From Intestinimonas butyriciproducens (lineage in GTDB: Bacteria > Bacillota > Clostridia > Oscillospirales > Butyricicoccaceae): 64,000 nt of DNA. Both the position numbers and the translations under genes were made by a program. Positions 1-64,000 of the stretch are shown one piece after another (the first letter of the stretch is position 1; each line of letters opens with the position of its first letter). The stretch is taken from assembly GCF_016901775.1 (NCBI RefSeq), contig NZ_JACJKW010000007.1, positions 62,001 to 126,000 on the forward strand. The letters are read 5' to 3'. The notes beneath the pieces were generated by a model. That model did not search any database. It saw only the letters and a program-made list of their open reading frames with translations, and was not told the origin of the DNA.

Positions 1-229
1 AACCCACCCGGCGGGTGATACCCTCCAAAGAGCCGGTGCCCCGGATCATAGCCAGGATGGTGAGAAGGGCCAGGCCCGCATCGGCAAAGGTAAAGCTCAA
101 AAAGCCCATGGCCCATTGGGAACCGGTCTGAAGGCCCAGTTTGGGAGGGAAGATCATGTTACCCGCACCAAAAAACATGGCGAAGAGGGCAAAACCAATG
201 ACCAGAATGTCCTTTTGCTGCTTTTTCAC
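1..229 (-). CDS. brnQ: Branched-chain amino acid transporter, LIVCS family (5' part only)
   Basis: The visible 76 residues are the N terminus of a BrnQ-type sodium-coupled carrier that imports Leu, Ile and Val across the cytoplasmic membrane. The first helix carries the family signature FALFAMFFGAGNMIFPPK, followed by a second hydrophobic segment and the conserved RGTGS region. The gene runs off the left edge of the window, so roughly the last 350 residues are not seen. The start is GTG at 229, chosen because AGAGGAG lies 7 nt upstream and no better in-frame start exists. A promoter and a terminator-like hairpin lie in the leader, so expression may be controlled by premature termination. The family assignment is firm. 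Which of the three amino acids is preferred cannot be read from this piece. Confidence 0.9.
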   Translation of the reverse strand, partial: MKKQQKDILVIGFALFAMFFGAGNMIFPPKLGLQTGSQWAMGFLSFTFADAGLALLTILAMIRGTGSLEGITRRVG

Positions 230-267
230 GCTAAAACTCCTCTCTGTGGGGGCACTCCCGCTTCATG

Positions 268-305
268 AAAAATCCGGCCCTGGGGAAAGGACACCTGGGC
301 CGGAT
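268..305 (-). terminator. Terminator-like hairpin in the brnQ leader (putative attenuator)
   Basis: On the minus strand ATCCGGCCC (305-297) pairs with GGGCCGGAT (280-272), a 9-bp stem with a 16-nt loop, directly followed by a T run (272-268). It lies between the brnQ promoter (325-354) and the GTG start at 229, so it would stop transcription before the gene unless prevented. No leader peptide rich in Leu, Ile or Val codons is visible in the short leader, so the trigger is unknown. Confidence 0.55.
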
Positions 306-324
306 CGGAAAAGATCCTGTGAAC

Positions 325-354
325 ATTTTAACACTTTTTCCCGGTTTGCCGCAA
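325..354 (-). promoter_or_regulatory. Sigma-A-type promoter for brnQ
   Basis: Reading the minus strand, TTGCGG (354-349), an 18-nt spacer and TAAAAT (330-325) form a good vegetative promoter about 90 nt upstream of the brnQ start. The rest of the gap up to the spore protein gene (about 360-620) is T-rich and holds no ORF. A weak GTATG/CATATT pair near 524-548 could be a sporulation-sigma promoter for the downstream gene, but I would not rely on it. Confidence 0.5.
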
Positions 355-623
355 CAGCGGAATCCGATGTTATATCATATTTCCGTATAACTTCCTGAAA
401 CCTTTGTGCACATTGCCTGTTTCCCATCATCAAACTGCACAGAATCCCTTTCCCTTTTCTGAACGGAGCCGCCTATATATCCTCTGTTTTGGCTCTGCTC
501 TTCCCTTCCGTTCTCCATGGAGCGTATGGTATTTTTTTCTTTTCATATTTTTTGCTCTTTCTCGCAAACTATGCCTGTAACCCCAAGCGAAAAACATTTT
601 CAAATAAAAAGGAGAGTTTTATT

Positions 624-875
624 ATGTCTAGCAATTCCAACATGAATTCCGCCGCCAAGGACGCTCTGTATAACTTCAAGATGGAAGCCGCCAAAGAAGT
701 GGGCGTCAACCTGAAGCAGGGCTACAACGGTGACCTGACTTCCCGCCAGGCCGGCAGCGTGGGCGGCCAGATGGTCAAGAAGATGATCATGCACGCCGAA
801 AACACCCTGGCCAGCAACCCCTCCTCTGTGATGAACACCCAGGTTCCCACCAGCCAGAACCCCCAGCAGTACTAA
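624..875 (+). CDS. Small acid-soluble spore protein, alpha/beta type
   Basis: This 83-residue protein belongs to the alpha/beta SASP family, which coats DNA in the dormant spore core, protects it from UV and heat, and is degraded by the GPR protease at germination. Near the N terminus it has the conserved KMEAAKEVGV segment containing the usual GPR cleavage region, and in the C-terminal half the DNA-binding stretch LTSRQAGSVGGQMVKKMI. The tail is rich in Asn, Gln and Pro. The ATG at 624 follows GGAGAG, and the longer upstream reading frame is not part of the gene. It is monocistronic with its own strong terminator. The gene is direct evidence that the organism can sporulate. Expression under sigma-G would be expected from the family, but the promoter is not clear here. 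Confidence 0.95.
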   Translation: MSSNSNMNSAAKDALYNFKMEAAKEVGVNLKQGYNGDLTSRQAGSVGGQMVKKMIMHAENTLASNPSSVMNTQVPTSQNPQQY

Positions 876-920
876 TCCAGATCCTGGATCGGTACGCATT
901 TGGCAAGTCTGAGTGAAAAA

Positions 921-957
921 GAATCCCCGGCGCCCTCCGGCGCCGGGGATTCTTTTT
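921..957 (+). terminator. Rho-independent terminator of the spore protein gene
   Basis: GAATCCCCGGCG (921-932) pairs with CGCCGGGGATTC (941-952) around an 8-nt loop, followed by TTTTTG. Confidence 0.9.
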
Positions 958-1121
958 GAAAAAAAACATATCGTGTGAATTTTCTTCTTTCTGTCCTCAC
1001 CGGCCTTCCGCTCCCTGTCCCCGCTCCCCGTCAATCCGGGCGGCATCCCTTGACCGCCTTGCGCAAAAAAGTAGGGAGTGATATGATAAAGATACTATCT
1101 TACATAAAAGGAGCGATGGGA

Positions 1122-2282
1122 ATGGAAGAGATCAAATATGTGGACCGGGTCGGCACCGACTGCAACAAATGGGACAACATGGCCGAACGCTTCGGGGACA
1201 ATGACCTGATGGCCCTGTGGGTGGCCGACATGGACTTTATGGTTCCTGAGTGTGTGCGGAAAGCCGCCCGGGAATATGCCGATTTCGGCATTTACGGCTA
1301 TTACAAAGTGCCCGACGCCTATTATCAGAATTTTATCGATTGGGAAGAGAAATACCATCACTGCCATATTGAAAAACAATGGCTTCGGTTTTCCCCTGGC
1401 GTGGTCTCCCCCATTAACTGGTATGTGAACATGAAAACCCAGCCCGGTGATGGCGTCATCGTGCTCACGCCGGTATACTATCCCTTCCTGGACGCCATCC
1501 GGGACAACGGCCGCCAGCTGATCTCCTGCGACCTTGTGCGGAAAGATAAGGTTTATCACATCGATTATGCCGATTTTGAAAAGAAGATCGTGGACAACAA
1601 GGTAAAGCTCTTCATCCTCTCTTCTCCCCACAACCCGGTGGGCCGGGTGTGGAAAAAGGAAGAGCTGGAGCAGCTGCTGGCCATCTGCCGCAAACACCAG
1701 GTGTTCGTGGTGGCCGATGAGATCCATCACGACCTGATCATGCCCGGTTATGAACACACCGAGATCCTCAACATCCCCGGCTATACCGACATGATGGTGG
1801 TGCTCACCGCCGGTTCCAAAACCTTCAATCTGGCCGGATGCAAAAACTCCTTCGTCATCCTCCCCGATGAAAAACTCCGCCAGGAATACGATGATTTCCT
1901 GAACACGCTGCGCATCCGGGGCGGCAATGCCTTCGGTTATGTGGCGGTGGCTGCGGCCTTTGGCGGCGGGCGTCCCTGGCTGGACAGCGTCATTGATATC
2001 ATCCACAAAAACGCTCAGTATGTGGAAGAAACCCTGGCAGAAAAGCTGCCTGATGCAGTGGTCTCCCCTCTGGAAGGCACCTATCTTCAGTGGGTGGATC
2101 TGGGAGCTTATGTCAAGCCCGATGAAACCCAGGAGCTGATTCAGAACAAATGCCGTCTGGCCGTGGATTACGGCGAGTGGTTCGGCGGCGAGCGTTTTGG
2201 CTCCTTCATCCGTCTGAACCTGGCCACCTCTCCCGAAAACATCAAGGAAGCTGTCAGCCGGATTGTCAACAACATCGGCTGA
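1122..2282 (+). CDS. patB: MalY/PatB-family PLP-dependent C-S lyase or aminotransferase
   Basis: The 386-residue product is a fold-type I PLP enzyme of the MalY/PatB branch, whose characterised members cleave cystathionine and related C-S bonds (beta-lyase) and sometimes act as aminotransferases. The N terminus shows the family hallmark LMALWVADMDF, then the SSPHNPVGRVW motif, ADEIHHDL, and the Schiff-base lysine in GSKTFNLAG at about residue 233. The start at 1122 is chosen because AGGAG ends 8 nt upstream; an ATG six bases earlier lies too close to it. No obvious operon partner is present: the next gene is 365 nt away behind a repeat region. The exact substrate (cystathionine, cysteine or a conjugate) is not determined by sequence. 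Confidence 0.85.
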   Translation: MEEIKYVDRVGTDCNKWDNMAERFGDNDLMALWVADMDFMVPECVRKAAREYADFGIYGYYKVPDAYYQNFIDWEEKYHHCHIEKQWLRFSPGVVSPINWYVNMKTQPGDGVIVLTPVYYPFLDAIRDNGRQLISCDLVRKDKVYHIDYADFEKKIVDNKVKLFILSSPHNPVGRVWKKEELEQLLAICRKHQVFVVADEIHHDLIMPGYEHTEILNIPGYTDMMVVLTAGSKTFNLAGCKNSFVILPDEKLRQEYDDFLNTLRIRGGNAFGYVAVAAAFGGGRPWLDSVIDIIHKNAQYVEETLAEKLPDAVVSPLEGTYLQWVDLGAYVKPDETQELIQNKCRLAVDYGEWFGGERFGSFIRLNLATSPENIKEAVSRIVNNIG

Positions 2283-2315
2283 TTTTTCCCTTCTGAAAAA
2301 GCAAAACACAATATG

Positions 2316-2352
2316 CACACAGCCCCCAGGCGGTACAAACCGTCTGGGGGCT
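2316..2352 (+). repeat. Left copy of a 37-nt exact direct repeat flanking structured element copy A
   Basis: These 37 nt are identical to 2533-2569. They contain a hairpin in which AGCCCCCAG and GACGG pair across the repeat (CCCCCAGGCGG against CCGTCTGGGGG), placed just after patB. It was probably the patB terminator before duplication, although the T tract is weak. Confidence 0.85.
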
Positions 2353-2532
2353 CAGACTGTCGAAAAACCACTATAGCGAAAAGAAACCGTTCGCCCTACC
2401 CTTAATCAATTTGCAAAAAGCCGCGACCTGTGCGTGGCTTTTTGCACCTCTCAAGGGGCAAGTGTGCGCCAAAGGCGTGCATGCGGCCCCTTGCAAAAAC
2501 TCGAAAAAGTGGCCTAAGCCACTTTTTCGACA
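2353..2532 (-). repeat. Structured intergenic element, copy A (180 nt, minus orientation)
   Basis: Read on the minus strand the element starts TGTCGAAAAAGTGGC and ends GACAGTCTG. It holds a GAAAAAGTGGC/GCCACTTTTTC hairpin, a GCAAGGGGC/GCCCCTTG stem enclosing a variable dyad (GCGCC/GGCGC type), and a third hairpin around the core ACGCACAGGTCGC (2435-2423). TGTCGAAAAA occurs in inverted orientation at 2358-2367 and 2532-2523, like short terminal inverted repeats. It sits exactly between the two copies of the 37-nt direct repeat. No protein is encoded. Copies B (3904-4101) and C (43804-43969) share the plan. I do not recognise a named family. Confidence 0.75.
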
Positions 2533-2569
2533 CACACAGCCCCCAGGCGGTACAAACCGTCTGGGGGCT
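2533..2569 (+). repeat. Right copy of the 37-nt exact direct repeat flanking copy A
   Basis: Identical to 2316-2352 over 37 nt, with the same internal hairpin. After it, 2570-2640 contains no recognised signal apart from the ribosome binding site of the cupin gene. Confidence 0.85.
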
Positions 2570-2647
2570 GTGTGCTCTATCAGGCCATACACTTTTGGGG
2601 GAAAGACGCATAAAATGGGGTATCCATCACAAAAAGGAGTCGATTCC

Positions 2648-3091
2648 ATGAATCCTCACCACTTTTACTCAGCCTACAACCATTCATCCAGCCCAGACCA
2701 CGGACCAGGAGCCTTTGCCGCCAACATCACGGCGGCCGCAGGGCAAAACCGGAATTTCCGCACCACTTTCTGGACGGGGGATTCTTTGCAGATGACCCTG
2801 ATGCACATTTCTCCTCAAGGCGAAGTGGGGCTGGAGACCCATCCGGACACCGATCAATTCATCCGTGTGGAGCAGGGACGGGCTCTGGTGTGCCTGGGAG
2901 ACCGGCCGGAAAACCTGAGCGTACACCGGTATCTGACCCGAAACTGCGGCATTTTTATCCCAGCAGGGCTGTGGCACAACATTCTCAATGCAGGCCCCTG
3001 TCCTTTGAAGCTGTCCTCCATCTATGCGCCGCCTCATCATCCCCGGGGCACGGTCCATGGCACCCCGGCCGATGCAGCCCGGGATCATTGA
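2648..3091 (+). CDS. Cupin-domain protein (small-molecule binding or isomerase-like)
   Basis: This 147-residue single-domain cupin resembles the C-terminal domain of mannose-6-phosphate isomerases and related stand-alone cupins. Motif 1 is visible as ETHPDTDQFIRVEQGRA (metal-ligand His and the Glu replaced by Asp/Gln in part) and motif 2 as IPAGLWHNILNAG with its conserved His. A two-His metal site is therefore plausible. The ATG at 2648 follows AAAGGAG with good spacing; a longer in-frame extension exists upstream but would run through the structured repeat and is rejected. The gene converges on the decayed oxidoreductase and overlaps its end by 7 nt. Substrate and role are unknown. Confidence 0.8.
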   Translation: MNPHHFYSAYNHSSSPDHGPGAFAANITAAAGQNRNFRTTFWTGDSLQMTLMHISPQGEVGLETHPDTDQFIRVEQGRALVCLGDRPENLSVHRYLTRNCGIFIPAGLWHNILNAGPCPLKLSSIYAPPHHPRGTVHGTPADAARDH

Positions 3092-3746
3092 TCCTGGGAA
3101 CCGGTTCCGTCCAGCGTGATGTCCTCCTGGGCCGGCCCGGAAATCAGCCGCCCATACCGGTCAAACCGGGAACCATGACAGGGGCAATCCCAGCTTTGTT
3201 CATCCGGATTCCATTCCAGCTGGCATCCCAGGTGGGGACAACGCACATCCACCTTGTGAACAGAGCCGTCCTTATCCTTGTAGATTCCCACTTTTTCCCC
3301 TTCCCACAGCACAATCCCTCCTTCTCCCGGGGGGATTTGCTCGGCCGCCTGGCTGGGCATTTGGAAAAAGCGTTTGGCCAGGCCTTTGACCGCTTTGCCG
3401 CCATCGGCTGCCATCCCCGGAATTGCTGCCGCTTCCAGCCGGTCCGGGGCAAAAACCTTGGCATAAGGGTTATCTTTTCCACCGATCAGATCCCGGAGAA
3501 TGGTGGCGGAGACCATCGAGGTGGTCATCCCCCATTTCTGAAAACCGGTAGCCACATACCAGTCGGGACGGCTGGCGGCATACCGGCCGATATAGGGCAC
3601 ACCGTCCGGCACCCCGCCTCCTGCAGCAGAAAGGCGGTCAAAATCCCCGCCATGCCTCCGCCGATCACGGCGGCTTCCACCTCCAGATCCCCCTGCAAAG
3701 GCTGACGCGGGGGGATCTTACAGCTTTGAGACCAAATGGATTCCAT
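3085..3746 (-). pseudogene. FAD-dependent oxidoreductase with C-terminal Rieske domain, decayed by internal deletion and frameshift
   Basis: Two pieces of one gene remain in different frames. The 5' piece (3746 to about 3620) encodes VEAAVIGGGMAGILTAFLLQ, a dinucleotide-binding GxGxxG motif of a D-amino-acid-oxidase-like flavoprotein. The 3' piece (about 3618 to 3085) encodes DGVPYIGRY, as at the C-terminal end of such a FAD domain, then a Rieske domain with CPHLGC and CPCHGS, the 2Fe-2S ligands. Intact relatives are near 500 residues, so about 300 residues of the middle are missing at a junction near 3610-3625, and the two parts are out of frame. No functional protein is expected from the N-terminal start. 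A separate Rieske fragment could in principle be made from an internal ATG near 3612, but no good ribosome site is seen there. Confidence 0.85.
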
Positions 3747-3858
3747 CTTCTTCCTCCCTGTTCAGAGTGATCGGAAAGCTGGCACACGGCTGCTTTCTGT
3801 TATCCTTTATTCTTCACAGAAGGAACCTTCCTTAAACGCCAAACCTGCGGTTTTGCAC

Positions 3859-3892
3859 AAACCGGCAGCTGGGGAAACAGCAAAAGACCCAG
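3859..3892 (+). repeat. Spacer repeat of the tRNA region, copy 1 (left flank of element copy B)
   Basis: These 34 nt match 4102-4135 with one mismatch and resemble a third copy near 4245-4278. The unit normally precedes (on the plus strand) a tRNA-operon terminator. Here the terminator half is degenerate (about 3884-3903) and no tRNA follows. Upstream, 3747-3858 shows no gene. Confidence 0.7.
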
Positions 3893-3903
3893 GCCTTTTG
3901 AGC

Positions 3904-4101
3904 GTTTCGAGAAAGTGGATTCAGACCACTTTCTCGAGTTTTGCAAGGGTCTGCGTGCAGCCGATAGACCACTTTCAGCGGCCTATCGGCCACACTGGCC
4001 CCTTGAGAAGTGTAAAAACCGACGCACAGGTCGCCGGTTTTTACCCATTGATATGGGAAAGGACAAACATTTCCCCAGCCGAATAAATTTTCCACAGTCT
4101 G
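3904..4101 (+). repeat. Structured intergenic element, copy B (about 198 nt, plus orientation)
   Basis: The copy starts with a GAGAAAGTGG/CCACTTTCTC hairpin (3910-3936), followed by TTTTGCAAGGG, a variable middle hairpin with GCCGATAG pairing to CTATCGGC, then GGCCCCTTG, the invariant core ACGCACAGGTCGC at 4022-4034 inside the third hairpin, and ends CACAGTCTG at about 4101, followed by A as in the other copies. It is flanked by the duplicated spacer repeat (3859-3892 and 4102-4135). It is non-coding. It is the most diverged of the three copies, yet the dyads are kept, which favours a structured RNA or DNA element. Confidence 0.7.
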
Positions 4102-4135
4102 AAACCGGCAGCTGGGAAAACAGCAAAAGACCCAG
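4102..4135 (+). repeat. Spacer repeat of the tRNA region, copy 2 (right flank of element copy B)
   Basis: Abuts the GTCTG end of element copy B and matches 3859-3892 in 33 of 34 positions. It runs into the terminator at 4125-4155. Confidence 0.7.
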
Positions 4136-4155
4136 ATCTTTCGACCTGGGTCTTT
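4125..4155 (-). terminator. Terminator downstream of the tRNA fragment
   Basis: AGACCCAG and CTGGGTCT pair around ATCTTTCGAC, with A/T tracts on each side. It is nearly the same sequence as the terminator at 4271-4303, so the two arose by duplication. Confidence 0.8.
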
Positions 4156-4156
4156 G

Positions 4157-4209
4157 TGGAGCGGCCCGGCAGATTCGAACTGCCGGGTGCGCCTTCCTGG
4201 AAGGCGTAC
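4157..4209 (-). pseudogene. Truncated tRNA (3' part only)
   Basis: On the minus strand there is an intact anticodon-like stem-loop (CGCCT, TCCAGGA, AGGCG), a short variable region, a perfect T arm (GGCAG-TTCGAAT-CTGCC), the acceptor strand GGGCCGC, a T discriminator and an encoded CCA. The expected 5' acceptor strand GCGGCCC and the D arm are absent upstream (4210-4228 is A/T-rich). The short variable loop rules out Leu or Ser type. It is followed by its own terminator copy, so it is a remnant of a once complete tRNA unit. Identity is uncertain; a Gly tRNA is possible from the CGCTCCA end. Confidence 0.7.
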
Positions 4210-4270
4210 CCTTTTCTTATTTTAAAGCGCAAAACCTACGGTTTTGCACAGGTCGGCAGTTCGGAAAACA

Positions 4271-4303
4271 GCAAAAGGCCCAGGTCTTTCGACCTGGGCC
4301 TTT
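4271..4303 (-). terminator. Terminator of the tRNA-Trp-Asp-Thr operon
   Basis: AGGCCCAGGT and ACCTGGGCCT pair around CTTTCG just 3' of the tRNA-Thr CCA end. Confidence 0.85.
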
Positions 4304-4380
4304 GTGGAGCTGTTGAGCAGATTCGAACTGCCGACCTCGTCATTACCAATGACGTGCTCTGCCAACTGAGCTACAACAGC
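4304..4380 (-). tRNA. tRNA-Thr (anticodon GGT)
   Basis: The cloverleaf is complete: acceptor GCTGTTG with CAACAGC, D arm with AGTTGGCAGAGC, anticodon loop TTGGTAA in a CGTCA/TGACG stem, T loop TTCGAAT, and an encoded CCA. It is the last gene of a three-tRNA operon transcribed from 4622 towards lower coordinates. Confidence 0.95.
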
Positions 4381-4385
4381 ATATC

Positions 4386-4462
4386 TGGCGACCGTGAACG
4401 GGCTCGAACCGTCGACCTCTAGCGTGACAGGCTAGCGTTCTAACCAACTGAACTACACGGCC
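4386..4462 (-). tRNA. tRNA-Asp (anticodon GTC)
   Basis: The acceptor GGCCGTG pairs with CACGGTC (one G-T pair), the anticodon loop CTGTCAC lies in a CTAGC/GCTAG stem, the T arm is intact and CCA is encoded. It is separated from tRNA-Thr by 5 nt. Confidence 0.95.
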
Positions 4463-4465
4463 GTA

Positions 4466-4541
4466 TGGCAGGGGCAGAAGGACTTGAACCCTCGGCACGT
4501 GGTTTTGGAGACCACTGCTCTACCAGCTGAGCTATACCCCT
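4466..4541 (-). tRNA. tRNA-Trp (anticodon CCA)
   Basis: The acceptor AGGGGTA pairs with TGCCCCT (one G-T pair), the anticodon loop CTCCAAA lies in a GTGGT/ACCAC stem, and CCA is encoded. It is the first gene of the operon. Confidence 0.95.
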
Positions 4542-4593
4542 TTATCACTCAGCGCCTTCACCGTGGTTTCCTTCACCGTTACGACGCTCCCAT

Positions 4594-4622
4594 AGTATAA
4601 CGCCCTTTGCCCTGTTTGTAAA
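4594..4622 (-). promoter_or_regulatory. Strong promoter of the tRNA-Trp-Asp-Thr operon
   Basis: On the minus strand TTTACA (4622-4617), a 17-nt spacer and TATACT (4599-4594) lie about 50 nt upstream of tRNA-Trp. Both hexamers are near consensus. Confidence 0.8.
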
Positions 4623-4664
4623 GGGGTTTTTTGAAATTTTTTTATTTTTTTTGAAAAAACTTTT

Positions 4665-4691
4665 CCCGGCGGAGAAATCCCCTCCGCCGGG
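4665..4691 (-). terminator. Terminator of the pyridoxamine kinase gene
   Basis: CCCGGCGGAG (4665-4674) pairs with CTCCGCCGGG (4682-4691), with an A/T-rich tract beyond it on the minus strand. Confidence 0.8.
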
Positions 4692-4702
4692 ATGCCTTTT
4701 CT

Positions 4703-5551
4703 CTACCGGAGTTTCTCCCATAAAATAGGGAGCATCTCCTCCAGCAGCACACCGTTGAGAGGGGGCGTGCCCGCCTTGTGGGTGTGCTCCACACACTGGT
4801 AGACAAAGTCCACCGCCATCTGCACGCCCTCATCCAGCCGATCCCTTCCCCGGCGCAGCAATGTCACCAGCAGCACCGAAGCAAACAGATCCCCCGTGCC
4901 CGGGAAATAGGCGTCCACCCGGGGACAGTCGGCCAGGCCCTGCTGGCCATCCCGGGTGAGGTACTGGGCGCCGGTGCGGCCTTCTCCGGTTTCCACTCCG
5001 GTGATCACCGCCGCCTGACATCCCATCTCCAAAAGCCCTTCCAGATACCGCTCCACCGGATGCTCTTCCCTCTTCCAGGCATCCGGCTCCTTGCCCAGCA
5101 GCATGGCGGCCTCGGTCAGGTTGGGGGTGACGATGTGGGCATGGGCGCAATAGTCCCGCATCTGCCGGGCAAACTCCGCCCCGAAGGCACCGGAATAGGC
5201 TTTGCCGTTGTCCCCCATCACCGGGTCCACCAAAAACAAACAGCCGGGGCGGGCGTTTGTTTCCAGCAGCCGCAGCATCTGCTCCCCCTGGCTCACATGG
5301 CTCATATAGCCGCTGTACAATGCGTCAAAATCACAGCCCAGGCGCTGCCAGCTGTCTATATATCCCGGCAGATCCTCTGTGAGATCCCGCACCGTCACCT
5401 GGGGATAGGCGGTGTGGGCCGAAAGCACCGACCCCACCACCGGACAGCACTGCACCCCCGCTGCCGAAGAAACGGCAATGGCCGTGGTCATGGACCCCCG
5501 TCCAAAACCGGAAATATCGTGAAGCGCCGCCAGGCGCAAATGTTCTCCCAT
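4703..5551 (-). CDS. Pyridoxamine/pyridoxal kinase (PfkB-like ribokinase fold)
   Basis: The 282-residue cytoplasmic enzyme phosphorylates pyridoxal, pyridoxine or pyridoxamine with ATP to give the active B6 cofactor, a salvage step that feeds the many PLP enzymes here. Recognisable family blocks are HDISGFGRGSMTTAIAV near the N terminus, DPVMGDNGKAYSG in the centre, VTPNLTEAAMLLG, and the C-terminal anion-hole and catalytic motif FPGTGDLFASVL with the base Asp in GTGD. The ATG at 5551 is preferred because GGGAGG lies 7 nt upstream. A TGCTAAAAT extended -10 element at 5594-5586 may be its promoter. It is monocistronic and divergent from the large hydrolase gene. I cannot say from sequence which B6 vitamer is preferred. 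Confidence 0.88.
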   Translation of the reverse strand: MGEHLRLAALHDISGFGRGSMTTAIAVSSAAGVQCCPVVGSVLSAHTAYPQVTVRDLTEDLPGYIDSWQRLGCDFDALYSGYMSHVSQGEQMLRLLETNARPGCLFLVDPVMGDNGKAYSGAFGAEFARQMRDYCAHAHIVTPNLTEAAMLLGKEPDAWKREEHPVERYLEGLLEMGCQAAVITGVETGEGRTGAQYLTRDGQQGLADCPRVDAYFPGTGDLFASVLLVTLLRRGRDRLDEGVQMAVDFVYQCVEHTHKAGTPPLNGVLLEEMLPILWEKLR

Positions 5552-5673
5552 GCAAAAACCTCCCATATCTCTTTCAGCTTGTACTATTTTAGCACAAAGG
5601 CCCATAGGATGGATAGGAGCACACCGAAAAAAATTTTTGGTGCCACCGGAAGAACAAAAAGGAGGAATGCTTG

Positions 5674-8478
5674 ATGCTTCTGCGCCGTTTTTGCTTGTGC
5701 GCTCTTTGCCTGCTGCTTTTTTGCATTTTGCCCTGCCATGGCTCAGAGCTTTCCCTGCGTGGGGTGTTCGTCTCCACCGTTTCCAACCTGGACTTCCCTT
5801 CCTCCCCCGGCCTGTCTCCGGAGGAGATGAAGGAGGAACTGGACTCCATTTTGCAAAACACCCGAAAGGCCGGTCTCAACAGCATCTTCTTTCAGGTGCG
5901 GCCCTGTGCCGATGCTCTGTACCCTTCCTCTTTTTTCCCGTATAGCCGCTATCTCACAGGGAAGCAAGGGCAGGCCCCCGGGGAAGATTTTGATCCCCTG
6001 GCCTATCTCACAGAAAAGGCCCACGCCCAGGGCATAGAGGTCCACGCCTGGATCAACCCCTACCGGGTGACCCAGGGAGTGCAGGGAGCAACCAAGGAAG
6101 CCTGTCTCGACACCCTGGCAGAAAACCATCCGGCCCGGAAAGATCCCTCTCTGGTGATTTTCCATAACGGAGAACTGTATTTTGACCCGGCCCTGCCCCA
6201 GGTGCGCCAGCTGGTGGCCGACGGGGTGCGGGAGATTTTGGAAAACTACCCGGTGGACGGCATCCACCTGGACGATTATTTTTACCCCGGTACCGATTTC
6301 GGGGACAGTGCCTCTTATGCCCAATATGGACAAGGGGCCTCTCTGGATGACTTCCGCCGCAGCAATGTGACAGAGCTGATCTCTCTGCTCCACGATACCA
6401 TTGAGGAAACAAACCCCCAGGCTCAGTTGGGAGTCTCTCCCTTTGGCATCTGGGCCAACGCCTCCCAGCTGGAAGGGGGCAGCGACACCGCCGGCACCCA
6501 GAGCTATTTTGCCCACTATGCCGATACCCGCCTTTGGGTGCAGGAAGGGCTGCTGGATTACATCTCCCCTCAGCTCTATTGGTACCGGGGCCAGGAAGGC
6601 TCGGATTTCACCACCCTGCTCCAGTGGTGGGAAAACACGGTGTCGGGCACCGATTGCCGGCTGGTGCCTGCCCTTGCGGCCTACAAGGCCATGGGTGGGG
6701 ATTCTGCCGCCCCCTGGCAGGGTTATGATGAGATCCTGGGCCAGATCGACCTGCTGCAAAGTGGAGAAAGCCAGGGTCTGATTCTGTTCCGTCTGGGCTC
6801 CCTTTCCCCCATGACCGCCGCTCTGGGAAAAACGCTGACCGAACCTGCTCCGGTGAGCGATGAGGAACCACCCCAGGAAGAGCCGGAAGAAGAAAGCCCG
6901 CTGAAATTGTCCCAACCAAAGGATCTGACCCGCACCGATCTTTCTTCCTATTATTTCTACGGCATCTCCGATCCCAGCCAGCCCCTGACCATCAACAGCC
7001 AGCCGGTGCTTTCCCGTGGAGCGGACGGCAGCTTTGGAGTGCTGCTGTCTCTGGAGCCGGGTTTCAACACCTTTACCCTGGAAAACGGCTCTCATCGCCT
7101 GACCTGCCGTCTGCTGCGGGGGCTTGCCGCCCAATGCTGGGAAAAAGCGGCTCCCCAGGGAGATACCTATGTATCCCCGGGGCAGCAGGCCCTTTTGTCT
7201 CTCACCGCCCGGCCAGGCGCCGCCGTCACCGCCCTGTTTCTGGGAGAAAGCCTTCCCCTGTCCTGGAAGGGAGATGCCTATCAGGCCAGCATTCCCTTGC
7301 CCCAGGGGAATGCGGATCAGGTAACCCGGTACGGTTCCCCCCTCTATGTGATCCGCCGGGGAAACTTCGTCACCGCCGCACTGGCCCCAGGCGGCTTTTA
7401 CCAAAGAGGAACACAGCTGTCTCTCTCCTTTCAGGTACAGACCGATCTGTGCGACATTTATCAATCCCCTGATTCTTCCAAAGGCTCCACCGGCACCCTG
7501 CGGGAAGGAATGACAGGGCCGGTATCGTCCATCTCCCAGGGCTATGCCCAGGTGCCTGGCCTGGGGTATCTTTCTTTAAAGGACATTTCCCTTTCCACTG
7601 AGGAGGAAAACAGGGAGATCACCGCTGCCTCCGTATCCCCGGGAGAGGAAGAGACCCTGGTCTCCTTCCAAAGCGGCAGCCCTCTGGCGGCCTGCTGCAC
7701 ATGGGAAGACGGGATGCTGAAAGTGCGCTTTCCCGGCGTGAGCCAGGGGGCCTCTCTTTCCGGGGAACAGGTGGCCCAATCCCTGTGCCAGGTAGAGGAC
7801 GGGTGCCTGGTCTATTCCTTCACCTTGAAGGGCATCAGTCCCTGGGGCTTCTATTTTGAAAAAACCGACCAGGGAGCCCTGCTCCATGTGGGAAAAAAGC
7901 CCGCACCACAGGAGGGGCTTTCGGGGGTACATATTCTGCTGGACGCCGGCCACGGCGGAAGTCAGGAGGGGGCCGCAGGCTGTGACCCACTCTGCCTGGA
8001 AAAGGATATGAATCTGGCCCTTTGCCAGGCGGTAGGCGAAAAACTCCAGGAAATGGGAGCCACGGTGTCCTATACCCGGGAAGAAGACAAAACCCTCAGC
8101 CCCCGGCAGCGGTTTGAGCAGTCTTTCCAGGAGATGCCGGATCTCTTTTTGTCCTTCCACCACGGCAGCGGTGAGCCCGATGAAGATTTGTCGTTTGCAG
8201 GAGGTTTTTCAGCCTTTTGCCAGGGAGAGCTTTTCCATTCTCTGGCCCAGAGCATCTGCCAGAGGGTGGAGAGCACCGGCCGGGCGGCAAATCCGGCCCA
8301 AAGCGGCAGTCTGCTCTATGTGTGCCGGCAGACCCATTGCCCTGCTGTTTTAATGGAAAACGGATGCCTGACCAACCCCCAGGAGTTCGGCGCCATCACC
8401 GACCCCCAAAACATCGACCAGACGGCCCAGGCCATTGCCCAGGCCGTGGCATCCTCCTTCGCATCTTCCAGCGATTGA
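5674..8478 (+). CDS. Secreted bifunctional wall hydrolase: GHL10 glycosidase plus N-acetylmuramoyl-L-alanine amidase
   Basis: This 934-residue exported protein has a signal peptide (about residues 1-23), then a GHL10/DUF187 TIM-barrel (about 27-385) with LRGVFVST, FFQVRP, EVHAWINPYR and the acidic active-site block VDGIHLDDYFYPG. A Pro/Glu-rich linker (about 386-415) and a beta-rich middle region of unknown fold follow. The C terminus (about 752-934) is an Amidase_3 domain with the zinc ligands in LDAGHGG, the EKDMNLAL Glu and SFHHGS, and the catalytic Glu in LMENGCLTN. Amidase_3 removes stem peptides from peptidoglycan, and the GHL10 relative DigH of E. coli cleaves the peptide-free glycan left behind, so the two domains could act in sequence; this pairing is inference. 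ATG at 5674 lies 7 nt after GGAGGA, and a hairpin terminator follows. Confidence 0.88.
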   Translation: MLLRRFCLCALCLLLFCILPCHGSELSLRGVFVSTVSNLDFPSSPGLSPEEMKEELDSILQNTRKAGLNSIFFQVRPCADALYPSSFFPYSRYLTGKQGQAPGEDFDPLAYLTEKAHAQGIEVHAWINPYRVTQGVQGATKEACLDTLAENHPARKDPSLVIFHNGELYFDPALPQVRQLVADGVREILENYPVDGIHLDDYFYPGTDFGDSASYAQYGQGASLDDFRRSNVTELISLLHDTIEETNPQAQLGVSPFGIWANASQLEGGSDTAGTQSYFAHYADTRLWVQEGLLDYISPQLYWYRGQEGSDFTTLLQWWENTVSGTDCRLVPALAAYKAMGGDSAAPWQGYDEILGQIDLLQSGESQGLILFRLGSLSPMTAALGKTLTEPAPVSDEEPPQEEPEEESPLKLSQPKDLTRTDLSSYYFYGISDPSQPLTINSQPVLSRGADGSFGVLLSLEPGFNTFTLENGSHRLTCRLLRGLAAQCWEKAAPQGDTYVSPGQQALLSLTARPGAAVTALFLGESLPLSWKGDAYQASIPLPQGNADQVTRYGSPLYVIRRGNFVTAALAPGGFYQRGTQLSLSFQVQTDLCDIYQSPDSSKGSTGTLREGMTGPVSSISQGYAQVPGLGYLSLKDISLSTEEENREITAASVSPGEEETLVSFQSGSPLAACCTWEDGMLKVRFPGVSQGASLSGEQVAQSLCQVEDGCLVYSFTLKGISPWGFYFEKTDQGALLHVGKKPAPQEGLSGVHILLDAGHGGSQEGAAGCDPLCLEKDMNLALCQAVGEKLQEMGATVSYTREEDKTLSPRQRFEQSFQEMPDLFLSFHHGSGEPDEDLSFAGGFSAFCQGELFHSLAQSICQRVESTGRAANPAQSGSLLYVCRQTHCPAVLMENGCLTNPQEFGAITDPQNIDQTAQAIAQAVASSFASSSD

Positions 8479-8486
8479 CAAAAAGC

Positions 8487-8512
8487 AAAAAAGTGGCTTT
8501 CGCCACTTTTTT
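8487..8512 (+). terminator. Terminator of the wall hydrolase gene (AAAAAGTGG hairpin type)
   Basis: AAAAAAGTGGC and GCCACTTTTTT pair around TTTC. The same arm sequence forms the first hairpin of the structured elements A-C and the hairpin at 35351-35383. A second GC-rich hairpin (GGCCCCCGGCGCAG with CTGCGCCGGGGGGCC) follows at 8523-8552. Confidence 0.85.
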
Positions 8513-8584
8513 GATGCACGCAGGCCCCCGGCGCAGTCTGCGCCGGGGGGCCTGCTTCTGTCCGTTTCCTTCCGAGGCCAACGA

Positions 8585-8605
8585 TATGGCCGTCCGGACA
8601 CCGGA
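8585..8605 (+). repeat. 21-nt palindrome-like repeat, copy 1
   Basis: It reads TATGGC, then GTCCGG, then CACCGGA, and matches 35474-35494 in 19 of 21 positions. Both copies lie downstream of an AAAAAGTGG-type hairpin in an intergenic region. Function unknown. Confidence 0.5.
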
Positions 8606-8611
8606 CCGCCG

Positions 8612-10114
8612 CTAGATGTTGCGGAGCTTGTTCAGGTATTTATCCCGGAGATAATCCAGGAAATAGGTCTCGCTCAGCTCTTCGCCGGTGGCGTGGAGCA
8701 GTACCTCGGTGGGAGTCATGGCCCGGCCGAACTGGTGCACATTGTCATAGAGCCACTGGTTGATGGGAGCAAAATCCCCCTTTTCCACCAGCTCATCAAA
8801 GTTGGGCAGCACCTTCTTCATGGCATGAAGCATCTGTCCACCATACAGGTTGCCCAAGGTATAGCTCTGGAAGTAGCCGATGTGGCCGGATGCCCAGTGG
8901 ATATCCTGCAAGACCCCTTCCCGGGCGTCCTTGGGCACAAGGCCGAAGGTCTCCTTGTATTTCTCCCGCCAGATCTCCTCAAAATCATCGGTGCTGGTCT
9001 TGCCGTCAAAATAGTCCTTCTCCATCTCAAAGCGGATGATGGGATGGAGACTGTATGTCAGCTCGTCGGCAGTGATCCGGTGAAGAGAGGGCTGCACCTT
9101 CATCTGAGCCATGTAGAATTTCTCCATGGGCACATCCTTCAGATAGGGGAAGTGCTTCACCGCCACCGGATAGGCCAGACGCCAGAACTCGGGGGATTTG
9201 CCGATGATGTTTTCATAGAAGCGGGCCTGGCCCTCGTGCATGGCGCCGCTCAGGCCGCCCCACAGGCCGCATTCCACCGCCCGGTCATTGGAGCTATAAC
9301 CATAGCGGGCATGGCCGCCTTCGTGGAGCATGGTGAAGATGCCGCCCCACACTCCTTTGTAGCTGATGGCAATCCGGCTGTCCCGGGGGCCTACGCCGGT
9401 GCACATGCCGTGGAGCACCTGGCTGTCATGGGCGCAGTCGGGATCGAAGCCGGTGAGCAGATTGATCTCAAAGGCCGCATCCCGCCGCTGCTGATGGGTA
9501 TAGGGGGTCTCCAGCACACTGGTATCGATCTTCTCATGCTGGGGCGCGATCTGCTCCATAATCTCCACAATGCCCTTTTTCAGCCCGGCAAAAAGCTGCT
9601 GCACCCGGTGGGTATCGATGCCCTCGTCCACGGTGCCGCACAGCACATCAAAGGCCGGCCGGTTGGGGTCGATGGCTTCCGCCACCCGCTTTTTCAGCTC
9701 AAACAGGCCCTTGATGGTGGGTTTATAGAACTCAAAGCTGTTTTTATCCAATGCATCCCGCCAGGCCATCTGGGCCTGACCGGTATAGTTGCGCACTTCC
9801 ACCTGGAGATCTTCGGGCACCTGCACCGCCTCATCATACCGCTGGCACAGCTCATGAGCGGCCCCTTTCAGATAGATGTCCTCAAAATCTTCCGGCTTCC
9901 GCTCCTTCAGGGCGTCCACCACTTTCCGGGTCTCCGGGCTTTTCAGCTGGGCCAGAGCCTGGCGGGTAAAATAGCCGCTGACTTCCCCCCGGTAAGGCTG
10001 GCCCTTTTTGGAAAGACCTTCCCACAGATCCCAGCCCATCAGGCCCTGAATGCTGTCATAATATCGCTGGTGGCGCAGGATCTCCAGCGCCTGTTCCATG
10101 ATTTTGTCTGCCAT
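8612..10114 (-). CDS. M32-family metallocarboxypeptidase (Taq carboxypeptidase type)
   Basis: This 500-residue cytoplasmic zinc enzyme releases C-terminal residues from peptides with broad specificity. The zinc-binding HEGGH is at residues 264-268, inside LHEGGHARYGYSS. The family blocks GLWGGLSGAMHEGQARFYEN (third zinc ligand Glu region) and the C-terminal IHWASGHIGYFQSYTLGN are present, and the length is typical of M32. The ATG at 10114 is used, with GAGGAGG about 11 nt upstream; a GTG four codons earlier abuts that site and is unlikely. The gene stands alone on the minus strand. It fits general peptide catabolism in an amino-acid-fermenting anaerobe, together with the M3 and M20 enzymes further along. 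That physiological link is inference. Confidence 0.92.
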   Translation of the reverse strand: MADKIMEQALEILRHQRYYDSIQGLMGWDLWEGLSKKGQPYRGEVSGYFTRQALAQLKSPETRKVVDALKERKPEDFEDIYLKGAAHELCQRYDEAVQVPEDLQVEVRNYTGQAQMAWRDALDKNSFEFYKPTIKGLFELKKRVAEAIDPNRPAFDVLCGTVDEGIDTHRVQQLFAGLKKGIVEIMEQIAPQHEKIDTSVLETPYTHQQRRDAAFEINLLTGFDPDCAHDSQVLHGMCTGVGPRDSRIAISYKGVWGGIFTMLHEGGHARYGYSSNDRAVECGLWGGLSGAMHEGQARFYENIIGKSPEFWRLAYPVAVKHFPYLKDVPMEKFYMAQMKVQPSLHRITADELTYSLHPIIRFEMEKDYFDGKTSTDDFEEIWREKYKETFGLVPKDAREGVLQDIHWASGHIGYFQSYTLGNLYGGQMLHAMKKVLPNFDELVEKGDFAPINQWLYDNVHQFGRAMTPTEVLLHATGEELSETYFLDYLRDKYLNKLRNI

Positions 10115-10310
10115 AGGAAAAAACACCCTCCTCTTTTTTCACTGTAAATTCAGTATAAAATACAAACTCCCCTGCCACAAGAGGGCAGGCTGCGGGATTC
10201 TGAAGGAGATTTTTTAGCTATTTTGCACAATGTTTACCCGACCCCCTTCCTCTCCCCCTTCTGCTGTGATACAATTTCCCCATATTTTTAAAAACAAAGG
10301 AGGCTTTTTT

Positions 10311-10631
10311 ATGATCATCACCACCACCCCTACCGTGGAGGGACGCACCATCGGAGAATATAAGGGCATCGTGTTTGGAGAAGTGATCTCCGGCGTGGAC
10401 ATTTTCCGGGACATCGGCGCAGGGCTGCGGAACATTTTCGGCGGCCGCAGCACCGGGTATGAGGACGAACTGCAGAACGCCCGGAGCGAAGCTCTGGCCG
10501 AGATGCAGCGGCGGGCCAGCGCTCTGGGAGCTGACGCTGTGGTTGGCGTGGATGTGGATTATGAAGTGCTGGGCAGCGACAACGGCATGCTGATGGTCAG
10601 CGTCTCCGGCACAGCGGTAACGCTGCGATGA
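10311..10631 (+). CDS. YbjQ/UPF0145 family protein
   Basis: The 106-residue protein belongs to the YbjQ (DUF74, UPF0145) family of small proteins that assemble into ring-shaped pentamers in solved structures but have no proven biochemical role. Conserved features are [20 protein letters not shown] at the N terminus, the [21 protein letters not shown] helix and VGVDVDYE. The ATG at 10311 follows AAAGGAGG at ideal spacing. It overlaps the next gene by 4 nt (ATGA), so the two are translationally coupled. The family sometimes appears in descriptions as heavy-metal-binding, but no metal-ligand cluster is evident here. Confidence 0.9.
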
Positions 10632-11152
10632 AGCCGGTGGTGCTCTATGCCTCCCGCTATGGCCATACCCAGCGCTATGCACAGTGGCTGGGGGAAAGCC
10701 TGGGCTGTCCTGTGTGGAATGTCAAAGGGCTCTCCCCCGCATCCCTGGCCTCCTATGACACCATTGTGCTGGGAGGCAGCCTTTATGCCGGAGGCATGGG
10801 CGGCCTGTCCTTTCTCACCCGGCACGCAAAGTCCCAAAAATGGGTTCTTTTCACCTGCGGCGTAGCCGATCCCAACTTGGAAGTCACCCGCAAAAACATC
10901 CGAAGTAATGTGGAAAAGGCCCTGCCGGAAAACCGGCGGGACACACCCTTGTTTTTCCTGCGGGGCGGACTGGATTACAGCCGCCTTTCCCCTCTTCACC
11001 GGCTGATGATGTGGGGATTGCGCCAGGCCATTCTGAAAAAGAAGGACCTGACCGAAGAGGACAGACAAGTCCTCCATACCTATGGCAAAACCCTGGACTT
11101 TACCCGCCGGGAAACCTTGCAGCCCATCCTGGACTTTCTTCAAAAAGCATAA
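10628..11152 (+). CDS. Flavodoxin-domain protein (HemG-like)
   Basis: The 174-residue protein starts with [20 protein letters not shown], the FMN phosphate-binding loop of the flavodoxin fold as found in HemG-type and related flavodoxin-domain proteins. [17 protein letters not shown] supplies the second FMN loop and FTCGVAD the third. It could carry one or two electrons via FMN in the cytoplasm; whether it acts on protoporphyrinogen, as HemG does, is doubtful because no haem genes are nearby. The start overlaps the stop of the YbjQ gene (ATGA). A strong terminator follows immediately, so the operon has just two genes. Confidence 0.8.
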
Positions 11153-11156
11153 TAGT

Positions 11157-11187
11157 AAAAAAGAGACCCTGATGGTCTCTTTTTTTG
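11157..11187 (+). terminator. Bidirectional terminator between the flavodoxin and ABC permease genes
   Basis: AGAGACC and GGTCTCT pair around CTGAT, flanked by an A tract on the left and seven T on the right, so it can serve both converging transcripts. Confidence 0.9.
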
Positions 11188-11195
11188 CGATATCC

Positions 11196-11984
11196 CTATA
11201 TATACAGGTCCCGGTGGCAAAAGCCCCACAGGGCCAGGGCGGAAAACAAAACGGCCAGCAAAAGGAGCATCCCGGCAGGAAGCATCCCTTCCCCCGCCAT
11301 CAGCTTTTCCGGCTGGAACAGGGAAAACAGGGTCAAATACCGGAATTTTTCCAGTTTTCCTCCCAGGTTGGCCAGCATCTGCATCACCAGCATCAAGGTG
11401 GGAACACCGGCCATCAAAGCGGTGTACCGGCTCCCTTCCCCCAGGCAGGAAACCAGAAAGCAAAAGGCCCCCAGACACAGATGCAGGCACAAAAGCCCAC
11501 CATTGAGACACAGAAGCCCTTTGATATCCAGCTCCCCGGGAAAGAGTACCTGGCAGGATACAATTTCCAAAGCAGTACAGTAAAGCAGCAGCCCCAGCTG
11601 GGTGGAAAAGAGCACCGCCAGCTGGGTGCCTGCCAGGGAAAGGCGGCTCACCGGAGCAGCACACAGGGCGTACATACTGCCCTTTTCCACATACCGGGCC
11701 ACAAGCCCCCTGGCCCGCAGGATGGCATACACCATGGGAAAGGCCAGAAGCAGCATACCATATAGATAAGTGGAGAGAAAGGAGAGCAGAGTTCCTCCTT
11801 CCCCGGTCATACCCACCGCCGCCATCAGCTGGGGCATCATATCGTAAAACTGCCCCAGGGCCTGCTGTGTCTCTTTGTCATACATCCCGGCGATCATAAG
11901 GATATACAAAGTAAGCACGCCGCCAAAAATCACCAGCAGCCCCAAAGATCCACGCATCTCCCGCCAGAACAGCGTCTTGTTCAT
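11196..11984 (-). CDS. ABC-2 type exporter permease
   Basis: The 262-residue protein has six hydrophobic segments: near residues 13-33, 65-85, 110-130, 145-170, 180-200 and the C-terminal end. This is the usual layout of an ABC-2 permease half. It follows the ATPase gene with an ATGA overlap, so the two form a two-gene exporter operon in the plasma membrane. The sequence WREMRGSLGLLVIFGGVL near the start is typical of ABC-2 proteins that begin right before the first helix. The substrate is unknown; pairs like this export peptides, drugs or act in resistance, but nothing in the neighbourhood points to one. Confidence 0.8.
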   Translation of the reverse strand: MNKTLFWREMRGSLGLLVIFGGVLTLYILMIAGMYDKETQQALGQFYDMMPQLMAAVGMTGEGGTLLSFLSTYLYGMLLLAFPMVYAILRARGLVARYVEKGSMYALCAAPVSRLSLAGTQLAVLFSTQLGLLLYCTALEIVSCQVLFPGELDIKGLLCLNGGLLCLHLCLGAFCFLVSCLGEGSRYTALMAGVPTLMLVMQMLANLGGKLEKFRYLTLFSLFQPEKLMAGEGMLPAGMLLLLAVLFSALALWGFCHRDLYI

Positions 11985-12793
11985 TCCTTTTCCCCCTTCC
12001 GGTAGCAGCGCAGGAAGATTTCTTCCAGGTCGGCTGTCTTCTTTACTTCCACCCGGCCATCTTCCAGGATGGTTCCCCCGAAATCCCGGGCAAAGGCCTG
12101 GGCATCCCCCTTCTCCACCTGGAGCACATAGCGGCGGCTGTGTTTTTCTTCCATCTCCTGCACAGTGTCCTGGGTCAGCAGTTTCCCCTGGCGCAGAATG
12201 CCCACCCGGCGGCAAGTGCGCTGCACTTCCTCAAAAATATGGCTGGAAAGCAGAATCACCCGGCCTTTTTTTCCCTCTTCCCCGATGAAATCCACAAATT
12301 CCTTTTGCATCAGCGGGTCCAGGCCGGAAGTGGGTTCGTCCAGAATGAGCACCTCCGGCTTGTGGGAAAAGGCGGCGATGATACCCAGTTTCTGCTTGGT
12401 GCCCTTGCTCATTTTATGGATGGGGGTATTCAGATCCACGGGAAACCGATCCAGCAGCAGCCGGCGGTATCCCTCCCCCGTAAAGCCCCGGTACCGGTCG
12501 AGAAAATCCAGATAGTCCTCTCCCCGCATCCCCTCCATCAGGGACATCTCCCCGGGGATATAACCTACCATGCGCTGCACCTGCTTCCGGTCTTTCCAGC
12601 AGTCCAGGCCGAAAATGGTGCACTGGCCCTTCTGGGGCCGGAGAAATCCCATCAGATGGCGGATCAGGGTGGTCTTTCCCGCCCCGTTGGGACCCAGCAG
12701 GCCGAAGGGCTCTCCCGGCTGCACCTGGAAACGCAGGCCGAACACACCCCGATTTTCTCCGTAATCCCGGGTCAGGTCTGTCACTTTGATCAT
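11981..12793 (-). CDS. ABC exporter ATP-binding protein
   Basis: The 270-residue ATPase has Walker A GPNGAGKTT near residue 40, the Q-loop region, the signature KMSKGTKQKLG (an unusual variant of LSGGQ found in ABC-2 exporters of Gram-positives), Walker B LILDEPTSGLDP and a switch His in LLSSHIFEE. The ATG at 12793 follows AAGGAGGAC at good spacing. It is first in the operon and couples to the permease by a 4-nt overlap. It powers export through the ABC-2 permease on the cytoplasmic face. The gene is divergent from tag. Confidence 0.9.
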   Translation of the reverse strand: MIKVTDLTRDYGENRGVFGLRFQVQPGEPFGLLGPNGAGKTTLIRHLMGFLRPQKGQCTIFGLDCWKDRKQVQRMVGYIPGEMSLMEGMRGEDYLDFLDRYRGFTGEGYRRLLLDRFPVDLNTPIHKMSKGTKQKLGIIAAFSHKPEVLILDEPTSGLDPLMQKEFVDFIGEEGKKGRVILLSSHIFEEVQRTCRRVGILRQGKLLTQDTVQEMEEKHSRRYVLQVEKGDAQAFARDFGGTILEDGRVEVKKTADLEEIFLRCYRKGEKE

Positions 12794-12864
12794 GCTGTCC
12801 TCCTTGTGAAACACAGAGAAAAATGATATCCTGAAGAAAACCTTTACGAAATGCTGGTGAAACA

Positions 12865-13443
12865 ATGATCTGGTCCGATGGAAAAACGCGCTGCCCCTGG
12901 GCAACCCCCCATAATCCCCTGTACATCCGCTACCACGATGAAGAATGGGGCGTGCCGGTGCACGATGACCAAAAGCTCTTTGAAATGCTGATCCTGGAAG
13001 GCTTTCAGGCGGGGCTGTCCTGGGAATGTGTGCTGAATAAGCGGGAACATTTCCGTCTGGTCTTTGACGGCTTTGATCCCCGGAAAGTGGCCCAGTACGG
13101 CCCGGAGAAAATCGAGCAGCTTTGCCAGGACAAAGGCATCATCCGCAACCGGCGGAAGATCCAGGCCGCTGTCCGCAATGCCCAGGTATTTCTGGATGTT
13201 CAGCAGGAATTCGGCAGCTTTGACCGCTACCTGTGGGACTTTGCCGGAGGCGCTCCCATCCGGGAATATGGCCTGACTTCCTCCCCCTTATCGGACGCCC
13301 TGTCCCGGGATCTGAAAAAGCGGGGAATGTCCTTTGTGGGCACCACCATCCTCTATTCCTATCTTCAGGCGGTGGGGGTCATTTTTTCCCATGAGGAGCC
13401 TTGCTTCCTCGCCCCTTGTTTTCCCCGAACGCCCAGGCCATAG
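12865..13443 (+). CDS. tag: DNA-3-methyladenine glycosylase I
   Basis: This 192-residue helix-hairpin-helix glycosylase excises 3-methyladenine from alkylated DNA, the first step of base excision repair. The family zinc snap is complete: a Cys in RCPWA, His in IRYHDEEWG, and the C-terminal His and Cys in FSHEEPCF. FEMLILEGFQAGLSW holds the conserved catalytic-pocket Glu and Trp. The ATG at 12865 has only a weak GGTGA site upstream, but the protein aligns fully from it. The 3' end overlaps the convergent DUF5655 gene by 65 bp. Confidence 0.93.
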   Translation: MIWSDGKTRCPWATPHNPLYIRYHDEEWGVPVHDDQKLFEMLILEGFQAGLSWECVLNKREHFRLVFDGFDPRKVAQYGPEKIEQLCQDKGIIRNRRKIQAAVRNAQVFLDVQQEFGSFDRYLWDFAGGAPIREYGLTSSPLSDALSRDLKKRGMSFVGTTILYSYLQAVGVIFSHEEPCFLAPCFPRTPRP

Positions 13444-13831
13444 CCAAAAAGGAAAACAGCTCCTCATCCAGCTCTTCTTCCCGCTCCACCAGCACATGAT
13501 GGGTAAAGCGGCCGGGATAGGGCTCCGCCATCACAGCCACACGAGGGGAGGGCAAAGGCTCTCCCAGGCCGAAAGTCACCAGAAGAAAGTGCTCCGGCCA
13601 CTCCTTTTTCCGCCGTACCGGCGGAGAAAGGGCGGCAAAGAGATGTTTTCCATAAAAGCTCACCTGGCTTTTCCCCACCTTCACCCGGGCCTGGGGAAAA
13701 GCCCTCTCCATTTTGGCAAAGGCCTTATTGTAAAGCTCCAGCTCCCGCTCTTTTCCCGAGAACAGCTGGAACAGATCGGAAAAATACCCTTCCGGCTTTT
13801 CCACCTTTCCACTTCCTTTCTTTTCCGCCAT
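13379..13831 (-). CDS. DUF5655-domain protein
   Basis: The product is about 150 residues. Its core, VKVGKSQVSFYGKHLFAALS then FLLVTFGLG, SPRVAVMAEPYPGRFTHHV and EEELDEELFSFLAMAWAF, matches the DUF5655 family, for which no biochemical function is established. The start is uncertain: the ATG at 13831 has GGAGG about 17 nt upstream, and a TTG nine codons earlier has no ribosome site. The C-terminal 20 residues are basic and are encoded opposite the end of tag, so one of the two genes has probably been extended by loss of its original stop. Confidence 0.75.
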   Translation of the reverse strand: MAEKKGSGKVEKPEGYFSDLFQLFSGKERELELYNKAFAKMERAFPQARVKVGKSQVSFYGKHLFAALSPPVRRKKEWPEHFLLVTFGLGEPLPSPRVAVMAEPYPGRFTHHVLVEREEELDEELFSFLAMAWAFGENKGRGSKAPHGKK

Positions 13832-13861
13832 TGTAGCACCGGGAAAAACCTCCGTCAATAT

Positions 13862-13890
13862 TTGCTCCCCGCCTCTTTTTGTGGTACACT
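13862..13890 (+). promoter_or_regulatory. Promoter for the TIGR04076 gene and exonuclease
   Basis: TTGCTC, a 17-nt spacer and TACACT, about 28 nt before the ATG at 13918. Confidence 0.5.
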
Positions 13891-13917
13891 GGCTTTACTT
13901 TGCAAGGAGGGATTTTC

Positions 13918-14229
13918 ATGCGCAAATGCCGGATCACCGTGATGAAACAGACCTGCTACCCAGACCTGATGGCCCAGTACGAAAACCCGCTGGAACACGC
14001 CTGTGATATGGAAGTGGGACAGGTGTATATTGCCAATGGCTGGAAAAAGCCGGAAGGTTTCTGCCAAAGCGCCTGGGACACCCTGTCTCCCTTTGTGCTG
14101 GCCCTGAGCCACGGGGCGGAGAATTTTTACGACGGCTGGATGAAAAACCCCCGCTCGGCCATGCTCTCCTGCAACGATGGCTTCCGGCCTGTGACCTTTC
14201 TTGTGGAAGCTTTGGAGGAACCGATATGA
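13918..14229 (+). CDS. TIGR04076 family protein
   Basis: The 103-residue protein fits the TIGR04076 family of small uncharacterised proteins that occur across anaerobes. Conserved are the N-terminal CRITVMKQ strand, a central cysteine, GWKKPEGFCQSAWDTL, and the C-terminal CNDGFRPVTFLVE. Two or three conserved cysteines suggest metal or cofactor contact, but this is unproven. Start ATG at 13918 follows AAGGAGG at good spacing. The gene overlaps the exonuclease start by 4 nt (ATGA), which couples their translation. Confidence 0.82.
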   Translation: MRKCRITVMKQTCYPDLMAQYENPLEHACDMEVGQVYIANGWKKPEGFCQSAWDTLSPFVLALSHGAENFYDGWMKNPRSAMLSCNDGFRPVTFLVEALEEPI

Positions 14230-14792
14230 AATATGCCGCCTTCGATGTGGAGACTCCCAACAGCCAGAACCGGCGCATGAGTGCCCTGGGCGTCACCCTG
14301 CTGGACGAAACCGGCATCACCGGAAATTTCTCTTTTCTGGTCAATCCGGAGACTCATTTTGACCCTTTCAACATTTCCCTCACCGGCATCACTCCGGCCA
14401 TGGTCAAAGACTCCCCTGCCTTTCCCCAGCTGTGGAAGAAGCTGGAAGAGCTGCTTTCCGGCCGCACTTTGCTGGCCCACAACGCTCCCTTTGACCTGGG
14501 AGTTTTGTCCAAATGCCTCATGGACTACGGCATCTCCTGGGGGCCGCTGGTTCCCTATCTGTGCACCTGCCGCATGAGCCGCACCCTTCTGCCACAGCTT
14601 CCCAACCACAAGCTGAATACCCTGGCCGATTATTTTGCCATTCCCCTGCGCCACCATGAAGCCGCCTCCGACAGCCAGGCCTGCGGAGAGATTTTCCTCC
14701 ACCATGTGCGTTCCGGCGCAGATCCCGCACCCTTTCTGCGGCTTTATGACCTGGAAAGGCGCCGCACCCTCCCCCGTGGACGATGGGCTTGA
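14226..14792 (+). CDS. DEDDh 3'-5' exonuclease (DNA polymerase III epsilon-like)
   Basis: The 188-residue protein is a stand-alone DEDDh exonuclease. Exo I is FDVETPNSQNRRMSALGV (Asp and Glu metal ligands), Exo II is LLAHNAPFDLGVL, and Exo III is HHEAASDSQACGEI with the general-base His and the last Asp. It lacks the helicase or polymerase fusions seen in DinG or PolC. Likely roles are proofreading-type trimming of DNA or RNA 3' ends, as for other epsilon-like proteins of Firmicutes; the substrate is not known. It is the second gene of an operon with the TIGR04076 protein and is followed by a clear terminator. Confidence 0.88.
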   Translation: MKYAAFDVETPNSQNRRMSALGVTLLDETGITGNFSFLVNPETHFDPFNISLTGITPAMVKDSPAFPQLWKKLEELLSGRTLLAHNAPFDLGVLSKCLMDYGISWGPLVPYLCTCRMSRTLLPQLPNHKLNTLADYFAIPLRHHEAASDSQACGEIFLHHVRSGADPAPFLRLYDLERRRTLPRGRWA

Positions 14793-14800
14793 ATCCCGTG

Positions 14801-14830
14801 AAAAAAGCCGCCTTCCAATGCGGCTTTTTA
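14801..14830 (+). terminator. Bidirectional terminator after the exonuclease gene
   Basis: AAAAAAGCCGC and GCGGCTTTTT pair around CTTCCAAT. It can also serve the convergent EFR1 gene. Confidence 0.9.
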
Positions 14831-14844
14831 TTTTTACAAAAGTC

Positions 14845-15582
14845 TCAGCAATGCCACCGGTTTTTGCCCTGGGTGCGCCGGCCATATTCAATGGCTTCCG
14901 CCGGACAATGGGCGATGCAGGCCATGCAGTGGATGCAGTTCCCCTGCCACCGGGGTTTCCCCTCCACCATGCGGATGTTTCCCATGGGGCACAGGCGCTG
15001 ACACAGGCCGCAGCTGACGCAGCCATGGGTGCGGAAGGCCTTGTCCTTGATGAAAAACCGGTACATCCCCTGATTGACGGCCCCGCTTTTCAGCCGGTCA
15101 AAAAAGGTGGCGGGCTTTTCCGGCAGCCCTTCCCCTTTTCGGATCAGCGCCGCCAGCTTGTCCGTCTGGGATTTGGCGCGCTCCAGCATCTTGTCTCCTT
15201 CTTCCTTAGAAGGTGGCGAAAAGAGCACCAGGTAGTTGTCGGGCATCACCACCCCGGCGGCGCCTTGATACTCCCAGCCCTTTTCCTGGCAAAGCAAGCG
15301 CAGGTTTTCCCCTGCATTTCCGATTTCTCCGCCGCAGGTCAGAACAAAATAGGCTTTCCGGCTTCCCTCAAACCGGCTGCGGCGGAGAAAATCCACAAAC
15401 ACCCGGGGAGCCTGCCAGCCATAGGTGGGGCAGACAAAGACCCACGGGGTTTCCGACTGAAAGGCCCCATACTCCCCTTTTCCCATGGTGGGAGCAACAT
15501 CCACCCATTCCTCTCCCAACTTCTCCCCCAGCCAACCGGCACATTTCCGGCTGTTGCCGGTGCCTGTAAAATAAAGGATCAT
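14845..15582 (-). CDS. EFR1-type flavodoxin/ferredoxin fusion protein
   Basis: The 245-residue protein joins an N-terminal flavodoxin-like domain (FTGTGNSRKCAGWLGEKLG binds the FMN phosphate; CPTYGWQAPRVF is the second loop) to a C-terminal two-cluster ferredoxin domain with CVSCGLCQRLCP and CIHCMACIAHCP. This is the EFR1 architecture, common in strict anaerobes. It should shuttle electrons between the FMN and two 4Fe-4S clusters in the cytosol, partner unknown. The start ATG at 15582 follows AAGGAG at about 11 nt. It is monocistronic between two terminators. Confidence 0.9.
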   Translation of the reverse strand: MILYFTGTGNSRKCAGWLGEKLGEEWVDVAPTMGKGEYGAFQSETPWVFVCPTYGWQAPRVFVDFLRRSRFEGSRKAYFVLTCGGEIGNAGENLRLLCQEKGWEYQGAAGVVMPDNYLVLFSPPSKEEGDKMLERAKSQTDKLAALIRKGEGLPEKPATFFDRLKSGAVNQGMYRFFIKDKAFRTHGCVSCGLCQRLCPMGNIRMVEGKPRWQGNCIHCMACIAHCPAEAIEYGRRTQGKNRWHC

Positions 15583-15615
15583 ACTGCAAAAAACTCCTTT
15601 TGCTGCTTTTCACAT

Positions 15616-15644
15616 AAAAAAACGGCCCTCAAAGGCCTTTTTTT
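15616..15644 (-). terminator. Bidirectional terminator between the EFR1 and TspO genes
   Basis: AAAAAAACGGCC and GGCCTTTTTTT pair around CTCAAA. In the minus direction it ends the TspO transcript before the EFR1 gene. Confidence 0.8.
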
Positions 15645-15702
15645 CTATGCAGGCGGTCTTTTTCTCCAGTATAATATACCGCTTCCCAAAGGACAAGACC
15701 CA

Positions 15703-16191
15703 TCAGGAATTGAGGAAAAAGACCCCGGCATTGAGATAGGCGGCAAAGAGCACCCACAAAAGATAGGGGATCTGAAGCCGGGCCGCCTTCCTGTCCACCT
15801 GGGAAAACAGACGGATCATGGCCGCGATCAGCCCCAGCATCACAAGCAGCCACAAAAGGGCCAGCCCATAACGGCCCAGTCCGAAAAAGAGGATGCTCCA
15901 GAAAAAATTGAACCCCAGCTGCAAAAGGAAGATCCCCAATCCCCGGCGTCTTGCCTCCGAGGGCGGAGCCAGATAGACCCGGGCAGCTCCCAGGCCCATG
16001 AGCACATAGAGCACACTCCACACCACCGGAAACACCCAGCCCGGCGGGGACAGAGGCGGCTTTTGCGCCGTCTGGTTATAAAGTTCCACCCCATCCCGGG
16101 TAAGCCACCCGGAAAGACCGCCCACAGCCAGTGCCAGCAGCACAAACCCGGCATAAGGCGCCCATTTTTCCATTTTTGGTCCATTTTCCAT
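15703..16191 (-). CDS. TspO/MBR family membrane protein
   Basis: The 162-residue protein has the five-helix TspO layout. The family signature KPPLSPPGWVFPVVWSVLYVLMG lies between helices 1 and 2 (shown in positions about 44-66), and the Trp-rich segment FNFFWSILFFGLGRYGLALL follows. TspO proteins bind porphyrins and steroids; in bacteria they are linked to porphyrin sensing or oxidative stress. The ATG at 16191 is nearly adjacent to a GGAGGA site, so the second ATG (16173) or some re-spacing is possible. The upstream acetyltransferase gene ends 52 nt away on the same strand, so cotranscription is possible. Confidence 0.88.
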   Translation of the reverse strand: MENGPKMEKWAPYAGFVLLALAVGGLSGWLTRDGVELYNQTAQKPPLSPPGWVFPVVWSVLYVLMGLGAARVYLAPPSEARRRGLGIFLLQLGFNFFWSILFFGLGRYGLALLWLLVMLGLIAAMIRLFSQVDRKAARLQIPYLLWVLFAAYLNAGVFFLNS

Positions 16192-16242
16192 TCCTCCCTG
16201 TTCAGTATATGGAACAGGGCAGGAAACATTCCCCGCAGACCC

Positions 16243-16836
16243 TTAAAACGCCATATTTTCCACAGCCACCCGGTCTTCCGGAGTGACCGGACGCAGCACC
16301 CGGCAGGGAGAGCCTACCGCCACCACTCCCGGCGGGATATCCCGGCAGGCCACGCTTCCCGCGCCGATCACCGAGCCCCGGCCGATGGTAACGCCGCCAC
16401 AGATCACCGCATTGGCTCCGATCCACACATCGTCCTCCAGGGTGATGGGCTTGGAGGTGGAAATTCCCTCCCGGCGCTGCTCCGCATCCAGGGCATGGCC
16501 GGCACAGGCCAGGCACACCCCAGGGGCGATAAAGGCATTGGCCCCGATGTGCACCGGGGAAGTGTCCAGTATGACGCAGTTGTAGTTGATCACAGCCAGG
16601 CCATGGGTGTGGATATTGAAGCCATAATCACACCGGAACCAGGGCTCGATAAAGGTGAGAGGATGGCAGGTGCCCAGCAGCTGTTCCAGAATGATCCGCC
16701 GTTCCCCTTCGGCTCCCGGCGGCGACTGGTTATACCGCCAGCACAGGCTCTGGGCCCGCTTCTTCAGCCGTGGCGGAATGTTCCGGTTCTGTCCCACATA
16801 CCCTTGATCCATTTGAAGAATATCTGAAATTTCCAT
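16243..16836 (-). CDS. Sugar O-acetyltransferase (maltose acetyltransferase-like)
   Basis: The 197-residue enzyme transfers acetyl from acetyl-CoA to a sugar hydroxyl. It has an N-terminal MAC-type helical segment (NQSPPGAEGERRIILEQLLG) and a left-handed beta helix of hexapeptide repeats (for example VHIGANAFIAPGV and IGANAVICGGVTIGRGSVIG). The catalytic His lies in ACAGHALDAEQR, as in Maa and LacA. The expected C-terminal GSPCRVLR motif is present. The start lies 18 nt after the stop of the upstream ATPase gene, so the two are probably cotranscribed. The natural acceptor is unknown. Confidence 0.9.
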   Translation of the reverse strand: MEISDILQMDQGYVGQNRNIPPRLKKRAQSLCWRYNQSPPGAEGERRIILEQLLGTCHPLTFIEPWFRCDYGFNIHTHGLAVINYNCVILDTSPVHIGANAFIAPGVCLACAGHALDAEQRREGISTSKPITLEDDVWIGANAVICGGVTIGRGSVIGAGSVACRDIPPGVVAVGSPCRVLRPVTPEDRVAVENMAF

Positions 16837-16854
16837 CTTTTTTGCTCCTTTTCT

Positions 16855-18552
16855 TTATCGGTCCATTTCTCTCAGGCGGCTGAGACAGGCCAGCACCTCG
16901 GCAAGCCGGGGCCGGGCCAGAAAAGGCAGGCTCCCCTGGCACAGTCCTTCTGTTCCCTGCTCATCCATGATCTTCTCCACCTGATAAGCTGCCCCCTGTA
17001 AGGTACACCGGCCATCCAGCAGCTTCCGGTGGGCATAGAGAAGTGCATAGCCCAAAGCGGCGCATTGTTCACCGTCTATCACCTGCTCCACCTGGCGCAG
17101 GTCGATCTCTTCTTTTCCCACAGTCACGGCCTCCCGGCCCATGGCACGCACCTTTACCCGCTCTCCCCGGAAAGGCGCAAAAGGCCGGGGAGCCCGGCGG
17201 CTTTCCGGCGCTTTTCCCTCCGGTGCCGGAACCAGTCCCAGGGTGAACCGGGCCGCTTCCTCCTTGGCCCGGGCCGTGATATCCCGGGGCATATACCGGT
17301 CCATCTGCACCACCTGATGGGCCACATGGAAAAAGCTCCCCGAGCTTCCCGCCGCCAGAATGGTGGAAACGCCCCACTTTTCATACAGCTCCCTCACCCG
17401 CTGGAGAAAGGGGATGATAGGCTCCTGACCAGGACTGACCACCCGCTGCATCAGCTCATCCCGGTAGAGGAAATTGGTGGCGCTGGTGTCCTCATCCATC
17501 AGCAGCACTCTGGCTCCGCCCTCCATGGCCTCCACCACATTGGCGGCCTGGGAGGTGCTGCCGCTGGCATTCCGTGTGGTAAAGCAGCGGGTAGAGCGCC
17601 CTGTGGGCAGATCCCGGATAAACAGGGAAATATCGGTATGCCACACGCTGCGCCCGTCCTCGGCCCGGATCTTCACGGCAGAGGGGTCTGTGATGACAAA
17701 CTCCCGGCCATCTCCCCCAATGTGGTCGTAGACCCCATCCTCCAGAGCCCGCAGCAGGGTGGATTTTCCGTGATATCCTCCACCCACAATGAGAGTGACT
17801 CCTTTTTTGATGCCCATGCCCCGGATCTCGCCCCGGTGGGGCAGAGCAAAACACACCTCCATCTCCGGCGGCGAGAAAAAGGGGACTGCCCCTTCCATGG
17901 GCCGGTCTGACACCCCCGAAGCCCTGGGTAAAATGCTGCCGTTTGCCACAAAAGCACACAGCCCCCGCTCTGCCAGATGATCCCGGATATACTGCCGGTC
18001 GTCGGCCATCTGGGCCAGGGATGCAAAACGACTTCCATCCTTTTCCTTATTATACAATAAACTGGCTTTCACCAGGGCGGGAAGCTGATCCAGAAGCATC
18101 CGGCGCAGGCCTTCCCCATCCACCGAGCGGCCAGAGGCGGGAAAGCCCATTTCCAGCCGGAAGAGCACCTCACCGGTACGAGGATCGATGCGGCAGGCGG
18201 TACGCTCCACCACCTGCTGGGTGCACCGGCTTGTGGCGATCAGCCCGCTGTGCCCTGAGCCCTTCACCCGAAAGCTCTCTTTTTGTGCCCCGGCGGCAAA
18301 ACGGCGGATCAGCTCGTCCTGCAACGCGATGCGGCGGCAAGGAGTTTCATACAGCTCCCGGGGAAAGGCTGCTTGCTGCCCTGTCAGGCGCAGGCTGAGC
18401 CGGGAAGGGGATGCAAAGGGGTCCCCCTGCACATGGTCGATAGACAAGGTGTAAAAGGGAAACCGGTATTCCCCCCGGATCTCTTTATAAGCAGGATACC
18501 CCCGCCGGTGGATCCTCTTCAGGGCCTGCTCCAGCTCCCGATGGGTCTCCAT
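16855..18552 (-). CDS. Predicted ABC-class ATPase (COG3044 type)
   Basis: The 565-residue protein is a soluble ATPase of the COG3044 group, which has no membrane partner and no settled function. Walker A is GGGYHGKSTLLRALEDG (about residues 245-261), followed by ALPHRGEIRGMGI upstream and by a Walker B-like RVLLMDEDTSATNF in which the usual Glu position is kept. RSTRCFTTRNASGSTSQAANV occupies the signature region. The N-terminal 200 residues are the family-specific domain. ATG at 18552 follows AAAGGAGG at standard spacing. It is followed by the acetyltransferase and perhaps tspO. Relatives are sometimes called isomerase-linked or RNA-interacting, but I would not assign a role. Confidence 0.85.
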   Translation of the reverse strand: METHRELEQALKRIHRRGYPAYKEIRGEYRFPFYTLSIDHVQGDPFASPSRLSLRLTGQQAAFPRELYETPCRRIALQDELIRRFAAGAQKESFRVKGSGHSGLIATSRCTQQVVERTACRIDPRTGEVLFRLEMGFPASGRSVDGEGLRRMLLDQLPALVKASLLYNKEKDGSRFASLAQMADDRQYIRDHLAERGLCAFVANGSILPRASGVSDRPMEGAVPFFSPPEMEVCFALPHRGEIRGMGIKKGVTLIVGGGYHGKSTLLRALEDGVYDHIGGDGREFVITDPSAVKIRAEDGRSVWHTDISLFIRDLPTGRSTRCFTTRNASGSTSQAANVVEAMEGGARVLLMDEDTSATNFLYRDELMQRVVSPGQEPIIPFLQRVRELYEKWGVSTILAAGSSGSFFHVAHQVVQMDRYMPRDITARAKEEAARFTLGLVPAPEGKAPESRRAPRPFAPFRGERVKVRAMGREAVTVGKEEIDLRQVEQVIDGEQCAALGYALLYAHRKLLDGRCTLQGAAYQVEKIMDEQGTEGLCQGSLPFLARPRLAEVLACLSRLREMDR

Positions 18553-18682
18553 AACAGCCCCTCCTTTTTTTGCTTTTCCTCTATTCTACACCAAATTCTC
18601 TGTATTGCGCTACATAAAAATACTAAAGCAAGAAAAAATATTCTGTTTGAAAAAACATATTCAACGCCCTATTGCAACAGGA

Positions 18683-19453
18683 CTATGCCTCTTTTTCCGC
18701 CTCCAGGCCTTCGCCCAGGTAAATCTCATACTTGGCGTTGTCTCCGTATTCCTCCTCCAAAGCCCGGCACAGCTCTTCCAGGGAGCCGAGAAGGTGCTGG
18801 CGCTGGTCTTCCTCCAGCTTTTCCACCCGGTAATCATGGGCCCGGACCGTGATATAAAAATCATACAGATCGCTTTCCAGATAGCAGGCAGCCGAGACCT
18901 TTTGAGCAGTGAACCACTCTTCACCGGCCAGATCGTCATAAAAGTCCGGAGGCGGATTGCCCCCATTATAGGAAATGTCCACATCCAGACAGGAAAGCTC
19001 CTCCTCCGGCAGCACCCGGCTCAACACCTGCTGTCCCACTTCCTCTCCGGCCAGGGCAAAGGACAGCTGCATCAGCTCCAGCGTCAGAGCCTGCCGGGCC
19101 GAATACCGTTCCCGGCTCAGCAAAAAGTGCTTGCTGTGGTTGATGCGCATGGTATGGTCGCTGATGGTCCATATCGCCTCTTCTCCCCGGGATGTCTGAA
19201 AGGCGATGTTCCACTCCCGGAACTCCCCGGGCCGGGTTGTCGTATAGGAAGAATAAGAGCGGTCAATGACCGAATACATCCGGCTTTCCTTTGTCTCCTG
19301 GGAAACACACTGCCATGCTCCCTCTCCGAAAAACCGATCCAATTCCCCCTGGAACCGCAGGGGCCAGGAAACAAACCAGTACCGCACCAGGAACACTCCT
19401 GCGGCCAATGCCGCTGCTGCCAGGATCAATAGCCCTTTTTTCCATGCTTTCAT
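18683..19453 (-). CDS. Hypothetical membrane-anchored protein
   Basis: The 256-residue product has one N-terminal hydrophobic segment (residues 6-26) preceded by lysines, with no lipobox, so it is probably anchored in the membrane with the remainder outside. The rest is mixed and acidic, with no motif I recognise. The C-terminal 50 residues are Glu-rich and likely helical (VEKLEEDQRQHLLGSLEELCRAL is the longest such run, near 205-227). It is monocistronic, with AGAGGGG upstream of the ATG. No function can be offered. The gap on its 3' side towards 18552 is A/T-rich and contains no gene. Confidence 0.75.
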   Translation of the reverse strand: MKAWKKGLLILAAAALAAGVFLVRYWFVSWPLRFQGELDRFFGEGAWQCVSQETKESRMYSVIDRSYSSYTTTRPGEFREWNIAFQTSRGEEAIWTISDHTMRINHSKHFLLSRERYSARQALTLELMQLSFALAGEEVGQQVLSRVLPEEELSCLDVDISYNGGNPPPDFYDDLAGEEWFTAQKVSAACYLESDLYDFYITVRAHDYRVEKLEEDQRQHLLGSLEELCRALEEEYGDNAKYEIYLGEGLEAEKEA

Positions 19454-19514
19454 AGACTTTCCCCTCTGCTTTCTGCCGCTATTTTACCAAAAATTTTTAC
19501 AGCAGGGAATCCCC

Positions 19515-19543
19515 TTGCCCCTTCCCCGTTTCCGTGGTATGAT
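19515..19543 (+). promoter_or_regulatory. Promoter of the DUF2200 gene
   Basis: TTGCCC, a 17-nt spacer and TATGAT about 28 nt upstream of the ATG at 19571. Confidence 0.55.
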
Positions 19544-19570
19544 GAAGCCATTCAGCAAGGAAGTGTCTCC

Positions 19571-19942
19571 ATGGCCCGCACCGATGTGACCCAAATGCTT
19601 TTTTCCAAGCTCTATCCCCTCTTGGTCAGCAAGGCGCAAAAGAAAGGCCGCACCCGGGAAGAAGTGGATCAGGTGACCAGCTGGCTCACCGGATACAGCC
19701 CGGAAGAGATCGCTCAGATGGAACAATCGGACATCTGCTATGGGGATTTCTTCCGCAGAGCCCCGGCCATGAATCCGAACCGATTCCTGATCACCGGCAA
19801 GATCTGCGGCGTGCTGGTGGAAGAGATCCAGGACCCTCTCATGCGGGAGATCCGGTATCTGGACAAGCTGGTGGACGAGCTGGCCCGGGGCAAACCCCTG
19901 GAAAAAATCCTGCGCAGCCCCGTCTCATCCCCGGAACAATAA
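19571..19942 (+). CDS. DUF2200 family protein
   Basis: The 123-residue soluble protein matches DUF2200, a family of small proteins without known function. The conserved N-terminal region runs ARTDVTQMLFSKLYPLLVSK, then GRTREEVDQVTSWLTGY and the hallmark DICYGDFFRRAPAMNPNR, with a C-terminal helix IRYLDKLVDELARGKPLEKI. It is monocistronic, with its own promoter and a strong terminator. The start is supported by AAGGA upstream. Confidence 0.85.
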   Translation: MARTDVTQMLFSKLYPLLVSKAQKKGRTREEVDQVTSWLTGYSPEEIAQMEQSDICYGDFFRRAPAMNPNRFLITGKICGVLVEEIQDPLMREIRYLDKLVDELARGKPLEKILRSPVSSPEQ

Positions 19943-19944
19943 AA

Positions 19945-19987
19945 CAACGCCCTGGGTTTCTTTCTCGCAGGAACCCAGGGCGTTCTC
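19945..19987 (+). terminator. Bidirectional terminator after the DUF2200 gene
   Basis: AACGCCCTGGGTT and AACCCAGGGCGTT pair around a loop of about 12 nt, with T-rich sequence beyond. It also lies at the end of the convergent DUF6933-like gene. Confidence 0.85.
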
Positions 19988-19991
19988 TTTT

Positions 19992-20501
19992 TCATTCTTT
20001 ATTATATAATATCTCTTCCATCCGTTCCAAAGGCAGGCCCAATCCCTCTGCGCCTGCACATCGGCTGAGTCGGGTATTGACGGCCTGATCCAGCAAAGGC
20101 TGTGCCTGCCGGGAGGTGTCCAAACACAGATCCAGCGCCAGCACATCCTCCCAGGCCCGGTTGAGAAAGGCCACCTCCCGCCGGCCATGAGTGCGGGTCA
20201 AACCAATGGCCCCAGCCTGCTGAAGATACCCGGTCACCGTTTCCGGCGAAAATCCAGCCCCGTGCAGGCTGTCCGCCAATCCCTCCCGAAACAACCCGGT
20301 AATATCTCCCCACTGAAGAGGGCTCACATCCCAGAGCACAAAAGCATACCGGCTGTGGCAATGAACGGCCAGCATACATTCCCGGCCCCGAAGGCGAATG
20401 TTGTGCACATCCCAGCAAAACCGCCTGTCCAGTTCGGTGCCGTAAAGAGGCGGTTTCATCTTCAAAAACCGCTGCAAGGGGAAGGTCAGTCCCAGCTCCA
20501 T
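19992..20501 (-). CDS. DUF6933-like protein
   Basis: The 169-residue protein resembles DUF6933-type proteins: a short N-terminal strand-helix, then FCWDVHNIRLRGRECMLAVHCHSRYAFVLWD where a tryptophan and the Arg-rich strand precede the conserved HxxSRYxxVL segment, then a helical region GLFREGLADSLHGAGF. No enzymatic motif is apparent. ATG at 20501 follows GGGAGG at 6 nt; an ATG six codons earlier is less well placed. It is the third gene of an operon after the SGNH hydrolase and the deformylase, starting 50 nt after the latter. Family assignment is moderate and function unknown. Confidence 0.6.
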   Translation of the reverse strand: MELGLTFPLQRFLKMKPPLYGTELDRRFCWDVHNIRLRGRECMLAVHCHSRYAFVLWDVSPLQWGDITGLFREGLADSLHGAGFSPETVTGYLQQAGAIGLTRTHGRREVAFLNRAWEDVLALDLCLDTSRQAQPLLDQAVNTRLSRCAGAEGLGLPLERMEEILYNKE

Positions 20502-20550
20502 CCGCTTACCTCCCCTCAAAACGAACAGTCACGGTGCTTTGGCTCATATC

Positions 20551-20961
20551 TCATATAATGATCCCTTCGCAATGATCGATCTCATGCTGGATGATCTGGG
20601 CCGTCCGGCCGGTAAAGGTGCGGAGACGCTCCTGGAACTTTTCGTTCTGCCAGCGCACCTTGATGGACTGGAACCGACGGGCCGGGCGAAGCCCCACCAG
20701 AGACAGACACCCTTCCTGGGCATCATAGGGCCCGGACTTCTTCACAATCTCCGGGTTGAGCATCACCATGTATGTGCCATCGTCATCAAAGGCGATGATT
20801 CTTTTGTTGACACCGATCATATTGGCCGCCATTCCCACGCAGCCTTCCCGATGGTGTTTCAGCGTATCCAGCAGATCGGCGGCAACGGGAAGATCTTCTA
20901 TGGTGGCCGGCTCTGCCTTATTTGCCAAAAATGCTTTATCTTTGCAGATTTCCCGAATCAT
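20551..20961 (-). CDS. def: Peptide deformylase
   Basis: This 136-residue metalloenzyme removes the N-formyl group from nascent proteins. Motif II EGCLS (metal-ligand Cys) and motif III HEIDHCEG (two metal His and the catalytic Glu) are intact. Motif I is the variant GCVGMAANMIG rather than GxGLAAxQ, as in the short clostridial form of the enzyme. The length matches that short form. The start overlaps the stop of the SGNH hydrolase gene by 4 nt (ATGA). It may be a second deformylase beside a canonical one elsewhere in the genome, which is common in Clostridia but not visible here. Confidence 0.88.
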   Translation of the reverse strand: MIREICKDKAFLANKAEPATIEDLPVAADLLDTLKHHREGCVGMAANMIGVNKRIIAFDDDGTYMVMLNPEIVKKSGPYDAQEGCLSLVGLRPARRFQSIKVRWQNEKFQERLRTFTGRTAQIIQHEIDHCEGIII

Positions 20962-21530
20962 TTCACACTCTCCTTGTGTTCCAGTATCACTCTGCCGATG
21001 GTCTCCGCCGCAAGGCGGGAGCCTTGCTCATTGGGGTGCACGCCGTCGGCGGCATAGAGCTGTTCCTTCTGGCTCAGCTGATAAAACCGCTGTCCTACCG
21101 GGGCCAGAAGAGCCCCATTGTCCCGGGCCGCTTTGCTGTACGCTGCGGACATGGCCCGGGCCATATCTTCATAATCCCAGCCTTTGTCCGTCAGCTTGCT
21201 GCTCCCTTTTTCATAAGCCCAGGTGGCATAGAGCACCGGCACAGCTCCATGCTGCTGTATCTGACTGCAAAGATGCTCCACGCTGGAAAAGAAACGCTGG
21301 ACTTCCGTAAAGGGGCCGTGACTCATCTCCTGAAGCACCACATAATCCCAGCTTTCCTCCCGCAAAGCCTTCTGGGTTTTGGCGCCCAGTCTGGTGTTTT
21401 CCTTCAGATGCTCTGCCAGTCGGGCCCCGCCCCGGGTATGACAGACCGCTTCTGCTCCGGTGAGGCTGGCCAGCATCCGGGGCATTCCATTGGCCGTTGT
21501 CAAGCTGTTGCCCAGCAAAAGAATCCGCAT
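20958..21530 (-). CDS. SGNH/GDSL-family hydrolase
   Basis: The 190-residue cytoplasmic esterase-type protein has the block I nucleophile motif ILLLGNSLT, an oxyanion-type VVLQEMSHGP and the catalytic dyad motif DGVHPNEQGSRLAA near the C terminus (Asp and His). It lacks a signal peptide. ATG at 21530 follows GGGAGGT at 5-6 nt. It is first in a three-gene operon with the deformylase and the DUF6933-like protein. Substrate unknown: members hydrolyse acyl or acetyl esters. Confidence 0.82.
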   Translation of the reverse strand: MRILLLGNSLTTANGMPRMLASLTGAEAVCHTRGGARLAEHLKENTRLGAKTQKALREESWDYVVLQEMSHGPFTEVQRFFSSVEHLCSQIQQHGAVPVLYATWAYEKGSSKLTDKGWDYEDMARAMSAAYSKAARDNGALLAPVGQRFYQLSQKEQLYAADGVHPNEQGSRLAAETIGRVILEHKESVK

Positions 21531-21670
21531 TCTGCACCTCCCGTCCCGGTGCAGGCTTTTCCCATCACCGCCCGGTGTTTTGCATCTATCATAACAGAAC
21601 GGTTGCATTTCCTCAACAGATCCTCCATTGATTCTTCAGCATATTCTATCTCTCCCCCGTAGATCAAACA

Positions 21671-21697
21671 AAAAACCGCCTGAAAAGGCGGCTTTTT
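21671..21697 (-). terminator. Terminator-like hairpin between the lipoprotein and SGNH genes
   Basis: AAAAACCGCC and GGCGGCTTTTT pair around TGAAAA. In the minus direction it ends the lipoprotein transcript. Confidence 0.8.
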
Positions 21698-21745
21698 GTC
21701 TTAAAATTCCAAAATCATCCGGTACTTCCATATTAAAATTTATAT

Positions 21746-23134
21746 TTATTCTTCTTCCTCAAAAGCCATTGTGACGGTGGGTTCATCGATCATTTCCCGA
21801 TCATTATGGATCTCAAAACTGACTTTAATTTCCTTGATTTCTTGGGGTGATGTGATTTGGTTCATTTCCAGAGCATCTTCCGGCAGAGTGATCGAAAGCA
21901 CCGCGCTTCCCCCATCTTTCAATTCGTTAAAGGAGAAGGAATAATCGCTCATCATGCCGTTGACCGACAGGGAATCTGGCACATCCCGGATGTCCAGTGT
22001 ATTTCCGCTGTTGTTTTCCAGCAAAAGCAGCACATGGCAGTCAGAACTGTAATCAGAATCATCCTGCAGTACCGTTTTGGCGACCATACGCAAACCATTT
22101 TTGTTGTAGACTTCTGTGCCTTTATCATCAAAAGAAGCCTTCACGCCAGGGATAGCGATCTCCACAGGCATTTTCTCTGCAACATTCATCCATTGTTCAT
22201 CCATCAACCCGATGGAAAGAGAGATCTCCCCTATTTCATCGATGCCGTATACACTCTGCCAGGAAGGCTCCAGCACCTTATCCAGCTGTACATCCACAAT
22301 GCAGCGTTTGCCTGGGGCAACAGCACTCCTGGACCAGAGGAAAGTGGTCGCTGTCAGACCATTGATCCCAATGTCGGATGTGGAAACATAGACCATTTTA
22401 TCTCCTGTATTCTCCAGTTCCAGCAGCAAGGCCGTCTCCCCATCCTGATTTACTATCACGCTGCTGGAAAGCAGCTCCACCCTCTCCTGCTCATAGAGAA
22501 GATCCTGAGAAAAATGAAGCAACTCATAATCATAAGTGTTCATGGCTGCCTGGCTTGTGATGGTCTGCTGATAATGATCTGTTTCATAGTCATGTCCCTC
22601 AGACGCAGAGGTGCATACTGGCGGAGAGTTGAAATAAATGCTATTGTAATCGGCATCTGATATATCAAAACCGATTTCTATATCTGCAATTTCGTTGATG
22701 CCATAGAGCATCAGGGCATCATAGCTGAAACTGATGACATCATTGGCAACGGTTCCATTTAAAACATCGCAGTTCAAATAGCCGTCACTAACCATATATC
22801 CATTGACAGAGTTGCAGCTGTATCCCAAAGAACCGCTGGTGAATGACAGATCTTTGCCGCTGTTGTTTTCAATGGTGATTGCCAGATCGGCAGAACTCTC
22901 TGTATAAGTCAAACCGGTGGCTGTGATCTTCACGCCCCCTTCATCCATCATCACAGTCTCCGTCAATGTGGCCTCCTTGCGAAAAGGCTCCAGGGTTTCA
23001 TTGCTCTTTTGCAATTTCTCCTCTTTGGGCAAGCCTTCCGCTCCTCCCTGCCCCGTTTTATCCGGTCCTCCGCAGGCAGCCAGACTGGCCAGCACGACCA
23101 AGATCAGCAAGACAGACAACAATTTCGTTTTCAT
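21746..23134 (-). CDS. Secreted lipoprotein with repeated beta-sandwich-like domains
   Basis: The 462-residue protein begins with a lipoprotein signal ending LASLAAC (Cys21), so it is lipid-anchored on the outer face of the membrane. The remainder contains at least two similar segments built on the pattern hydrophobic strand, then ENNSGKDLSF or ENNSGNTLDI (about residues 92 and 374) and a related ENTGDKMVYV (about 252). These look like repeated immunoglobulin-like folds. There is an Asp/Glu-rich tail. Codon use is visibly more AT-rich than in the neighbours, which may mean recent acquisition. Function unknown. It is monocistronic, divergent from a GC-poor promoter region near 23140. Confidence 0.75.
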   Translation of the reverse strand: MKTKLLSVLLILVVLASLAACGGPDKTGQGGAEGLPKEEKLQKSNETLEPFRKEATLTETVMMDEGGVKITATGLTYTESSADLAITIENNSGKDLSFTSGSLGYSCNSVNGYMVSDGYLNCDVLNGTVANDVISFSYDALMLYGINEIADIEIGFDISDADYNSIYFNSPPVCTSASEGHDYETDHYQQTITSQAAMNTYDYELLHFSQDLLYEQERVELLSSSVIVNQDGETALLLELENTGDKMVYVSTSDIGINGLTATTFLWSRSAVAPGKRCIVDVQLDKVLEPSWQSVYGIDEIGEISLSIGLMDEQWMNVAEKMPVEIAIPGVKASFDDKGTEVYNKNGLRMVAKTVLQDDSDYSSDCHVLLLLENNSGNTLDIRDVPDSLSVNGMMSDYSFSFNELKDGGSAVLSITLPEDALEMNQITSPQEIKEIKVSFEIHNDREMIDEPTVTMAFEEEE

Positions 23135-23193
23135 AACATGTCCTCCTTTGTATGAGATGGATGGAACGCAATTTCCTGAAAGTCCAAAAACTC

Positions 23194-23520
23194 TTAGAGC
23201 GCAGCGATGTGTTCTTTCGCCTGACGGATCAGTTCCCTCAGATGAATATCCGCCTTTTCCAGCTCCGCTACCTTGGCCTGGAGAGCTGCTTTTTTGACAA
23301 GTCCGTCAGCATCCAGAAGTTCCTTGATCTCCTTCAGCTGAAATCCCAGTTGCTGATAAAACCGGACCAGTTGAATCCGCTCCCGTTCTGGCTCTCCATA
23401 AAGCAAATGTCCATATTTATTTTTTCCAGAAGCCGCTACCAGCCCTGCTTTTTCATATCCCTGGACCGCCCGCCGGGAGACTTTCAGTTCAGCGCATACC
23501 TGGCGCAATGTTCTTTCCAT
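23194..23520 (-). CDS. MerR-family transcriptional regulator (short)
   Basis: The 108-residue protein has an N-terminal MerR winged helix (TLRQVCAELKVSRRAVQGYE with a GYEKAGLV wing) and a helical dimerisation tail, with no recognisable ligand domain. It would bind a dyad in its own promoter spacer. The ATG at 23520 is preferred because AGGAGG lies 8 nt upstream; an ATG six bases earlier is too close. An ACTGCACG/CGTGCAGT dyad sits between its -35 and -10. It is divergent from the larger MerR gene at 23758 and the two share the regulatory region 23521-23757. The inducer is unknown. Confidence 0.85.
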   Translation of the reverse strand: MERTLRQVCAELKVSRRAVQGYEKAGLVAASGKNKYGHLLYGEPERERIQLVRFYQQLGFQLKEIKELLDADGLVKKAALQAKVAELEKADIHLRELIRQAKEHIAAL

Positions 23521-23535
23521 CTTCATTTCCTCCTC

Positions 23536-23565
23536 ACCGTAAAACTGCACGCCGCGTGCAGTCAA
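23536..23565 (-). promoter_or_regulatory. MerR-type promoter and operator of the short MerR gene
   Basis: On the minus strand TTGACT (23565-23560) is separated by 18-19 nt from TACGGT or ACGGTG. The dyad ACTGCACG-3 nt-CGTGCAGT (23544-23562) fills the spacer, the classic MerR arrangement in which the regulator twists an over-long spacer. The ribosome site follows almost directly, so the mRNA leader is very short. Confidence 0.65.
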
Positions 23566-23706
23566 GGACTTTGCAGAAAAATTGCATTCCACAACAGGGC
23601 TTGCAATTTTTGCGCGGTGTGGGAGGAAAATGGTAAAATAAATGGTGCCCAATCATTTGATCAGGCACCGTTTGCAGCAGATGATCCGCCAGATGTGAAT
23701 TTTTTC

Positions 23707-23737
23707 TTGACTCTGACGCTCCGTCAACTGCTATCCT
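23707..23737 (+). promoter_or_regulatory. MerR-type promoter and operator of the TipA-like gene
   Basis: TTGACT (23707-23712), a 19-nt spacer and TATCCT (23732-23737). The dyad TGACG-CTC-CGTCA (23714-23726) lies inside the spacer. A 19-nt spacer plus a centred dyad is diagnostic of MerR-family control, here probably autoregulation. Confidence 0.7.
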
Positions 23738-23757
23738 ATTCACAGGGAGGGATGTTT

Positions 23758-24516
23758 ATGGAGTATTCCATTCAAGAACTGTCGCGCCTGTCCGGAGTGA
23801 CCACCCGCACTCTGCGCTGGTACGACCAGATCGGGCTGCTGAAGCCCAGCCGGGTAGCCGAAAGCGGCTACCGCTATTACGGCCGGGCCGAAGTGGACCG
23901 GCTGCAGGATATTCTCTATTACCGGGCTCTCGGGGTGGAGCTGGCCCGGATCAAGGAATGTCTGGACGATCCCTCCTTTGACCGTCTGGCCGCTTTGAAA
24001 CGCCATCTGGCTGCACTGGTATCCAAACAGGAACATCTGGAACTGTTGATCCAATCGGTGAAAGATACCATCCAGGCAGAGGAAAGGAAGGAATTTATGC
24101 AGGACGAGAAAAAGTTTGAAGCTTTGAAAAAACAGACCATCGCCCATAACGAAGAAGTTTACGGACAGGAGATCCGCAGCAAGTACGGCGACAAAGAAGT
24201 GGATGAAGCCAACGCCGCCGTGATGAATCTGACCCAGGAGCAATACAGGGAGTGGACTACCCTGGGCCAGGAGATCCAGGGTCGGCTGGAGGCCGCCGTC
24301 CAGGCCGGTCTTGAGCCGGAAAGCCCGGAGGGGAAGGAAATCTATGGTCTCCACCGCCGGTGGCTCACCATCACAGACAACCGGTATGATCCCGCCAAAC
24401 ACCGGGGAATCGCAGAGCTTTATGTAATGGACGCCCGCTTTACTGCCTACTATGACAAACACCTTCCCGGCTGCGCCCGCTTCCTGCGGGATGCCGTGGT
24501 TTATTGGGCAAAATAA
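23758..24516 (+). CDS. MerR-family regulator with TipAS-like antibiotic-binding domain
   Basis: The 252-residue protein has a MerR winged helix (SIQELSRLSGVTTRTLRWYD, GYRYYGRAEVDRL) at residues 3-70, a coiled-coil dimerisation helix (about 76-115) and a C-terminal all-helical TipAS-type domain (about 130-252; FEALKKQTIAHNEEVYGQEI and HRRWLTITDNRYDPAKHRGI). TipAL proteins sense thiopeptides or other small molecules through TipAS and activate resistance genes. The ATG at 23758 lies 7 nt after AGGGAGG; the ATG six bases earlier is too close. A 19-nt-spacer promoter with dyad lies upstream, so autoregulation is likely. No obvious drug-resistance gene is next to it. Confidence 0.88.
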   Translation: MEYSIQELSRLSGVTTRTLRWYDQIGLLKPSRVAESGYRYYGRAEVDRLQDILYYRALGVELARIKECLDDPSFDRLAALKRHLAALVSKQEHLELLIQSVKDTIQAEERKEFMQDEKKFEALKKQTIAHNEEVYGQEIRSKYGDKEVDEANAAVMNLTQEQYREWTTLGQEIQGRLEAAVQAGLEPESPEGKEIYGLHRRWLTITDNRYDPAKHRGIAELYVMDARFTAYYDKHLPGCARFLRDAVVYWAK

Positions 24517-24521
24517 GGGAC

Positions 24522-24550
24522 AGGCCCCCGGCTTTTGCCGGGGGCCTTAA
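24522..24550 (+). terminator. Terminator of the TipA-like gene
   Basis: AGGCCCCCGGC and GCCGGGGGCCT pair around TTTT. The T tract is weak. Confidence 0.75.
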
Positions 24551-24621
24551 ACCGTTATCATGTTTTTTTCCGCGTCAGACAGACGCCGACGATGGCCGCA
24601 AGCAACGCCTATTAACATGGC

Positions 24622-25017
24622 TTATTTCAGCAGTTCTTTCCGCAAATCCTCCAGGTACCGCTTCTGCTGCCGCTTTAAATAGCCAGGCACAAAGGGACGC
24701 ATCCACCAGTGCTTGGCCATGACCGTTTCGGTGCAGGTCAACTGTGTGCCGCCCTCTGTCTCCTGAAAGATGCCCTCCCAGGAGCCGGACATATTGCCGT
24801 TCTCCATGGTGAAGGCCCAGCGGCGGATTGGTTCGCAGGCCGTGACTGTAAACTCTGTGGCGTAGCCGTTTTTGGTGTGTTCCACAAATCGAGATTCGTC
24901 CAGAATTTCCGCCCGGGCCAGATCGCTGCGCCAGGCGGTATGGGAAAGGTCGGTTACGGTCTGCCATACCTTCTCCACCGGGCAGGGAAAGTGAACCGTC
25001 ACTTTGGATATTGCCAT
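24622..25017 (-). CDS. SRPBCC (START-like) family protein
   Basis: The 131-residue protein has the SRPBCC fold signature: VTVHFPCPVEKVWQTVTD at the N terminus, RWAFTMENGNMSGSWEG for the central strands and a long C-terminal helix. It forms a hydrophobic cavity for a small molecule, in the manner of polyketide-cyclase or AHSA1-like proteins. It is the last gene of an operon after the WYL regulator, TfoX and GyrI-like genes; its start is 5 nt after the GyrI stop. The ligand is unknown, but the company of a GyrI-like binder and a WYL sensor suggests handling of a small molecule. Confidence 0.85.
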   Translation of the reverse strand: MAISKVTVHFPCPVEKVWQTVTDLSHTAWRSDLARAEILDESRFVEHTKNGYATEFTVTACEPIRRWAFTMENGNMSGSWEGIFQETEGGTQLTCTETVMAKHWWMRPFVPGYLKRQQKRYLEDLRKELLK

Positions 25018-25021
25018 AGTC

Positions 25022-25669
25022 TCACTCCTTTTCTCTCTGCTTGATGGGATGCCGGATCACCGTTTTCAGGTTTTCCGGTTTGCACCGCCGCACATCGCTT
25101 AAATAGATTTCATGGTGAAATCGGTTTTCTCCGAAATCCTCTGCACAGCCCTGGTTTTTCGTATATTCTTCCATGGCGGCCACGGTGGCCGGCTCGTCGT
25201 CATAGGGGCCGATGTGCATACACTGAACGCACAAGCCCTCCTCCCAAGGGAAAAACTCTACTTTGGAAAAGTCCCGCTGCTTCTTTTCGGCAGCCTCCCG
25301 GATGGCCCAATGAAAGACTTCTTCTGTTGCAAACTCCGGCAAGCGGATCAGGGAGATCCACTGAAAGTCCTTCTTGCGGGCGTAGTCCACGCCGTGAATG
25401 CTCTCCTGCCACCAGAGCCCCTCCAGAGGCGGTACCACATAATCAAAATAACCCTCCGGCTGGTACTTTCCCTTCTTGCTCATTTTAATGGTGAAGGCCA
25501 CCCCATAGAGCATTTCCAGGGCCTGTTTGTAAGCGCCGCCCTCCTCATTGGGGTCCCCTTGCCCTCTCACCGCCAGAAAATTCATGGCAGGTACCATGAC
25601 GATACCCGGGGTTTGGGGAGGCAGATAAAATTCCTTATATTCTTTCTTATAATCCAAAGCCATCGTCAT
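25022..25669 (-). CDS. GyrI-like small-molecule-binding protein
   Basis: The 215-residue cytoplasmic protein matches the COG4832 branch of GyrI-like domains (MALDYKKEYKEFYLPPQTP, then VPAMNFLAVRGQGDPNEEG, and near the end QCMHIGPYDDEPATVAAMEEY). The fold binds drugs or metabolites, and some members hydrolyse small electrophilic drugs. The HIGPYDDEP motif is where the ligand pocket forms. The start overlaps the TfoX stop by 4 nt (ATGA), so the genes are translationally coupled. Confidence 0.87.
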   Translation of the reverse strand: MTMALDYKKEYKEFYLPPQTPGIVMVPAMNFLAVRGQGDPNEEGGAYKQALEMLYGVAFTIKMSKKGKYQPEGYFDYVVPPLEGLWWQESIHGVDYARKKDFQWISLIRLPEFATEEVFHWAIREAAEKKQRDFSKVEFFPWEEGLCVQCMHIGPYDDEPATVAAMEEYTKNQGCAEDFGENRFHHEIYLSDVRRCKPENLKTVIRHPIKQREKE

Positions 25670-25989
25670 CTTTTTCCTTTCTTTTGCATTTTCTTCCCCA
25701 GTGCCTGGCAGGTGATATGGGTCAGGTGGGTCAGAAGATCCCGGTTCTCCACATCCTCCACCAAAAAAGACTCCCTGGCCCCTTCATAAGGCGGAGCCTT
25801 GGGCAGGTCCGGGAAGGCCGCTTCCCCCTCCGGGGTGACCTTTACAAAAAGCTGATCACCGCAAATAACGGCGAAAAACACATCATCGCAGTAAAGACCG
25901 TATTCTCCAAACATCTTCCGGCTGCGGATGGATCCAGCTTCCCCCAGCTGTTCCGCTACAAAATTCACAAAATCCCCATGAGATGCCAT
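25666..25989 (-). CDS. TfoX/Sxy N-terminal domain protein
   Basis: The 107-residue protein is a single TfoX N-terminal domain, with the hallmark SIRSRKMFGEYGLYCDDVFFAVI and the C-terminal TFxxGRESFLVED-like region (PYEGARESFLVEDVE). In Proteobacteria TfoX/Sxy regulates competence together with CRP, but the stand-alone domain in Firmicutes is not tied to competence, so the name should be read as a fold. It starts one base after the stop of the WYL regulator gene. Confidence 0.87.
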   Translation of the reverse strand: MASHGDFVNFVAEQLGEAGSIRSRKMFGEYGLYCDDVFFAVICGDQLFVKVTPEGEAAFPDLPKAPPYEGARESFLVEDVENRDLLTHLTHITCQALGKKMQKKGKR

Positions 25990-25990
25990 G

Positions 25991-26902
25991 TTATCTCCCC
26001 CTTTGATAGCGTTGGGCCAGAGTTTCTGCCAAGTTTCCCAACTGCACCCGCAGTTCTTCCGGCTCCACCAGTTCTGCCTTGTCCCCAAAGGTCAGAACCC
26101 AGCTGAGCACACTATCTCCATCGGGAAAGACACCGGTGAAGCGGAGCCGGCCGTCTGCCTCTTCCGTAAAATGATCCGCCCCGTATTCCTCCATCAGTCT
26201 CCAGCGGCAGGCCGGATCAAAAAGAACTGCAACCCGGTATTTTGCCGGAAAGACCCTCTCCGGTGTAAAGTCCGGCAGCGGTGCACTGCGGGGAGAAAAG
26301 GGCTGGTCTTGGGTAAGGTCTGTCATGCGGTTCAGTTTAAAAAGGCGGAAATCCTTCCGCATCCGGCACCAGCCCCATACATACCAGGTGGACCAGTGGA
26401 AAACCAGATAGTAGGGCTCAATGATGCGTACCGACTCTCCCTTGGGGGAAAAATAAGCAAACCGGATGGTATGATGCTGTTCCATGGCCTCCTGGATGCG
26501 CTCAATTTTGGGCGGCAGGCTGGTTTTGTACCAGGAAGAAAGGTCGATGAGCATGTGAACACCGCCCGGCACCAATCCTCCCGTTCCAGGGGACAGCTTC
26601 TCCATCAGCTGGGCATAGCGCCGGGTCCCGCTGACACTGTCCAGACTCCGCAGCCCTGCCAGAATGGCCTGCATCTCCGGAGCGGTAAGCACCGTGCGGT
26701 CCACCCGGTATCCCTCCAGGATGGAAATACCTCCCCGCGGCCCCTGAGAGGTGGAGATGGGGATACCCGCCCGGCCCAAAGATTCGATGTCCCGCTGGAT
26801 GGTCCGGCGAGACACTTCAAACTGCTGGGCCAGTTCCGGCGCCGTAACCTTTTCCCGCTGGAGCAGGATGGACAAAATGCCAATAAGCCGATCCATTTTC
26901 AT
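25991..26902 (-). CDS. WYL-domain (YafY-type) transcriptional regulator
   Basis: The 303-residue protein has an N-terminal DeoR-like winged helix (RLIGILSILLQREKVTAPEL, SRRTIQRDIESL) and a C-terminal WYL domain that binds a small ligand or nucleic acid (FRLFKLNRMTDL, and the WYVWGWCRMRKDFR strand in place of the exact WYL triplet). It heads a four-gene operon and so probably controls TfoX, GyrI-like and SRPBCC genes. The ATG at 26902 or 26896 has a weak GGCGG site. A TGCTATAAT promoter element lies 30 nt upstream. Confidence 0.9.
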   Translation of the reverse strand: MKMDRLIGILSILLQREKVTAPELAQQFEVSRRTIQRDIESLGRAGIPISTSQGPRGGISILEGYRVDRTVLTAPEMQAILAGLRSLDSVSGTRRYAQLMEKLSPGTGGLVPGGVHMLIDLSSWYKTSLPPKIERIQEAMEQHHTIRFAYFSPKGESVRIIEPYYLVFHWSTWYVWGWCRMRKDFRLFKLNRMTDLTQDQPFSPRSAPLPDFTPERVFPAKYRVAVLFDPACRWRLMEEYGADHFTEEADGRLRFTGVFPDGDSVLSWVLTFGDKAELVEPEELRVQLGNLAETLAQRYQRGR

Positions 26903-26930
26903 GAAATGCACCGCCTTTTCGTTTTTCTGT

Positions 26931-26939
26931 ATTATAGCA
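26931..26939 (-). promoter_or_regulatory. Extended -10 promoter of the WYL operon
   Basis: TGCTATAAT on the minus strand, about 30 nt upstream of the regulator start. No good -35 is visible at the usual distance, consistent with an extended -10 type. Confidence 0.6.
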
Positions 26940-27007
26940 CAGAGGTCGGACAACAGTCTGTCATGTTTGGGAAAGAATCACACCAAAACTCAGAAGAAAA
27001 GGCATAA

Positions 27008-27042
27008 AAAAATCCTGCAAAATCCAAAGATTTTGCAGGATT
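27008..27042 (-). terminator. Terminator of tRNA-Pro
   Basis: AATCCTGCAAAATC and GATTTTGCAGGATT pair around TTTG, followed by a T run on the minus strand. It begins 2 nt after the tRNA CCA end. Confidence 0.9.
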
Positions 27043-27044
27043 GA

Positions 27045-27120
27045 TGGTCGGAGTGGCGAGACTCGAACTCGCGGCCTCCTGCTCCCAAAGCAGGCGCGCT
27101 ACCAACTGCGCAACACCCCG
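27045..27120 (-). tRNA. tRNA-Pro (anticodon TGG)
   Basis: The acceptor CGGGGTG pairs with CACTCCG (one G-T), the anticodon loop TTTGGGA lies in a CCTGC/GCAGG stem, the T loop is TTCGAGT and CCA is encoded. It is a single-gene transcript. Confidence 0.95.
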
Positions 27121-27132
27121 GCGGCGTTTTTT

Positions 27133-27161
27133 ATTATACCGTACCCTTTATCCTGTGTCAA
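27133..27161 (-). promoter_or_regulatory. Consensus promoter of tRNA-Pro
   Basis: On the minus strand TTGACA (27161-27156), a 17-nt spacer and TATAAT (27138-27133) match the sigma-A consensus exactly. Confidence 0.85.
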
Positions 27162-27199
27162 TTCCCGGCTTTCCCCTTTTCTTTTTCTTTTTTTTCCGG

Positions 27200-27205
27200 T
27201 ATAAT
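27200..27205 (+). promoter_or_regulatory. -10 element of the glycyl-tRNA synthetase promoter
   Basis: TATAAT about 65 nt before the start codon. The -35 (TTTTCT, 27177-27182) is poor. Confidence 0.5.
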
Positions 27206-27224
27206 ACCTGTTGTGAGAAAATCC

Positions 27225-27251
27225 AGACGCATCCAGTGTATGCGTCTTTTT
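27225..27251 (+). terminator. Terminator-like hairpin in the glyQS leader
   Basis: AGACGCAT (27225-27232) and ATGCGTCT (27240-27247) form an 8-bp stem with a 7-nt loop, followed directly by a T run (27247-27251). It lies between promoter and gene, so it is a candidate attenuator. The leader is too short for a T-box. Confidence 0.5.
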
Positions 27252-27270
27252 CAAAAAGGAGAACCTGCCA

Positions 27271-28653
27271 ATGAAAAATACCGAAAAGACCATGGATCAA
27301 ATTGTCACGCTGTGCAAAGGCCGGGGCTTTGTCTATCCCGGCAGCGAGATCTACGGCGGACTTTCCAATTCCTGGGACTACGGTCCTCTGGGCGTGGAAC
27401 TGAAAAACAATGTGAAAAAAGCCTGGTGGAAACATTTCATCCAGCAGTCTCCCTACAATGTAGGGCTGGACTGCGCCATTCTGATGAATCCCCAGGTGTG
27501 GGTGGCCTCCGGCCATGTGGGCGGTTTCTCCGATCCCCTGATGGACTGCAAGGACTGCCATACCCGTCATCGGGCCGACACCCTGATCGAAGCCTTCTCC
27601 GGCCAGGAGCCTGACAGCATGGATTTCGCCGCCATGGAGCAGTACATCAAGGACAACGGCATCCAGTGCCCCAACTGCGGCAGCACCAATTTCACTCCCA
27701 TCCGCTCCTTTAACCTGATGTTCAAGACCTTCCTGGGCATCACCGAGGATAGTAAGTCCGAGATTTATCTCCGCCCCGAAACCGCTCAGGGCATTTTTGT
27801 CAACTTCAAAAATGTGCAGCGCACCACCCGGAAAAAGTTGCCCTTCGGCATCGGCCAGGTGGGAAAGGCCTTCCGCAATGAGATCACCCCCGGCAACTTC
27901 GTCTTCCGCACCCGGGAATTTGAGCAGATGGAGCTGGAGTTCTTCTGCAAGCCCGGCACTGAGCTTCAGTGGTTTGACTACTGGAAGAGCGAATGCAAGA
28001 AGTTCCTGGAGAGCCTGGGTCTGAAAGAGGAAAACCTGCGCTATCGTGACCACGAAAAGGAAAAACTCTCCCACTATTCCAACGCCACCACCGACATCGA
28101 ATACCTCTTCCCCTTCGGCTGGGGCGAGCTGTGGGGCGTGGCTTCCCGCACCGATTTTGACCTGAAGGCCCATGAAGCCGCTTCCGGAGAGAGCATGGAA
28201 TACTTTGACCAGGAAGCAAATGAGAAATTCATCCCCTATTGCGTGGAGCCTTCTGTGGGTGTTGACCGGATCGTTCTGGCCGCCCTTACCGACGCCTACG
28301 ATCAGGAAGTGGTGGACGAAAGCAAGAATGATACCCGCGTGGTGCTCCACCTCCACCCGGCCCTGGCCCCCTATAAGTGCGCCATCCTGCCCCTGTCCAA
28401 GAAGCTGTCGGAGCAGGCCACAGCCCTCTATCAGCAGCTGGCCGGCAGCTTTATGTGCGATTACGACGAGTCCGGCTCCATCGGCAAGCGCTACCGCCGC
28501 CAGGATGAAATCGGTACTCCCTTCTGTGTCACCGTGGACTTTGAGACCGAACAGGACGGCTGTGTCACTGTACGGGATCGGGACACCATGGACCAGGTGC
28601 GCCTGCCCATCCAGGAGCTGGAGGCCTATATCCAGAGCAAGCTGGTATTCTAA
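27271..28653 (+). CDS. glyQS: Glycine-tRNA ligase, alpha2 dimeric (archaeal/eukaryotic-like) type
   Basis: This 460-residue class II synthetase charges tRNA-Gly. It is the dimeric form rather than the alpha2beta2 GlyQ/GlyS form. Visible are a Cys-containing insert ([17 protein letters not shown]), motif 2 ([20 protein letters not shown]), the [13 protein letters not shown] block, and motif 3 region ([14 protein letters not shown]). The C-terminal anticodon-binding domain follows (about 350-460). ATG at 27271 has AAAGGAG upstream. A short leader carries a terminator-like hairpin. The gene is followed by a terminator. tRNA-Gly(GCC), its substrate, is at 48387-48462. Confidence 0.96.
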
Positions 28654-28659
28654 GCCCAG

Positions 28660-28685
28660 AGGGCGCGGTTTTCCGCGCCCTTTTT
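28660..28685 (+). terminator. Terminator of glyQS
   Basis: AGGGCGCGG and CCGCGCCCT pair around TTTT with a T run. Confidence 0.9.
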
Positions 28686-28717
28686 CCTGCTATTTCACAA
28701 TAAAGGAGACTTGTACG

Positions 28718-29776
28718 ATGGAAACCTATCGCATTGCCGCCATCGGCGGCGACGGCATCGGCCCGGAGGTGGTGGAAGAAGGCCTGCGGGTGCTGCGGCA
28801 CATTGAAAAAGCAGACGGCACCTTTTCTTTCCAGGTCACATCTTTTCCCTGGGGCTGCGAATACTATCTGAAAACCGGACAGATGATGCCCCCGGACGGC
28901 ATGGAGCAGCTCAAAGGCTTTGATGCCATCTATCTGGGAGCGGTGGGCGCTCCCGGGGTGCCCGACCATGTGTCCCTGTGGGATCTGCTGCTCCGCATCC
29001 GCAAGGGCTTTGATCAATATGTGAACCTGCGCCCGGTAAAGCTTCTCAAAGGCGCTCCCTGCCCGCTGAAAGATGTAAAGCGGGAGGACATCGACATGAT
29101 CGTGGTGCGGGAAAACAGCGAAGGGGAATATGCCGGGGCCGGCGACCACCTCTTCCCCGGCACAGACCGGGAAGTGGTGCTGCAAACCGGAGTCTTTTCC
29201 CGTCACGGCTGCCAGCGTGTGATCCGCTATGCCTTTGAGCTGGCCCGGCAGAAGGGCAAGACGCTGACCAACATCACAAAGAGCAACGCCCTCAACTATT
29301 CCATGGTCTTCTGGGATGAAATGTTCCGTGAAGTGGCCAAGGAATACCCGGATGTAAAGACCCAGAGCTTTTTGGTGGACGCCGCCAGCATGTTCTTTGT
29401 GAAAGACCCCGGCCGGTTCCAGGTGGTGGTGACTTCCAACCTTTTCGGCGACATCCTCACCGATCTGGGAGCGGCCATCTCCGGCGGCATGGGCCTGGCC
29501 GCCGGGGCCAATCTGAACCCGGAGAAAAAATACCCCTCCATGTTCGAGCCCATCCACGGCAGCGCCCCGGACATTGCCGGAAAAGGCATTGCCAACCCCT
29601 TGGCCGCCATCTGGAGCGTCAGCCAGATGCTGGACTTTTTCGGAAAGCCCCAGTGGGGAGAAAAAGTGCTGGCTGCCATAGAGAAGCTGCTGGAAGAGGG
29701 CAAATACCTCACCCCGGATATGGGCGGCACTGCCACCACTTCCCAGGTGGCCGACCGGCTGCTGACGCTTTTGTAG
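28718..29776 (+). CDS. Isocitrate/isopropylmalate dehydrogenase family, tartrate dehydrogenase-like
   Basis: The 352-residue NAD-dependent beta-decarboxylating dehydrogenase has the N-terminal nucleotide start IAAIGGDGIGPEVV, the substrate-Arg segments LRIRKGFDQYVNLRPVKLL, VRENSEGEYAG, the catalytic Lys region NITKSNALNYS and the metal-binding DILTDLGAAISGGMGLA. SLWDLLLRIRKGFDQYVNLR and EPIHGSAPDIAGKGIANP are closest to tartrate/D-malate dehydrogenases, not to LeuB, and no leucine genes are nearby. Likely reactions are oxidation of tartrate, D-malate or an isopropylmalate-like acid. It lies upstream of the ECF gene by 33 nt and may share its mRNA. Confidence 0.85.
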   Translation: METYRIAAIGGDGIGPEVVEEGLRVLRHIEKADGTFSFQVTSFPWGCEYYLKTGQMMPPDGMEQLKGFDAIYLGAVGAPGVPDHVSLWDLLLRIRKGFDQYVNLRPVKLLKGAPCPLKDVKREDIDMIVVRENSEGEYAGAGDHLFPGTDREVVLQTGVFSRHGCQRVIRYAFELARQKGKTLTNITKSNALNYSMVFWDEMFREVAKEYPDVKTQSFLVDAASMFFVKDPGRFQVVVTSNLFGDILTDLGAAISGGMGLAAGANLNPEKKYPSMFEPIHGSAPDIAGKGIANPLAAIWSVSQMLDFFGKPQWGEKVLAAIEKLLEEGKYLTPDMGGTATTSQVADRLLTLL

Positions 29777-29809
29777 CCACGGAAACCATCCCCGAAAGGA
29801 GATCTATTT

Positions 29810-30397
29810 TTGCGCTTTACCCCTGGTTTTATGGCAAAAACCGCTCTTCTGGCCGCCCTGGCCGCCTTTTTGATGACTCTGGAGATCCCTCTGCCCTTTG
29901 CCCCCAGCTTTTATCAGATCGATCTCAGCGAAGTACCGGTGCTGCTGGGTGGATTTGCCCTGGGGCCCGCGGCTGCTTTGTGCATCGAACTGCTGAAAAA
30001 TCTGCTGTACCTTTTGTTCAAAGGCACCATCACTGCCGGTGTGGGAGAGCTGGCCAATTTTCTCATCGGCCTGTCCCTGGTGCTGCCGGCCTCTTTGCTC
30101 TACCGGAAGAAAAAAAGCCGGAAAGGCGCTCTGTGGGGCCTTTTGTGGGGCACCCTGGCCATGACCGCGGCAGGCGTCGCCGTCAACTACTTTGTGCTGC
30201 TGCCTGCCTACTCGTTCTTCATGGGCATCCCCCTTTCCGCTTTGGTGGATATGGGCAGCGCGGCGAACAGTTCCATCACTTCCCTGGGGACTTTGGTCAT
30301 TTTCGCCACTCTGCCCTTCAACCTGCTGAAGGGAGCTTTGTCCTCCCTGATCACCCTGCTGCTGTATAAGCGGCTGTCCCCTCTGCTCCACCGGTGA
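29810..30397 (+). CDS. ECF transporter substrate-binding (S) component, RibU-like
   Basis: The 195-residue integral membrane protein has six predicted helices and the ECF-S layout, with SFYQIDLSEVPVLLGGFALGP and LLKNLLYLLFKGTITAGVGE, which are strongest in the RibU (riboflavin) branch. It works with the EcfA/A'/T module, encoded elsewhere. The start is TTG at 29810, because AAAGGAGAT lies 8 nt upstream; an ATG seven codons later is the alternative. No FMN riboswitch can fit in the 33-nt gap before it, so control would come from the upstream promoter. Riboflavin uptake would suit the flavin-rich Rnf, EFR1 and flavodoxin proteins in the window, but this is inference. Confidence 0.8.
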   Translation: MRFTPGFMAKTALLAALAAFLMTLEIPLPFAPSFYQIDLSEVPVLLGGFALGPAAALCIELLKNLLYLLFKGTITAGVGELANFLIGLSLVLPASLLYRKKKSRKGALWGLLWGTLAMTAAGVAVNYFVLLPAYSFFMGIPLSALVDMGSAANSSITSLGTLVIFATLPFNLLKGALSSLITLLLYKRLSPLLHR

Positions 30398-30460
30398 GAA
30401 AAAACAAAAGAAACAAAACGAAAGATTGATATTTTCTTAACATTTATTCATTCCGGCCTG

Positions 30461-30490
30461 TTGCCTTTTCCCTTTGGCCGGTGGTATAAT
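30461..30490 (+). promoter_or_regulatory. Promoter of the aminotransferase gene
   Basis: TTGCCT, an 18-nt spacer and TATAAT. It leaves a leader of about 90 nt without a recognised riboswitch. Confidence 0.7.
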
Positions 30491-30584
30491 GGCAAAAGAA
30501 GATGGAGCGGGGCTTTGTCCCCTTTCGAGAAACCGTACCTGGCTGCGGCGTCCGCCCGGCCGAAAGAAGGAGGAAAACAGCATC

Positions 30585-31751
30585 ATGATCGATTATTCCA
30601 AGATCGTCCCCCAGCGGGTAGCCACTTTGAAGCCCTCTGGCATCCGCAAATTCTTTGATGTGGCGGCCACCATGGAAGATGTGGTCTCCCTGGGCGTGGG
30701 CGAGCCCGATTTTGTCACCCCGGAGCACATTCGCAATGCCGGTATCAAATGCATTCTGGACGGCAAAACCGCCTACACCGCAAACTACGGCCTGATGGAG
30801 CTGCGCCGAGGCATTTCCGCCTATCTGGAAAAGCGCTTTGACCTCTCCTATCATCCGGAAAAGGAAGTGCTGGTCACCGTTGGCGGCAGCGAAGCCATTG
30901 ACCTGTGCATGAGCGCCCTGATCGACGATGGCGACGAAGTGCTGCTGCCGGAGCCGGCTTTTGTCAGCTATGCGCCTCTGGCCATTGCCCAGCGGGGCGT
31001 GCCAGTGATCATCGACACCAAGGAAGAAGATTCCTTCAAGCTGACGGCTCAGGCTCTGAAGGCCGCCATCACTCCCAAAACCAAGCTGCTGGTGTTCTCC
31101 TATCCCAACAACCCCACCGGCGCCATCATGACCAAGGAGGAGATGGAAGAAATCGCCGCCGTTCTGCGGGACACCAACATCGTGGTCATCTCCGATGAAA
31201 TCTATGCCGAGCTGACCTATGGCCGCCGTCATGTGTCCATCGCCACCCTCCCCGGCATGCGGGAGCGCACCGTGGTGGTCAGCGGCTTCTCCAAGGCCTT
31301 CTCCATGACCGGCTGGCGTCTGGGTTATTGCTGCGCCCCAGTGGAACTGATGACCTCCCTGGGCCGTCTGCATCAGTACAAACTGATGTGCGCTTCCACC
31401 ATGTCTCAGCAGGCTGCATTGGAAGCCATCAACAACGGCATTCCCGATATCGAATATATGCGGGAAAAATTTGACGAACGCCGCCTGTATCTCCACAAAG
31501 CTCTGATCGATCTGGGCTTTGAGTGCTTCCTGCCGGAAGGCGCTTTCTATATGTTCCCCAGCATCCGCCGCTTTGCCCAGAGCAGCGAGCAATTCTGTGC
31601 CGATCTGCTCAATGCCCAGCGGGTGGCCGTGGTGCCCGGCAACGCCTTTGGCGACTGCGGCGAAGGCCATGTGCGCATTTCCTATGCCTACTCTCTGGAA
31701 AGCCTGAAAGTGGCCATGGAGCGGATCGAAAAATTCGTCAACAAAAAATAA
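30585..31751 (+). CDS. PLP-dependent aminotransferase, class I/II (AspC/PatA-like)
   Basis: The 388-residue fold-type I aminotransferase has VVSLGVGEPDFVTPEHI at the N terminus, SYPNNPTGAIM, ISDEIYAELTY and the Schiff-base lysine in SGFSKAFSMTGWRLGY at residue 237, then the carboxylate-binding Arg in HVRISYAYSLE. It is typical of aspartate- or aromatic-type aminotransferases of Firmicutes. The start is supported by GGAGG upstream. It is monocistronic with its own promoter and terminator. Amino donor and acceptor cannot be read from the sequence. Confidence 0.88.
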   Translation: MIDYSKIVPQRVATLKPSGIRKFFDVAATMEDVVSLGVGEPDFVTPEHIRNAGIKCILDGKTAYTANYGLMELRRGISAYLEKRFDLSYHPEKEVLVTVGGSEAIDLCMSALIDDGDEVLLPEPAFVSYAPLAIAQRGVPVIIDTKEEDSFKLTAQALKAAITPKTKLLVFSYPNNPTGAIMTKEEMEEIAAVLRDTNIVVISDEIYAELTYGRRHVSIATLPGMRERTVVVSGFSKAFSMTGWRLGYCCAPVELMTSLGRLHQYKLMCASTMSQQAALEAINNGIPDIEYMREKFDERRLYLHKALIDLGFECFLPEGAFYMFPSIRRFAQSSEQFCADLLNAQRVAVVPGNAFGDCGEGHVRISYAYSLESLKVAMERIEKFVNKK

Positions 31752-31764
31752 AAATTCCCATAGA

Positions 31765-31803
31765 AACAATCCCCCGGAGCCACTCTCCGGGGAATTGTTT
31801 TTT
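31765..31803 (+). terminator. Terminator of the aminotransferase gene
   Basis: AACAAT, CCCCGGAG and CTCCGGGG, ATTGTT pair around CCACT, followed by T. Confidence 0.9.
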
Positions 31804-31818
31804 GCTTGATCATGTGAT

Positions 31819-32319
31819 ATGGTAAGGGAAAAACAAGGGGATGATCCCAATGAAAAAAGGCGAAAACTGCTTTTGGCTCTCACTGGTATCCTGCTGCTTT
31901 GCCTGGCCGGGACCGTTCTTGTCCGCTCCATCCTGCTGCACCGTCCCCAGCCCTTTCTGGAGCATACCAAAGATGCCGCTTCCATTCGCATTTCCACCGG
32001 TGACGGCACACGGCCAGAGGACTGCACCCTCACCATTGATGATCATTTCCCGGAATATCTGGACTGCGCTCTGAAAAACTGGGGCGCCATTCGCATGAAG
32101 CAGACAAAGGCCCCTGGGAAAGAATCAAAGGAAATCACCATTACCCTTTTTGATGACTCCGGCCATATACTGGACTGCATCACCCTGACAGAACATGGGG
32201 TCACAAAAAAGGTCTCCCTTTTCTCCCAGGGTTCTTTCCCCATTGTGCAAGGAGAGCACCCCTATGAGCTTCTGAAACAGATGCTGGAAGAAAAACGAAT
32301 TGATCTCATTCAGGGGTAA
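31819..32319 (+). CDS. Hypothetical membrane-anchored protein, possible frameshift at the start
   Basis: The frame beginning at ATG 31819 encodes a 166-residue protein with an N-terminal hydrophobic helix (RRKLLLALTGILLLCLAG follows a short charged start) and an extracytoplasmic remainder with two beta-rich segments and no known motif. The ATG at 31819 has no ribosome site. A proper one (CAAGGGG, 31834-31840) precedes ATG at 31850, but that ATG is in another frame and reaches the membrane-protein frame only if its six-A tract (31853-31858) had seven A. The natural start was therefore probably MKKRRKLLL. It could be a real frameshift, transcriptional slippage on the A tract or a base-call error. 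Function unknown. Confidence 0.6.
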   Translation: MVREKQGDDPNEKRRKLLLALTGILLLCLAGTVLVRSILLHRPQPFLEHTKDAASIRISTGDGTRPEDCTLTIDDHFPEYLDCALKNWGAIRMKQTKAPGKESKEITITLFDDSGHILDCITLTEHGVTKKVSLFSQGSFPIVQGEHPYELLKQMLEEKRIDLIQG

Positions 32320-32338
32320 TTTCTATATACCAAATACC

Positions 32339-32374
32339 AAAAGGCGCTGGAAATACATTTCCAGCGCCTTTTTT
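32339..32374 (+). terminator. Bidirectional terminator after the hypothetical gene
   Basis: AAAAGGCGCTGGAAA and TTTCCAGCGCCTTTT pair around TACA. Confidence 0.9.
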
Positions 32375-32520
32375 CATGTCTGCTCTTTTGCATATTCTTC
32401 CAGGCAAAGCCCCCGGCTGTGGACAAATTCCGCCGCTTTCTTTCCCACATACCGGTAGTGCCACACTTCCTCAGCCACCCCGGTGAGGGACTGCTTGTCC
32501 CCCGGATAACGAAAGATGAA
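32374..32520 (-). pseudogene. Remnant of a VanY-type (M15B) D-Ala-D-Ala carboxypeptidase
   Basis: Minus-strand translation gives FIFRYPGDKQSLTGVAEEVW, HYRYVGKKAAEFVHSRG and LCLEEYAKEQT before a stop at 32374. This is the C terminus of the VanY/M15B family, including the EPWHFRYVG-like motif with the metal-ligand His. The upstream 150-200 residues are absent. Instead the fragment begins directly after the stop codon of the DNA methyltransferase gene, in the same frame. No start codon with a ribosome site remains, so it is a relic. Confidence 0.75.
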
Positions 32521-33612
32521 TTACGGAAGATTTCCCTTTTCCAGGGCCTTTAGCATCTGCCGGGCCAGGGCCAGCGAGAGAAGGGGCGGTACGGCATTGC
32601 CGATCTCCAGCCGCTTCATGCCGTCGCCGCCATAGAAGCGGTAATCGTCGGGAAAGCTCTGAAGCCGTGCTCCTTCCCGGATGGATAAGGCCCGGGAATC
32701 CCGGGGATGAATGCACCGGGAGGAAGAAGGACAGGCAAAATTCCGGGTGATGGTGGTGGAGGGCCGTTTCCACCACAGCTTGGCATAGGTATTGCCATAG
32801 CCGCTTTTGGGCCGCAGCTCTTCCGGCAGGTCATTTTTCCCCTGTCCGTCTTTCAGGGCCTCCATGATGCGGATCAGGTGGGCCCCGTTCCTGGGAGAAG
32901 CGTGTTCGGTGACGGTCTCCTCCCCTTCCCGCCGGACAAAGCGGAGAAAGTCATTGTCAATGGGTCCCTGGTATCTGTCCTTCTTCTCTCCGCTTTTGAT
33001 GGGAGGCAAGTCGCCGATGGCCTGCTCCAGGGTCACAAAGGGCCGTTTCCCTTCCCCATGGGTGGGCTGGGGATAAGTGAAGGTGTTTTTCACCTGCATT
33101 CCCACCAGAATCACCCGTTCCCGCCGCTGGGGCACGCCGTATTCCGCCGCGTCCATCACCTGGTATTTCAGGGTGTATCCCAGCTCTCCGAACTCCCTCT
33201 GGATCCGGGGAAACAGCCGTCCCCCATCCATGCTCAGCAGTCCGGATACATTTTCAAACAAAAAGGCCCGGGGGCGGAGCAAGGACAGCACCCTCTTATA
33301 TTCCAGAAACAGCCGGGCCCGGCCGTCCATCTGCCGTTTGCCCAGGGTAGAATAGGACTGGCAGGGCGGGCCGCCCAACACCAGATCCACCTGCTTGCCT
33401 CCCAACGCCTGCTCCAGCATTTCCCCAGTCACCTGGCCGATATCCCGGCAGAGCATCTTCACCTGGGGATAGTTGAGGGAGTAGGCCCAGGCGATATCCG
33501 GCTCCACCTCATTGGCCGCCAGGATGGAGAATTCCTCCAGCTGTTCAAAACCGTAACTCAGGCCGCCCACGCCGGAAAACAAATCCACTACATTGTATTT
33601 TGTCGTTGCCAT
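32521..33612 (-). CDS. DNA (cytosine-5-)-methyltransferase
   Basis: The 363-residue enzyme has all the ordered motifs of 5-methylcytosine methyltransferases: motif I VVDLFSGVGGLSYGFEQ, motif IV GGPPCQSYSTLG with the catalytic Cys84, motif VI FENVSGLL, motif VIII PQRRERVILVG, a target-recognition region (about 215-300) and motif X IGNAVPPLLSLALA. No restriction endonuclease is adjacent, so it looks like a solitary enzyme; the target site is unknown. The ATG at 33612 overlaps the stop of the upstream radical SAM gene (TGATG), so it is translationally coupled to it. Its 3' end abuts a VanY relic, so the gene may have arrived by replacement. Confidence 0.93.
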   Translation of the reverse strand: MATTKYNVVDLFSGVGGLSYGFEQLEEFSILAANEVEPDIAWAYSLNYPQVKMLCRDIGQVTGEMLEQALGGKQVDLVLGGPPCQSYSTLGKRQMDGRARLFLEYKRVLSLLRPRAFLFENVSGLLSMDGGRLFPRIQREFGELGYTLKYQVMDAAEYGVPQRRERVILVGMQVKNTFTYPQPTHGEGKRPFVTLEQAIGDLPPIKSGEKKDRYQGPIDNDFLRFVRREGEETVTEHASPRNGAHLIRIMEALKDGQGKNDLPEELRPKSGYGNTYAKLWWKRPSTTITRNFACPSSSRCIHPRDSRALSIREGARLQSFPDDYRFYGGDGMKRLEIGNAVPPLLSLALARQMLKALEKGNLP

Positions 33613-34481
33613 CAATCCACCAGCGCCACGGGCCAGGGAGCATCCCCATGTTCTCCCAGGGCCTTTTCCAGTTTTTTCAGCATCTTTTCCCGATCCTCCG
33701 GCAATTTGCCCCGCACCCGCAGAGGCAGAATGTCATGGAATCCATCGTACTCCACTTCCATATTCCACAGCTGGTGAAGCAGAACCCGCTCTTCCTCCAG
33801 ATTTTCCCCTTCATCCGCCGGAACAAACTTTCCCTGCTGGATCAACTGATACAAGGGCGCTCTCCGATGGATGAACATGGAGAAATTCACCACCCGGCTG
33901 GGACGGGTACGGCGGAAAAATTCTCCCAAAGCCAGGGCGTTTTCCCGGCCCCGGCCTTTTCCGGCAACGCCGGTCATGATATGGGCGTCAAAGACCATCC
34001 CCGCCTGCTGGATACGGCGGATCTGCTCCATGGCCTGAGCCTTGGTGTGATCCTTGTCCATCAGCCGGAGCACATCGTCCAGGCCGCTTTCGATGCCCAG
34101 ATACAGATGAGACACTCCGGCTTTTGCCAGCAATTCCAGCTGCTCGTCGGTCTTTTGGGCAATACTGGTCACCGTGGCGTCCATATTCACCCCCTGGCAG
34201 CTGGGAAAGGCCCGGCGGATCTCCTGCAAAATGGCGAGCAGATCCTCCGCAGGCAGGGAAAAGGCGTTGCCGTCTCCCAGAAAGACCCACTTGGGATCGC
34301 CTCCCAGGTCGGCCACCCGGCGGATATCGGCAAAAATCTGATCCATAGGCAGGCGGCGGTAGGTCAGGTGCTTGAACAGCATACAGAACTGGCACCGGTT
34401 ATAGCTGCACCCCACCATCACCGGCAGCATGAAGGAGGAACGCTCCATGGGACTGCGGCAGATCTGGCCTTCGTATTCCAT
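33612..34481 (-). CDS. Radical SAM protein of unknown specificity
   Basis: The 289-residue protein has a Cys cluster GCSYNRCQFC (spacing C-x4-C-x2-C, not the usual x3) for the 4Fe-4S cluster, and an Elp3/HemN-like core with WVFLGDGNAFSLP, LYLGIESGLDDVLRLMDKDH and FDAHIMTGVAGKGR. The group is often annotated simply as radical SAM. It lies between rlmA, whose stop it follows directly, and the DNA methyltransferase, which it overlaps. The tight operon hints at a nucleic-acid modification role, but no substrate is known. Confidence 0.85.
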   Translation of the reverse strand: MEYEGQICRSPMERSSFMLPVMVGCSYNRCQFCMLFKHLTYRRLPMDQIFADIRRVADLGGDPKWVFLGDGNAFSLPAEDLLAILQEIRRAFPSCQGVNMDATVTSIAQKTDEQLELLAKAGVSHLYLGIESGLDDVLRLMDKDHTKAQAMEQIRRIQQAGMVFDAHIMTGVAGKGRGRENALALGEFFRRTRPSRVVNFSMFIHRRAPLYQLIQQGKFVPADEGENLEEERVLLHQLWNMEVEYDGFHDILPLRVRGKLPEDREKMLKKLEKALGEHGDAPWPVALVD

Positions 34482-35303
34482 TTATCCTTCCTCCTTCCGG
34501 TAGCAAAGCAGCAGAAAGTCGGCGGTGATCTCCATTCCCTGGACCTGGGAAAGGACCTCCCGCCGCTGGGGATCGGTTTTATAAAAATAGGGCGTCATCT
34601 GGAACAGGCTCCACACATCCTCCCCGCTGAGGGCCATGGGGTATGTAACAGGCCTGGTCTCTTCCAGAAGAAATCCCGGCAGATGGGGCGCGCTTCCCGG
34701 GTTTTCATAGGGCTCATCGTACAGCCGCTCTTTCAGCTCCCACAGATGCCGTTTTCCCGGCACCGCCACCAGCAGCCGCCCGTTCTTTTCCAGCACCCGG
34801 GCAAACTCTTCCGGGCAATGGGGAGCGAAAAAGTTCCAAATCACATCCACCGATTCCTCCCCCATAGGCAGATGGTACAGGCTTCCCACCGCATAGCGGC
34901 CCTGTTTCAGCCCCTTGGCCGCCCGGTCCACAGCGAATTTGGAGATGTCCATGCCGTAGATTTCCAGTTCCCGGCCGCTCTCCCGGGCTTTTTCCCACAA
35001 ACGCTGGGAATAGTAGCCCTCACCACAGCCGGCGTCCAGCATCCGAAGGGGCGTTTTTCCCTCCCCCAGGGTGATCTCCCCCGCCAGATCGGCCAGAGGG
35101 ATGTAATAGCCTTTTTGCAGAAAAGCCCACCGGGCCCGGATCATCTCTTTGTTATCCCCCGGCTCCCGGGTCTTTTTCCCCGAAGGGGGCAGCAGGTTCA
35201 GATAACCGCTGCGGGCCTTGTCAAACCGATGGCCCTTGGGGCAAACCCCGCCTTTTTCCTCTTCCTGCAATTTCCCGCCGCACACCGGACACCGCCACAG
35301 CAT
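34482..35303 (-). CDS. rlmA: RlmA-family 23S rRNA (guanine-N1) methyltransferase
   Basis: The 273-residue SAM enzyme methylates a G in the 23S rRNA hairpin 35 loop (G745 or G748 by family). The N-terminal zinc finger CPVCGG ... CPKGHRFD and the GYLNLLPP motif are diagnostic, followed by the SAM site LRMLDAGCGEGYYSQRL, MDISKFAVDRAAK and NFFAPHCPEEFARVL. In actinomycete relatives (TlrB) this modification gives tylosin resistance; the housekeeping form is usual in Firmicutes. ATG at 35303 is chosen since GGAGG is 7 nt away; an ATG six bases earlier is too near. It heads the operon with the radical SAM and DNA methyltransferase genes. Confidence 0.88.
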   Translation of the reverse strand: MLWRCPVCGGKLQEEEKGGVCPKGHRFDKARSGYLNLLPPSGKKTREPGDNKEMIRARWAFLQKGYYIPLADLAGEITLGEGKTPLRMLDAGCGEGYYSQRLWEKARESGRELEIYGMDISKFAVDRAAKGLKQGRYAVGSLYHLPMGEESVDVIWNFFAPHCPEEFARVLEKNGRLLVAVPGKRHLWELKERLYDEPYENPGSAPHLPGFLLEETRPVTYPMALSGEDVWSLFQMTPYFYKTDPQRREVLSQVQGMEITADFLLLCYRKEEG

Positions 35304-35350
35304 GGACATTCCTCCTTTTGCTCTGCCCTTTATTGTAACACAAAAAAAGA

Positions 35351-35383
35351 GCCGGAAAAAGTGGCTCATCCACTTTTTCCGGC
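35351..35383 (-). terminator. Terminator of the VanW gene (AAAAAGTGG hairpin type)
   Basis: GCCGGAAAAAGTGG and CCACTTTTTCCGGC pair around CTCAT; beyond it on the minus strand is TCTTTTTTTG. The arm is the same as in the structured elements and the hairpin at 8487-8512. It also precedes the rlmA start. Confidence 0.8.
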
Positions 35384-35411
35384 AGGTGGCGGTGGCGAGC
35401 CGCCACGGCCA

Positions 35412-35434
35412 TACTGCGCTGCCGCGCTCAGCAA
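35412..35434 (+). repeat. 23-nt direct repeat, copy 1
   Basis: Exact match to 35515-35537, beginning TACTGCGCTGCCGCGCTCAG. Both copies lie in the 290-nt gap between the rlmA and VanW genes, which is GC-rich, full of short dyads and without a gene. Confidence 0.7.
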
Positions 35435-35473
35435 CAGAGCCAGGGCCCGTTGTGTTCGTCCGGGCAAAGAGAG

Positions 35474-35494
35474 TATGGCTGTCCGGCCACCGGA
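35474..35494 (+). repeat. 21-nt palindrome-like repeat, copy 2
   Basis: Matches 8585-8605 in 19 of 21 positions (TATGGC...GTCCGG...CACCGGA). Function unknown. Confidence 0.5.
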
Positions 35495-35514
35495 GCAGCG
35501 TGACGCTGCACCCG

Positions 35515-35537
35515 TACTGCGCTGCCGCGCTCAGCAA
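35515..35537 (+). repeat. 23-nt direct repeat, copy 2
   Basis: Exact match to 35412-35434, followed by a differing flank. Confidence 0.7.
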
Positions 35538-35596
35538 TAGAACGAACCTAGGCGCAATCAATGTGATGCTGCAATACCCGCAAGGCAAAAGCCCGG

Positions 35597-36247
35597 TCAC
35601 TGGACTGTCAGGGAAACGGTGACGCTGTCCCCCGTCAGCCAGCAGCCGATCTCCACAGGAACGGCGGTGGGATTCTGAAAGCGAAAATCCAGGCTCCCAT
35701 ATTCCACTGCCGCATCCTGTCCCTCTCCTGCATAGGGCACCGGCAGCTGATGGGGATGCCGCTCCAGGATCTCCATGCCTCCCCGCTGGGCGGCCAGGAA
35801 CAGGGTGGTGCTCACCTGGCACACGCCGCCTCCCACCTCCATCACCTTCTCCCCGTTCTCAAAGGCAATGGCCGGGCGGTAACCCTTTTCCTCGGTGCGC
35901 TCTCCCAGGGCTTCATTAAAAGAAAAGGAGCCGCCCGCCGGGATCACCGCCCCGTGAACGGCCTGACAGGCCAGGCGCAGGTTTTCCATGCGCCCTTCGT
36001 CCCAATCGTGCAAAGCGGTGCTCACAGCGGCCAGCTCCTGGGGCACGGCTTTGTTTTCCGCCGTCTCCGGCGGCTGTGCCGGATCGGGGGCGGGTGTTTC
36101 CTCCGGGGTTTGCTGCTGGGTCTGTTCCTGGGAATTTTGGGCCGGATCGTCCTTCTTTTCCTGGGCCTTGTCCTTTTCATTGCGGCCGCAGGCGGACAGC
36201 AATATGCTGCCTGCCAGAATGCCGGCCAGCCATGCGCTTTTCCTCAT
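35597..36247 (-). CDS. VanW-domain lipoprotein
   Basis: The 216-residue protein has a lipoprotein signal (lipobox ILLSAC, Cys20), a low-complexity Gln/Glu/Pro linker (about 25-65) and a VanW domain (about 80-216; NLRLACQAVHGAVIPAGGSF, SFNEALGERTEEKGYRPA, GVCQVSTTLFLAAQ). VanW domains occur in cell-surface proteins and in some vancomycin-resistance clusters, but their function is unproven, and no vanHAX genes are here. It is anchored outside the membrane. It is monocistronic, facing the M3 peptidase operon. Confidence 0.87.
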   Translation of the reverse strand: MRKSAWLAGILAGSILLSACGRNEKDKAQEKKDDPAQNSQEQTQQQTPEETPAPDPAQPPETAENKAVPQELAAVSTALHDWDEGRMENLRLACQAVHGAVIPAGGSFSFNEALGERTEEKGYRPAIAFENGEKVMEVGGGVCQVSTTLFLAAQRGGMEILERHPHQLPVPYAGEGQDAAVEYGSLDFRFQNPTAVPVEIGCWLTGDSVTVSLTVQ

Positions 36248-36301
36248 AGTCCTTCCTCCCTTTTTCTCCAGTATGGGCGGAAGGAAGGAAACTATGCGCT
36301 T

Positions 36302-38002
36302 TTAGTCCAGATCTTTTTGATGGGCGGTGAGATATTCTCTGGCTTCCCGGGCCACATTTTTAAGCGACCCCTTTTCCATGGGATTTTCCAGCCCGGCCTT
36401 GTGCAAAAGGCCCAGAAAGGTGTCATTGCCGCCCTGGCGGGTATAGGCCAGATACTGCTCAAAGGCGGCCTGCCAGCCCTTTTCCTCCATAAGACGGAAG
36501 ATCTGCAGGGCCACCGACTGAGCCAGACAGTAGTCGATATAATAGAAAGGATCGGTGTAGATGTGGATCTGCCGCTGCCAGGCTGCGCCGTCGGCATAGA
36601 AGGGGACCGAATCAAAATCCAGCCAGGGACGGTATTTTTTGTCCAGCGCAGCCCACTGGGCGTTGCGCTCCTCCGGGGTCATATCCGGGTTTTCATAGAC
36701 GATGTGCTGGAACTCATCCACCTGACAGCCATAGGGCAGGAAGGACAGGGCGCCGCCCAGATGAATGGCCCGGGCCTTGTGGGCCTCGGTTCCATAGAAC
36801 CCTTCCAAATAGGGCCAGCACAAAAACTCCATGGACATGGAATGAACCTCGCAGCCTTCCAATGTGGGCATGGCGCACTCCATCAACCGGGTTTTGTCCG
36901 CTGCCATAAAGGCGGCCAGGGCATGCCCTCCCTCGTGGGTAAAGACTTCCACATCGTGGGAAGTGCCATTGAAGTTGGCAAAGATGAAGGGCGCCTTATA
37001 AGAGGCCAGATAGCTGCAATAGCCGCCGGTCATCTTGCCTTTTTTGGCGATCAGGTCAAACAGGTGCATGCTGTCCATCTTGTGGATGAAGTCCTTTGTG
37101 AGCGGGGACATCTTCCGGTACATCTCGATACCGGTGCGGTAGGTGTCCTCAAAAGTGCCCTGGGGATGAGGGTTCCCCCCCTGGCACACCACCGGATCAT
37201 CATAGAATTTGAAGTCTGGCAAATGAAGCCGCTTCTGCTGCTCTTTTTTCATCTCACAGACGATGGGCACGATCTCCCGCACCACTTCTTCCCGGAACAC
37301 GGCCACATCCTTTTTGTCATAGCAGTTGCGGCCCATGCGCAGATAGCCCAGCTCTACAAAATTCTCAAAGCCCAGCTTCCGGGCAATGGCGGTGCGCTTT
37401 TTCACCAGTTCGTCATAGATCCGGTCAAATTCCCCCTTGTGTTCCTGATAAAAACTCCCTTCGGCGGTGTAGGCCCCTTTCCGCACCTGCCGCTGGGGGT
37501 CTTCCTTATAAACACCCAGCTGGGACAGGTTGCACACCTTTCCCTGAAACTCAATCTGGGCGCTGCCCTGGAGCTTCTGGTAATCCATCACCAGCTTGTT
37601 TTCCTCTTCCAGCTCTCCCAGCACAGCCGGGGAAATGGTCTGGGCATCCATCCGGATGTTCTTGAAAAACACCGGAGGAAATTCCTTCTCCAGTTCTTTC
37701 AGGAAGGGAGAAGCCAGCACGGCCCGGTAGAAATCGGTGACCTTTTCCCCGAAGGCCGGGCCTTCCTGGGCATAAAATTCCTCTTCTGCGGTGTAGAAGG
37801 GATCTTCGGTGTCGATGGTGTGGCGGATGGAGCTGAGGCTCATCATGGTGCTGACCGGCTCATAGGTACGGGTGTGCTCGTCCAGCAAAGCAGCGGCTTC
37901 CTCTGCCGTTTTGGCCCCTTCCATCCGGGCTTTCAAGGTTTCGTAGACCTTGCACAAAGCGGCCAGGTCCACCCGCTCATAAGGCATTTCCTGAAATGTC
38001 AT
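36302..38002 (-). CDS. M3-family oligoendopeptidase
   Basis: The 566-residue cytoplasmic zinc protease (M3B clan, PepF-like) degrades short peptides. The active site HEGGH at residues 356-360 (FTHEGGHALAAFM) and the third zinc ligand in SMSMEFLCWPYLEGFY are intact; ASYKAPFIFANFNGTSHDVE is a family block upstream. The ATG at 38002 follows AAGGAG at good spacing. It is monocistronic. With the M32 and M20 enzymes it fits peptide-based growth. Confidence 0.92.
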   Translation of the reverse strand: MTFQEMPYERVDLAALCKVYETLKARMEGAKTAEEAAALLDEHTRTYEPVSTMMSLSSIRHTIDTEDPFYTAEEEFYAQEGPAFGEKVTDFYRAVLASPFLKELEKEFPPVFFKNIRMDAQTISPAVLGELEEENKLVMDYQKLQGSAQIEFQGKVCNLSQLGVYKEDPQRQVRKGAYTAEGSFYQEHKGEFDRIYDELVKKRTAIARKLGFENFVELGYLRMGRNCYDKKDVAVFREEVVREIVPIVCEMKKEQQKRLHLPDFKFYDDPVVCQGGNPHPQGTFEDTYRTGIEMYRKMSPLTKDFIHKMDSMHLFDLIAKKGKMTGGYCSYLASYKAPFIFANFNGTSHDVEVFTHEGGHALAAFMAADKTRLMECAMPTLEGCEVHSMSMEFLCWPYLEGFYGTEAHKARAIHLGGALSFLPYGCQVDEFQHIVYENPDMTPEERNAQWAALDKKYRPWLDFDSVPFYADGAAWQRQIHIYTDPFYYIDYCLAQSVALQIFRLMEEKGWQAAFEQYLAYTRQGGNDTFLGLLHKAGLENPMEKGSLKNVAREAREYLTAHQKDLD

Positions 38003-38113
38003 GGCAGTTCTCTCCTTTGCGTAAATATAGTGGCTGTCTCCAGTATACCGCAGAGAGGGAAAAAGTAAAACAGGCAAAAAAATTTCCCCTGGAAAACCAG
38101 GGGAAATGCAGAT

Positions 38114-38500
38114 TTATCGCTTCCGGTAATGGCCCTTTCCATAGGCACCCCGCAAAAGAATGCCCGGCAGACTGGCGCCCGCTACCAGCCCCATCATGAC
38201 CCAGTATTCCACCGGCGCGCCATAGCGGCCCAGATACTCATACACCAGATGCACTGCCACCAGCAGGGCAACGGTCACCACCAGCCGCAGGGCCGAAAAG
38301 GCATCAAACCGGAGATTCTGGGGAGACAGATCCTCCATCCGGCCCCACAGCAAAAGTCCCAGGCACACGCCCATGAAAATCTGCAGCAAAGTCAAAGGCA
38401 CTGCATAGACCTGATAACTGCTTTCCTTTAGATATCCCAGATAGGTGCAAGCTCCCCAGGAAAGCGCAACAAGAAGTCCCAAAAGAATCCGCTTTTTCAT
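38114..38500 (-). CDS. Small integral membrane protein
   Basis: The 128-residue protein has four hydrophobic segments (about 5-22, 32-52, 68-88 and 98-116) and a basic tail GKGHYRKR. No domain is recognised. The start is supported by GGAGGG upstream. It lies alone between the M3 gene and the AT-rich promoter region of the Rnf operon. Function unknown. Confidence 0.7.
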   Translation of the reverse strand: MKKRILLGLLVALSWGACTYLGYLKESSYQVYAVPLTLLQIFMGVCLGLLLWGRMEDLSPQNLRFDAFSALRLVVTVALLVAVHLVYEYLGRYGAPVEYWVMMGLVAGASLPGILLRGAYGKGHYRKR

Positions 38501-38701
38501 AAATATTCCCTCCTTTTCATTATTTTACACGAACATTTGGGGAAAAACAAGGAGCGTTCTGTACAATTTCCCGACCCGCTTTTTGTCTTCCAGAATTTTT
38601 CTTATTTTGCCGCCGAAGGAAAGGAAAAATATTGAATTTTGTTATTTAATTATCAATTCCATGATTTTTCATCTTTTTTTCGGGGGATTTTCGCATTTTT
38701 G

Positions 38702-38730
38702 TTGCAGATTTCGTTTTTTTGTATTATAAT
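38702..38730 (+). promoter_or_regulatory. Promoter of the rnf operon
   Basis: TTGCAG, an exact 17-nt spacer and TATAAT, about 70 nt upstream of rnfC. The upstream 38501-38700 region is AT-rich with T tracts and has no gene, which would favour a strong UP-type promoter. Confidence 0.8.
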
Positions 38731-38800
38731 AAACTGCATTGTGTAAAAGGGGAAACTGAGGACTTCCCTTCTCTGCATATTATCTTTGTGAGGTGAGACT

Positions 38801-40111
38801 ATGGCCTACACATTCCGCGGGGGCATTCACCCCGACGATCAGAAGGCTGCAACCAACAAAAAGGCCATCGAGCCCATGGCCCCGCCCAAACAGGTGGTGC
38901 TTCCCGTCTCGATGCACATCGGCGCCCCGGCCAAACCGGTGGTCAAAAAAGGCGATCAAGTCTTTTTGGGCCAGCTGGTGGCTGAAGCAGGCGGCAATGT
39001 GAGCGCCAACATCCACGCCACCGTTTCCGGTACTGTGGTGGATGTGGCGCCCCGTCCCCATCCCAATGGATCCAAAGTGCTGTCGGTGGTCATTGAAAAT
39101 GACTTCCAGGACACCCCGGACCCCTCGCTCCATCCCCTGGATATGGACGCCATGACCCAGGAGGAAATCATCAACGCCATTCGTGAGGCCGGCATCGTGG
39201 GCCACGGCGGCGCCACCTTCCCGGCCGATGTGAAGATCCGCTCCGGCCTGGGCAAGGCCGATACCCTGATCCTCAACGGCGCCGAATGCGAACCCTACAT
39301 CACATCCGACCATCGGGTCATGCTGGAACAGACCGACGATGTGATCCTGGGCATCAAAGTTCTGCTCAAGGCTCTGGGCCTGCAGAAGGCCAAGCTGGCT
39401 GTGGAGGAAAACAAGGCCGATGTCTTTTCCCATGTGGAAAAGCTGCTGCCCGCCGACGGCTCCATCGAGCTGTGCCGTCTCAAGACCAAATATCCCCAGG
39501 GCGCAGAAAAACAGCTGATCTTCGCCCTCACCGGCCGGGAAGTGCCTTCGGGCAAGCTGCCTGCCGACGCCGGGTGCGTGGTGTTCAATGTGGACACCTG
39601 CGCCACCATCGCCCGGAAATTCCGCACCGGCATGAACGACATCCGCCGCATTGTCACGGTCTCCGGCTCGGCCATCACCGCGCCCAGAAACCTGGAAGTG
39701 CGGGTGGGCACCCCCATCGGGGAAGTGATCGAAGCGGCCGGCGGCTTCAAAGAGGAACCCAACAAGATCCTCATGGGCGGCCCCATGATGGGCGTGGCTC
39801 AGTTTGATCTCACCGCCCCCATCTTCAAAGGCACCAATGCCATCCTGGCCTTCTGCGGCGACGAAGCCAAGGGTTCCAAAACCCCTTCCTGCATCCGCTG
39901 CGGAAGATGCGTGGAGGCCTGCCCCATGCGCCTGATGCCCACTTACATCTATCTTTATGGAGAAAAGGGCAATCTGGAGGCCTGTGAAAAATATGACGCC
40001 CTCGACTGCATCGAGTGCGGCGCGTGCACCTATGTCTGCCCCGGCAAGCTGCCGCTGGTCCAGGGCATCCGCTCGGCCAAACAGCGGATCTTGAACGCGC
40101 GCAGAAAGTGA
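38801..40111 (+). CDS. rnfC: Rnf complex subunit C (ferredoxin:NAD+ oxidoreductase)
   Basis: The 436-residue peripheral subunit binds NADH/FMN and two 4Fe-4S clusters. It has an N-terminal biotin-like domain (about 30-100), the GHGGATFPADVKI and GAECEPYITSDHR flavin/NAD region, and C-terminal cluster motifs CIRCGRCVEACP and CIECGACTYVCP. In the Rnf complex it passes electrons between NAD+ and the membrane part, coupled to sodium or proton export. ATG at 38801 follows GAGGTGAG. It heads the C-D-G-E-A-B operon. Confidence 0.96.
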   Translation: MAYTFRGGIHPDDQKAATNKKAIEPMAPPKQVVLPVSMHIGAPAKPVVKKGDQVFLGQLVAEAGGNVSANIHATVSGTVVDVAPRPHPNGSKVLSVVIENDFQDTPDPSLHPLDMDAMTQEEIINAIREAGIVGHGGATFPADVKIRSGLGKADTLILNGAECEPYITSDHRVMLEQTDDVILGIKVLLKALGLQKAKLAVEENKADVFSHVEKLLPADGSIELCRLKTKYPQGAEKQLIFALTGREVPSGKLPADAGCVVFNVDTCATIARKFRTGMNDIRRIVTVSGSAITAPRNLEVRVGTPIGEVIEAAGGFKEEPNKILMGGPMMGVAQFDLTAPIFKGTNAILAFCGDEAKGSKTPSCIRCGRCVEACPMRLMPTYIYLYGEKGNLEACEKYDALDCIECGACTYVCPGKLPLVQGIRSAKQRILNARRK

Positions 40112-40118
40112 GGTTCCT

Positions 40119-41126
40119 ATGGCTGATTTGAGCAAATTGACGGTTTCTTCCTCCCCCCATATCCGGCACGAGGACAACACCCGGCAGATCATGGTGGATG
40201 TGATCATCGCCCTGATGCCCGCCCTGGCCATTGCCATCTATGTCTTTGGCCCCCGGGCTCTGACCCTGACGGCGGTTTCCGCCGCAGGCTGCCTGTTTTT
40301 TGAGTGGCTTTATCAAAGACTGATGAAAAAGCCTGTGACGGTGGGCGATTGTTCCGCCCTGGTCACCGGCATCCTGCTGGCCTACTGTCTGCCGGTGTCC
40401 TCCCCCATGTGGATGGTGCTCATCGGCGATGCTTTCGCCATCATCGTGGTCAAGCAGCTGTACGGCGGCATCGGCAAAAACTTCATGAACCCCGCCCTCA
40501 GCGCCCGTGCTTTTCTCATGAGCTTCCCGGTGATCATGACCACCTGGCCCGCCATCCGCACCAAGCTCCCCCTGTTCGCCACCCCTGATGTGGTGTCCTC
40601 GGCCACTCCTCTGGCCAGCCTGAAACAGGGACTGATGCCCAACGCCTCTCTCACCGACCTGGCTCTGGGCATGGTGGGCGGCTCCATGGGCGAGATCTCC
40701 GCTCTGGCCCTTCTGGCCGGCGGGCTGTATCTCATCTCCCGGAAGGTCATCACCTTCCACACCCCTGTGGCTTATCTGGGCACCGTGGCCCTTCTGTGCT
40801 TCCTCTTCCCCCACGGCAACGGAAGAGTGGAGTTCATGCTGGCCGAGCTGTGCAGCGGCGGCCTGATGCTGGGCGCCATCTTCATGGCCACCGACTATTC
40901 CACCAGCCCTGTGACCAAAAAGGGTCAGGTGGTCTTCGGCATCGGCTGCGGCCTGCTGACGGTGTTCATCCGCTTCTTCGGCAATATGCCGGAAGGCGTC
41001 AGCTATTCCATTCTGGTGATGAACGCCACGGTGTTCCTCATCGAAAAGGTGACAAGACCCCGCAAATACGGCTTTGTGGCTCCTCCCAAGGCCGTTAAGA
41101 CCCCGGAAGGAGGGAAAAGCAAATGA
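40119..41126 (+). CDS. rnfD: Rnf complex subunit D
   Basis: The 335-residue integral membrane subunit has nine or ten helices and the covalent-FMN motif TDYSTSPVT (Thr carries FMN phosphodiester). HEDNTRQIMVDVIIALMPA near the N terminus and KNFMNPALSARAFLM are family blocks. It forms the ion-translocating core with subunits A and E. It starts 8 nt after rnfC and overlaps rnfG by 4 nt. Confidence 0.95.
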   Translation: MADLSKLTVSSSPHIRHEDNTRQIMVDVIIALMPALAIAIYVFGPRALTLTAVSAAGCLFFEWLYQRLMKKPVTVGDCSALVTGILLAYCLPVSSPMWMVLIGDAFAIIVVKQLYGGIGKNFMNPALSARAFLMSFPVIMTTWPAIRTKLPLFATPDVVSSATPLASLKQGLMPNASLTDLALGMVGGSMGEISALALLAGGLYLISRKVITFHTPVAYLGTVALLCFLFPHGNGRVEFMLAELCSGGLMLGAIFMATDYSTSPVTKKGQVVFGIGCGLLTVFIRFFGNMPEGVSYSILVMNATVFLIEKVTRPRKYGFVAPPKAVKTPEGGKSK

Positions 41127-41689
41127 ACGACAGCCTGAAAAAAGACCTGATCCATCTGGGCGGCGCCCTTTTGGCCATCACTGTGGTGGTTGCTCTGTGC
41201 CTGGGCTGCGTGGACGCTTTGACCCGGGATAAAATCGCCGCTCTGAAAGAGCAGCAGGTAAAGGACGCCATGGGCGCTGTGTGCGGCACAGACGCCACCT
41301 TTGAGCCTCTGGAAGCCGACATCGATGACGAGACCATCCAGGATGCCTATCAGATCATCCGGAATGGTTCTCCCGACGGCATTTGCGTTCAGGTAGCTCC
41401 CTCGGGCTACGGCGGCGAAATCACCATGATCGTGGGCGTCAGCGGCGAAGGCGCTGTGCTGGGCGTGCAGATCGTGGAAATGAGCGAAACTGCCGGTCTG
41501 GGCGCCAACGCCGAAAAACCGGAATTTCTCCAGCAATATGAAGGCCAGCAGGGCGATCTCACCGTTGTGAAATCGGCCACCGGCGCCGAAGGGGAAATCG
41601 TGGCCCTGTCGGGCGCCACCATCACCTCAAACGGCGTCACCTCGGGCGTCCAGTCCGCTTTGGACCTGGCCGCTTCCCTGGCGCAGTAA
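41123..41689 (+). CDS. rnfG: Rnf complex subunit G
   Basis: The 188-residue protein has one N-terminal helix (about 10-30) and an external FMN-binding domain with the SGATITSNGV motif, whose Thr binds FMN covalently. It relays electrons between D/E and B. It overlaps rnfD (ATGA) and lies 12 nt before rnfE. Confidence 0.95.
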   Translation: MNDSLKKDLIHLGGALLAITVVVALCLGCVDALTRDKIAALKEQQVKDAMGAVCGTDATFEPLEADIDDETIQDAYQIIRNGSPDGICVQVAPSGYGGEITMIVGVSGEGAVLGVQIVEMSETAGLGANAEKPEFLQQYEGQQGDLTVVKSATGAEGEIVALSGATITSNGVTSGVQSALDLAASLAQ

Positions 41690-41701
41690 GGAGGGTGCAT
41701 C

Positions 41702-42301
41702 GTGAAAAATTTTCTCCGTCAGCTCTATGAAGGGCTTTTTACCAACAACCCGGTGCTGGTGCAGCTGATCGGCATGTGCCCCACTCTGGCCACCACCACT
41801 TCCCTGGAAAACGGCTTCGGCATGGGCATGGCCGCCACCGCAGTTCTCATCTGCTCCAATGTGGTTATTTCCCTTCTGCGGAAACTCATTCCTTCCAAGG
41901 TGCGTATTGCCGCCTATATCACCATCATCGCCGGCTTTGTCACGGCGGTGGATCTGCTGATGCAGGCCTATCTGCCCGATCTGTCCAAATCCCTGGGCCT
42001 GTTCATCCCGCTGATCGTGGTCAACTGCATCATTCTGGCCCGTGCCGAGGCTTTTGCCTCCAAAAACAAGGTCATCCCCTCTTTGGTGGACGGTCTTGCC
42101 ATGGGTTTGGGCTTCACCTTTGCTCTGTGCATTTTGTCCACCATCCGTGAGATCCTGGGCGCCGGCACCCTGCTGGGCCATCCCCTCTTCGGGGACAACT
42201 TCCAGCCGGCCATCATGATGATCCTGCCCGCCGGCGGATTTTTGACCCTGGGCTTTGTCATCGCCCTGTTCCAAAAGATCCTGAAAAAGAAAGGGGCCTA
42301 A
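41702..42301 (+). CDS. rnfE: Rnf complex subunit E
   Basis: The 199-residue hydrophobic subunit has six helices and the motifs NNPVLVQLIGMCPTLATTTS and LGLFIPLIVVNCIILARAEAF, with the conserved Cys residues that bind a shared Fe-S site with RnfA. It is homologous to RnfA and inserts in the opposite orientation. GTG at 41702 follows GGAGG. Confidence 0.95.
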   Translation: MKNFLRQLYEGLFTNNPVLVQLIGMCPTLATTTSLENGFGMGMAATAVLICSNVVISLLRKLIPSKVRIAAYITIIAGFVTAVDLLMQAYLPDLSKSLGLFIPLIVVNCIILARAEAFASKNKVIPSLVDGLAMGLGFTFALCILSTIREILGAGTLLGHPLFGDNFQPAIMMILPAGGFLTLGFVIALFQKILKKKGA

Positions 42302-42304
42302 TTT

Positions 42305-42892
42305 ATGAGCTTTACCGAACTCTTTTCCCTGGCCCTGGGCGCCATTTTGCTGGAGAACTTCGTTTTGGTGAAATTCCTCGGCTGCTGCCCCTTCCTGGGC
42401 GTGAGCAAGAAAACCGAGACCGCCCTGGGCATGGGCCTGGCCGTCATGTTCGTTATGACGGTGGCTTCTGCCGTCACCTATCTGGTGAACAAATATATCC
42501 TTCTGACCTTTGATCTGGGCTATATGCAGACGGTGGCCTTTATCCTGATCATCGCCAGCCTGGTGCAGTTTGTGGAAATGTTCCTGATGAAGAGCATGCC
42601 CTCTCTCTACCAGGCCCTGGGCATCTATCTGCCCCTGATCACCACCAACTGCGCCGTTCTGGGCGTGGCGCTGCTCAATGTGCAGAACAACCTGAACTTC
42701 ATCGGCTCGGTGGTTTACGGCTTCTCGGCCGCCGCCGGCTTTACCCTGGCCATCGTGCTCTTCGCCTCGGTGCGGGAGCGGCTGGAGTTTTCCGAATGCC
42801 CCCCCTCCTTTGAGGGCTTCCCCATCGCTCTGGTCAGCGCTTCCCTGCTGGCTATGGCCTTCATGGGATTCCAGGGGCTGAAGATCTTTTAA
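42305..42892 (+). CDS. rnfA: Rnf complex subunit A
   Basis: The 195-residue integral protein has six helices, with [20 protein letters not shown] and [17 protein letters not shown] as family motifs containing the conserved Cys. It starts 3 nt after the rnfE stop. It forms the membrane core with D and E and likely contacts RnfB next to it in the operon. Confidence 0.95.
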
Positions 42893-42932
42893 CAAAACAC
42901 AATCCCCGATGAAGAAGATGAGGTGAATCACT

Positions 42933-43760
42933 TTGTATACACTGTCGATCGTCGCCCCGGTGGTGGCCCTGGGGGCCATGGGCCTGTTTTTCGGCCTGCT
43001 GCTGGCGGTGAGTTCTAAGATTTTCCATGTGGAGCAGGATGAGCGCCTGCCCCAGATCACCGAAGTACTGCCCGGGGCCAACTGCGGCGGCTGCGGCTAC
43101 CCCGGCTGCTCCGGCTTTGCCAGCGCTGTGGTGGCGGGGGAAGCTCCCTGCAACGGCTGCGCTGTGGGCGGACCGGAAACGGCTGCCAAAATCGCCGCCA
43201 TCATGGGCGTGGAAGTCTCTGCGCAGGACCGGAAGGTTGCCCATGTGAATTGCCGCGGCGGCCATAATGCCAAGCGGAAGTTTGAATACGAAGGCATCCA
43301 GGACTGCCTGGCCGCCTCCAAGGTGGGCTCCGGCGACCTGGCCTGCTCCTACGGCTGCCTGGGTTATGGCACCTGCGAAAAGGCCTGCCCCTATGACGCC
43401 ATCCATGTGGTGGGTGGCGTTGCGGTGGTACAGGCGGACAAATGCCGGGCCTGCGGCATCTGCGTCTCTGCCTGCCCCCGTCATCTGATCTCTCTGGTTT
43501 CGGAAAAGCAGGATGTGTTCGTCTCCTGCTCCTCCCACGACCGCGGTCCGGTGCTGCGGGAAAACTGCAACATCGGCTGCATCGGCTGTACTCTGTGCCA
43601 GAAGACCTGCAAGCATGACGCCATCCATGTGGTAGACAATCTGGCGGTCATCGATTATGACAAATGCGTCAACTGCGGCGAGTGCGTGGCGGTGTGCCCC
43701 CGGAAGCTCATCGTCCGGGCCAGCTCCATCACCAGCGAAACCCGTCAGTCGGCTCTGTAA
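42933..43760 (+). CDS. rnfB: Rnf complex subunit B
   Basis: The 275-residue protein has one N-terminal anchor helix, an N-terminal cluster region ANCGGCGYPGCSGFA, and four ferredoxin-type Cys motifs ending CEKACP, CRACGICVSACP, CIGCTLCQKTCK and CVNCGECVAVCP, the expanded clostridial form. It is the entry point for electrons from reduced ferredoxin. The start is TTG at 42933 with AGGTGA 6 nt upstream. It is the last gene of the operon, followed by a terminator and element copy C. Confidence 0.95.
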   Translation: MYTLSIVAPVVALGAMGLFFGLLLAVSSKIFHVEQDERLPQITEVLPGANCGGCGYPGCSGFASAVVAGEAPCNGCAVGGPETAAKIAAIMGVEVSAQDRKVAHVNCRGGHNAKRKFEYEGIQDCLAASKVGSGDLACSYGCLGYGTCEKACPYDAIHVVGGVAVVQADKCRACGICVSACPRHLISLVSEKQDVFVSCSSHDRGPVLRENCNIGCIGCTLCQKTCKHDAIHVVDNLAVIDYDKCVNCGECVAVCPRKLIVRASSITSETRQSAL

Positions 43761-43767
43761 TGTGAAA

Positions 43768-43801
43768 CACAAAAAGAAGGCCTTCGGGCCTTCTTTTTGT
43801 G
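43768..43801 (+). terminator. Terminator of the rnf operon
   Basis: CACAAAAAGAAGGCC and GGCCTTCTTTTTGTG pair around TTCG. Its 3' half (43783-43798) is duplicated at 43978-43993 beyond element copy C. Confidence 0.9.
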
Positions 43802-43803
43802 TA

Positions 43804-43969
43804 CCGAAAAAGTGGCTCAGGCCACTTTTTCCAGTTTTTGCAAGGGGCTGCGCGCAGCCAATTGGCCACACTTGCCCCTTGAAAAGTGCAAAAATCCACG
43901 CACAGGTCGCGGCTTTTTGCAGATTGATAAAATACTTCCTTCGAACTAAATCAGTTTTTGGATCGTCTG
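43804..43969 (+). repeat. Structured intergenic element, copy C (about 166 nt, plus orientation)
   Basis: It begins CCGAAAAAGTGGC with the GAAAAAGTGGC/GCCACTTTTTC hairpin (43806-43831). It then has TTTTTGCAAGGGGC pairing to GCCCCTTG with GCCAATTGGC as the internal dyad, and the third hairpin around ACGCACAGGTCGC at 43898-43910. It ends CGTCTG then A. It is flanked by the rnf terminator and a 16-nt duplicate of its 3' half. It encodes no protein. Confidence 0.75.
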
Positions 43970-43977
43970 ATGCGGGA

Positions 43978-43993
43978 TTCGGGCCTTCTTTTT
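43978..43993 (+). repeat. Right duplicate of the rnf terminator 3' arm flanking copy C
   Basis: 16 nt identical to 43783-43798 (loop, 3' arm and start of the T tract of the rnf terminator). The following 43994-44055 is T-rich and has no gene. Confidence 0.7.
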
Positions 43994-44055
43994 TTGAATT
44001 TTGCTTTTTGTCCTGGCGATTTTTCACTGTTCCACTAAAATTCACCATTTTCCGG

Positions 44056-44084
44056 TTGAAACCGGCGTCCATTTCATATAGTAT
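44056..44084 (+). promoter_or_regulatory. Putative promoter of the membrane glycosidase-like gene
   Basis: TTGAAA, a 17-nt spacer and TAGTAT, about 40 nt before the GTG start. The -10 is embedded in a TATAGTATAT run, so the exact register is uncertain. Confidence 0.5.
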
Positions 44085-44125
44085 ATAAGAAATGACTTTT
44101 TCGGAAAACAAAGGAGGCGGGAGCT

Positions 44126-45238
44126 GTGGCACGCAAGGGCATCAACTCCACTCATTCGGTTTATCATGGCCGGGGCCGGAAAAAAGGCCGCCGGCTTCTC
44201 ATCCTGCTGCTGGTGCTGCTGATCACGGCGGCCGTTCTGGCTGGCGGATATCTCTATCTCCAGGAGCACATCGTCTATACGGCCGATGGTTTCTATTTTG
44301 ACTTTCCCTTCCTGTCGGGGAAAGAGCCCACCACACCGGAGGATGTACCCCTGGTAGTGGACGACGGCTCGGAAAAAGAGGAAGAAGAAACGAAGGAGCC
44401 CGCAGACACAGACGAAGAGGAAACACCCCCGGAATCCGTTCCTGCCGTTACGGCCATGGAAGGGGATCTGTCCCGCATTGGTGACGCAAACTACCGCAGC
44501 CAACTGATTGCCCAGGCCCAAAACGCCGGCTGCGGCGCTTTGGTATTTACGGTGAAGGAAGAAGGCGGCCGGGTGGGAATCCCCACCGATTCGACTATCG
44601 CCCAGCAGGCCGGTTCGGCGCAGCCCTATGACGGAGTCGCCGAGGGACTGGCCGCTTTGAAAGAGGCCGGTTTCTCCCTGACCGCCCGGCTGTCTGTGTG
44701 CCGGGACAACATCGTCCCCCGCGCCCTGCGGGACAATGCTTTGCGCACCCAGAGCGGCGCTGTATGGATGGACTATGACAACATCACTTGGCTGGCGCCC
44801 TCCGGCCCCCAGACCGGGGAATACATCGGTCAGCTGCTCACCTCCTGCCAGAGCCTGGGCTTTGATGGGGTGATCCTCAGCGACCTGGGGTATCCGCCCC
44901 GGGGCAAAACCGATCTCATTGTCACCGACCGGGATGCCGACAAACAGGCCCTTACCACCCAGCTGCTCCAGCAGCTTCAGCAGGCCGCAGGGGAAATGAC
45001 CGTGACGGTGGAGCTGAGCGACACTGCCGCCCAAAGCCTGACCGACGCCATGACCGGCCAGAATCCCATGGAGCTGCGGGCATACTGTGACGCCCTGCTG
45101 GTCAACGCCGGGAGCGAAACCGATGCCTTTGTACAAAACCTGATCGCCCAGGTGGAGAACGGCTCCAACTGCCGCATTGCCCTGGCTCTGCCGGAAGGCA
45201 GCGCTCTGCCCCAGGGCCGTTCCTGCTATCTGGGATAG
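44126..45238 (+). CDS. Membrane-anchored putative glycoside hydrolase (TIM-barrel, DUF4015-like)
   Basis: The 370-residue protein has a basic N terminus, one anchor helix (about 21-45), a Ser/Glu/Asp/Thr-rich linker (about 75-105) and a C-terminal barrel-like domain with YTADGFYFDF near the start and SLGFDGVILSDLGYPPRG. That last block is placed like the VDGIHLDD catalytic block of the GHL10 domain at 5674-8478, but has SD where the latter has DD, so activity is uncertain. It should sit on the outer membrane face. GTG at 44126 follows AAAGGAGGC. Confidence 0.65.
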   Translation: MARKGINSTHSVYHGRGRKKGRRLLILLLVLLITAAVLAGGYLYLQEHIVYTADGFYFDFPFLSGKEPTTPEDVPLVVDDGSEKEEEETKEPADTDEEETPPESVPAVTAMEGDLSRIGDANYRSQLIAQAQNAGCGALVFTVKEEGGRVGIPTDSTIAQQAGSAQPYDGVAEGLAALKEAGFSLTARLSVCRDNIVPRALRDNALRTQSGAVWMDYDNITWLAPSGPQTGEYIGQLLTSCQSLGFDGVILSDLGYPPRGKTDLIVTDRDADKQALTTQLLQQLQQAAGEMTVTVELSDTAAQSLTDAMTGQNPMELRAYCDALLVNAGSETDAFVQNLIAQVENGSNCRIALALPEGSALPQGRSCYLG

Positions 45239-45257
45239 GGGCGAATTTCAAAAACAA

Positions 45258-45286
45258 CAGCCCCCAAGGCAATGCCTTGGGGGCTG
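45258..45286 (+). terminator. Terminator-like hairpin after the glycosidase-like gene
   Basis: CAGCCCCCAAGGC and GCCTTGGGGGCTG pair around AAT; a T run follows at 45294. Confidence 0.8.
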
Positions 45287-45385
45287 TGCGTATCTTTTTT
45301 GCCTGGAAAGACTACACAGATTCCGGAAAAAATGTCTCACTCTGCACATTTTCCACAGACGGACCGTTTTGAAAGGTGATATGCC

Positions 45386-45940
45386 ATGAAAGTACTTTTG
45401 GTCACTGCTTCTCTTTCCGCCGCCACTTCCCATACTCTGCTCCGTAAAGGCGCCGGTGTCTATCTGGGAAAAGAGCCGGTTACAGAGCCGCTGGCTTTCG
45501 GAGAATGGGGAAAGCCCTATTTTCCTGCTTTTCCTCAGCTCCATTTTTCCATCACCCACAGCGGCGACACCTGGATGTGCGCCTTTGGAGACAAGCCCTT
45601 GGGCCTGGATTATCAGATTGCCCGTCCCTGCCGCAAAGAGGCCCTTTCCCGGCGTTTTTTTCACCCCTTGGAGCAGGAATACCTGAAAGCCCATCCCGAT
45701 GCCTTCTTCCCCCTATGGAGCGCCAAAGAAAGCTATATCAAGTACACCGGCCGGGGATTGTCCCAGGGCCTGCCCACCTTTTCTCTGGTGGATGAAAGGG
45801 GAGCTTTCCCCCGCTTTCCCGGCCTGCACCTTTCCCTTCTCCCGGCGCCGCTGGGCCACGGCTTTTGCCTGTGTACCCCCAGGATGGTATCCCAGCTGAC
45901 CCGCCTGATTCTACCGCAAGCCGCTGGCGCAAAAAACTAA
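45386..45940 (+). CDS. 4'-phosphopantetheinyl transferase (Sfp type)
   Basis: The 184-residue protein shows the Sfp-type motifs LHFSITHSGD, then PLGLDYQ in place of the usual GIDIE, and LWSAKESYIKYTGRGL. It would transfer phosphopantetheine from CoA to a carrier-protein Ser. In GLDYQ the Asp is kept, but the second metal-ligand Glu has become Gln, while the KES Glu is kept, so activity may be reduced or the metal arrangement altered. It is not in a synthase cluster, so its target is probably a carrier protein elsewhere. ATG at 45386 has GGTGAT upstream. Confidence 0.85.
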   Translation: MKVLLVTASLSAATSHTLLRKGAGVYLGKEPVTEPLAFGEWGKPYFPAFPQLHFSITHSGDTWMCAFGDKPLGLDYQIARPCRKEALSRRFFHPLEQEYLKAHPDAFFPLWSAKESYIKYTGRGLSQGLPTFSLVDERGAFPRFPGLHLSLLPAPLGHGFCLCTPRMVSQLTRLILPQAAGAKN

Positions 45941-45942
45941 GG

Positions 45943-46452
45943 TCAGTTCTGCCCTTTCAGTTTTCCATAGAGCCAAAGGTCATGGGGTCTTCCCTCTTTC
46001 CAGGCTCCCATTTTTACCACGCCTTCCCGCCTGAAACCGTTCTTTTCCAGCACACGGCAGGAGGGGATATTTTCTTCCATCACCCGGGCGCTAAGCCGCA
46101 GCACATCCAGCCCCTCAAACACCAGCGGGCAGAACAGCGCCACCGCCTGGCTCATGATTCCCCGTCCCCACTGCTCTTTGTCCAGCACATAGCCCAGCAC
46201 GGCATCTTTCCGGTAGATATCCTCCTGGCCCTCGGCGGAGATATTCCCTACCACACGCCCATCCACCAGAATCTTGCGGAACAGTCCGGTCTTTCCTTCC
46301 TGCCGGGATACCATCTCCAGCCACCACCGGGCGTTTTCCAGGGTATAGGGCTTGGGCAGCCGGTCGCTGAGATACTGCCGGTCGGCTCTGTCCATCAGAA
46401 AGGCAAGCGCCCCTTCGTCCTCTATGCTCCACTTCTCCAATCGGATCTCCAT
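45943..46452 (-). CDS. GNAT N-acetyltransferase (RimJ/RimL-like)
   Basis: The 169-residue protein follows the RimJ/RimL pattern: IRLEKWSIEDEGALAFLM at the N terminus, VVGNISAEGQED, AVLGYVLDKEQWGRGIMSQA with the acetyl-CoA loop QWGRGI, and SCRVLEKNGFRREGVVKMGA. Substrates in this family include ribosomal proteins and small amines; none can be assigned. It converges on the PPTase gene with a 2-nt gap. Starts with GGGAGG upstream. Confidence 0.87.
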   Translation of the reverse strand: MEIRLEKWSIEDEGALAFLMDRADRQYLSDRLPKPYTLENARWWLEMVSRQEGKTGLFRKILVDGRVVGNISAEGQEDIYRKDAVLGYVLDKEQWGRGIMSQAVALFCPLVFEGLDVLRLSARVMEENIPSCRVLEKNGFRREGVVKMGAWKEGRPHDLWLYGKLKGQN

Positions 46453-46473
46453 GTCCTTCCCTCCCGTAAAGCC

Positions 46474-46497
46474 TAAGGCCCGGCATCTGCCGGGCCC
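46474..46497 (-). terminator. Terminator after the Gly/Arg-rich membrane protein gene
   Basis: AGGCCCGGC and GCCGGGCCC pair around ATCT. The T tract is short. Confidence 0.65.
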
Positions 46498-46506
46498 TAT
46501 GCTTGC

Positions 46507-47523
46507 TTATTTGTATTTGTTTTCCAGATCCTTCAGCTCCTTGTCCTCAAAGGTGCTGAGATCGGTCTCCAGGATCTTTTTGGTCTGTTCGGCCTCCCGG
46601 TTCTTTTGCTGCTTGGCCTTTTTCCACCAGCTATACAGCAGGGCCACCAGCAGAACCACGCCCAGAATGATGGCAGGCATCATCCAGGCCGGACGGGTCA
46701 CCGACATGATCCGGTCCCCCGCCTTCTGGAAAGCCTGGGCAAACATCTCATCCTCATCCAGATCGGAATAGTAGTAATAATCCACATAATCCATCAGGAT
46801 GTCCATGGCCTCGCTGTCCAGCACGGTTTTGGCCTGCTTGCCGCACACATACCACATATTGTAATTCCCGGAGGAATTGTACTCCTGGAACAAAAGCAGC
46901 ATATGTCCTTCATCGGTGAACAGCTGATCATAAAGGGCCTGACAGGCCGTTTCCATATCCGACGAGGTGGGAGAAGTGGTGCCATTGACCGTGTCGGTGA
47001 TGTACAGATAGGGCTGCACGCCGGTTTCCTGGTAAAAATCTTTCATGCCTTTTTCCAGGGTACTACCGCTGCGGATCCATCCCAGTTCATCGGTATAATA
47101 ACCGGTTTCGTTCACATAGGCCTTGTCCAGAGGCTCCCGCTTGACGGTGGAACGGGTAATATCCTCACTTCCCGAGGGGAGGAAGGAACCGCCGTGAAGC
47201 ACATTCCCCACGCCGGAGAAAAGGACGAAAAGCACCAGCACCAACAGAACGGGCCACAGCAAGGCGCCTCCCAGACAGCCGCAGCCTCCGGGGGAGGGCC
47301 TGGGGCCAGGTGCCGAGCGGCGCGGGCCCCAACTGCTCCGATAAGTGGGGCGCCAAGTGCCCATAGACGGCCGGGAAGGCCCCCGGGAAAAACCGCCGCC
47401 GAACAAACCGCCGGACCGGCCGCCGCGGCCGCCAAAGGAGCCGCCCCCCATCCGTCCGCCAGAGGAACGGCCTCCTCCGCCGCTTTGGCGGCCACCGCCG
47501 CCCCCTCTTCCGCCGCGGCCCAT
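46507..47523 (-). CDS. Gly/Arg-rich, TPM-like membrane protein paired with PspA
   Basis: The 338-residue protein begins with about 75 residues of RGG/SGG/GGR low complexity (strongly basic), a Pro/Gly hinge, and a helix (about 86-108). The central domain (about 115-270) resembles TPM-type phosphatase-fold modules, with GYYTDELGWI, TGVQPYLYITDTVNG, EGHMLLLFQEYN and MWYVCGKQAK. A second helix (about 280-300) and a charged tail with KKAKQQKNREAEQTKKILE follow. The ATG lies 1 nt after the pspA stop, so both are cotranscribed. The basic Gly/Arg tail would face the cytosol and could touch PspA, lipid or RNA, but this is inference. Confidence 0.75.
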   Translation of the reverse strand: MGRGGRGGGGGRQSGGGGRSSGGRMGGGSFGGRGGRSGGLFGGGFSRGPSRPSMGTWRPTYRSSWGPRRSAPGPRPSPGGCGCLGGALLWPVLLVLVLFVLFSGVGNVLHGGSFLPSGSEDITRSTVKREPLDKAYVNETGYYTDELGWIRSGSTLEKGMKDFYQETGVQPYLYITDTVNGTTSPTSSDMETACQALYDQLFTDEGHMLLLFQEYNSSGNYNMWYVCGKQAKTVLDSEAMDILMDYVDYYYYSDLDEDEMFAQAFQKAGDRIMSVTRPAWMMPAIILGVVLLVALLYSWWKKAKQQKNREAEQTKKILETDLSTFEDKELKDLENKYK

Positions 47524-47524
47524 C

Positions 47525-48202
47525 TTACAGCCCCAGCTCGGCCTTGAGTTTGGCCAGCTCGTCTTCCACCGCAGCGCTGCCGCCGGAAGAATACTTCTCC
47601 TCCAAAGCAGCCGCCGGATCGACGGGACGCTGGTTCAGCTCCGCCATAGCGTTGGCCTGATCCAGCATGGCCTGGGCCTTTTCCTCCATGCGGGCAAAGC
47701 CCTGGATGGCGCCGCCTGCGCCGTCAAAGGCCTCCTGGGCCCGGTTGACCTTCTCCTGGGTGCGGGCCACTGCCATGGTAGCCTTCACATTCTGGCGGCG
47801 GGCCTTCAGGGTGTTGATATCCTCTGTCAGTTTGTCATGCATCTGACGCATTTTCTCTGCGTTCTGCCGGGCCGCCTGATAGGTCTTTTCCAAAGCAACT
47901 CCTGCCTGCTCCAGCTCCTGCTTCTTTTGCAGAAAGACACGGGCATCCCCTTCGTTTCCGGCAGTCAGGGCTTTTTTGGCCAGATCGGTGTATTTCTCCA
48001 CATCTTTCCGGTTTTCTTCCCACAGACGCTGGCAGCGGTTTTCCTCTGCCATGACGGCAGCGGTCTCCTGCTTCACTTCGGCCAGATCTTCCATGGCCCG
48101 GCGCAGATATTCATCGATCATCTTTTCCGGATCTTCCGCTTTGTCCAAAAGCGCATTGATATTGGCCGAAATGATATCGGCAAAGCGAGACAAAATTCCC
48201 AT
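47525..48202 (-). CDS. pspA: PspA/IM30 family membrane-stress protein
   Basis: The 225-residue coiled-coil protein matches PspA/IM30/Vipp1: MGILSRFADIISANINALLDKAEDPEKMIDEYLR at residues 1-34, then long helices rich in Glu/Lys/Gln (EVKQETAAVMAEEN, ALTAGNEGDARVFLQKK). Members are ESCRT-III-like and assemble rings or rods on damaged membranes. The C-terminal 30 residues are acidic. A promoter is seen at 48263-48291. Its partner is the TPM-like protein 1 nt downstream; in other Firmicutes the partner would be LiaH-type regulators or PspC, so this pairing differs. Confidence 0.9.
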   Translation of the reverse strand: MGILSRFADIISANINALLDKAEDPEKMIDEYLRRAMEDLAEVKQETAAVMAEENRCQRLWEENRKDVEKYTDLAKKALTAGNEGDARVFLQKKQELEQAGVALEKTYQAARQNAEKMRQMHDKLTEDINTLKARRQNVKATMAVARTQEKVNRAQEAFDGAGGAIQGFARMEEKAQAMLDQANAMAELNQRPVDPAAALEEKYSSGGSAAVEDELAKLKAELGL

Positions 48203-48262
48203 GCTTCGTGTTCTCCTTTCCTTGTGAAAAAAGGTGTATCCTGTGGCTTCTGTTATGAAATC

Positions 48263-48291
48263 AGTATGCCATACCCCACTCCAAAAGTCAA
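48263..48291 (-). promoter_or_regulatory. Promoter of the pspA operon
   Basis: On the minus strand TTGACT (48291-48286), a 17-nt spacer and CATACT (48268-48263), about 60 nt before the pspA start. Confidence 0.65.
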
Positions 48292-48354
48292 TTCACACCC
48301 ACCAAAGCCAGGGTACCTTGGGAAATCAAACCCAATCCTGCACCTGAAAAAAAT

Positions 48355-48386
48355 AAAAAAGACACGGTCAAAAACCGTGTCTTTTA
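48355..48386 (-). terminator. Terminator of tRNA-Gly
   Basis: AAAAGACACGGT and ACCGTGTCTTTT pair around CAAAA, with A/T tracts on both sides. Confidence 0.9.
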
Positions 48387-48462
48387 TGGAGCGGATGACG
48401 AGGCTCGAACTCGCTACCTCCACCTTGGCAAGGTGGCGCTCTACCAGATGAGCTACATCCGC
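48387..48462 (-). tRNA. tRNA-Gly (anticodon GCC)
   Basis: The acceptor GCGGATG pairs with CATCCGC, the anticodon loop TTGCCAA lies in a CCACC/GGTGG stem, the T loop is TTCGAGC and CCA is encoded. Confidence 0.95.
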
Positions 48463-48550
48463 AAGTGCCTTATTATAATAGCAAACCCCAAGGGGTTTGT
48501 CAAGGGTTTTTCCCCGGCAGAAAAAATATTTTCTGCCGGGGAATGTTTTT

Positions 48551-49666
48551 TCACGAAAGATCGGCATAGACCTGTTCATTCCAGGTGTAGCCATTCTGTT
48601 TACATTCTTCGGTGCTCATCAGGCCATGGTCGCCGGTGGGATCATAATGATACCATACCCCTTCGCTCTGCACCAGCAGCCACACATAACTGATGCCGCC
48701 GTTCTGCCCGGCGATCAGAGTGGAAGGCACTCCCAGCTCGTCCAGCAGCAGCTTGGCTCCATGGGCCAGCCCCGATTGGGCCGCCGTTCTTTCCACCAAA
48801 GCCCCATAAGCCGTATAGGTGGAAGTGCGGCTTTGCCGTCCTCCGGTCTCGGTCACCACCCGCATGGCCTTGTCGTCATACCGCACATGGTCGCTCAGGT
48901 ACTGCTTGACGAAATCCAGGCGTTCGTAATCACTTTTTCCGTCAAATTCTGCACAGATCTCCCGGGCCCGCTCCTGGGCCTGCTGCCCCTGCTCCATCAA
49001 AGTCTCCCGGCTGTCGGTCCACTCCAGCTGCACCTCCACGATCCGCTTGGAACCTGTGGAAGGATATGTAGCAAGGCTGACGCTTTTCAGGCCGTAAGCG
49101 GTGTCGGCCGCACCATAAAAACACCGCAGAACCCGGTCATACAGATCCTCATCCTCATCCTCCAGGGCGCTCACCGAAAAATATGCCTCGGTGCCGAAAC
49201 CGGAAAGCAGCTCGGTGAGCCGCCGTTCAAAATCCTGTTGGCTGGGCGCTTCCCGCACAGCGGCGATCTCCTCCGGCGTGCGCTTATACTGGATGGTAAT
49301 GCTCAGTTCCTCATAAGTGAGCATTTTGGTCTGGTCAAAAACAATAGAGGACACGGCAAAACAACCCAGAGGATTTTCTGTGGTGATCTCCTGGGTGATA
49401 CGGCTCAGGTCTTCCTCCAACGAGCCTTCGTAATTGCCCACAGGCAGAGTACTCAGCTCCTGGCCCGCGCCGATCATGCTCAGAACCGCGCTTTGCAGGG
49501 CGTAGTAATTGCTCACCCCGCTGCTGAAACTGAAACGGGATTCGCTTTCCGCCAAAGAGGTATGGGCGGTTTCCTTATAATACTCCCCGCTGGCGGCGCT
49601 GCATCCGGCACACAAAACCGCCAGTATGCCGGCTCCTGCCAGAGCCAGGGCTCTTTTGCCGCTCAA
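48551..49666 (-). CDS. Lipoprotein with degenerate transglutaminase-like domain
   Basis: The 371-residue protein has a lipoprotein signal (AVLCAGC, Cys22), a helical N-terminal half and a C-terminal transglutaminase-fold domain (about 255-371). In active relatives the pattern is VCEGYA and HAW. Here it is TAAQSGLAHGAKLLLDELG and GGISYVWLLVQ, so the catalytic Cys reads Gln (Ser is next) and the His reads Tyr, while WYHYDPTGD keeps the Asp. It should therefore be inactive as a protease or transglutaminase and may act by binding. The start is TTG at 49666, with GGAGGA 9 nt away, overlapping the LUD stop by 4 nt. Confidence 0.8.
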   Translation of the reverse strand: MSGKRALALAGAGILAVLCAGCSAASGEYYKETAHTSLAESESRFSFSSGVSNYYALQSAVLSMIGAGQELSTLPVGNYEGSLEEDLSRITQEITTENPLGCFAVSSIVFDQTKMLTYEELSITIQYKRTPEEIAAVREAPSQQDFERRLTELLSGFGTEAYFSVSALEDEDEDLYDRVLRCFYGAADTAYGLKSVSLATYPSTGSKRIVEVQLEWTDSRETLMEQGQQAQERAREICAEFDGKSDYERLDFVKQYLSDHVRYDDKAMRVVTETGGRQSRTSTYTAYGALVERTAAQSGLAHGAKLLLDELGVPSTLIAGQNGGISYVWLLVQSEGVWYHYDPTGDHGLMSTEECKQNGYTWNEQVYADLS

Positions 49667-50259
49667 TAACCCAGTTCCTCCTGAATGATCCACAATTCCA
49701 CCTCCACAGCTCCCGGACGGTGCAGCGTGATGTCCATCACATTGCAGATGCGCTGGGGGCTTTGGCAGTTGTGGCACACCCCGTCCTTCACGCAGGGAGT
49801 CTCCAGCCCCAGGCGTCTGGCATTCCGGGGCGCCGCCACATTCCGGGCCCGGTTGATGGCCGAAGGCAGATCGGGGCACAGTTTGTTGACACCGCAGATG
49901 TAATAGACCTTCTCCGGTCCATAAGTCGCCATGGTCACCCGGTTGCCGGTGCCATCGATGTTGACAATCTCTCCGGTGCGGCTGAGGGCGTTGGCCGAAG
50001 TAAAAAAGACTTCACATTCCTTTTCCCTCTCCCGCCGGTTCTCTGCGGGAGTGACCCAATGCCAGAAGACCGGGTTATGCTGTTCCAGGGCTTCATAAAA
50101 CCCCAGCTGCTGCAAAGTCACCGAGCCGCCAAAGGCCACCTTTTTCCCCCGAACGGCCTGGACGATGGCCTGCCTGGCCTGCTCCCCGGTTTCAAAGTAC
50201 CGGGCTTTGATGCCGTGGCTCTCAAAATTCTTCAGCGTTTTTTCCATGGAAGCATCCAT
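49663..50259 (-). CDS. LUD-domain protein (DUF162, LutC-like)
   Basis: The 198-residue protein matches LUD-domain proteins of the LutB/LutC group, which serve lactate utilisation or related oxidation. It has KVAFGGSVTLQQLGFYEALE and VFFTSANALSRTGEIVNIDGTGNRVTMATYGP, the core of the domain. Four cysteines near the C terminus (CVKDGVCHNCQSPQRIC) may bind a metal, which LutC itself lacks. The ATG at 50259 is preferred for its AAGGGAG site. It sits in an operon with yitT upstream (22 nt) and the degenerate transglutaminase lipoprotein downstream. Confidence 0.85.
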   Translation of the reverse strand: MDASMEKTLKNFESHGIKARYFETGEQARQAIVQAVRGKKVAFGGSVTLQQLGFYEALEQHNPVFWHWVTPAENRREREKECEVFFTSANALSRTGEIVNIDGTGNRVTMATYGPEKVYYICGVNKLCPDLPSAINRARNVAAPRNARRLGLETPCVKDGVCHNCQSPQRICNVMDITLHRPGAVEVELWIIQEELGY

Positions 50260-50280
50260 GTCCTCCACTCCCTTCACAAA

Positions 50281-51156
50281 TCAAAATTCCTCGGCGAAAT
50301 GGTCTTTGAAGCCCTCGCCGTAAATATCGCTGGCGGAAGAGACGATCAGAAAAGCCTGGGGATCTTCCTCCTTGACGATCTCCTTCACTTTGGGAAACAG
50401 CTGCTTTTTGGCAGCGCAGAGGATCACCCGTTTTTTCTTTTCGGTATAAGCTCCCTGGCCATAAACATAGGTGACGCCGATCTCCAGTTCATCCATGATC
50501 CGCCGGGCGATGCGCTCCTCTTTTTCCGATACCACATAAACCATTTTGGCCGTATCGCTGCCATAGAGCACCACATCAAACACAATGGCGAACACCATAA
50601 TGGACAGGAGGGCATACAGGCCGGTGTTCACATTGTGAAACACCGCCATGGAACAAATGACCACCACCAGGTCGGTGCAGAAAAACAGCTTGCCCGTTTC
50701 GATATGTTTATACCGCAGTTTGAGCAGACGCACCAGAATATCGGTGCCGCCCGTTGTGGCTCCGGCCCGAAAGACCAGAGCGATGCCCACAGCCAGCACC
50801 ACAGCCCCGAAAAAGGCGCCCAACAGCAGATCTTCGGTGAGCGGGCCATAGGGAGTAAGCAGATTGACCACAAAAGAGGAAAAGAAAGTGACATAAATGG
50901 TGGACAGCAAAAACCGCAGCCCCAGTTTCCACACCCCGGCCAGCAGCAAGGGGATGTTGATGCACAGCATCAGCGTGCCGGTGGGAAGGCCGGTAAGGCG
51001 GTTGAGAATGACACTGATTCCCACCACGCCGCCGGGAGCCAGCTCATTGGGGTCCAAAAACAAGGCCACAGCCGCAGCATAAATCACCGATCCGATGGTG
51101 AACAGGATATACTGCCACAACAGTTTTTTCCACTCAACTCCAGTTTTCTTCTCCAC
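50281..51156 (-). CDS. YitT family membrane protein
   Basis: The 291-residue membrane protein has six or so helices and the N-terminal YitT_membrane region (LFLDPNELAPGGVVGISVIL, PTGTLMLCINIPLLLAGVW, GATTGGTDILVRLL) and a C-terminal DUF2179 domain (VVSEKEERIARRIMDELEIG, TYVYGQGAYTEKKKRVILCA). Its role is unknown; the DUF2179 domain may bind a small molecule. The start is GTG at 51156, with GGTGG upstream. It heads the operon with LUD and the lipoprotein. Confidence 0.88.
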   Translation of the reverse strand: MEKKTGVEWKKLLWQYILFTIGSVIYAAAVALFLDPNELAPGGVVGISVILNRLTGLPTGTLMLCINIPLLLAGVWKLGLRFLLSTIYVTFFSSFVVNLLTPYGPLTEDLLLGAFFGAVVLAVGIALVFRAGATTGGTDILVRLLKLRYKHIETGKLFFCTDLVVVICSMAVFHNVNTGLYALLSIMVFAIVFDVVLYGSDTAKMVYVVSEKEERIARRIMDELEIGVTYVYGQGAYTEKKKRVILCAAKKQLFPKVKEIVKEEDPQAFLIVSSASDIYGEGFKDHFAEEF

Positions 51157-51329
51157 TGGGACCACCTTCCCTTCCTGCTGATTCCTTCTGTTTCTATGAT
51201 ACCCGTCCTTTTGTGGTTTTGTCAAGGGAATGTCCCCGCTTTTCCCTGTTTTCCGCCGTAATTCCCCTGTTTTCCTCATTATATCCCTTTTTCGTTCTTT
51301 TTCTTTTGATTCCGTCTGTTTTCTTTTAT

Positions 51330-51767
51330 TTACTCCAGAATCAGTTCCATCTGGATTTCTCCATCCAGGGTGTTGCCTGTTTCCCCAAATCCCAGGCTGT
51401 GATACAGGGCCCGGGCCTTCTCATTCCCCGGCACATAGTAAAGCTGCGCCCGGCAAAACAGCGCCGCCCGGCGTATCTTTTCCAGGGCCAGCTCCATGGC
51501 CGCCCGGCCATAGCCCTTCCCCTGGTGCCGGTAATCGATCATAAACCGCCAGATCTCCGCCGTCTTTTCCTCCGGTCGCCAATCGAACATCATGAAACCC
51601 ACCGGCTCCTCTCCTTCGTACAGGGTATAGGGGCGGGCGGTCTTCCTGAACACCCAGGCCTGGGCCAAAGACCGGACATTCTGAGCCACAAACTCCTCTT
51701 GTCCTTTCCCTGTGGAAAGGTCCAGAATCTGCTGATAGTTCTGCTCGGTAATGGCTCTCAGTTCCAT
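51330..51767 (-). CDS. GNAT N-acetyltransferase (diamine/polyamine-like)
   Basis: The 145-residue enzyme resembles the spermine/spermidine-type GNATs of Firmicutes (BltD/PaiA-like): PVGFMMFDWRPEEKTAEIW, then FMIDYRHQGKGYGRAAM with the acetyl-CoA loop HQGKGYG, and PGNEKARALYHSLGFGETG. Polyamine acetylation is plausible, not proven. It has its own promoter and a GGAGGG site. It is divergent from the XRE cluster. Confidence 0.87.
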   Translation of the reverse strand: MELRAITEQNYQQILDLSTGKGQEEFVAQNVRSLAQAWVFRKTARPYTLYEGEEPVGFMMFDWRPEEKTAEIWRFMIDYRHQGKGYGRAAMELALEKIRRAALFCRAQLYYVPGNEKARALYHSLGFGETGNTLDGEIQMELILE

Positions 51768-51804
51768 AATATCCCTCCATAATTTACAATATTTTACTGA
51801 TCTT

Positions 51805-51834
51805 ATTATACCATACCGCCCCTCTTTCTGACAA
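51805..51834 (-). promoter_or_regulatory. Promoter of the GNAT gene
   Basis: On the minus strand TTGTCA (51834-51829), an 18-nt spacer and TATAAT (51810-51805). Confidence 0.65.
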
Positions 51835-51871
51835 CCCCGTAGGAGCATTGCTGCATCGTCGCAGCCAAAAG

Positions 51872-51889
51872 CATGAAGTTTCCTTCACT
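51872..51889 (+). promoter_or_regulatory. XRE operator-like site O1
   Basis: CATGAAGTTTCCTTCACT, a near-palindrome sharing the left half CATGAAGTT and much of the right half with site O2. It lies upstream of the -35. Confidence 0.6.
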
Positions 51890-51894
51890 TTTTC

Positions 51895-51923
51895 TTGACA
51901 GCCCGATTCTTTCCTGCTAACAT
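51895..51923 (+). promoter_or_regulatory. Promoter of the XRE-membrane operon
   Basis: TTGACA, an exact 17-nt spacer and TAACAT. The -10 overlaps the O2 operator at its left end, so repression would be direct. Confidence 0.75.
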
Positions 51924-51938
51924 GAAGTTAACTTCATG
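51921..51938 (+). promoter_or_regulatory. XRE operator O2 (perfect palindrome)
   Basis: CATGAAGTTAACTTCATG is an 18-nt perfect palindrome overlapping the -10 element. Confidence 0.75.
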
Positions 51939-51954
51939 AGAAGTTTGCTTCATG
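51937..51954 (+). promoter_or_regulatory. XRE operator-like site O3
   Basis: TGAGAAGTTTGCTTCATG matches O2 in 13 of 18 positions, with the right half CTTCATG exact. It lies between O2 and the gene. Confidence 0.6.
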
Positions 51955-51970
51955 TTGTTGGGAGGAACCC

Positions 51971-52204
51971 ATGAAAACAAAAGTAAAAGAATTGCGTACA
52001 GCGGCCAGGATGACGCAGCAGCAGCTGGCCGATCTGGTTCATGTTTCATCAAGAACGATCATTTCCATTGAAAAAGAGCAATACAGCCCTTCTCTCATGC
52101 TGGCCTACCGGATTGCACAGGTGTTTGATGTCACGGTGGAGGAGCTGTGCTGCCTGCAAGAGAATAAGGAACAGGAGGATCGGGAATATGAAAATTTACC
52201 ATAA
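51971..52204 (+). CDS. XRE-family repressor
   Basis: The 77-residue protein is a single Cro/CI-type helix-turn-helix (VKELRTAARMTQQQLADLVH, then SSRTIISIEKEQYSPSLMLA) with a short acidic tail. It is typical of small XRE repressors of the YgzD/DUF-partner type in Firmicutes, which control neighbouring small membrane proteins. Three operator-like sites straddle its promoter, which fits autorepression. ATG at 51971 follows GGGAGG. The next gene overlaps it by 17 nt. Confidence 0.92.
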   Translation: MKTKVKELRTAARMTQQQLADLVHVSSRTIISIEKEQYSPSLMLAYRIAQVFDVTVEELCCLQENKEQEDREYENLP

Positions 52205-52607
52205 AAAGAATTTTGTAGAGGGCCTGTTCATGCTGGTGCTGGGCCTACTGAACTTGTCCACAGGCATCAGCCAAAGCAGCATAACCGTCAAGGATGGTAT
52301 TGTGTGCGCTGCGCTCTTCTTGTTTGGCGGGACTCTGCTCCTGCGAAGCCTATCCCCAAGTGCCAGCCGCCAGGATAAAATCGAGGCCATGGACGAACGA
52401 AATCAACTGATCAGACTGAAATCGGAAAGCCGGGCATTTGTCATTAGCCGATCGGTTCTCTTTGTGCTGATACTGGGCTGTGTGGCCGCCTATATCGCCA
52501 CAAAAAACCTGGGCATCATCGGCATTATGGTAGGCCTTTCCCTGGCCTGGGGGCTTTCCTTCCTCACTGAGATTTTCACATACATTTATTATGAATCCAA
52601 GAATTGA
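52188..52607 (+). CDS. Small membrane protein with DER motif (XRE operon, gene 2)
   Basis: The 139-residue protein has four predicted helices (about 12-30, 37-52, 84-102 and 109-130). Between helices 2 and 3 lies a cytosolic loop with AMDERNQLIRLKSESRAF. The next gene shares this DER motif and the same layout. It overlaps the XRE gene by 17 nt, so translation is coupled; GGAGG is 10 nt away. Function unknown, perhaps regulated by the XRE protein in response to membrane state. Confidence 0.8.
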   Translation: MKIYHKKNFVEGLFMLVLGLLNLSTGISQSSITVKDGIVCAALFLFGGTLLLRSLSPSASRQDKIEAMDERNQLIRLKSESRAFVISRSVLFVLILGCVAAYIATKNLGIIGIMVGLSLAWGLSFLTEIFTYIYYESKN

Positions 52608-52624
52608 AAAGGGAGAAACAGACC

Positions 52625-52921
52625 ATGAATCCATCACCCAAACGCTATCCCTTAAAGGACGAACGGGACCAACAAATCGATGTACAGGCCAAAAGCCATG
52701 CACTGGAATATGTCATTGCAGCCACACAAATTTTAACGGTTCTGTGCCTGATCAAAGGCAATCCTGCATGGAGAGGAAGTCTGTCTCTGCTGTTCTTCGG
52801 CATCGCCTTTATGCTGTTCTATAAGTATCAGCAGTACACCGCAAAGCCGTACCGACAAGTTGGCATTGTTTTTCTCGCCATCGGGGTTGCACTCCTGGTT
52901 TGGTTTGCCGTGGCCGGATAA
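52625..52921 (+). CDS. Small membrane protein with DER motif (XRE operon, gene 3; DUF6442-like)
   Basis: The 98-residue protein has LKDERDQQIDVQAKSHALEY near the N terminus and then three helices (about 30-50, 55-72 and 80-97). DERxQxI is shared with gene 2, so the two are probably paralogous or act together. ATG at 52625 follows AAAGGGAG at 9 nt. Function unknown. Confidence 0.75.
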   Translation: MNPSPKRYPLKDERDQQIDVQAKSHALEYVIAATQILTVLCLIKGNPAWRGSLSLLFFGIAFMLFYKYQQYTAKPYRQVGIVFLAIGVALLVWFAVAG

Positions 52922-52957
52922 ATCCAGCCCGACCCCGGGAAATTTCCTGGGGAATGG

Positions 52958-52986
52958 TTGCGAATGAAAGAACTTTTGAGTATAAT
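52958..52986 (+). promoter_or_regulatory. Promoter of trmB
   Basis: TTGCGA, a 17-nt spacer and TATAAT, about 44 nt before the ATG. Confidence 0.7.
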
Positions 52987-53029
52987 AGATGAACTGACAA
53001 AAAATACGGAAAGAGACAGGTGAAACGCC

Positions 53030-53722
53030 ATGCGAATGCGCCGCAAAAAGAATCTGGAGCCCCGCACGGCCCGATGCGAAAAGGTACACATCACAGAGCC
53101 CCAGGCTCTCAAGGGAAAATGGGAAGAACGGTTTGGCCGCAAAGGCCCCCTTTGGCTGGAAATCGGCTGCGGCAAAGGCCGGTTTGTGCTGCAAATGGCC
53201 CAGCATTTTCCCCAGGTGAATTTTGTGGCAGTGGAGCGGGATCCCAGTGCCTTGGTCATCGCCATGGAGGGAGCTATGGAACTGGGGCTCGGCAATGTGC
53301 TCTTTCTCAACCAGGACGCCATTGCTCTGGCCGATGTCTTTGACAAAGACGAGGTGGAGCGGCTGTTTCTGAATTTTTCCGATCCCTGGCCCCCCAACAA
53401 CCGGGCCAAACGACGGCTGACCCATCCCAATTTTCTCCGGGTCTATGCTCAGTTCCTCTGCCCCGGCGGCAGTATCCACATGAAAACCGACAACCAGAAG
53501 CTGTTTGAGTTCTCCCTCAATCAGTTTGCCGATTTCGGTCTGAAGCTGAGCCAGATCACCTTTGATCTGCACAAACTGCCTTTGTTCAATGTGATGACCG
53601 AATACGAAGAGCGGTTTTCCTCCCAGGGGCTTCCCATCTATCGGTGCGTGGCCACCTTCCCTGGCCCCGCTCTCCCCAACCCTGCTCCCCTTTCTCTGAA
53701 AGACGCAGAAACCGAAGAATAA
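53030..53722 (+). CDS. trmB: tRNA (guanine-N7-)-methyltransferase
   Basis: The 230-residue SAM enzyme makes m7G46 in the tRNA variable loop. It has the SAM motif LWLEIGCGKGRFVLQMAQHF, NFVAVERDPSALVIAMEGA, and the family signature LFLNFSDPWPPNNRAKRRLTH with the catalytic Asp. FNVMTEYEERFSSQGLPIYR is the C-terminal block. The last 25 residues are Pro/Ala-rich and not conserved. It is monocistronic with its own promoter and terminator. Confidence 0.94.
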   Translation: MRMRRKKNLEPRTARCEKVHITEPQALKGKWEERFGRKGPLWLEIGCGKGRFVLQMAQHFPQVNFVAVERDPSALVIAMEGAMELGLGNVLFLNQDAIALADVFDKDEVERLFLNFSDPWPPNNRAKRRLTHPNFLRVYAQFLCPGGSIHMKTDNQKLFEFSLNQFADFGLKLSQITFDLHKLPLFNVMTEYEERFSSQGLPIYRCVATFPGPALPNPAPLSLKDAETEE

Positions 53723-53728
53723 TGTAAC

Positions 53729-53763
53729 AAAAACGCCCGGATGCTTTCATCCGGGCGTTTTTT
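53729..53763 (+). terminator. Bidirectional terminator after trmB
   Basis: AACGCCCGGATG and CATCCGGGCGTT pair around CTTT, flanked by A and T tracts; it also ends the convergent M20 gene. Confidence 0.9.
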
Positions 53764-53783
53764 CTCTATGATCTGAACGGTTT

Positions 53784-54950
53784 TTAAAACTCCTTCTGGT
53801 GGAGCACCACGGCGCAGATCAGCCTGGCCCGCTGCGTGAGAGAGGGCACAAAGGCGTATTCCCGCTTGGTGTGGTTCCATTCTCCCTGCACGCCGAAGGA
53901 GCAGATCACCGGCGTGCCTGCCAGAGAGATATAGGCGGCATCGGAAAATCCGCCCAGCACCTTCCGGCCGGGCACCGGGAAACCTTCCTGCTCTGCCACC
54001 CGGCAGACATAGGCATAGAACTTTTCCACCTTCTCATCGGTTTCATAGATGGGAGCGTCCTTTTCAAAAACCACATGGCCCCGGGTGCCCTCCACCTCAC
54101 AGTGTTCCACAATCTGAGGAATGGCTGCTTTGACCCGCTGCCGTCCCACTTCCTGCAAGACCCGGATATCCACATCCATCTGGCAGCTTCCTGCCACAGC
54201 ATTGGGCACGGTCCCCCCCTGGATGACTCCCACATTCACTGTGGTTCCCTCATCCAGATCGGTGAGGGCCTGGATGGCCAGCACTTTGTGGGCCGCCTCT
54301 TCGATGGCGCTGCGGCCCGACTCAAAGTCGTTGCCCGCATGGGATTCCACCCCTTCCACCGTCACACGGCAGCCCAGATGGCCCTTGCGGCCCACGCACA
54401 GACAGCCGTCCATCAGGCCGGTCTCCATGTTGAAGGCGAAAAGGCAATCCTTTCCTTCCTGCAAAAAGACTTCGGCCCCGGTAGAGCCCTGGTGCCCCTT
54501 CTCCTCGTTGCCGGAAAAGATGATTTTGATGGGGCTCTCTTTGTAGCCCAGGTGTTTCAGAGCCTTGATGGCATAGAGAGAAATTACTGCGCCACCCTTC
54601 ATGTCCAAAGCACCTGGCCCGAAGGCCTTATCTCCTTCGATGCGGAAGGGATTTTCTCCCCAGCTTCCTTTGGGGAACACGGTGTCCAGATGGCCGGAGA
54701 ACAAAATGGGTTTCCCCCCGTTTTCCTCTCCCCAGATCCCCACCAGGGTACCGGCCCAACCGCCGCCCACATCCTCTATGCGGCAGGAAAAGCCTTCTTT
54801 TTCAAATTCCTCTTTGAGGCGCCGGAGCACTTTTTCCACATTCTCCGGCTCGCCCACATAACTCTCCATGTTGACAAGCTCTTTCCAAAGCTCCAGCATA
54901 GCCGGACGGTGGTCTTCCAAAAACGCGCCGATCTGTTCCATCTGTGTCAT
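53784..54950 (-). CDS. M20-family metallopeptidase (glutamate carboxypeptidase-like)
   Basis: The 388-residue enzyme belongs to the CPG2/ArgE group. Its first zinc ligand is in ILFSGHLDTVFP, the bridging Asp in FGPGALDMKGGAV, the catalytic Glu in FSGNEEKGHQGST, and a dimerisation (lid) domain (about 190-300) carries GVESHAGNDFESGRSAIEE. The C-terminal zinc His lies in GVQGEWNHTKREYAF. It removes a C-terminal residue, often Glu, from a peptide or acyl amino acid. ATG at 54950 has GGGGAA upstream. It lies 22 nt beyond the MATE gene, so an operon is likely. Confidence 0.9.
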   Translation of the reverse strand: MTQMEQIGAFLEDHRPAMLELWKELVNMESYVGEPENVEKVLRRLKEEFEKEGFSCRIEDVGGGWAGTLVGIWGEENGGKPILFSGHLDTVFPKGSWGENPFRIEGDKAFGPGALDMKGGAVISLYAIKALKHLGYKESPIKIIFSGNEEKGHQGSTGAEVFLQEGKDCLFAFNMETGLMDGCLCVGRKGHLGCRVTVEGVESHAGNDFESGRSAIEEAAHKVLAIQALTDLDEGTTVNVGVIQGGTVPNAVAGSCQMDVDIRVLQEVGRQRVKAAIPQIVEHCEVEGTRGHVVFEKDAPIYETDEKVEKFYAYVCRVAEQEGFPVPGRKVLGGFSDAAYISLAGTPVICSFGVQGEWNHTKREYAFVPSLTQRARLICAVVLHQKEF

Positions 54951-54972
54951 TTGTTGTTCCCCTTTCGCTATT

Positions 54973-56373
54973 TTATATTTCTTTCTGCGGCTTTTTCTCC
55001 GGGGAAAATCCCATTTTGGCAATCCTCCGGCGCATCCATCCTCCCTGGAAATAGTAAATCAAAAAGAGGACAGAGGTGAGGACCCAGCTCACCGGGTAAC
55101 TGAGCACCAGGTTATGGAAGGTGTGATTCAAAGGCAGCACGGCATGGATCCAGACCACCCGAAGCACACAGACACCGCTGGTGGTGATGAGCATGGGAAT
55201 GAGGGAATCCCCGGTTCCCCGGATGGCGCCGGAAAAGATTTCGATGCACACAAAAGTGATATACCAAGGGGCCAGAAACCGCATGATATCCACCCCTTCG
55301 GCCAGAACGGCCTGATCGGTGCTGAACAGACCGATGAGAGGGGATGCGGCAAAATAAAACAGGACGCTGAACAAAATGGTAGTCAAGGCGGCCATGCCCA
55401 TACACACCCAGATGCTTTTGCGCACCCGCTGGTATTGCTGAGCGCCGAAATTCTGGCCCACAAAGGTGGTGATGGATACGCCATAGGCGCCCAGCACCAT
55501 CCAGAAGAAGCTGTCCACCTTGCCTTGCGCCGTCCAGGCGGCAATGGTGTTGGTGCCGAAGGAGTTGACGCTGGCCTGGATGAGGATGTTGGAAATGGAG
55601 TACATATCCGACTGAATACCGGCAGGCAAACCGATTTTCACAATATCCCGCAGCAGCCGGGGCGTGAAGCGCACCTGTTTCAGATCCAGTTCATACACCG
55701 CCCCTTCCTTCCGCAGGGCCGCAAGGATCAAAGCAGCAGCCACCACCTGGGAAGTAACGGTGGCGATGCCCACACCGGCCACAGCCCATCTCAGAACCAC
55801 TACAAACAAAAGGTCCAGCACGATGTTGGTCAGACAGGCGATGATGAGGAAGTACAGGGGGCGGCGGGTATCGCCCATGGCCCGGAGGATACCCGAGCCG
55901 ATGTTATACACAAAGCTGGGGATGGTACCCACAAAATAGATCCGCAGATAGAGCTGGGCATAATCCATAATATCCACAGGGGTACCCATGGCGCTGAGGG
56001 CCCAGTGGGAAAGCCCCAGCCCCAGCAGCATAATGGCAGCTCCCACCCACAGAGCCAAAGCCATGGAGGTGTGCACCGCTTTTTTCACATCGTCAAAGCG
56101 GCGTGCGCCATAGGCCTGGGCAATGACCACCGTGGCGCCGGAAGAGATGCCCACAAACAGATTGACGAAGAAATTGATGAGCACGCTGGTGGTGCCGCCC
56201 ACAGCGGCCAGGGCCTCTTTGCCCACAAACTTGCCCACGATCATGGCGTCGGCGGTGTTATAGAGCTGCTGAAAAAAGGTACCTAGCAAAATGGGGAAAA
56301 AGAAGGCCAAAAGCTGCTTCCAGATCACGCCGTCGATGATAGGATTTCCCGTTTTTTCCATGGTCTGTTTCAT
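54973..56373 (-). CDS. MATE-family efflux transporter
   Basis: The 466-residue protein has twelve helices in two homologous halves. Repeated MATE blocks are FPILLGTFFQQLYNTADAMI and VGKEALAAVGGTTSVLINFF in the first half and IGLPAGIQSDMYSISNILIQ in the second. It exports cationic drugs or metabolites in exchange for sodium or protons. ATG at 56373 follows GGAGGAACC. The M20 peptidase follows 22 nt downstream. The substrate is unknown. Confidence 0.92.
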   Translation of the reverse strand: MKQTMEKTGNPIIDGVIWKQLLAFFFPILLGTFFQQLYNTADAMIVGKFVGKEALAAVGGTTSVLINFFVNLFVGISSGATVVIAQAYGARRFDDVKKAVHTSMALALWVGAAIMLLGLGLSHWALSAMGTPVDIMDYAQLYLRIYFVGTIPSFVYNIGSGILRAMGDTRRPLYFLIIACLTNIVLDLLFVVVLRWAVAGVGIATVTSQVVAAALILAALRKEGAVYELDLKQVRFTPRLLRDIVKIGLPAGIQSDMYSISNILIQASVNSFGTNTIAAWTAQGKVDSFFWMVLGAYGVSITTFVGQNFGAQQYQRVRKSIWVCMGMAALTTILFSVLFYFAASPLIGLFSTDQAVLAEGVDIMRFLAPWYITFVCIEIFSGAIRGTGDSLIPMLITTSGVCVLRVVWIHAVLPLNHTFHNLVLSYPVSWVLTSVLFLIYYFQGGWMRRRIAKMGFSPEKKPQKEI

Positions 56374-56606
56374 ATTGGTTCCTCCTTTTCCCGGGGCGGA
56401 TTTTTTCCTCCCCCTCCAGCCCAATATAGCATCCCCTCAGGAGGAAAGTCAAGGCAGGAGAGCCCTTTTGCCCCTTTAAAATTTTATCCCTTCTGCTTTA
56501 CCCTTCTTTGTCCTGTTTGCACAGAAGGAGGCCGTCAGTTCCCGCCTTCCCTTTATCCTCTTTGTCCCTTTCCCTATCATTTTTTGCCTTCCCTCTGCAA
56601 AGTGCC

Positions 56607-56645
56607 GAAAAAAGGCCGGAGAGCCTTTTTTTGCAGCTCTCCGGC
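56607..56645 (-). terminator. Terminator of the phosphatase-like gene
   Basis: GCCGGAGAGC (56615-56624) and GCTCTCCGGC (56636-56645) pair, with a T run on the minus strand at 56613-56607. Confidence 0.85.
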
Positions 56646-56659
56646 AGAATACAATCTTC

Positions 56660-57466
56660 TTATTTTACCGCCCGGCGGACCCCCAGGAAGTGCTGGATGT
56701 TCAGGTCTTCCGGAATGTCCAGACCATGGTTGCCGTGGACATCCTCCTGCTGGTGGACGCCATGGTCGGGGCAGAATGCTATGAGACTGGTCTTATTTTT
56801 CCAGCTTTCGGCAGCCTTGCGGCACAGCCGCTGGAAAATGCCGATCTGGTTGCTGAGGGCCTGCATGGACAGCAGGGAATCCACCCCGGTGCGGTGCATC
56901 ACATCGTCATATTCCTGGGTATAGGCCACGATCACATCGTACTGATCCTTGTCGATCAGCTCCAGGGCTTTTTCTTCCACCTCTTTGTCATAGGGCAGAT
57001 AGAAATAATCGATGGGACGATTGTTGTAGATCATGGCCATGCTGGAGCCTTCCACCGCCACCAGGGCCACCTTTTTTCCTGCCCGGGCCAGGACGTCAAA
57101 CAGAGAATCGATGGCGATCACCGGTTTTTCATAGGCCTGGATGCCGTGGACTTCCGGCTGGGCGCCGGTATACATGGTGCCGAAGCACACCGGGGTCACC
57201 GAGGGCATCACCGCCCGCAGAGGCAGCACCAGCTGGGTCTGTTCCAGCACCGGCTGGAACATCAGACGGTTTTTGTGGAAAAGCCACTGAGCCACGGCGT
57301 CGGGATTGTAAATCAGCGCCCGCTGAATGGGGCCGCCGGCCTGTTCCTTGAGCAGCTGCACCGCCCAATCCAAGGGCGGCTCGGCCTTTTCCGGGGCGGG
57401 GACATCCAGTACCGCCGCCAGAGTGGAGCAAAGACGGGCCAGAGAAATGCTGTTTTTCGCTTCCAT
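56660..57466 (-). CDS. Alkaline-phosphatase-superfamily (phosphodiesterase-like) protein
   Basis: The 268-residue cytoplasmic protein belongs to the alkaline phosphatase superfamily. The nucleophile Thr is likely in MPSVTPVCFGTMYTGAQPEVHGI, metal ligands lie in VAYTQEYDDVMHRTG (Asp and His) and AFCPDHGVHQQEDVHGNHG (Asp, His and His). It is shorter than secreted NPP enzymes and lacks a signal peptide. It would hydrolyse a phosphoester or phosphonate, unknown which. It is monocistronic with AAGGAGG upstream of the ATG. Confidence 0.78.
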   Translation of the reverse strand: MEAKNSISLARLCSTLAAVLDVPAPEKAEPPLDWAVQLLKEQAGGPIQRALIYNPDAVAQWLFHKNRLMFQPVLEQTQLVLPLRAVMPSVTPVCFGTMYTGAQPEVHGIQAYEKPVIAIDSLFDVLARAGKKVALVAVEGSSMAMIYNNRPIDYFYLPYDKEVEEKALELIDKDQYDVIVAYTQEYDDVMHRTGVDSLLSMQALSNQIGIFQRLCRKAAESWKNKTSLIAFCPDHGVHQQEDVHGNHGLDIPEDLNIQHFLGVRRAVK

Positions 57467-57520
57467 AAAAAGTTCCTCCTTCTGTGATGCTTTATTTCTA
57501 TATTTCTTTTCATTTATGGG

Positions 57521-58858
57521 TTATCCCAGTTTTGCAATCTCCTGTAAACACCGCTCCATGGGAGTCTCGTCCGGGCCGATCTCAATATCCGGATGGGTGC
57601 CCTCTATATCGTTACAGGTGCCGTCCTCGTTGATAAAATAGAAAGGAGCATACTGTATCAGCATCCCACAGTTGGGCATGGCCGCTGCCATCACCATCGG
57701 CTGGGCCATTGTTCCGCCCATTCCCCCTGTCTGAGTCCCCACCAAAGTGCAAAGATCACTTTCTTTTCCAAACCGGGCCAACATTTCCGAAGAAGAAGCC
57801 ACCCGCCTATCGGTCAAGATCCAGACCCGGCCTTCAAATTCCTGCCCATCCGGATTTTCCACATGGGTATAATCATCTACATCTGTTCGGATCGCCACGC
57901 CGTCGCACCCCTCCAGAGACTGCATATCCAGTTTGGGATAATCCATGGTGCTCAAATCAGAAATGGGCCGCAGCTCCACATCGGGATCGTTCTCCGGCCA
58001 GCCATCCCACATCTGCACATTCACGCTTCCCAGCTTGTAGGCCGCCACTTCCTCACTGGAAAAGGCCTTTCCGGCCCACAGAGGGTCCAGACCCTCAGAC
58101 CAGATTCGACTGTTGCCGCCGGGATTTCCCGTGATGTCAATGATAAAATGCTGAGCGTCCAGATTCTCCCGGCAGAAGGTCCGCAGTTTTTCAATCACAA
58201 CTTGAGAGACTCCCTCTCCATAAAATCCCAGGCTTTTCAACCGAACAATGGCAATCTCACCGTCACGGGACAACTGAATATTGGCGTCCATCACTGCATT
58301 GCTCTGTTCCCCCGCTTCATCCTCTTGCAGCCGAGTGGCTTCCTCCATGCTTTCCAGCTGCTTCCGATAGCGTGGAAGGGTCTCTGTCCAGTGGTAAAAC
58401 GACTGCACTTTTTCTGATTGGAACACTTCTTTTGCCGTTTCGCTTTCCCAATAACCTACATTTGTATATTCATGATAACCCCGTGGGTCGATCACGCAAA
58501 TATGGGCAAACCTCCCCAATCGGCTGCTCACCATTTCCATGATCTGCACAAATTGCTCTGCATCCCCATCCCCCAAACTGAAAATCATCTGCTGGTATTC
58601 CTGCTTGATCTGCTCCAGATTGATCCTTTTCGCCTGCTCAATCAAGTCAAAGGTGGCGCAGTTTTCCTCCAAAGTGGTCCAGAAAAAGTCATAGTCCTCC
58701 TGCATCATCTCCCGGGTGTAGGTAGCCGGGTCGAACACTTCCAGCTCCTGCTTCTGCGGCTTCTCCGGCGCGCCCTCCCCTGGAGCCGGGCCGGTTTGCA
58801 CACAGGCCAGCAGGATCACCGCCGTGGCCAAAGCCAGAGCACACAGCCGCTTCACCAT
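57521..58858 (-). CDS. S41-family serine peptidase-like lipoprotein
   Basis: The 445-residue lipoprotein (LLAC, Cys19) has a helical N-terminal part (about 45-150) and an S41 core (about 190-430): GEIAIVRLKSLGFYGEG, IIDITGNPGGNSRIW, and the nucleophile Ser in LTDRRVASSSEMLARFGKE, followed by VGTQTGGMGG and HPDIEIGPDETPMERCL. No PDZ domain is seen, as in other short S41 proteins of Clostridia. It acts outside the membrane. ATG at 58858 has AAAGGAGG 7 nt away. Start is 72 nt after the purB terminator region. Confidence 0.87.
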   Translation of the reverse strand: MVKRLCALALATAVILLACVQTGPAPGEGAPEKPQKQELEVFDPATYTREMMQEDYDFFWTTLEENCATFDLIEQAKRINLEQIKQEYQQMIFSLGDGDAEQFVQIMEMVSSRLGRFAHICVIDPRGYHEYTNVGYWESETAKEVFQSEKVQSFYHWTETLPRYRKQLESMEEATRLQEDEAGEQSNAVMDANIQLSRDGEIAIVRLKSLGFYGEGVSQVVIEKLRTFCRENLDAQHFIIDITGNPGGNSRIWSEGLDPLWAGKAFSSEEVAAYKLGSVNVQMWDGWPENDPDVELRPISDLSTMDYPKLDMQSLEGCDGVAIRTDVDDYTHVENPDGQEFEGRVWILTDRRVASSSEMLARFGKESDLCTLVGTQTGGMGGTMAQPMVMAAAMPNCGMLIQYAPFYFINEDGTCNDIEGTHPDIEIGPDETPMERCLQEIAKLG

Positions 58859-58891
58859 AACTTTTCCTCCTTTTTCCATCACCTGGATAGC

Positions 58892-58923
58892 AAAAAGGCC
58901 CCCGGGTGCGGGGGCTTTTTTGC
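58892..58923 (-). terminator. Terminator of purB
   Basis: GGCCCCCG and CGGGGGCTTTTTTG pair around GGTG; the minus strand has a T run towards 58892. Confidence 0.85.
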
Positions 58924-58930
58924 GTTATTA

Positions 58931-60367
58931 CTATACATTGATCTCGGCTTTACCGGCATGGATATCCGCATGGCGGTCCAGCACCGGCTGAACGCACTCA
59001 CGCAGGAAGTCCTCGGTCTGCATTTTGGCGCAGCCGATGTATTTTTCCGGCTGGAGAATGCCCTCCAGCTCCTGCTCGGTCACTCCGAAAATGGGGTCCT
59101 GGGCAATGCGGTGCAGCAGGTCGTTGCTCTTGCCTTCCAGTTTCACCTGACGGGCGGCATCCATGGAGTGTTCCCGGATGTGCTCGTGCAGCTCCTGCCG
59201 GTCGCCGCCCCGGCGGACGGCGTCCATCATGATATTCTCGGTGGCCATGAAGGGCAGCTCTTCCCGCAGATGCTTTTCGATCATCTTGGGATAGACCACC
59301 AGCCCTGCGGACACATTCTCATACAGATTGAGCACGGCGTCGCAGCACAGGAAGGCCTCCGCAATGCTCAGGCGCTTGTTGGCGCTGTCGTCCAGGGTGC
59401 GCTCAAACCACTGGGTGGCGGCGGTGATGGCCGGGTTGAGAGAGTCGATCATCAGATACCGGGCCAGAGCGGCCATGCGCTCGCAGCGCATGGGGTTGCG
59501 CTTATAGGCCATGGCAGAAGAGCCGATCTGGTTCTTCTCAAAGGGCTCTTCCATTTCCTTCATATGCTGCAAAAGCCGCATATCGTTGCTGAACTTGGCG
59601 GCGCTCTGGGCGATCAGGGACAGCACGCTGAGCACTTTGAAGTCCACCTTCCGGGTGTAGGTCTGGCCGGACACCGGCACGCAGCTCTCAAAGCCCATTT
59701 TTTTGGCGATCAGCCCATCCAGCTGACGCACCTTGCTGTAATCTCCGTCGAAAAGCTCCAGGAAGCTGGCCTGGGTACCGGTGGTGCCTTTGCTGCCCAG
59801 CAGCTTCAGCTCGCCCATCAGCTTTTCCACTTCCTCGATGTCCATGAGGATGTCATTTGCCCACAAAGTGGCCCGCTTGCCCACAGTGGTGGGCTGGGCC
59901 GGCTGGTAGTGGGTATAAGCCAGCGTGGGCATTCCCTTGTATTCCTCTGCAAAGGCCGAGAGGGAACGGAGCACTTCCAGCAGCTTGGACAGGAGGATTT
60001 TCAGTCCCTCCCGCATGATGATCACATCGGTATTGTCTCCCACATAGCAGGATGTGGCTCCCAGGTGAATGATTCCCCGGGCCTTGGGGCAGCACTCCCC
60101 ATAGGTGTGCACATGGGCCATCACATCGTGGCGGAACTTCTTTTCATACTCCGCCGCCTTGTCAAAATCAATGTCATCGATATGAGCCCGCATTTCTTCC
60201 AACTGTCCATCGGTGATGGGCAGTCCCAGCTCCTGCTCGCTTTCGGCCAGGGCGATCCACAGCTTCCGCCAGGTGGAAAACTTGTACTGGGAGGAAAAGA
60301 GGTATTTCATCTCCTCGCTGGCATAGCGGGAATTGAGAGGTGTTTCATAAGAGCGATAGTCCTTCAT
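58931..60367 (-). CDS. purB: Adenylosuccinate lyase
   Basis: The 478-residue enzyme cleaves SAICAR and adenylosuccinate in purine synthesis. It has the fumarase-superfamily signature GSSAMAYKRNPMRCE with the catalytic loop, LGATSCYVGDNTDV, YTHYQPAQPTTVGKR and the C-terminal domain. It is of the human-like subgroup by length and by the start DYRSYETPLNSRYAS. ATG at 60367 follows AAAGGCGG at 8 nt. No other pur genes are nearby. A weak promoter is at 60394-60423. Confidence 0.95.
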   Translation of the reverse strand: MKDYRSYETPLNSRYASEEMKYLFSSQYKFSTWRKLWIALAESEQELGLPITDGQLEEMRAHIDDIDFDKAAEYEKKFRHDVMAHVHTYGECCPKARGIIHLGATSCYVGDNTDVIIMREGLKILLSKLLEVLRSLSAFAEEYKGMPTLAYTHYQPAQPTTVGKRATLWANDILMDIEEVEKLMGELKLLGSKGTTGTQASFLELFDGDYSKVRQLDGLIAKKMGFESCVPVSGQTYTRKVDFKVLSVLSLIAQSAAKFSNDMRLLQHMKEMEEPFEKNQIGSSAMAYKRNPMRCERMAALARYLMIDSLNPAITAATQWFERTLDDSANKRLSIAEAFLCCDAVLNLYENVSAGLVVYPKMIEKHLREELPFMATENIMMDAVRRGGDRQELHEHIREHSMDAARQVKLEGKSNDLLHRIAQDPIFGVTEQELEGILQPEKYIGCAKMQTEDFLRECVQPVLDRHADIHAGKAEINV

Positions 60368-60393
60368 GGGCACAGCCGCCTTTCATCTAAAGA

Positions 60394-60423
60394 ATACTAG
60401 AATACTGCTTCCATTTTACACAA
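60394..60423 (-). promoter_or_regulatory. Putative promoter of purB
   Basis: On the minus strand TTGTGT (60423-60418), an 18-nt spacer and TAGTAT (60399-60394). Confidence 0.45.
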
Positions 60424-60447
60424 AATCCCCCCTTCTGACAAGGGGCG

Positions 60448-61371
60448 CTATTTCAAAAATCCAGCCACCAGCCGTTCCTCGGCCTCTTCCCTGGTCAGGC
60501 CCAGGGTCTGAAGCTTCCACAGCTGTTCTCCGGCGATCTTGCCGATGGCCGCTTCGTGGATGAGGGAGGCATCCTCACACCGGGCCGCCAGCCGGGGAGC
60601 GGCGTCCACGGTGCCCTGACCCATGAGCAGCGCATCGCAGGCGGTGTGGCCGGTGCAGGGGGCAAAGCCCCGGATGAGAGAGGAAAAGTCCTGATGGGAC
60701 TGATCCTTGGCCACCGCCCGGGAGACCAGATCGCAGCCGCTGTTTTCGCCCAGAAGATCCACTTCAAACTGGCTGTCGGCCTGCTGGTCCTTTTCGGTGA
60801 GCAAACGCTCCCGCACCAGAAGCCGGGCGTCTTTGCCCACTTTGCCTTTTGTAATACGGCAGGTGCGGTCCACGCCTCCCAGCTGGGTGGTGTCCATTTC
60901 CAGAAGGGAGCCTTCTCCCAGTTCAAACCAGGTCTGGGGGTCCAGCACCTTCTTGCCTTCTCCCTGGCCCTCGCCGGCGTGCTTTTCGATGTAATGGACT
61001 TTGGCTCCTTCGGCCAGGAAGAAGCGATGGATGCCGCTGTGGCGGCTGCCCTCTTCCCCTTCTACATGAACGCCGCAGCCGGCGTAAATGGTGATATCGG
61101 CGTTTTTGCCGATGTGGAAATCGTTATAAACCACTTCCTCCACGCCGCCATGGGTGATGCAGGCGGGAATATACACTGTCTCTCCCTGAGTCCCCTCATC
61201 CACCGTGATATCCAGGCCGCTCCCATCGGGTTTGGGGGTAATATGGGTGTGCTGGGTGGAGTGAATGGCGGCACAGCCTCCATCCTCCCGCACGGAATAG
61301 GCGGACTTTTCCCACAGTTTTCCTTTGAAATCAGAGACCACTTCCAACAGTTTTTCGGTGATGGCTTTCAT
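60448..61371 (-). CDS. smsB: Minimal SUF scaffold protein (SmsB, SufB/SufD family)
   Basis: The 307-residue protein is a short SufB/SufD-type scaffold, missing the long N-terminal part of SufB. The core beta-helix has THGGVEEVVYNDFHIGKNAD, KHAGEGQGEGKKVL and DCxxxxR-like DLVSRAVAKDQS, and its C terminus has LIHEAAIGKIAGEQLWKLQT. It overlaps the sufC-like gene by 1 nt. The pair lacks SufS, SufU, SufD, and so is the two-gene SmsCB form known from archaea and some anaerobic bacteria. It would supply Fe-S clusters to Rnf, EFR1 and radical SAM proteins in the window. Confidence 0.85.
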   Translation of the reverse strand: MKAITEKLLEVVSDFKGKLWEKSAYSVREDGGCAAIHSTQHTHITPKPDGSGLDITVDEGTQGETVYIPACITHGGVEEVVYNDFHIGKNADITIYAGCGVHVEGEEGSRHSGIHRFFLAEGAKVHYIEKHAGEGQGEGKKVLDPQTWFELGEGSLLEMDTTQLGGVDRTCRITKGKVGKDARLLVRERLLTEKDQQADSQFEVDLLGENSGCDLVSRAVAKDQSHQDFSSLIRGFAPCTGHTACDALLMGQGTVDAAPRLAARCEDASLIHEAAIGKIAGEQLWKLQTLGLTREEAEERLVAGFLK

Positions 61372-62090
61372 CAGTCATTCCCTCCATCCCAGGGGCACTG
61401 CCCCGATTTTTCCCCAAAGAGCCGGGGAAGCATCTGTTCCCTTGGCCCGATGTCGACCAGTCTCCCCTGGCAAACAACGCCAATGGTATCGGCCACTTCC
61501 ATCAGCCGCCGCTGGTGGGAGATGAGCACCAGGGCTCCCGGCCACCGGTCCCGGTCGCCGAACACCTGGATCAGCTTGTCAAAGCTCCACAGATCGATAC
61601 CGGCTTCCGGCTCGTCAAACACCGCCGCCCGGGGCTTGCGGGCCAGCACGGTGGCGATCTCCACCCGCTTGATCTCCCCGCCGGAAAGGCCATTTCCCAC
61701 TTCTCTTCCCAGGTAATCCCGGGCGCACAGCCCCACCTGAGACAGAAGATGGCACAGCTCTTCCCGGGAACACTGCTCCCCTGCCGCCATCTGCATCAGC
61801 TCTTCCACCGTCACACCCTTGAAGCGCACCGGCTGCTGAAAGGCATAGCCCAGCCCGGCCCGGGCTCTTCCGGTGATGTCCAGGCCGTCAATGCGCTGAC
61901 CATCCAGCCAGATCTCACCCTCTGCCCCTTCCCGCAGCCCGGCAATCACCCGGGCCAGAGTGGTTTTGCCCCCGCCGTTGGGACCGGTGAGCACCAGCCG
62001 CTCTCCTTTCTGCACCTTCAAATTGATATCCCGCAGGATCCATTTGTCTTCTTCTTCCAGTTTCCAGGATACATTCTTCAGTTCCAGCAA
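61371..62090 (-). CDS. smsC: Minimal SUF ATPase (SmsC, SufC family)
   Basis: The 239-residue ABC ATPase has Walker A LTGPNGGGKTTLARVIAGL, signature GNGLSGGEIKRVEIATVLAR, Walker B AAVFDEPEAGIDLWSF and the switch LISHQRR. EPEAGID in place of the usual EIDSGLD is the SufC-type D-loop variant seen in SmsC. The start is probably TTG at 62090 (LLELKNVSWKL becomes MLELK...), with AAAAGGA upstream; a TTG at 62120 gives ten more residues but has no ribosome site. It energises SmsB in the cytosol. Confidence 0.85.
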   Translation of the reverse strand: MLELKNVSWKLEEEDKWILRDINLKVQKGERLVLTGPNGGGKTTLARVIAGLREGAEGEIWLDGQRIDGLDITGRARAGLGYAFQQPVRFKGVTVEELMQMAAGEQCSREELCHLLSQVGLCARDYLGREVGNGLSGGEIKRVEIATVLARKPRAAVFDEPEAGIDLWSFDKLIQVFGDRDRWPGALVLISHQRRLMEVADTIGVVCQGRLVDIGPREQMLPRLFGEKSGQCPWDGGND

Positions 62091-62173
62091 GTTTTCATCA
62101 TTCCTTTTCCCAAACTGCAATCTATACTGATTTTATCATCTTTTCTTCTGCCGTCAAGTGTACATAAGCGCAA

Positions 62174-62197
62174 ACCCCCGGGGAAAATCCCCGGGGG
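62174..62197 (-). terminator. Hairpin after the P-type ATPase gene
   Basis: CCCCCGGGG and CCCCGGGGG pair around AAAAT between the ATPase stop and smsC. The T tract is weak, so read-through into smsC is possible. Confidence 0.6.
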
Positions 62198-62204
62198 CGC
62201 AAAA

Positions 62205-64000
62205 TCAGGCGTGTTCCTTTTTATACAGCAGACGCACAGCGTTGAGCACACAAATCATGGCAACACCGCTGTCGGCAAAGACCGCCGCCCACATATTGGC
62301 GTAACCGAAGAGACCCAGCACCATCACCAACGCCTTGATGGCCAGGGCAAAAATCACATTCTGCCAGGCGATGGAATTGGTCTGACGGGCAATGGCCAGA
62401 GACTGGGGTACCGCTTCCATGGAGGAGGTCATAAAGACCACATCGGCGGCTTCGATGGCGGCATCGGCGCCGCTGCCCATGGCCGCACCCACATCGGCGC
62501 CAGCCAGCACCGGAGCGTCATTGATGCCGTCGCCTACGAACATCACCGCTCCCCGCTCTTTCCGCACCTGCTGGAGTTTATCCAGCTTCTCTTCGGGAAG
62601 CAGACGGGCAAAGACCTGATCCACTCCGGTTTTTTCTGCCACGGCCTGGGCGCTTTCCGGCCCGTCGCCAGTGAGCATCACGGTGGCGATGCCCTGGCTC
62701 TTGATCTTGCTGATGGCCGAGGGGGATTCTTCTTTCACGGTGTCGGCGATCAGCAGACTGCCCAGCATTTTTCCATCCAGAGCCACCAGCACCTGGGTGC
62801 CTTCCTTGTGGGAAGGCAGGTCGGACACCTGCACGCCATGGTTTTCCAGCAACTTCCGGTTGCCACAGAGGGCCAGGCCCTGGGATGTCTGGGCAGAAAT
62901 ACCCTGACCGGCCTGTTCGGTGACCTGCTGGGGCTTTTCCAGAGCAATACCCTTTTCCTTGGCGGCGTCCAGGATGCTGACGCCAATGGGATGGGTGGAG
63001 TTCTGTTCGCAGATGGCGGCCACTTCCAGCACCTTCCGGGAATCCACCCCTTCCAGGGAATCGATCTGCTGCAAAACGAAGTTGCCCTTGGTGATGGTAC
63101 CGGTTTTATCCATCACCACAGCCTTGACATTTTTCATGGCTTCCAGAGAGACACCGCCCTTGAAGAGGATGCCCTTTTTGGAACCGGCGCCGATGCCGGC
63201 AAAGAAGGCCAGAGGCACACTGAGCACCAGGGCACAGGGGCAGCTGATGACCAGGAAGGTCAGGGCGGTATAGATCCAGTAGCCCCAGTCGCCGGTGAAG
63301 AGGGAGGGCAGAATGGCAGTGGCCAGAGCCAATCCCACCACCACCGGGGTATAGATCCGGGCAAAACGGGTGATGAACCGGTCGATTTTGGGCTTGCTGG
63401 CGGCGGCATTTTCCACCGAATCCAGGATACGGGTGACCATGGACTCTTCCAGCGCTTTTTCCGCCCGCATCTCCAGCAGGCCGGAGGTATTGACGCAGCC
63501 GGAGGTCACCGGGTTGCCTTCGGTCACCTTCACCGGCACCGGCTCGCCGGTGACCGGTGAGGTATCGATGCGGCTTTCCCCCTTTGTGACAACGCCATCC
63601 AGAGGGATCCGGTCGCCGGGACGCACCAGCAGGATATCTCCCACCTGAGCCTGGGAAGCAGGGATGGTTTCGGTTCTGCCTTCGCTCAGCACCCGCTCCA
63701 CCACTTCGGGGCGCAGGTCCACCGCCTCCATGATCTGGCTGCGGCTCTTTTCCACAGCCCGGTGCTCGAAATATTCGCCAGCCCGGTAGAACAGCATGAC
63801 ACCCACCGCTTCGGGGAAGTTGTCGATACACAACGCGCCCAGGGTGGCAATGCTCATCAGGAAGTTTTCGTCAAACACATGGCCCCGGGTCAGGTTTTTC
63901 AAAGCGGTGAGCAGCACTTCGCCGCCCAGTATCACATAGGAAACCAGGAAAATGCCCCGCAGCCACAGGGAGTCTTCCGCCCCGCCCAGCACATGGCCCA
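62205..64000 (-). CDS. Heavy-metal-translocating P-type ATPase (P1B; CadA/ZntA-like), 5' end beyond window
   Basis: 598 residues are visible from the window edge to the stop. The P1B hallmark is the CPC motif in SCPCALVLSVPLAFFAG, with the phosphorylated Asp in DKTGTITKGN, the HP motif in STHPIGVSI, TGDGPESAQ and GDGINDAPVLAGADVG. CPC plus ENAAASKPKIDRFI fits the Zn/Cd/Pb branch. The N terminus, with any CxxC or HMA domain and the first helices, is outside the window, so copper specificity is not excluded. It exports metal from the cytosol. Confidence 0.9.
   Translation of the reverse strand, partial: GHVLGGAEDSLWLRGIFLVSYVILGGEVLLTALKNLTRGHVFDENFLMSIATLGALCIDNFPEAVGVMLFYRAGEYFEHRAVEKSRSQIMEAVDLRPEVVERVLSEGRTETIPASQAQVGDILLVRPGDRIPLDGVVTKGESRIDTSPVTGEPVPVKVTEGNPVTSGCVNTSGLLEMRAEKALEESMVTRILDSVENAAASKPKIDRFITRFARIYTPVVVGLALATAILPSLFTGDWGYWIYTALTFLVISCPCALVLSVPLAFFAGIGAGSKKGILFKGGVSLEAMKNVKAVVMDKTGTITKGNFVLQQIDSLEGVDSRKVLEVAAICEQNSTHPIGVSILDAAKEKGIALEKPQQVTEQAGQGISAQTSQGLALCGNRKLLENHGVQVSDLPSHKEGTQVLVALDGKMLGSLLIADTVKEESPSAISKIKSQGIATVMLTGDGPESAQAVAEKTGVDQVFARLLPEEKLDKLQQVRKERGAVMFVGDGINDAPVLAGADVGAAMGSGADAAIEAADVVFMTSSMEAVPQSLAIARQTNSIAWQNVIFALAIKALVMVLGLFGYANMWAAVFADSGVAMICVLNAVRLLYKKEHA

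Follow-up and report, generated by a model that had tools for sequence, protein, structure and literature searches.

A strongly structured, apparently mobile repeat flanked by duplicated terminator hairpins in Intestinimonas butyriciproducens and other members of its class

Bacterial MITEs, among them the pneumococcal RUP, BOX and SPRITE, are short, many-copy, intergenic and hairpin-rich elements that possess terminal inverted repeats, are accompanied by target duplications and carry no transposase of their own (PMC3049150, PMC10969869). SPRITE resembles a terminator, and its description reports neither an insertion into one nor an established target duplication (PMC3049150, PMC10969869). Among the IS1182 family, IS1272 and TnSha1 of staphylococci select their target by hairpin shape, this often being a transcription terminator, and insert in either orientation (PMC5678879, PMC4923244). 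IS1272 was found to remove its target hairpin wholly or partly, without duplication (Wan and colleagues, PMC5678879), and the deletion of terminator hairpins without duplication has also been described by Furi and colleagues (PMC4923244). In addition, Wan and colleagues outlined a hypothetical pathway b, in which the joining of a transposon end to an extruded hairpin at its 5' feet results in duplication of the whole stem-loop (PMC5678879). The REP and BIME elements associated with TnpA-REP (RAYT) are hairpins found dispersed, for which movement in trans has been proposed, through a stable enzyme recognising single-stranded DNA in its folded form, with REPs being single short hairpins that have a GT[AG]G foot (PMC6006769).

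The repeat described here shares traits with each of these systems, and was studied from a window of 64,000 nucleotides of Intestinimonas butyriciproducens DNA (the whole stretch that was analysed). Target duplications in bacteria are usually of a few base pairs and of fixed length, and REPs are not known to make any. Group IIC introns insert beside terminator hairpins and are far larger than this element; they are not known to duplicate the terminator. No match to an Rfam group II intron was obtained.

Searching the window with a model built from aligned copies identified exactly three strong copies of the repeat (2405-2500 on the minus strand, 3937-4052 and 43834-43928 on the plus strand). 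These lie within element copy A (2353-2532, minus strand, delimited from the model match and the copy ends), copy B (3902-4101, plus strand), which belongs to a long interior class, and copy C (43802-43969, plus strand, placed end to end by alignment of own-genome copies). The common form is about 170-200 bp in length (roughly 180 bp) and comprises three hairpins, enclosed by imperfect terminal inverted repeats of 15 bp (GAGCGTGTCGAAAAA and CAGACTGTCGAAAAA, read from the copy ends and identical at 12 of 15 positions), the left of which is also the start of hairpin 1. On the plus strand of copy C, hairpin 1 lies at the left end (43806-43831) with a stem of 11 bp, its arms varying together between copies (e.g. 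L019, L021, L066 and L079). It is followed by the middle hairpin (43841-43881), with outer arms CAAGGGG (43841-43847) and CCCCTTG (43875-43881) and an apical dyad, GCCAATTGGC (43857-43866), flanked by conserved CTGCRYGCA and CACACTTG. These outer arms are those of the own genome; another genus has ATCGG and CCGAT. Hairpin 3 (43888-43920) has a stem of ten or more pairs and a conserved loop of the general form GYRCAYGYC, being GCACAGGTC in the own genome and GCRCATGTC elsewhere. On its 3' side the common form continues with a variable tail and then the right end, TTTTTCGACAGTCTG. Both loop sequences and unpaired motifs beside the stems were found to be conserved across genera, and folding was beyond that expected by chance for copy A as single-stranded DNA (z = -5.6) and for copy C as RNA (z = -3.1). 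An element of a congener (L036:1480-1735) was found to have the same left end and to lie between duplicated terminators, with an interior that is almost wholly different, only the hairpin-3 layout (GTG-stem-CGCATGTC-stem-CGGATT) being in common.

In its own genome the repeat matched about 40 places by BLAST and gave 77 strong matches with a covariance model of 96 positions, with the same model matching 55 of 197 relatives (21 of 85 genera). A second model matched 18 of 391 genomes across the class, including families outside the order; within this one bacterial class the element occurs in several orders, and its presence between genera is patchy. No element match was obtained among plasmids, phages and viral contigs, and literature searches returned no description of the repeat. 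Overall, it is a real, strongly structured and mobile element, apparently undescribed in the literature and databases searched. Being short and present in many copies, lacking its own transposase and possessing both terminal inverted repeats and a target duplication, it shares these features with bacterial MITEs.

Flanking direct repeats were identified for 54 of the 75 own-genome copies, each exceeding the highest value among 222 mismatched flank pairs, and these begin and end at nearly constant distances from the element core. The repeats have a median length of 25 bp (range 12-43 bp) and in most cases comprise an entire rho-independent terminator stem-loop; a perfect stem of at least 6 bp was present in 39 of the 54, compared with 2.8% of shuffles. 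The T-run is kept by the right terminator copy (4.6 T of 8) and reduced in the left (2.0), the T-run of the left copy having been lost to the element. A different terminator was found at each copy, showing insertion into hairpins without a sequence consensus. Copies with flanking repeats were nearly absent from divergent intergenic regions (1 of 47), and the remaining 21 of the 75 own copies had no convincing flanking repeat. Of 83 copies from other genera, 26 had flanking repeats above the control maximum, and the pattern extends to another family within the order. Compared with RUP, BOX and SPRITE, the duplicated target is here mostly a whole terminator stem-loop of ~25 bp, the stems covary across genera and orders, and the loop motif is conserved class-wide.

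Within the window, direct-repeat searching showed copy A to lie between identical terminator hairpins of 37 bp (left, 2533-2569; right, 2316-2352; minus strand), and copy B between direct repeats of 43 bp with 4 mismatches (3859-3901 and 4102-4144, plus strand). Copy C is preceded by a rho-independent terminator, CAAAAAGAAGGCCTTCGGGCCTTCTTTTTGTG (43770-43801, plus strand), and followed by a decayed second terminator copy (43978-43996, plus strand), recognized from a direct repeat of 19 bp, with one mismatch, on the two sides of the element. Elsewhere in the genome, copy L011 has terminator hairpins of 26 bp on both sides. The duplicated segment of copy B has a third occurrence at about 4255-4305, beside a tRNA-Thr gene, with three near-identical terminator segments present in 450 bp (3859-4305). 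At the locus of copy C, a congener possesses the flanking genes and neither the element nor the terminator; the site is thus variable between congeners, and the empty site shows no pre-insertion terminator. Among relatives, a member from another family (L100:1501-1595) has a flanking duplication of 13 bp that is a ribosome-binding-site stretch, GATAAGGAGGAAA, and not a hairpin. Two others, with neighbouring genes assigned by Pfam, are situated in apparent operons with no clear flanking duplication (L099:1401-1623, pheS/pheT; L279:1438-1652, ybaB/recR).

The first-pass annotation of copy C had drawn attention to the middle hairpin, proposing that its interior differs between copies A, B and C while remaining a dyad in each, as a mark of selection on structure. 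Direct reading located a dyad in all three, GCCGATAG...CTATCGGC being that of copy B and GCCAATTGGC that of copy C, each directly preceding a CACACT[T/G]GCCCC block as had been described. The dyad of copy A is not a perfect GCGCC/GGCGC, the type given in the annotation; it contains CGCC-TTT-GGCG, with arms GCGCC/GGCGT on the plus strand and only partial flanking pairs. Moreover, the differences between the three interiors are not covariation. They represent different length or sequence classes, i.e. insertions or replacements, with interior length classes of ~30, 50 and 90-101 nt found among the 75 own copies. The longest class is formed by five copies (L056, L158, L159, L160 and L161), four of which share TTTGCTCCGGTAGGTTGT..., and these may be either a separate subfamily or the result of a nested insertion. 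Copies with a middle region that is not self-complementary had been named in the annotation as counter-evidence, and this was in part encountered: copies L145, L156 and L163 have no clear apical dyad, and the entire middle hairpin is absent from three loci of a related genus. As these three loci (L048:1498-1552, L049:1498-1552 and L207:566-620) retain hairpin 3, the middle hairpin seems to be dispensable there. Covariation above phylogenetic background was nevertheless still present.

The broader expectation of a structure kept across many sequence changes was borne out, on pairs other than those that had been named. For own-genome copies (78 distinct rows) a covariation score of 0.163 was obtained compared to 0.056 for shuffled data, with 103 cells changed on both sides, while copies of other genera (83 distinct rows) gave 0.735 compared to 0.175. 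Among the latter, double changes that kept the pair were seen at all 21 tested pairs, hairpin 3 having them at 13 of 13 pairs across genera, and the signal was lost when the partner was shifted by 1-3 columns. As both alignments (78 own and 83 other-genera rows) had been fitted to the model, a stricter test with a tree-based null was added on gap-free stretches. This used an R-scape-like script, not R-scape itself, and 114 distinct sequences, with substitutions re-placed at random on a FastTree topology and an APC-corrected G statistic. Covariation statistics over the copies had been named in the annotation as the check on its reading, and the repeat passed: at E<0.05, 9 of the 19 proposed pairs were significant compared to 0 of ~1,200 other pairs, five of the nine being located in the outer middle stem (of six pairs there) and four in hairpin 3. 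It is thereby these two parts, the outer middle stem and hairpin 3, that covary above phylogenetic background.

Such covariation, together with loops conserved across many genera and stable RNA folding, would favour an explanation in which the element is transcribed into a structured RNA, either a small RNA or a cis element, on a mobile carrier, with stems kept for RNA function, as does the presence of some relatives' copies inside apparent operons (e.g. pheS-pheT and ybaB-recR). This explanation was examined by comparing G-U with A-C pairs, which arise from the same kind of transition, a working RNA strand being expected to show G-U in excess of A-C. Among about 3,100 pair cells of the element, with one conserved A-C position left out, there were ~3,000 Watson-Crick, 33 G-U and 34 A-C cells, while eight tRNAs of the same data gave 155, 12 and 0, respectively (Fisher p=0.0008). 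The G-U share was about 1% in the element compared to 7% in the tRNAs. Copies are also found both ways round relative to genes (in tandem gene contexts, 20 are co-directional and 14 opposite), and copy C contains no promoter-like site. With Rfam 15, only tRNAs were matched in the window at gathering score, 14 related loci gave no match at E<=0.05 except for a T-box elsewhere, and copy C itself had only matches below every gathering score. Identity with an Rfam family was consequently rejected at both gathering and relaxed thresholds, the matches being at chance level. Of 161 sequences, the position left out, a special pair of hairpin 3, is A-C in 116, A-T in 24 and G-C in 12, with 0 G-T. Read from the complementary strand, these would be G-T, A-T and G-C, as if the bottom strand folds, though this is one position only and it could instead be a contact site; the conserved A-C pair could likewise correspond to a G-U pair of a bottom-strand RNA.

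Taken together, a transcribed RNA is judged unlikely, and that reading is not supported. The annotation had held that the element may be a transcribed RNA and that this was a question separate from mobility, a view at odds with the rarity of G-U pairs, the two orientations, the absence of an Rfam match and the mobile-element boundaries. Because the boundaries of the copies consist of terminal inverted repeats and duplicated terminator hairpins, the structure most simply belongs to the mobile element, and structure and mobility look like one question. It is more likely that the shape is kept because mobile DNA must fold than because a useful RNA is made, and the repeat is filed as a MITE-like element and not as an RNA family.

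Matched arms could also be mainly mutational in origin, with template switching during replication perfecting imperfect palindromes and giving covariation with little selection. One-sided G-U intermediates are nearly absent and the strands are symmetrical, as this explanation would have it. Using the divergence between the two terminator copies as a clock for upkeep after insertion, the rate of broken pairs relative to terminator divergence was 0.77 (0.50-1.21; 53 copies), i.e. close to that divergence, which also agrees with template switching. However, this process would not conserve the loops and unpaired motifs adjacent to stems that are conserved across genera. Furthermore, the oldest copies (terminator divergence of 10%) have fewer broken pairs than divergence predicts, although the same process could cause this, and the youngest already have some. 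The upkeep data fit either correction between the arms or selection that acts on the lineage while it moves, and they agree with the presence as well as the absence of selection on single copies. A mainly mutational origin is considered improbable. That the host retains the element at gene ends, to provide an additional terminator or to stabilise mRNA, is very improbable, since despite the location at terminators and the terminator-like T-rich sequence after hairpin 1 of copy C, insertion in both orientations, absence from the congener's orthologous locus and patchy presence between genera look more like a mobile repeat than a maintained host function.

A mover for the element was sought among genes of its own and related genomes, and none was found. 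No match to an IS1182-type transposase was found in the own genome (G000) or in G001, and no DDE_Tnp_1 transposase in the own genome. Within 1.5 kb of the copies there was no recurring transposase, and the only recurring neighbour proteins were translated from the repeat itself or from flanks in common. Y1 genes were patchy, with no element in the loci fetched around them; in this the repeat differs from REP and RAYT, as the Y1 genes of the genomes studied here are not flanked by the element. IS1182, DDE_Tnp_1 and Y1 transposases were accordingly rejected as movers, being absent, patchy or unlinked. Searching with end sequences returned no autonomous copies, all near-perfect left ends in the own genome being those of known copies. 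Fragments of an IS200-type Y1 transposase were observed exactly at contig ends (L213 and L220, at the end of G000:C3 and the start of G000:C68), which is what a repeated gene would give where it had interrupted the assembly.

The best explanation, regarded as somewhat more probable than not, is that of a non-autonomous, MITE-like element that serves a recombinase as a substrate in the form of folded DNA and that goes into terminator hairpins at their feet. We infer the role of the hairpins as a folded-DNA substrate from three observations: the symmetry of the strands, the conservation of the loop and the link with mobility. The element would be moved in trans, as is thought for REPs, by a recombinase or transposase for which the hairpins have to be present as folded DNA, the folding strand probably being opposite to that reported here. 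This mover would connect both ends of the element to an extruded target hairpin at its two feet, with repair then duplicating the whole terminator. Selection on structure may act mainly on lineages that are still moving, and the perfect matching of the arms may be aided by template switching from one arm to the other.

As with IS1272 and TnSha1, hairpins that are often terminators are targeted by shape and in either orientation. In contrast to IS1272, the target hairpin is duplicated here and not removed, and the own genome has no IS1182 transposase. The element shows the duplicating outcome of pathway b in dozens of natural insertions. That the duplicated unit varies in length and is in most cases an entire terminator suggests that DNA shape is recognised, and the dozens of insertions per genome offer natural material for testing attack on cruciform or hairpin DNA. 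Strong covariation in an intergenic repeat alone does not prove an RNA, and the comparison of G-U with A-C pairs is a simple check that can be applied to other candidate structured RNAs. More tentatively, it is possible that transposition operates class-wide, with a folded single strand of the element (hairpin 3 and its conserved loop, on the bottom strand) being read by a recombinase that acts in trans and is as yet undescribed. This enzyme would attack extruded terminator hairpins at their two feet and duplicate the whole terminator. If so, this class-wide system would be the natural counterpart of a hairpin-duplicating pathway that has so far been only hypothetical.
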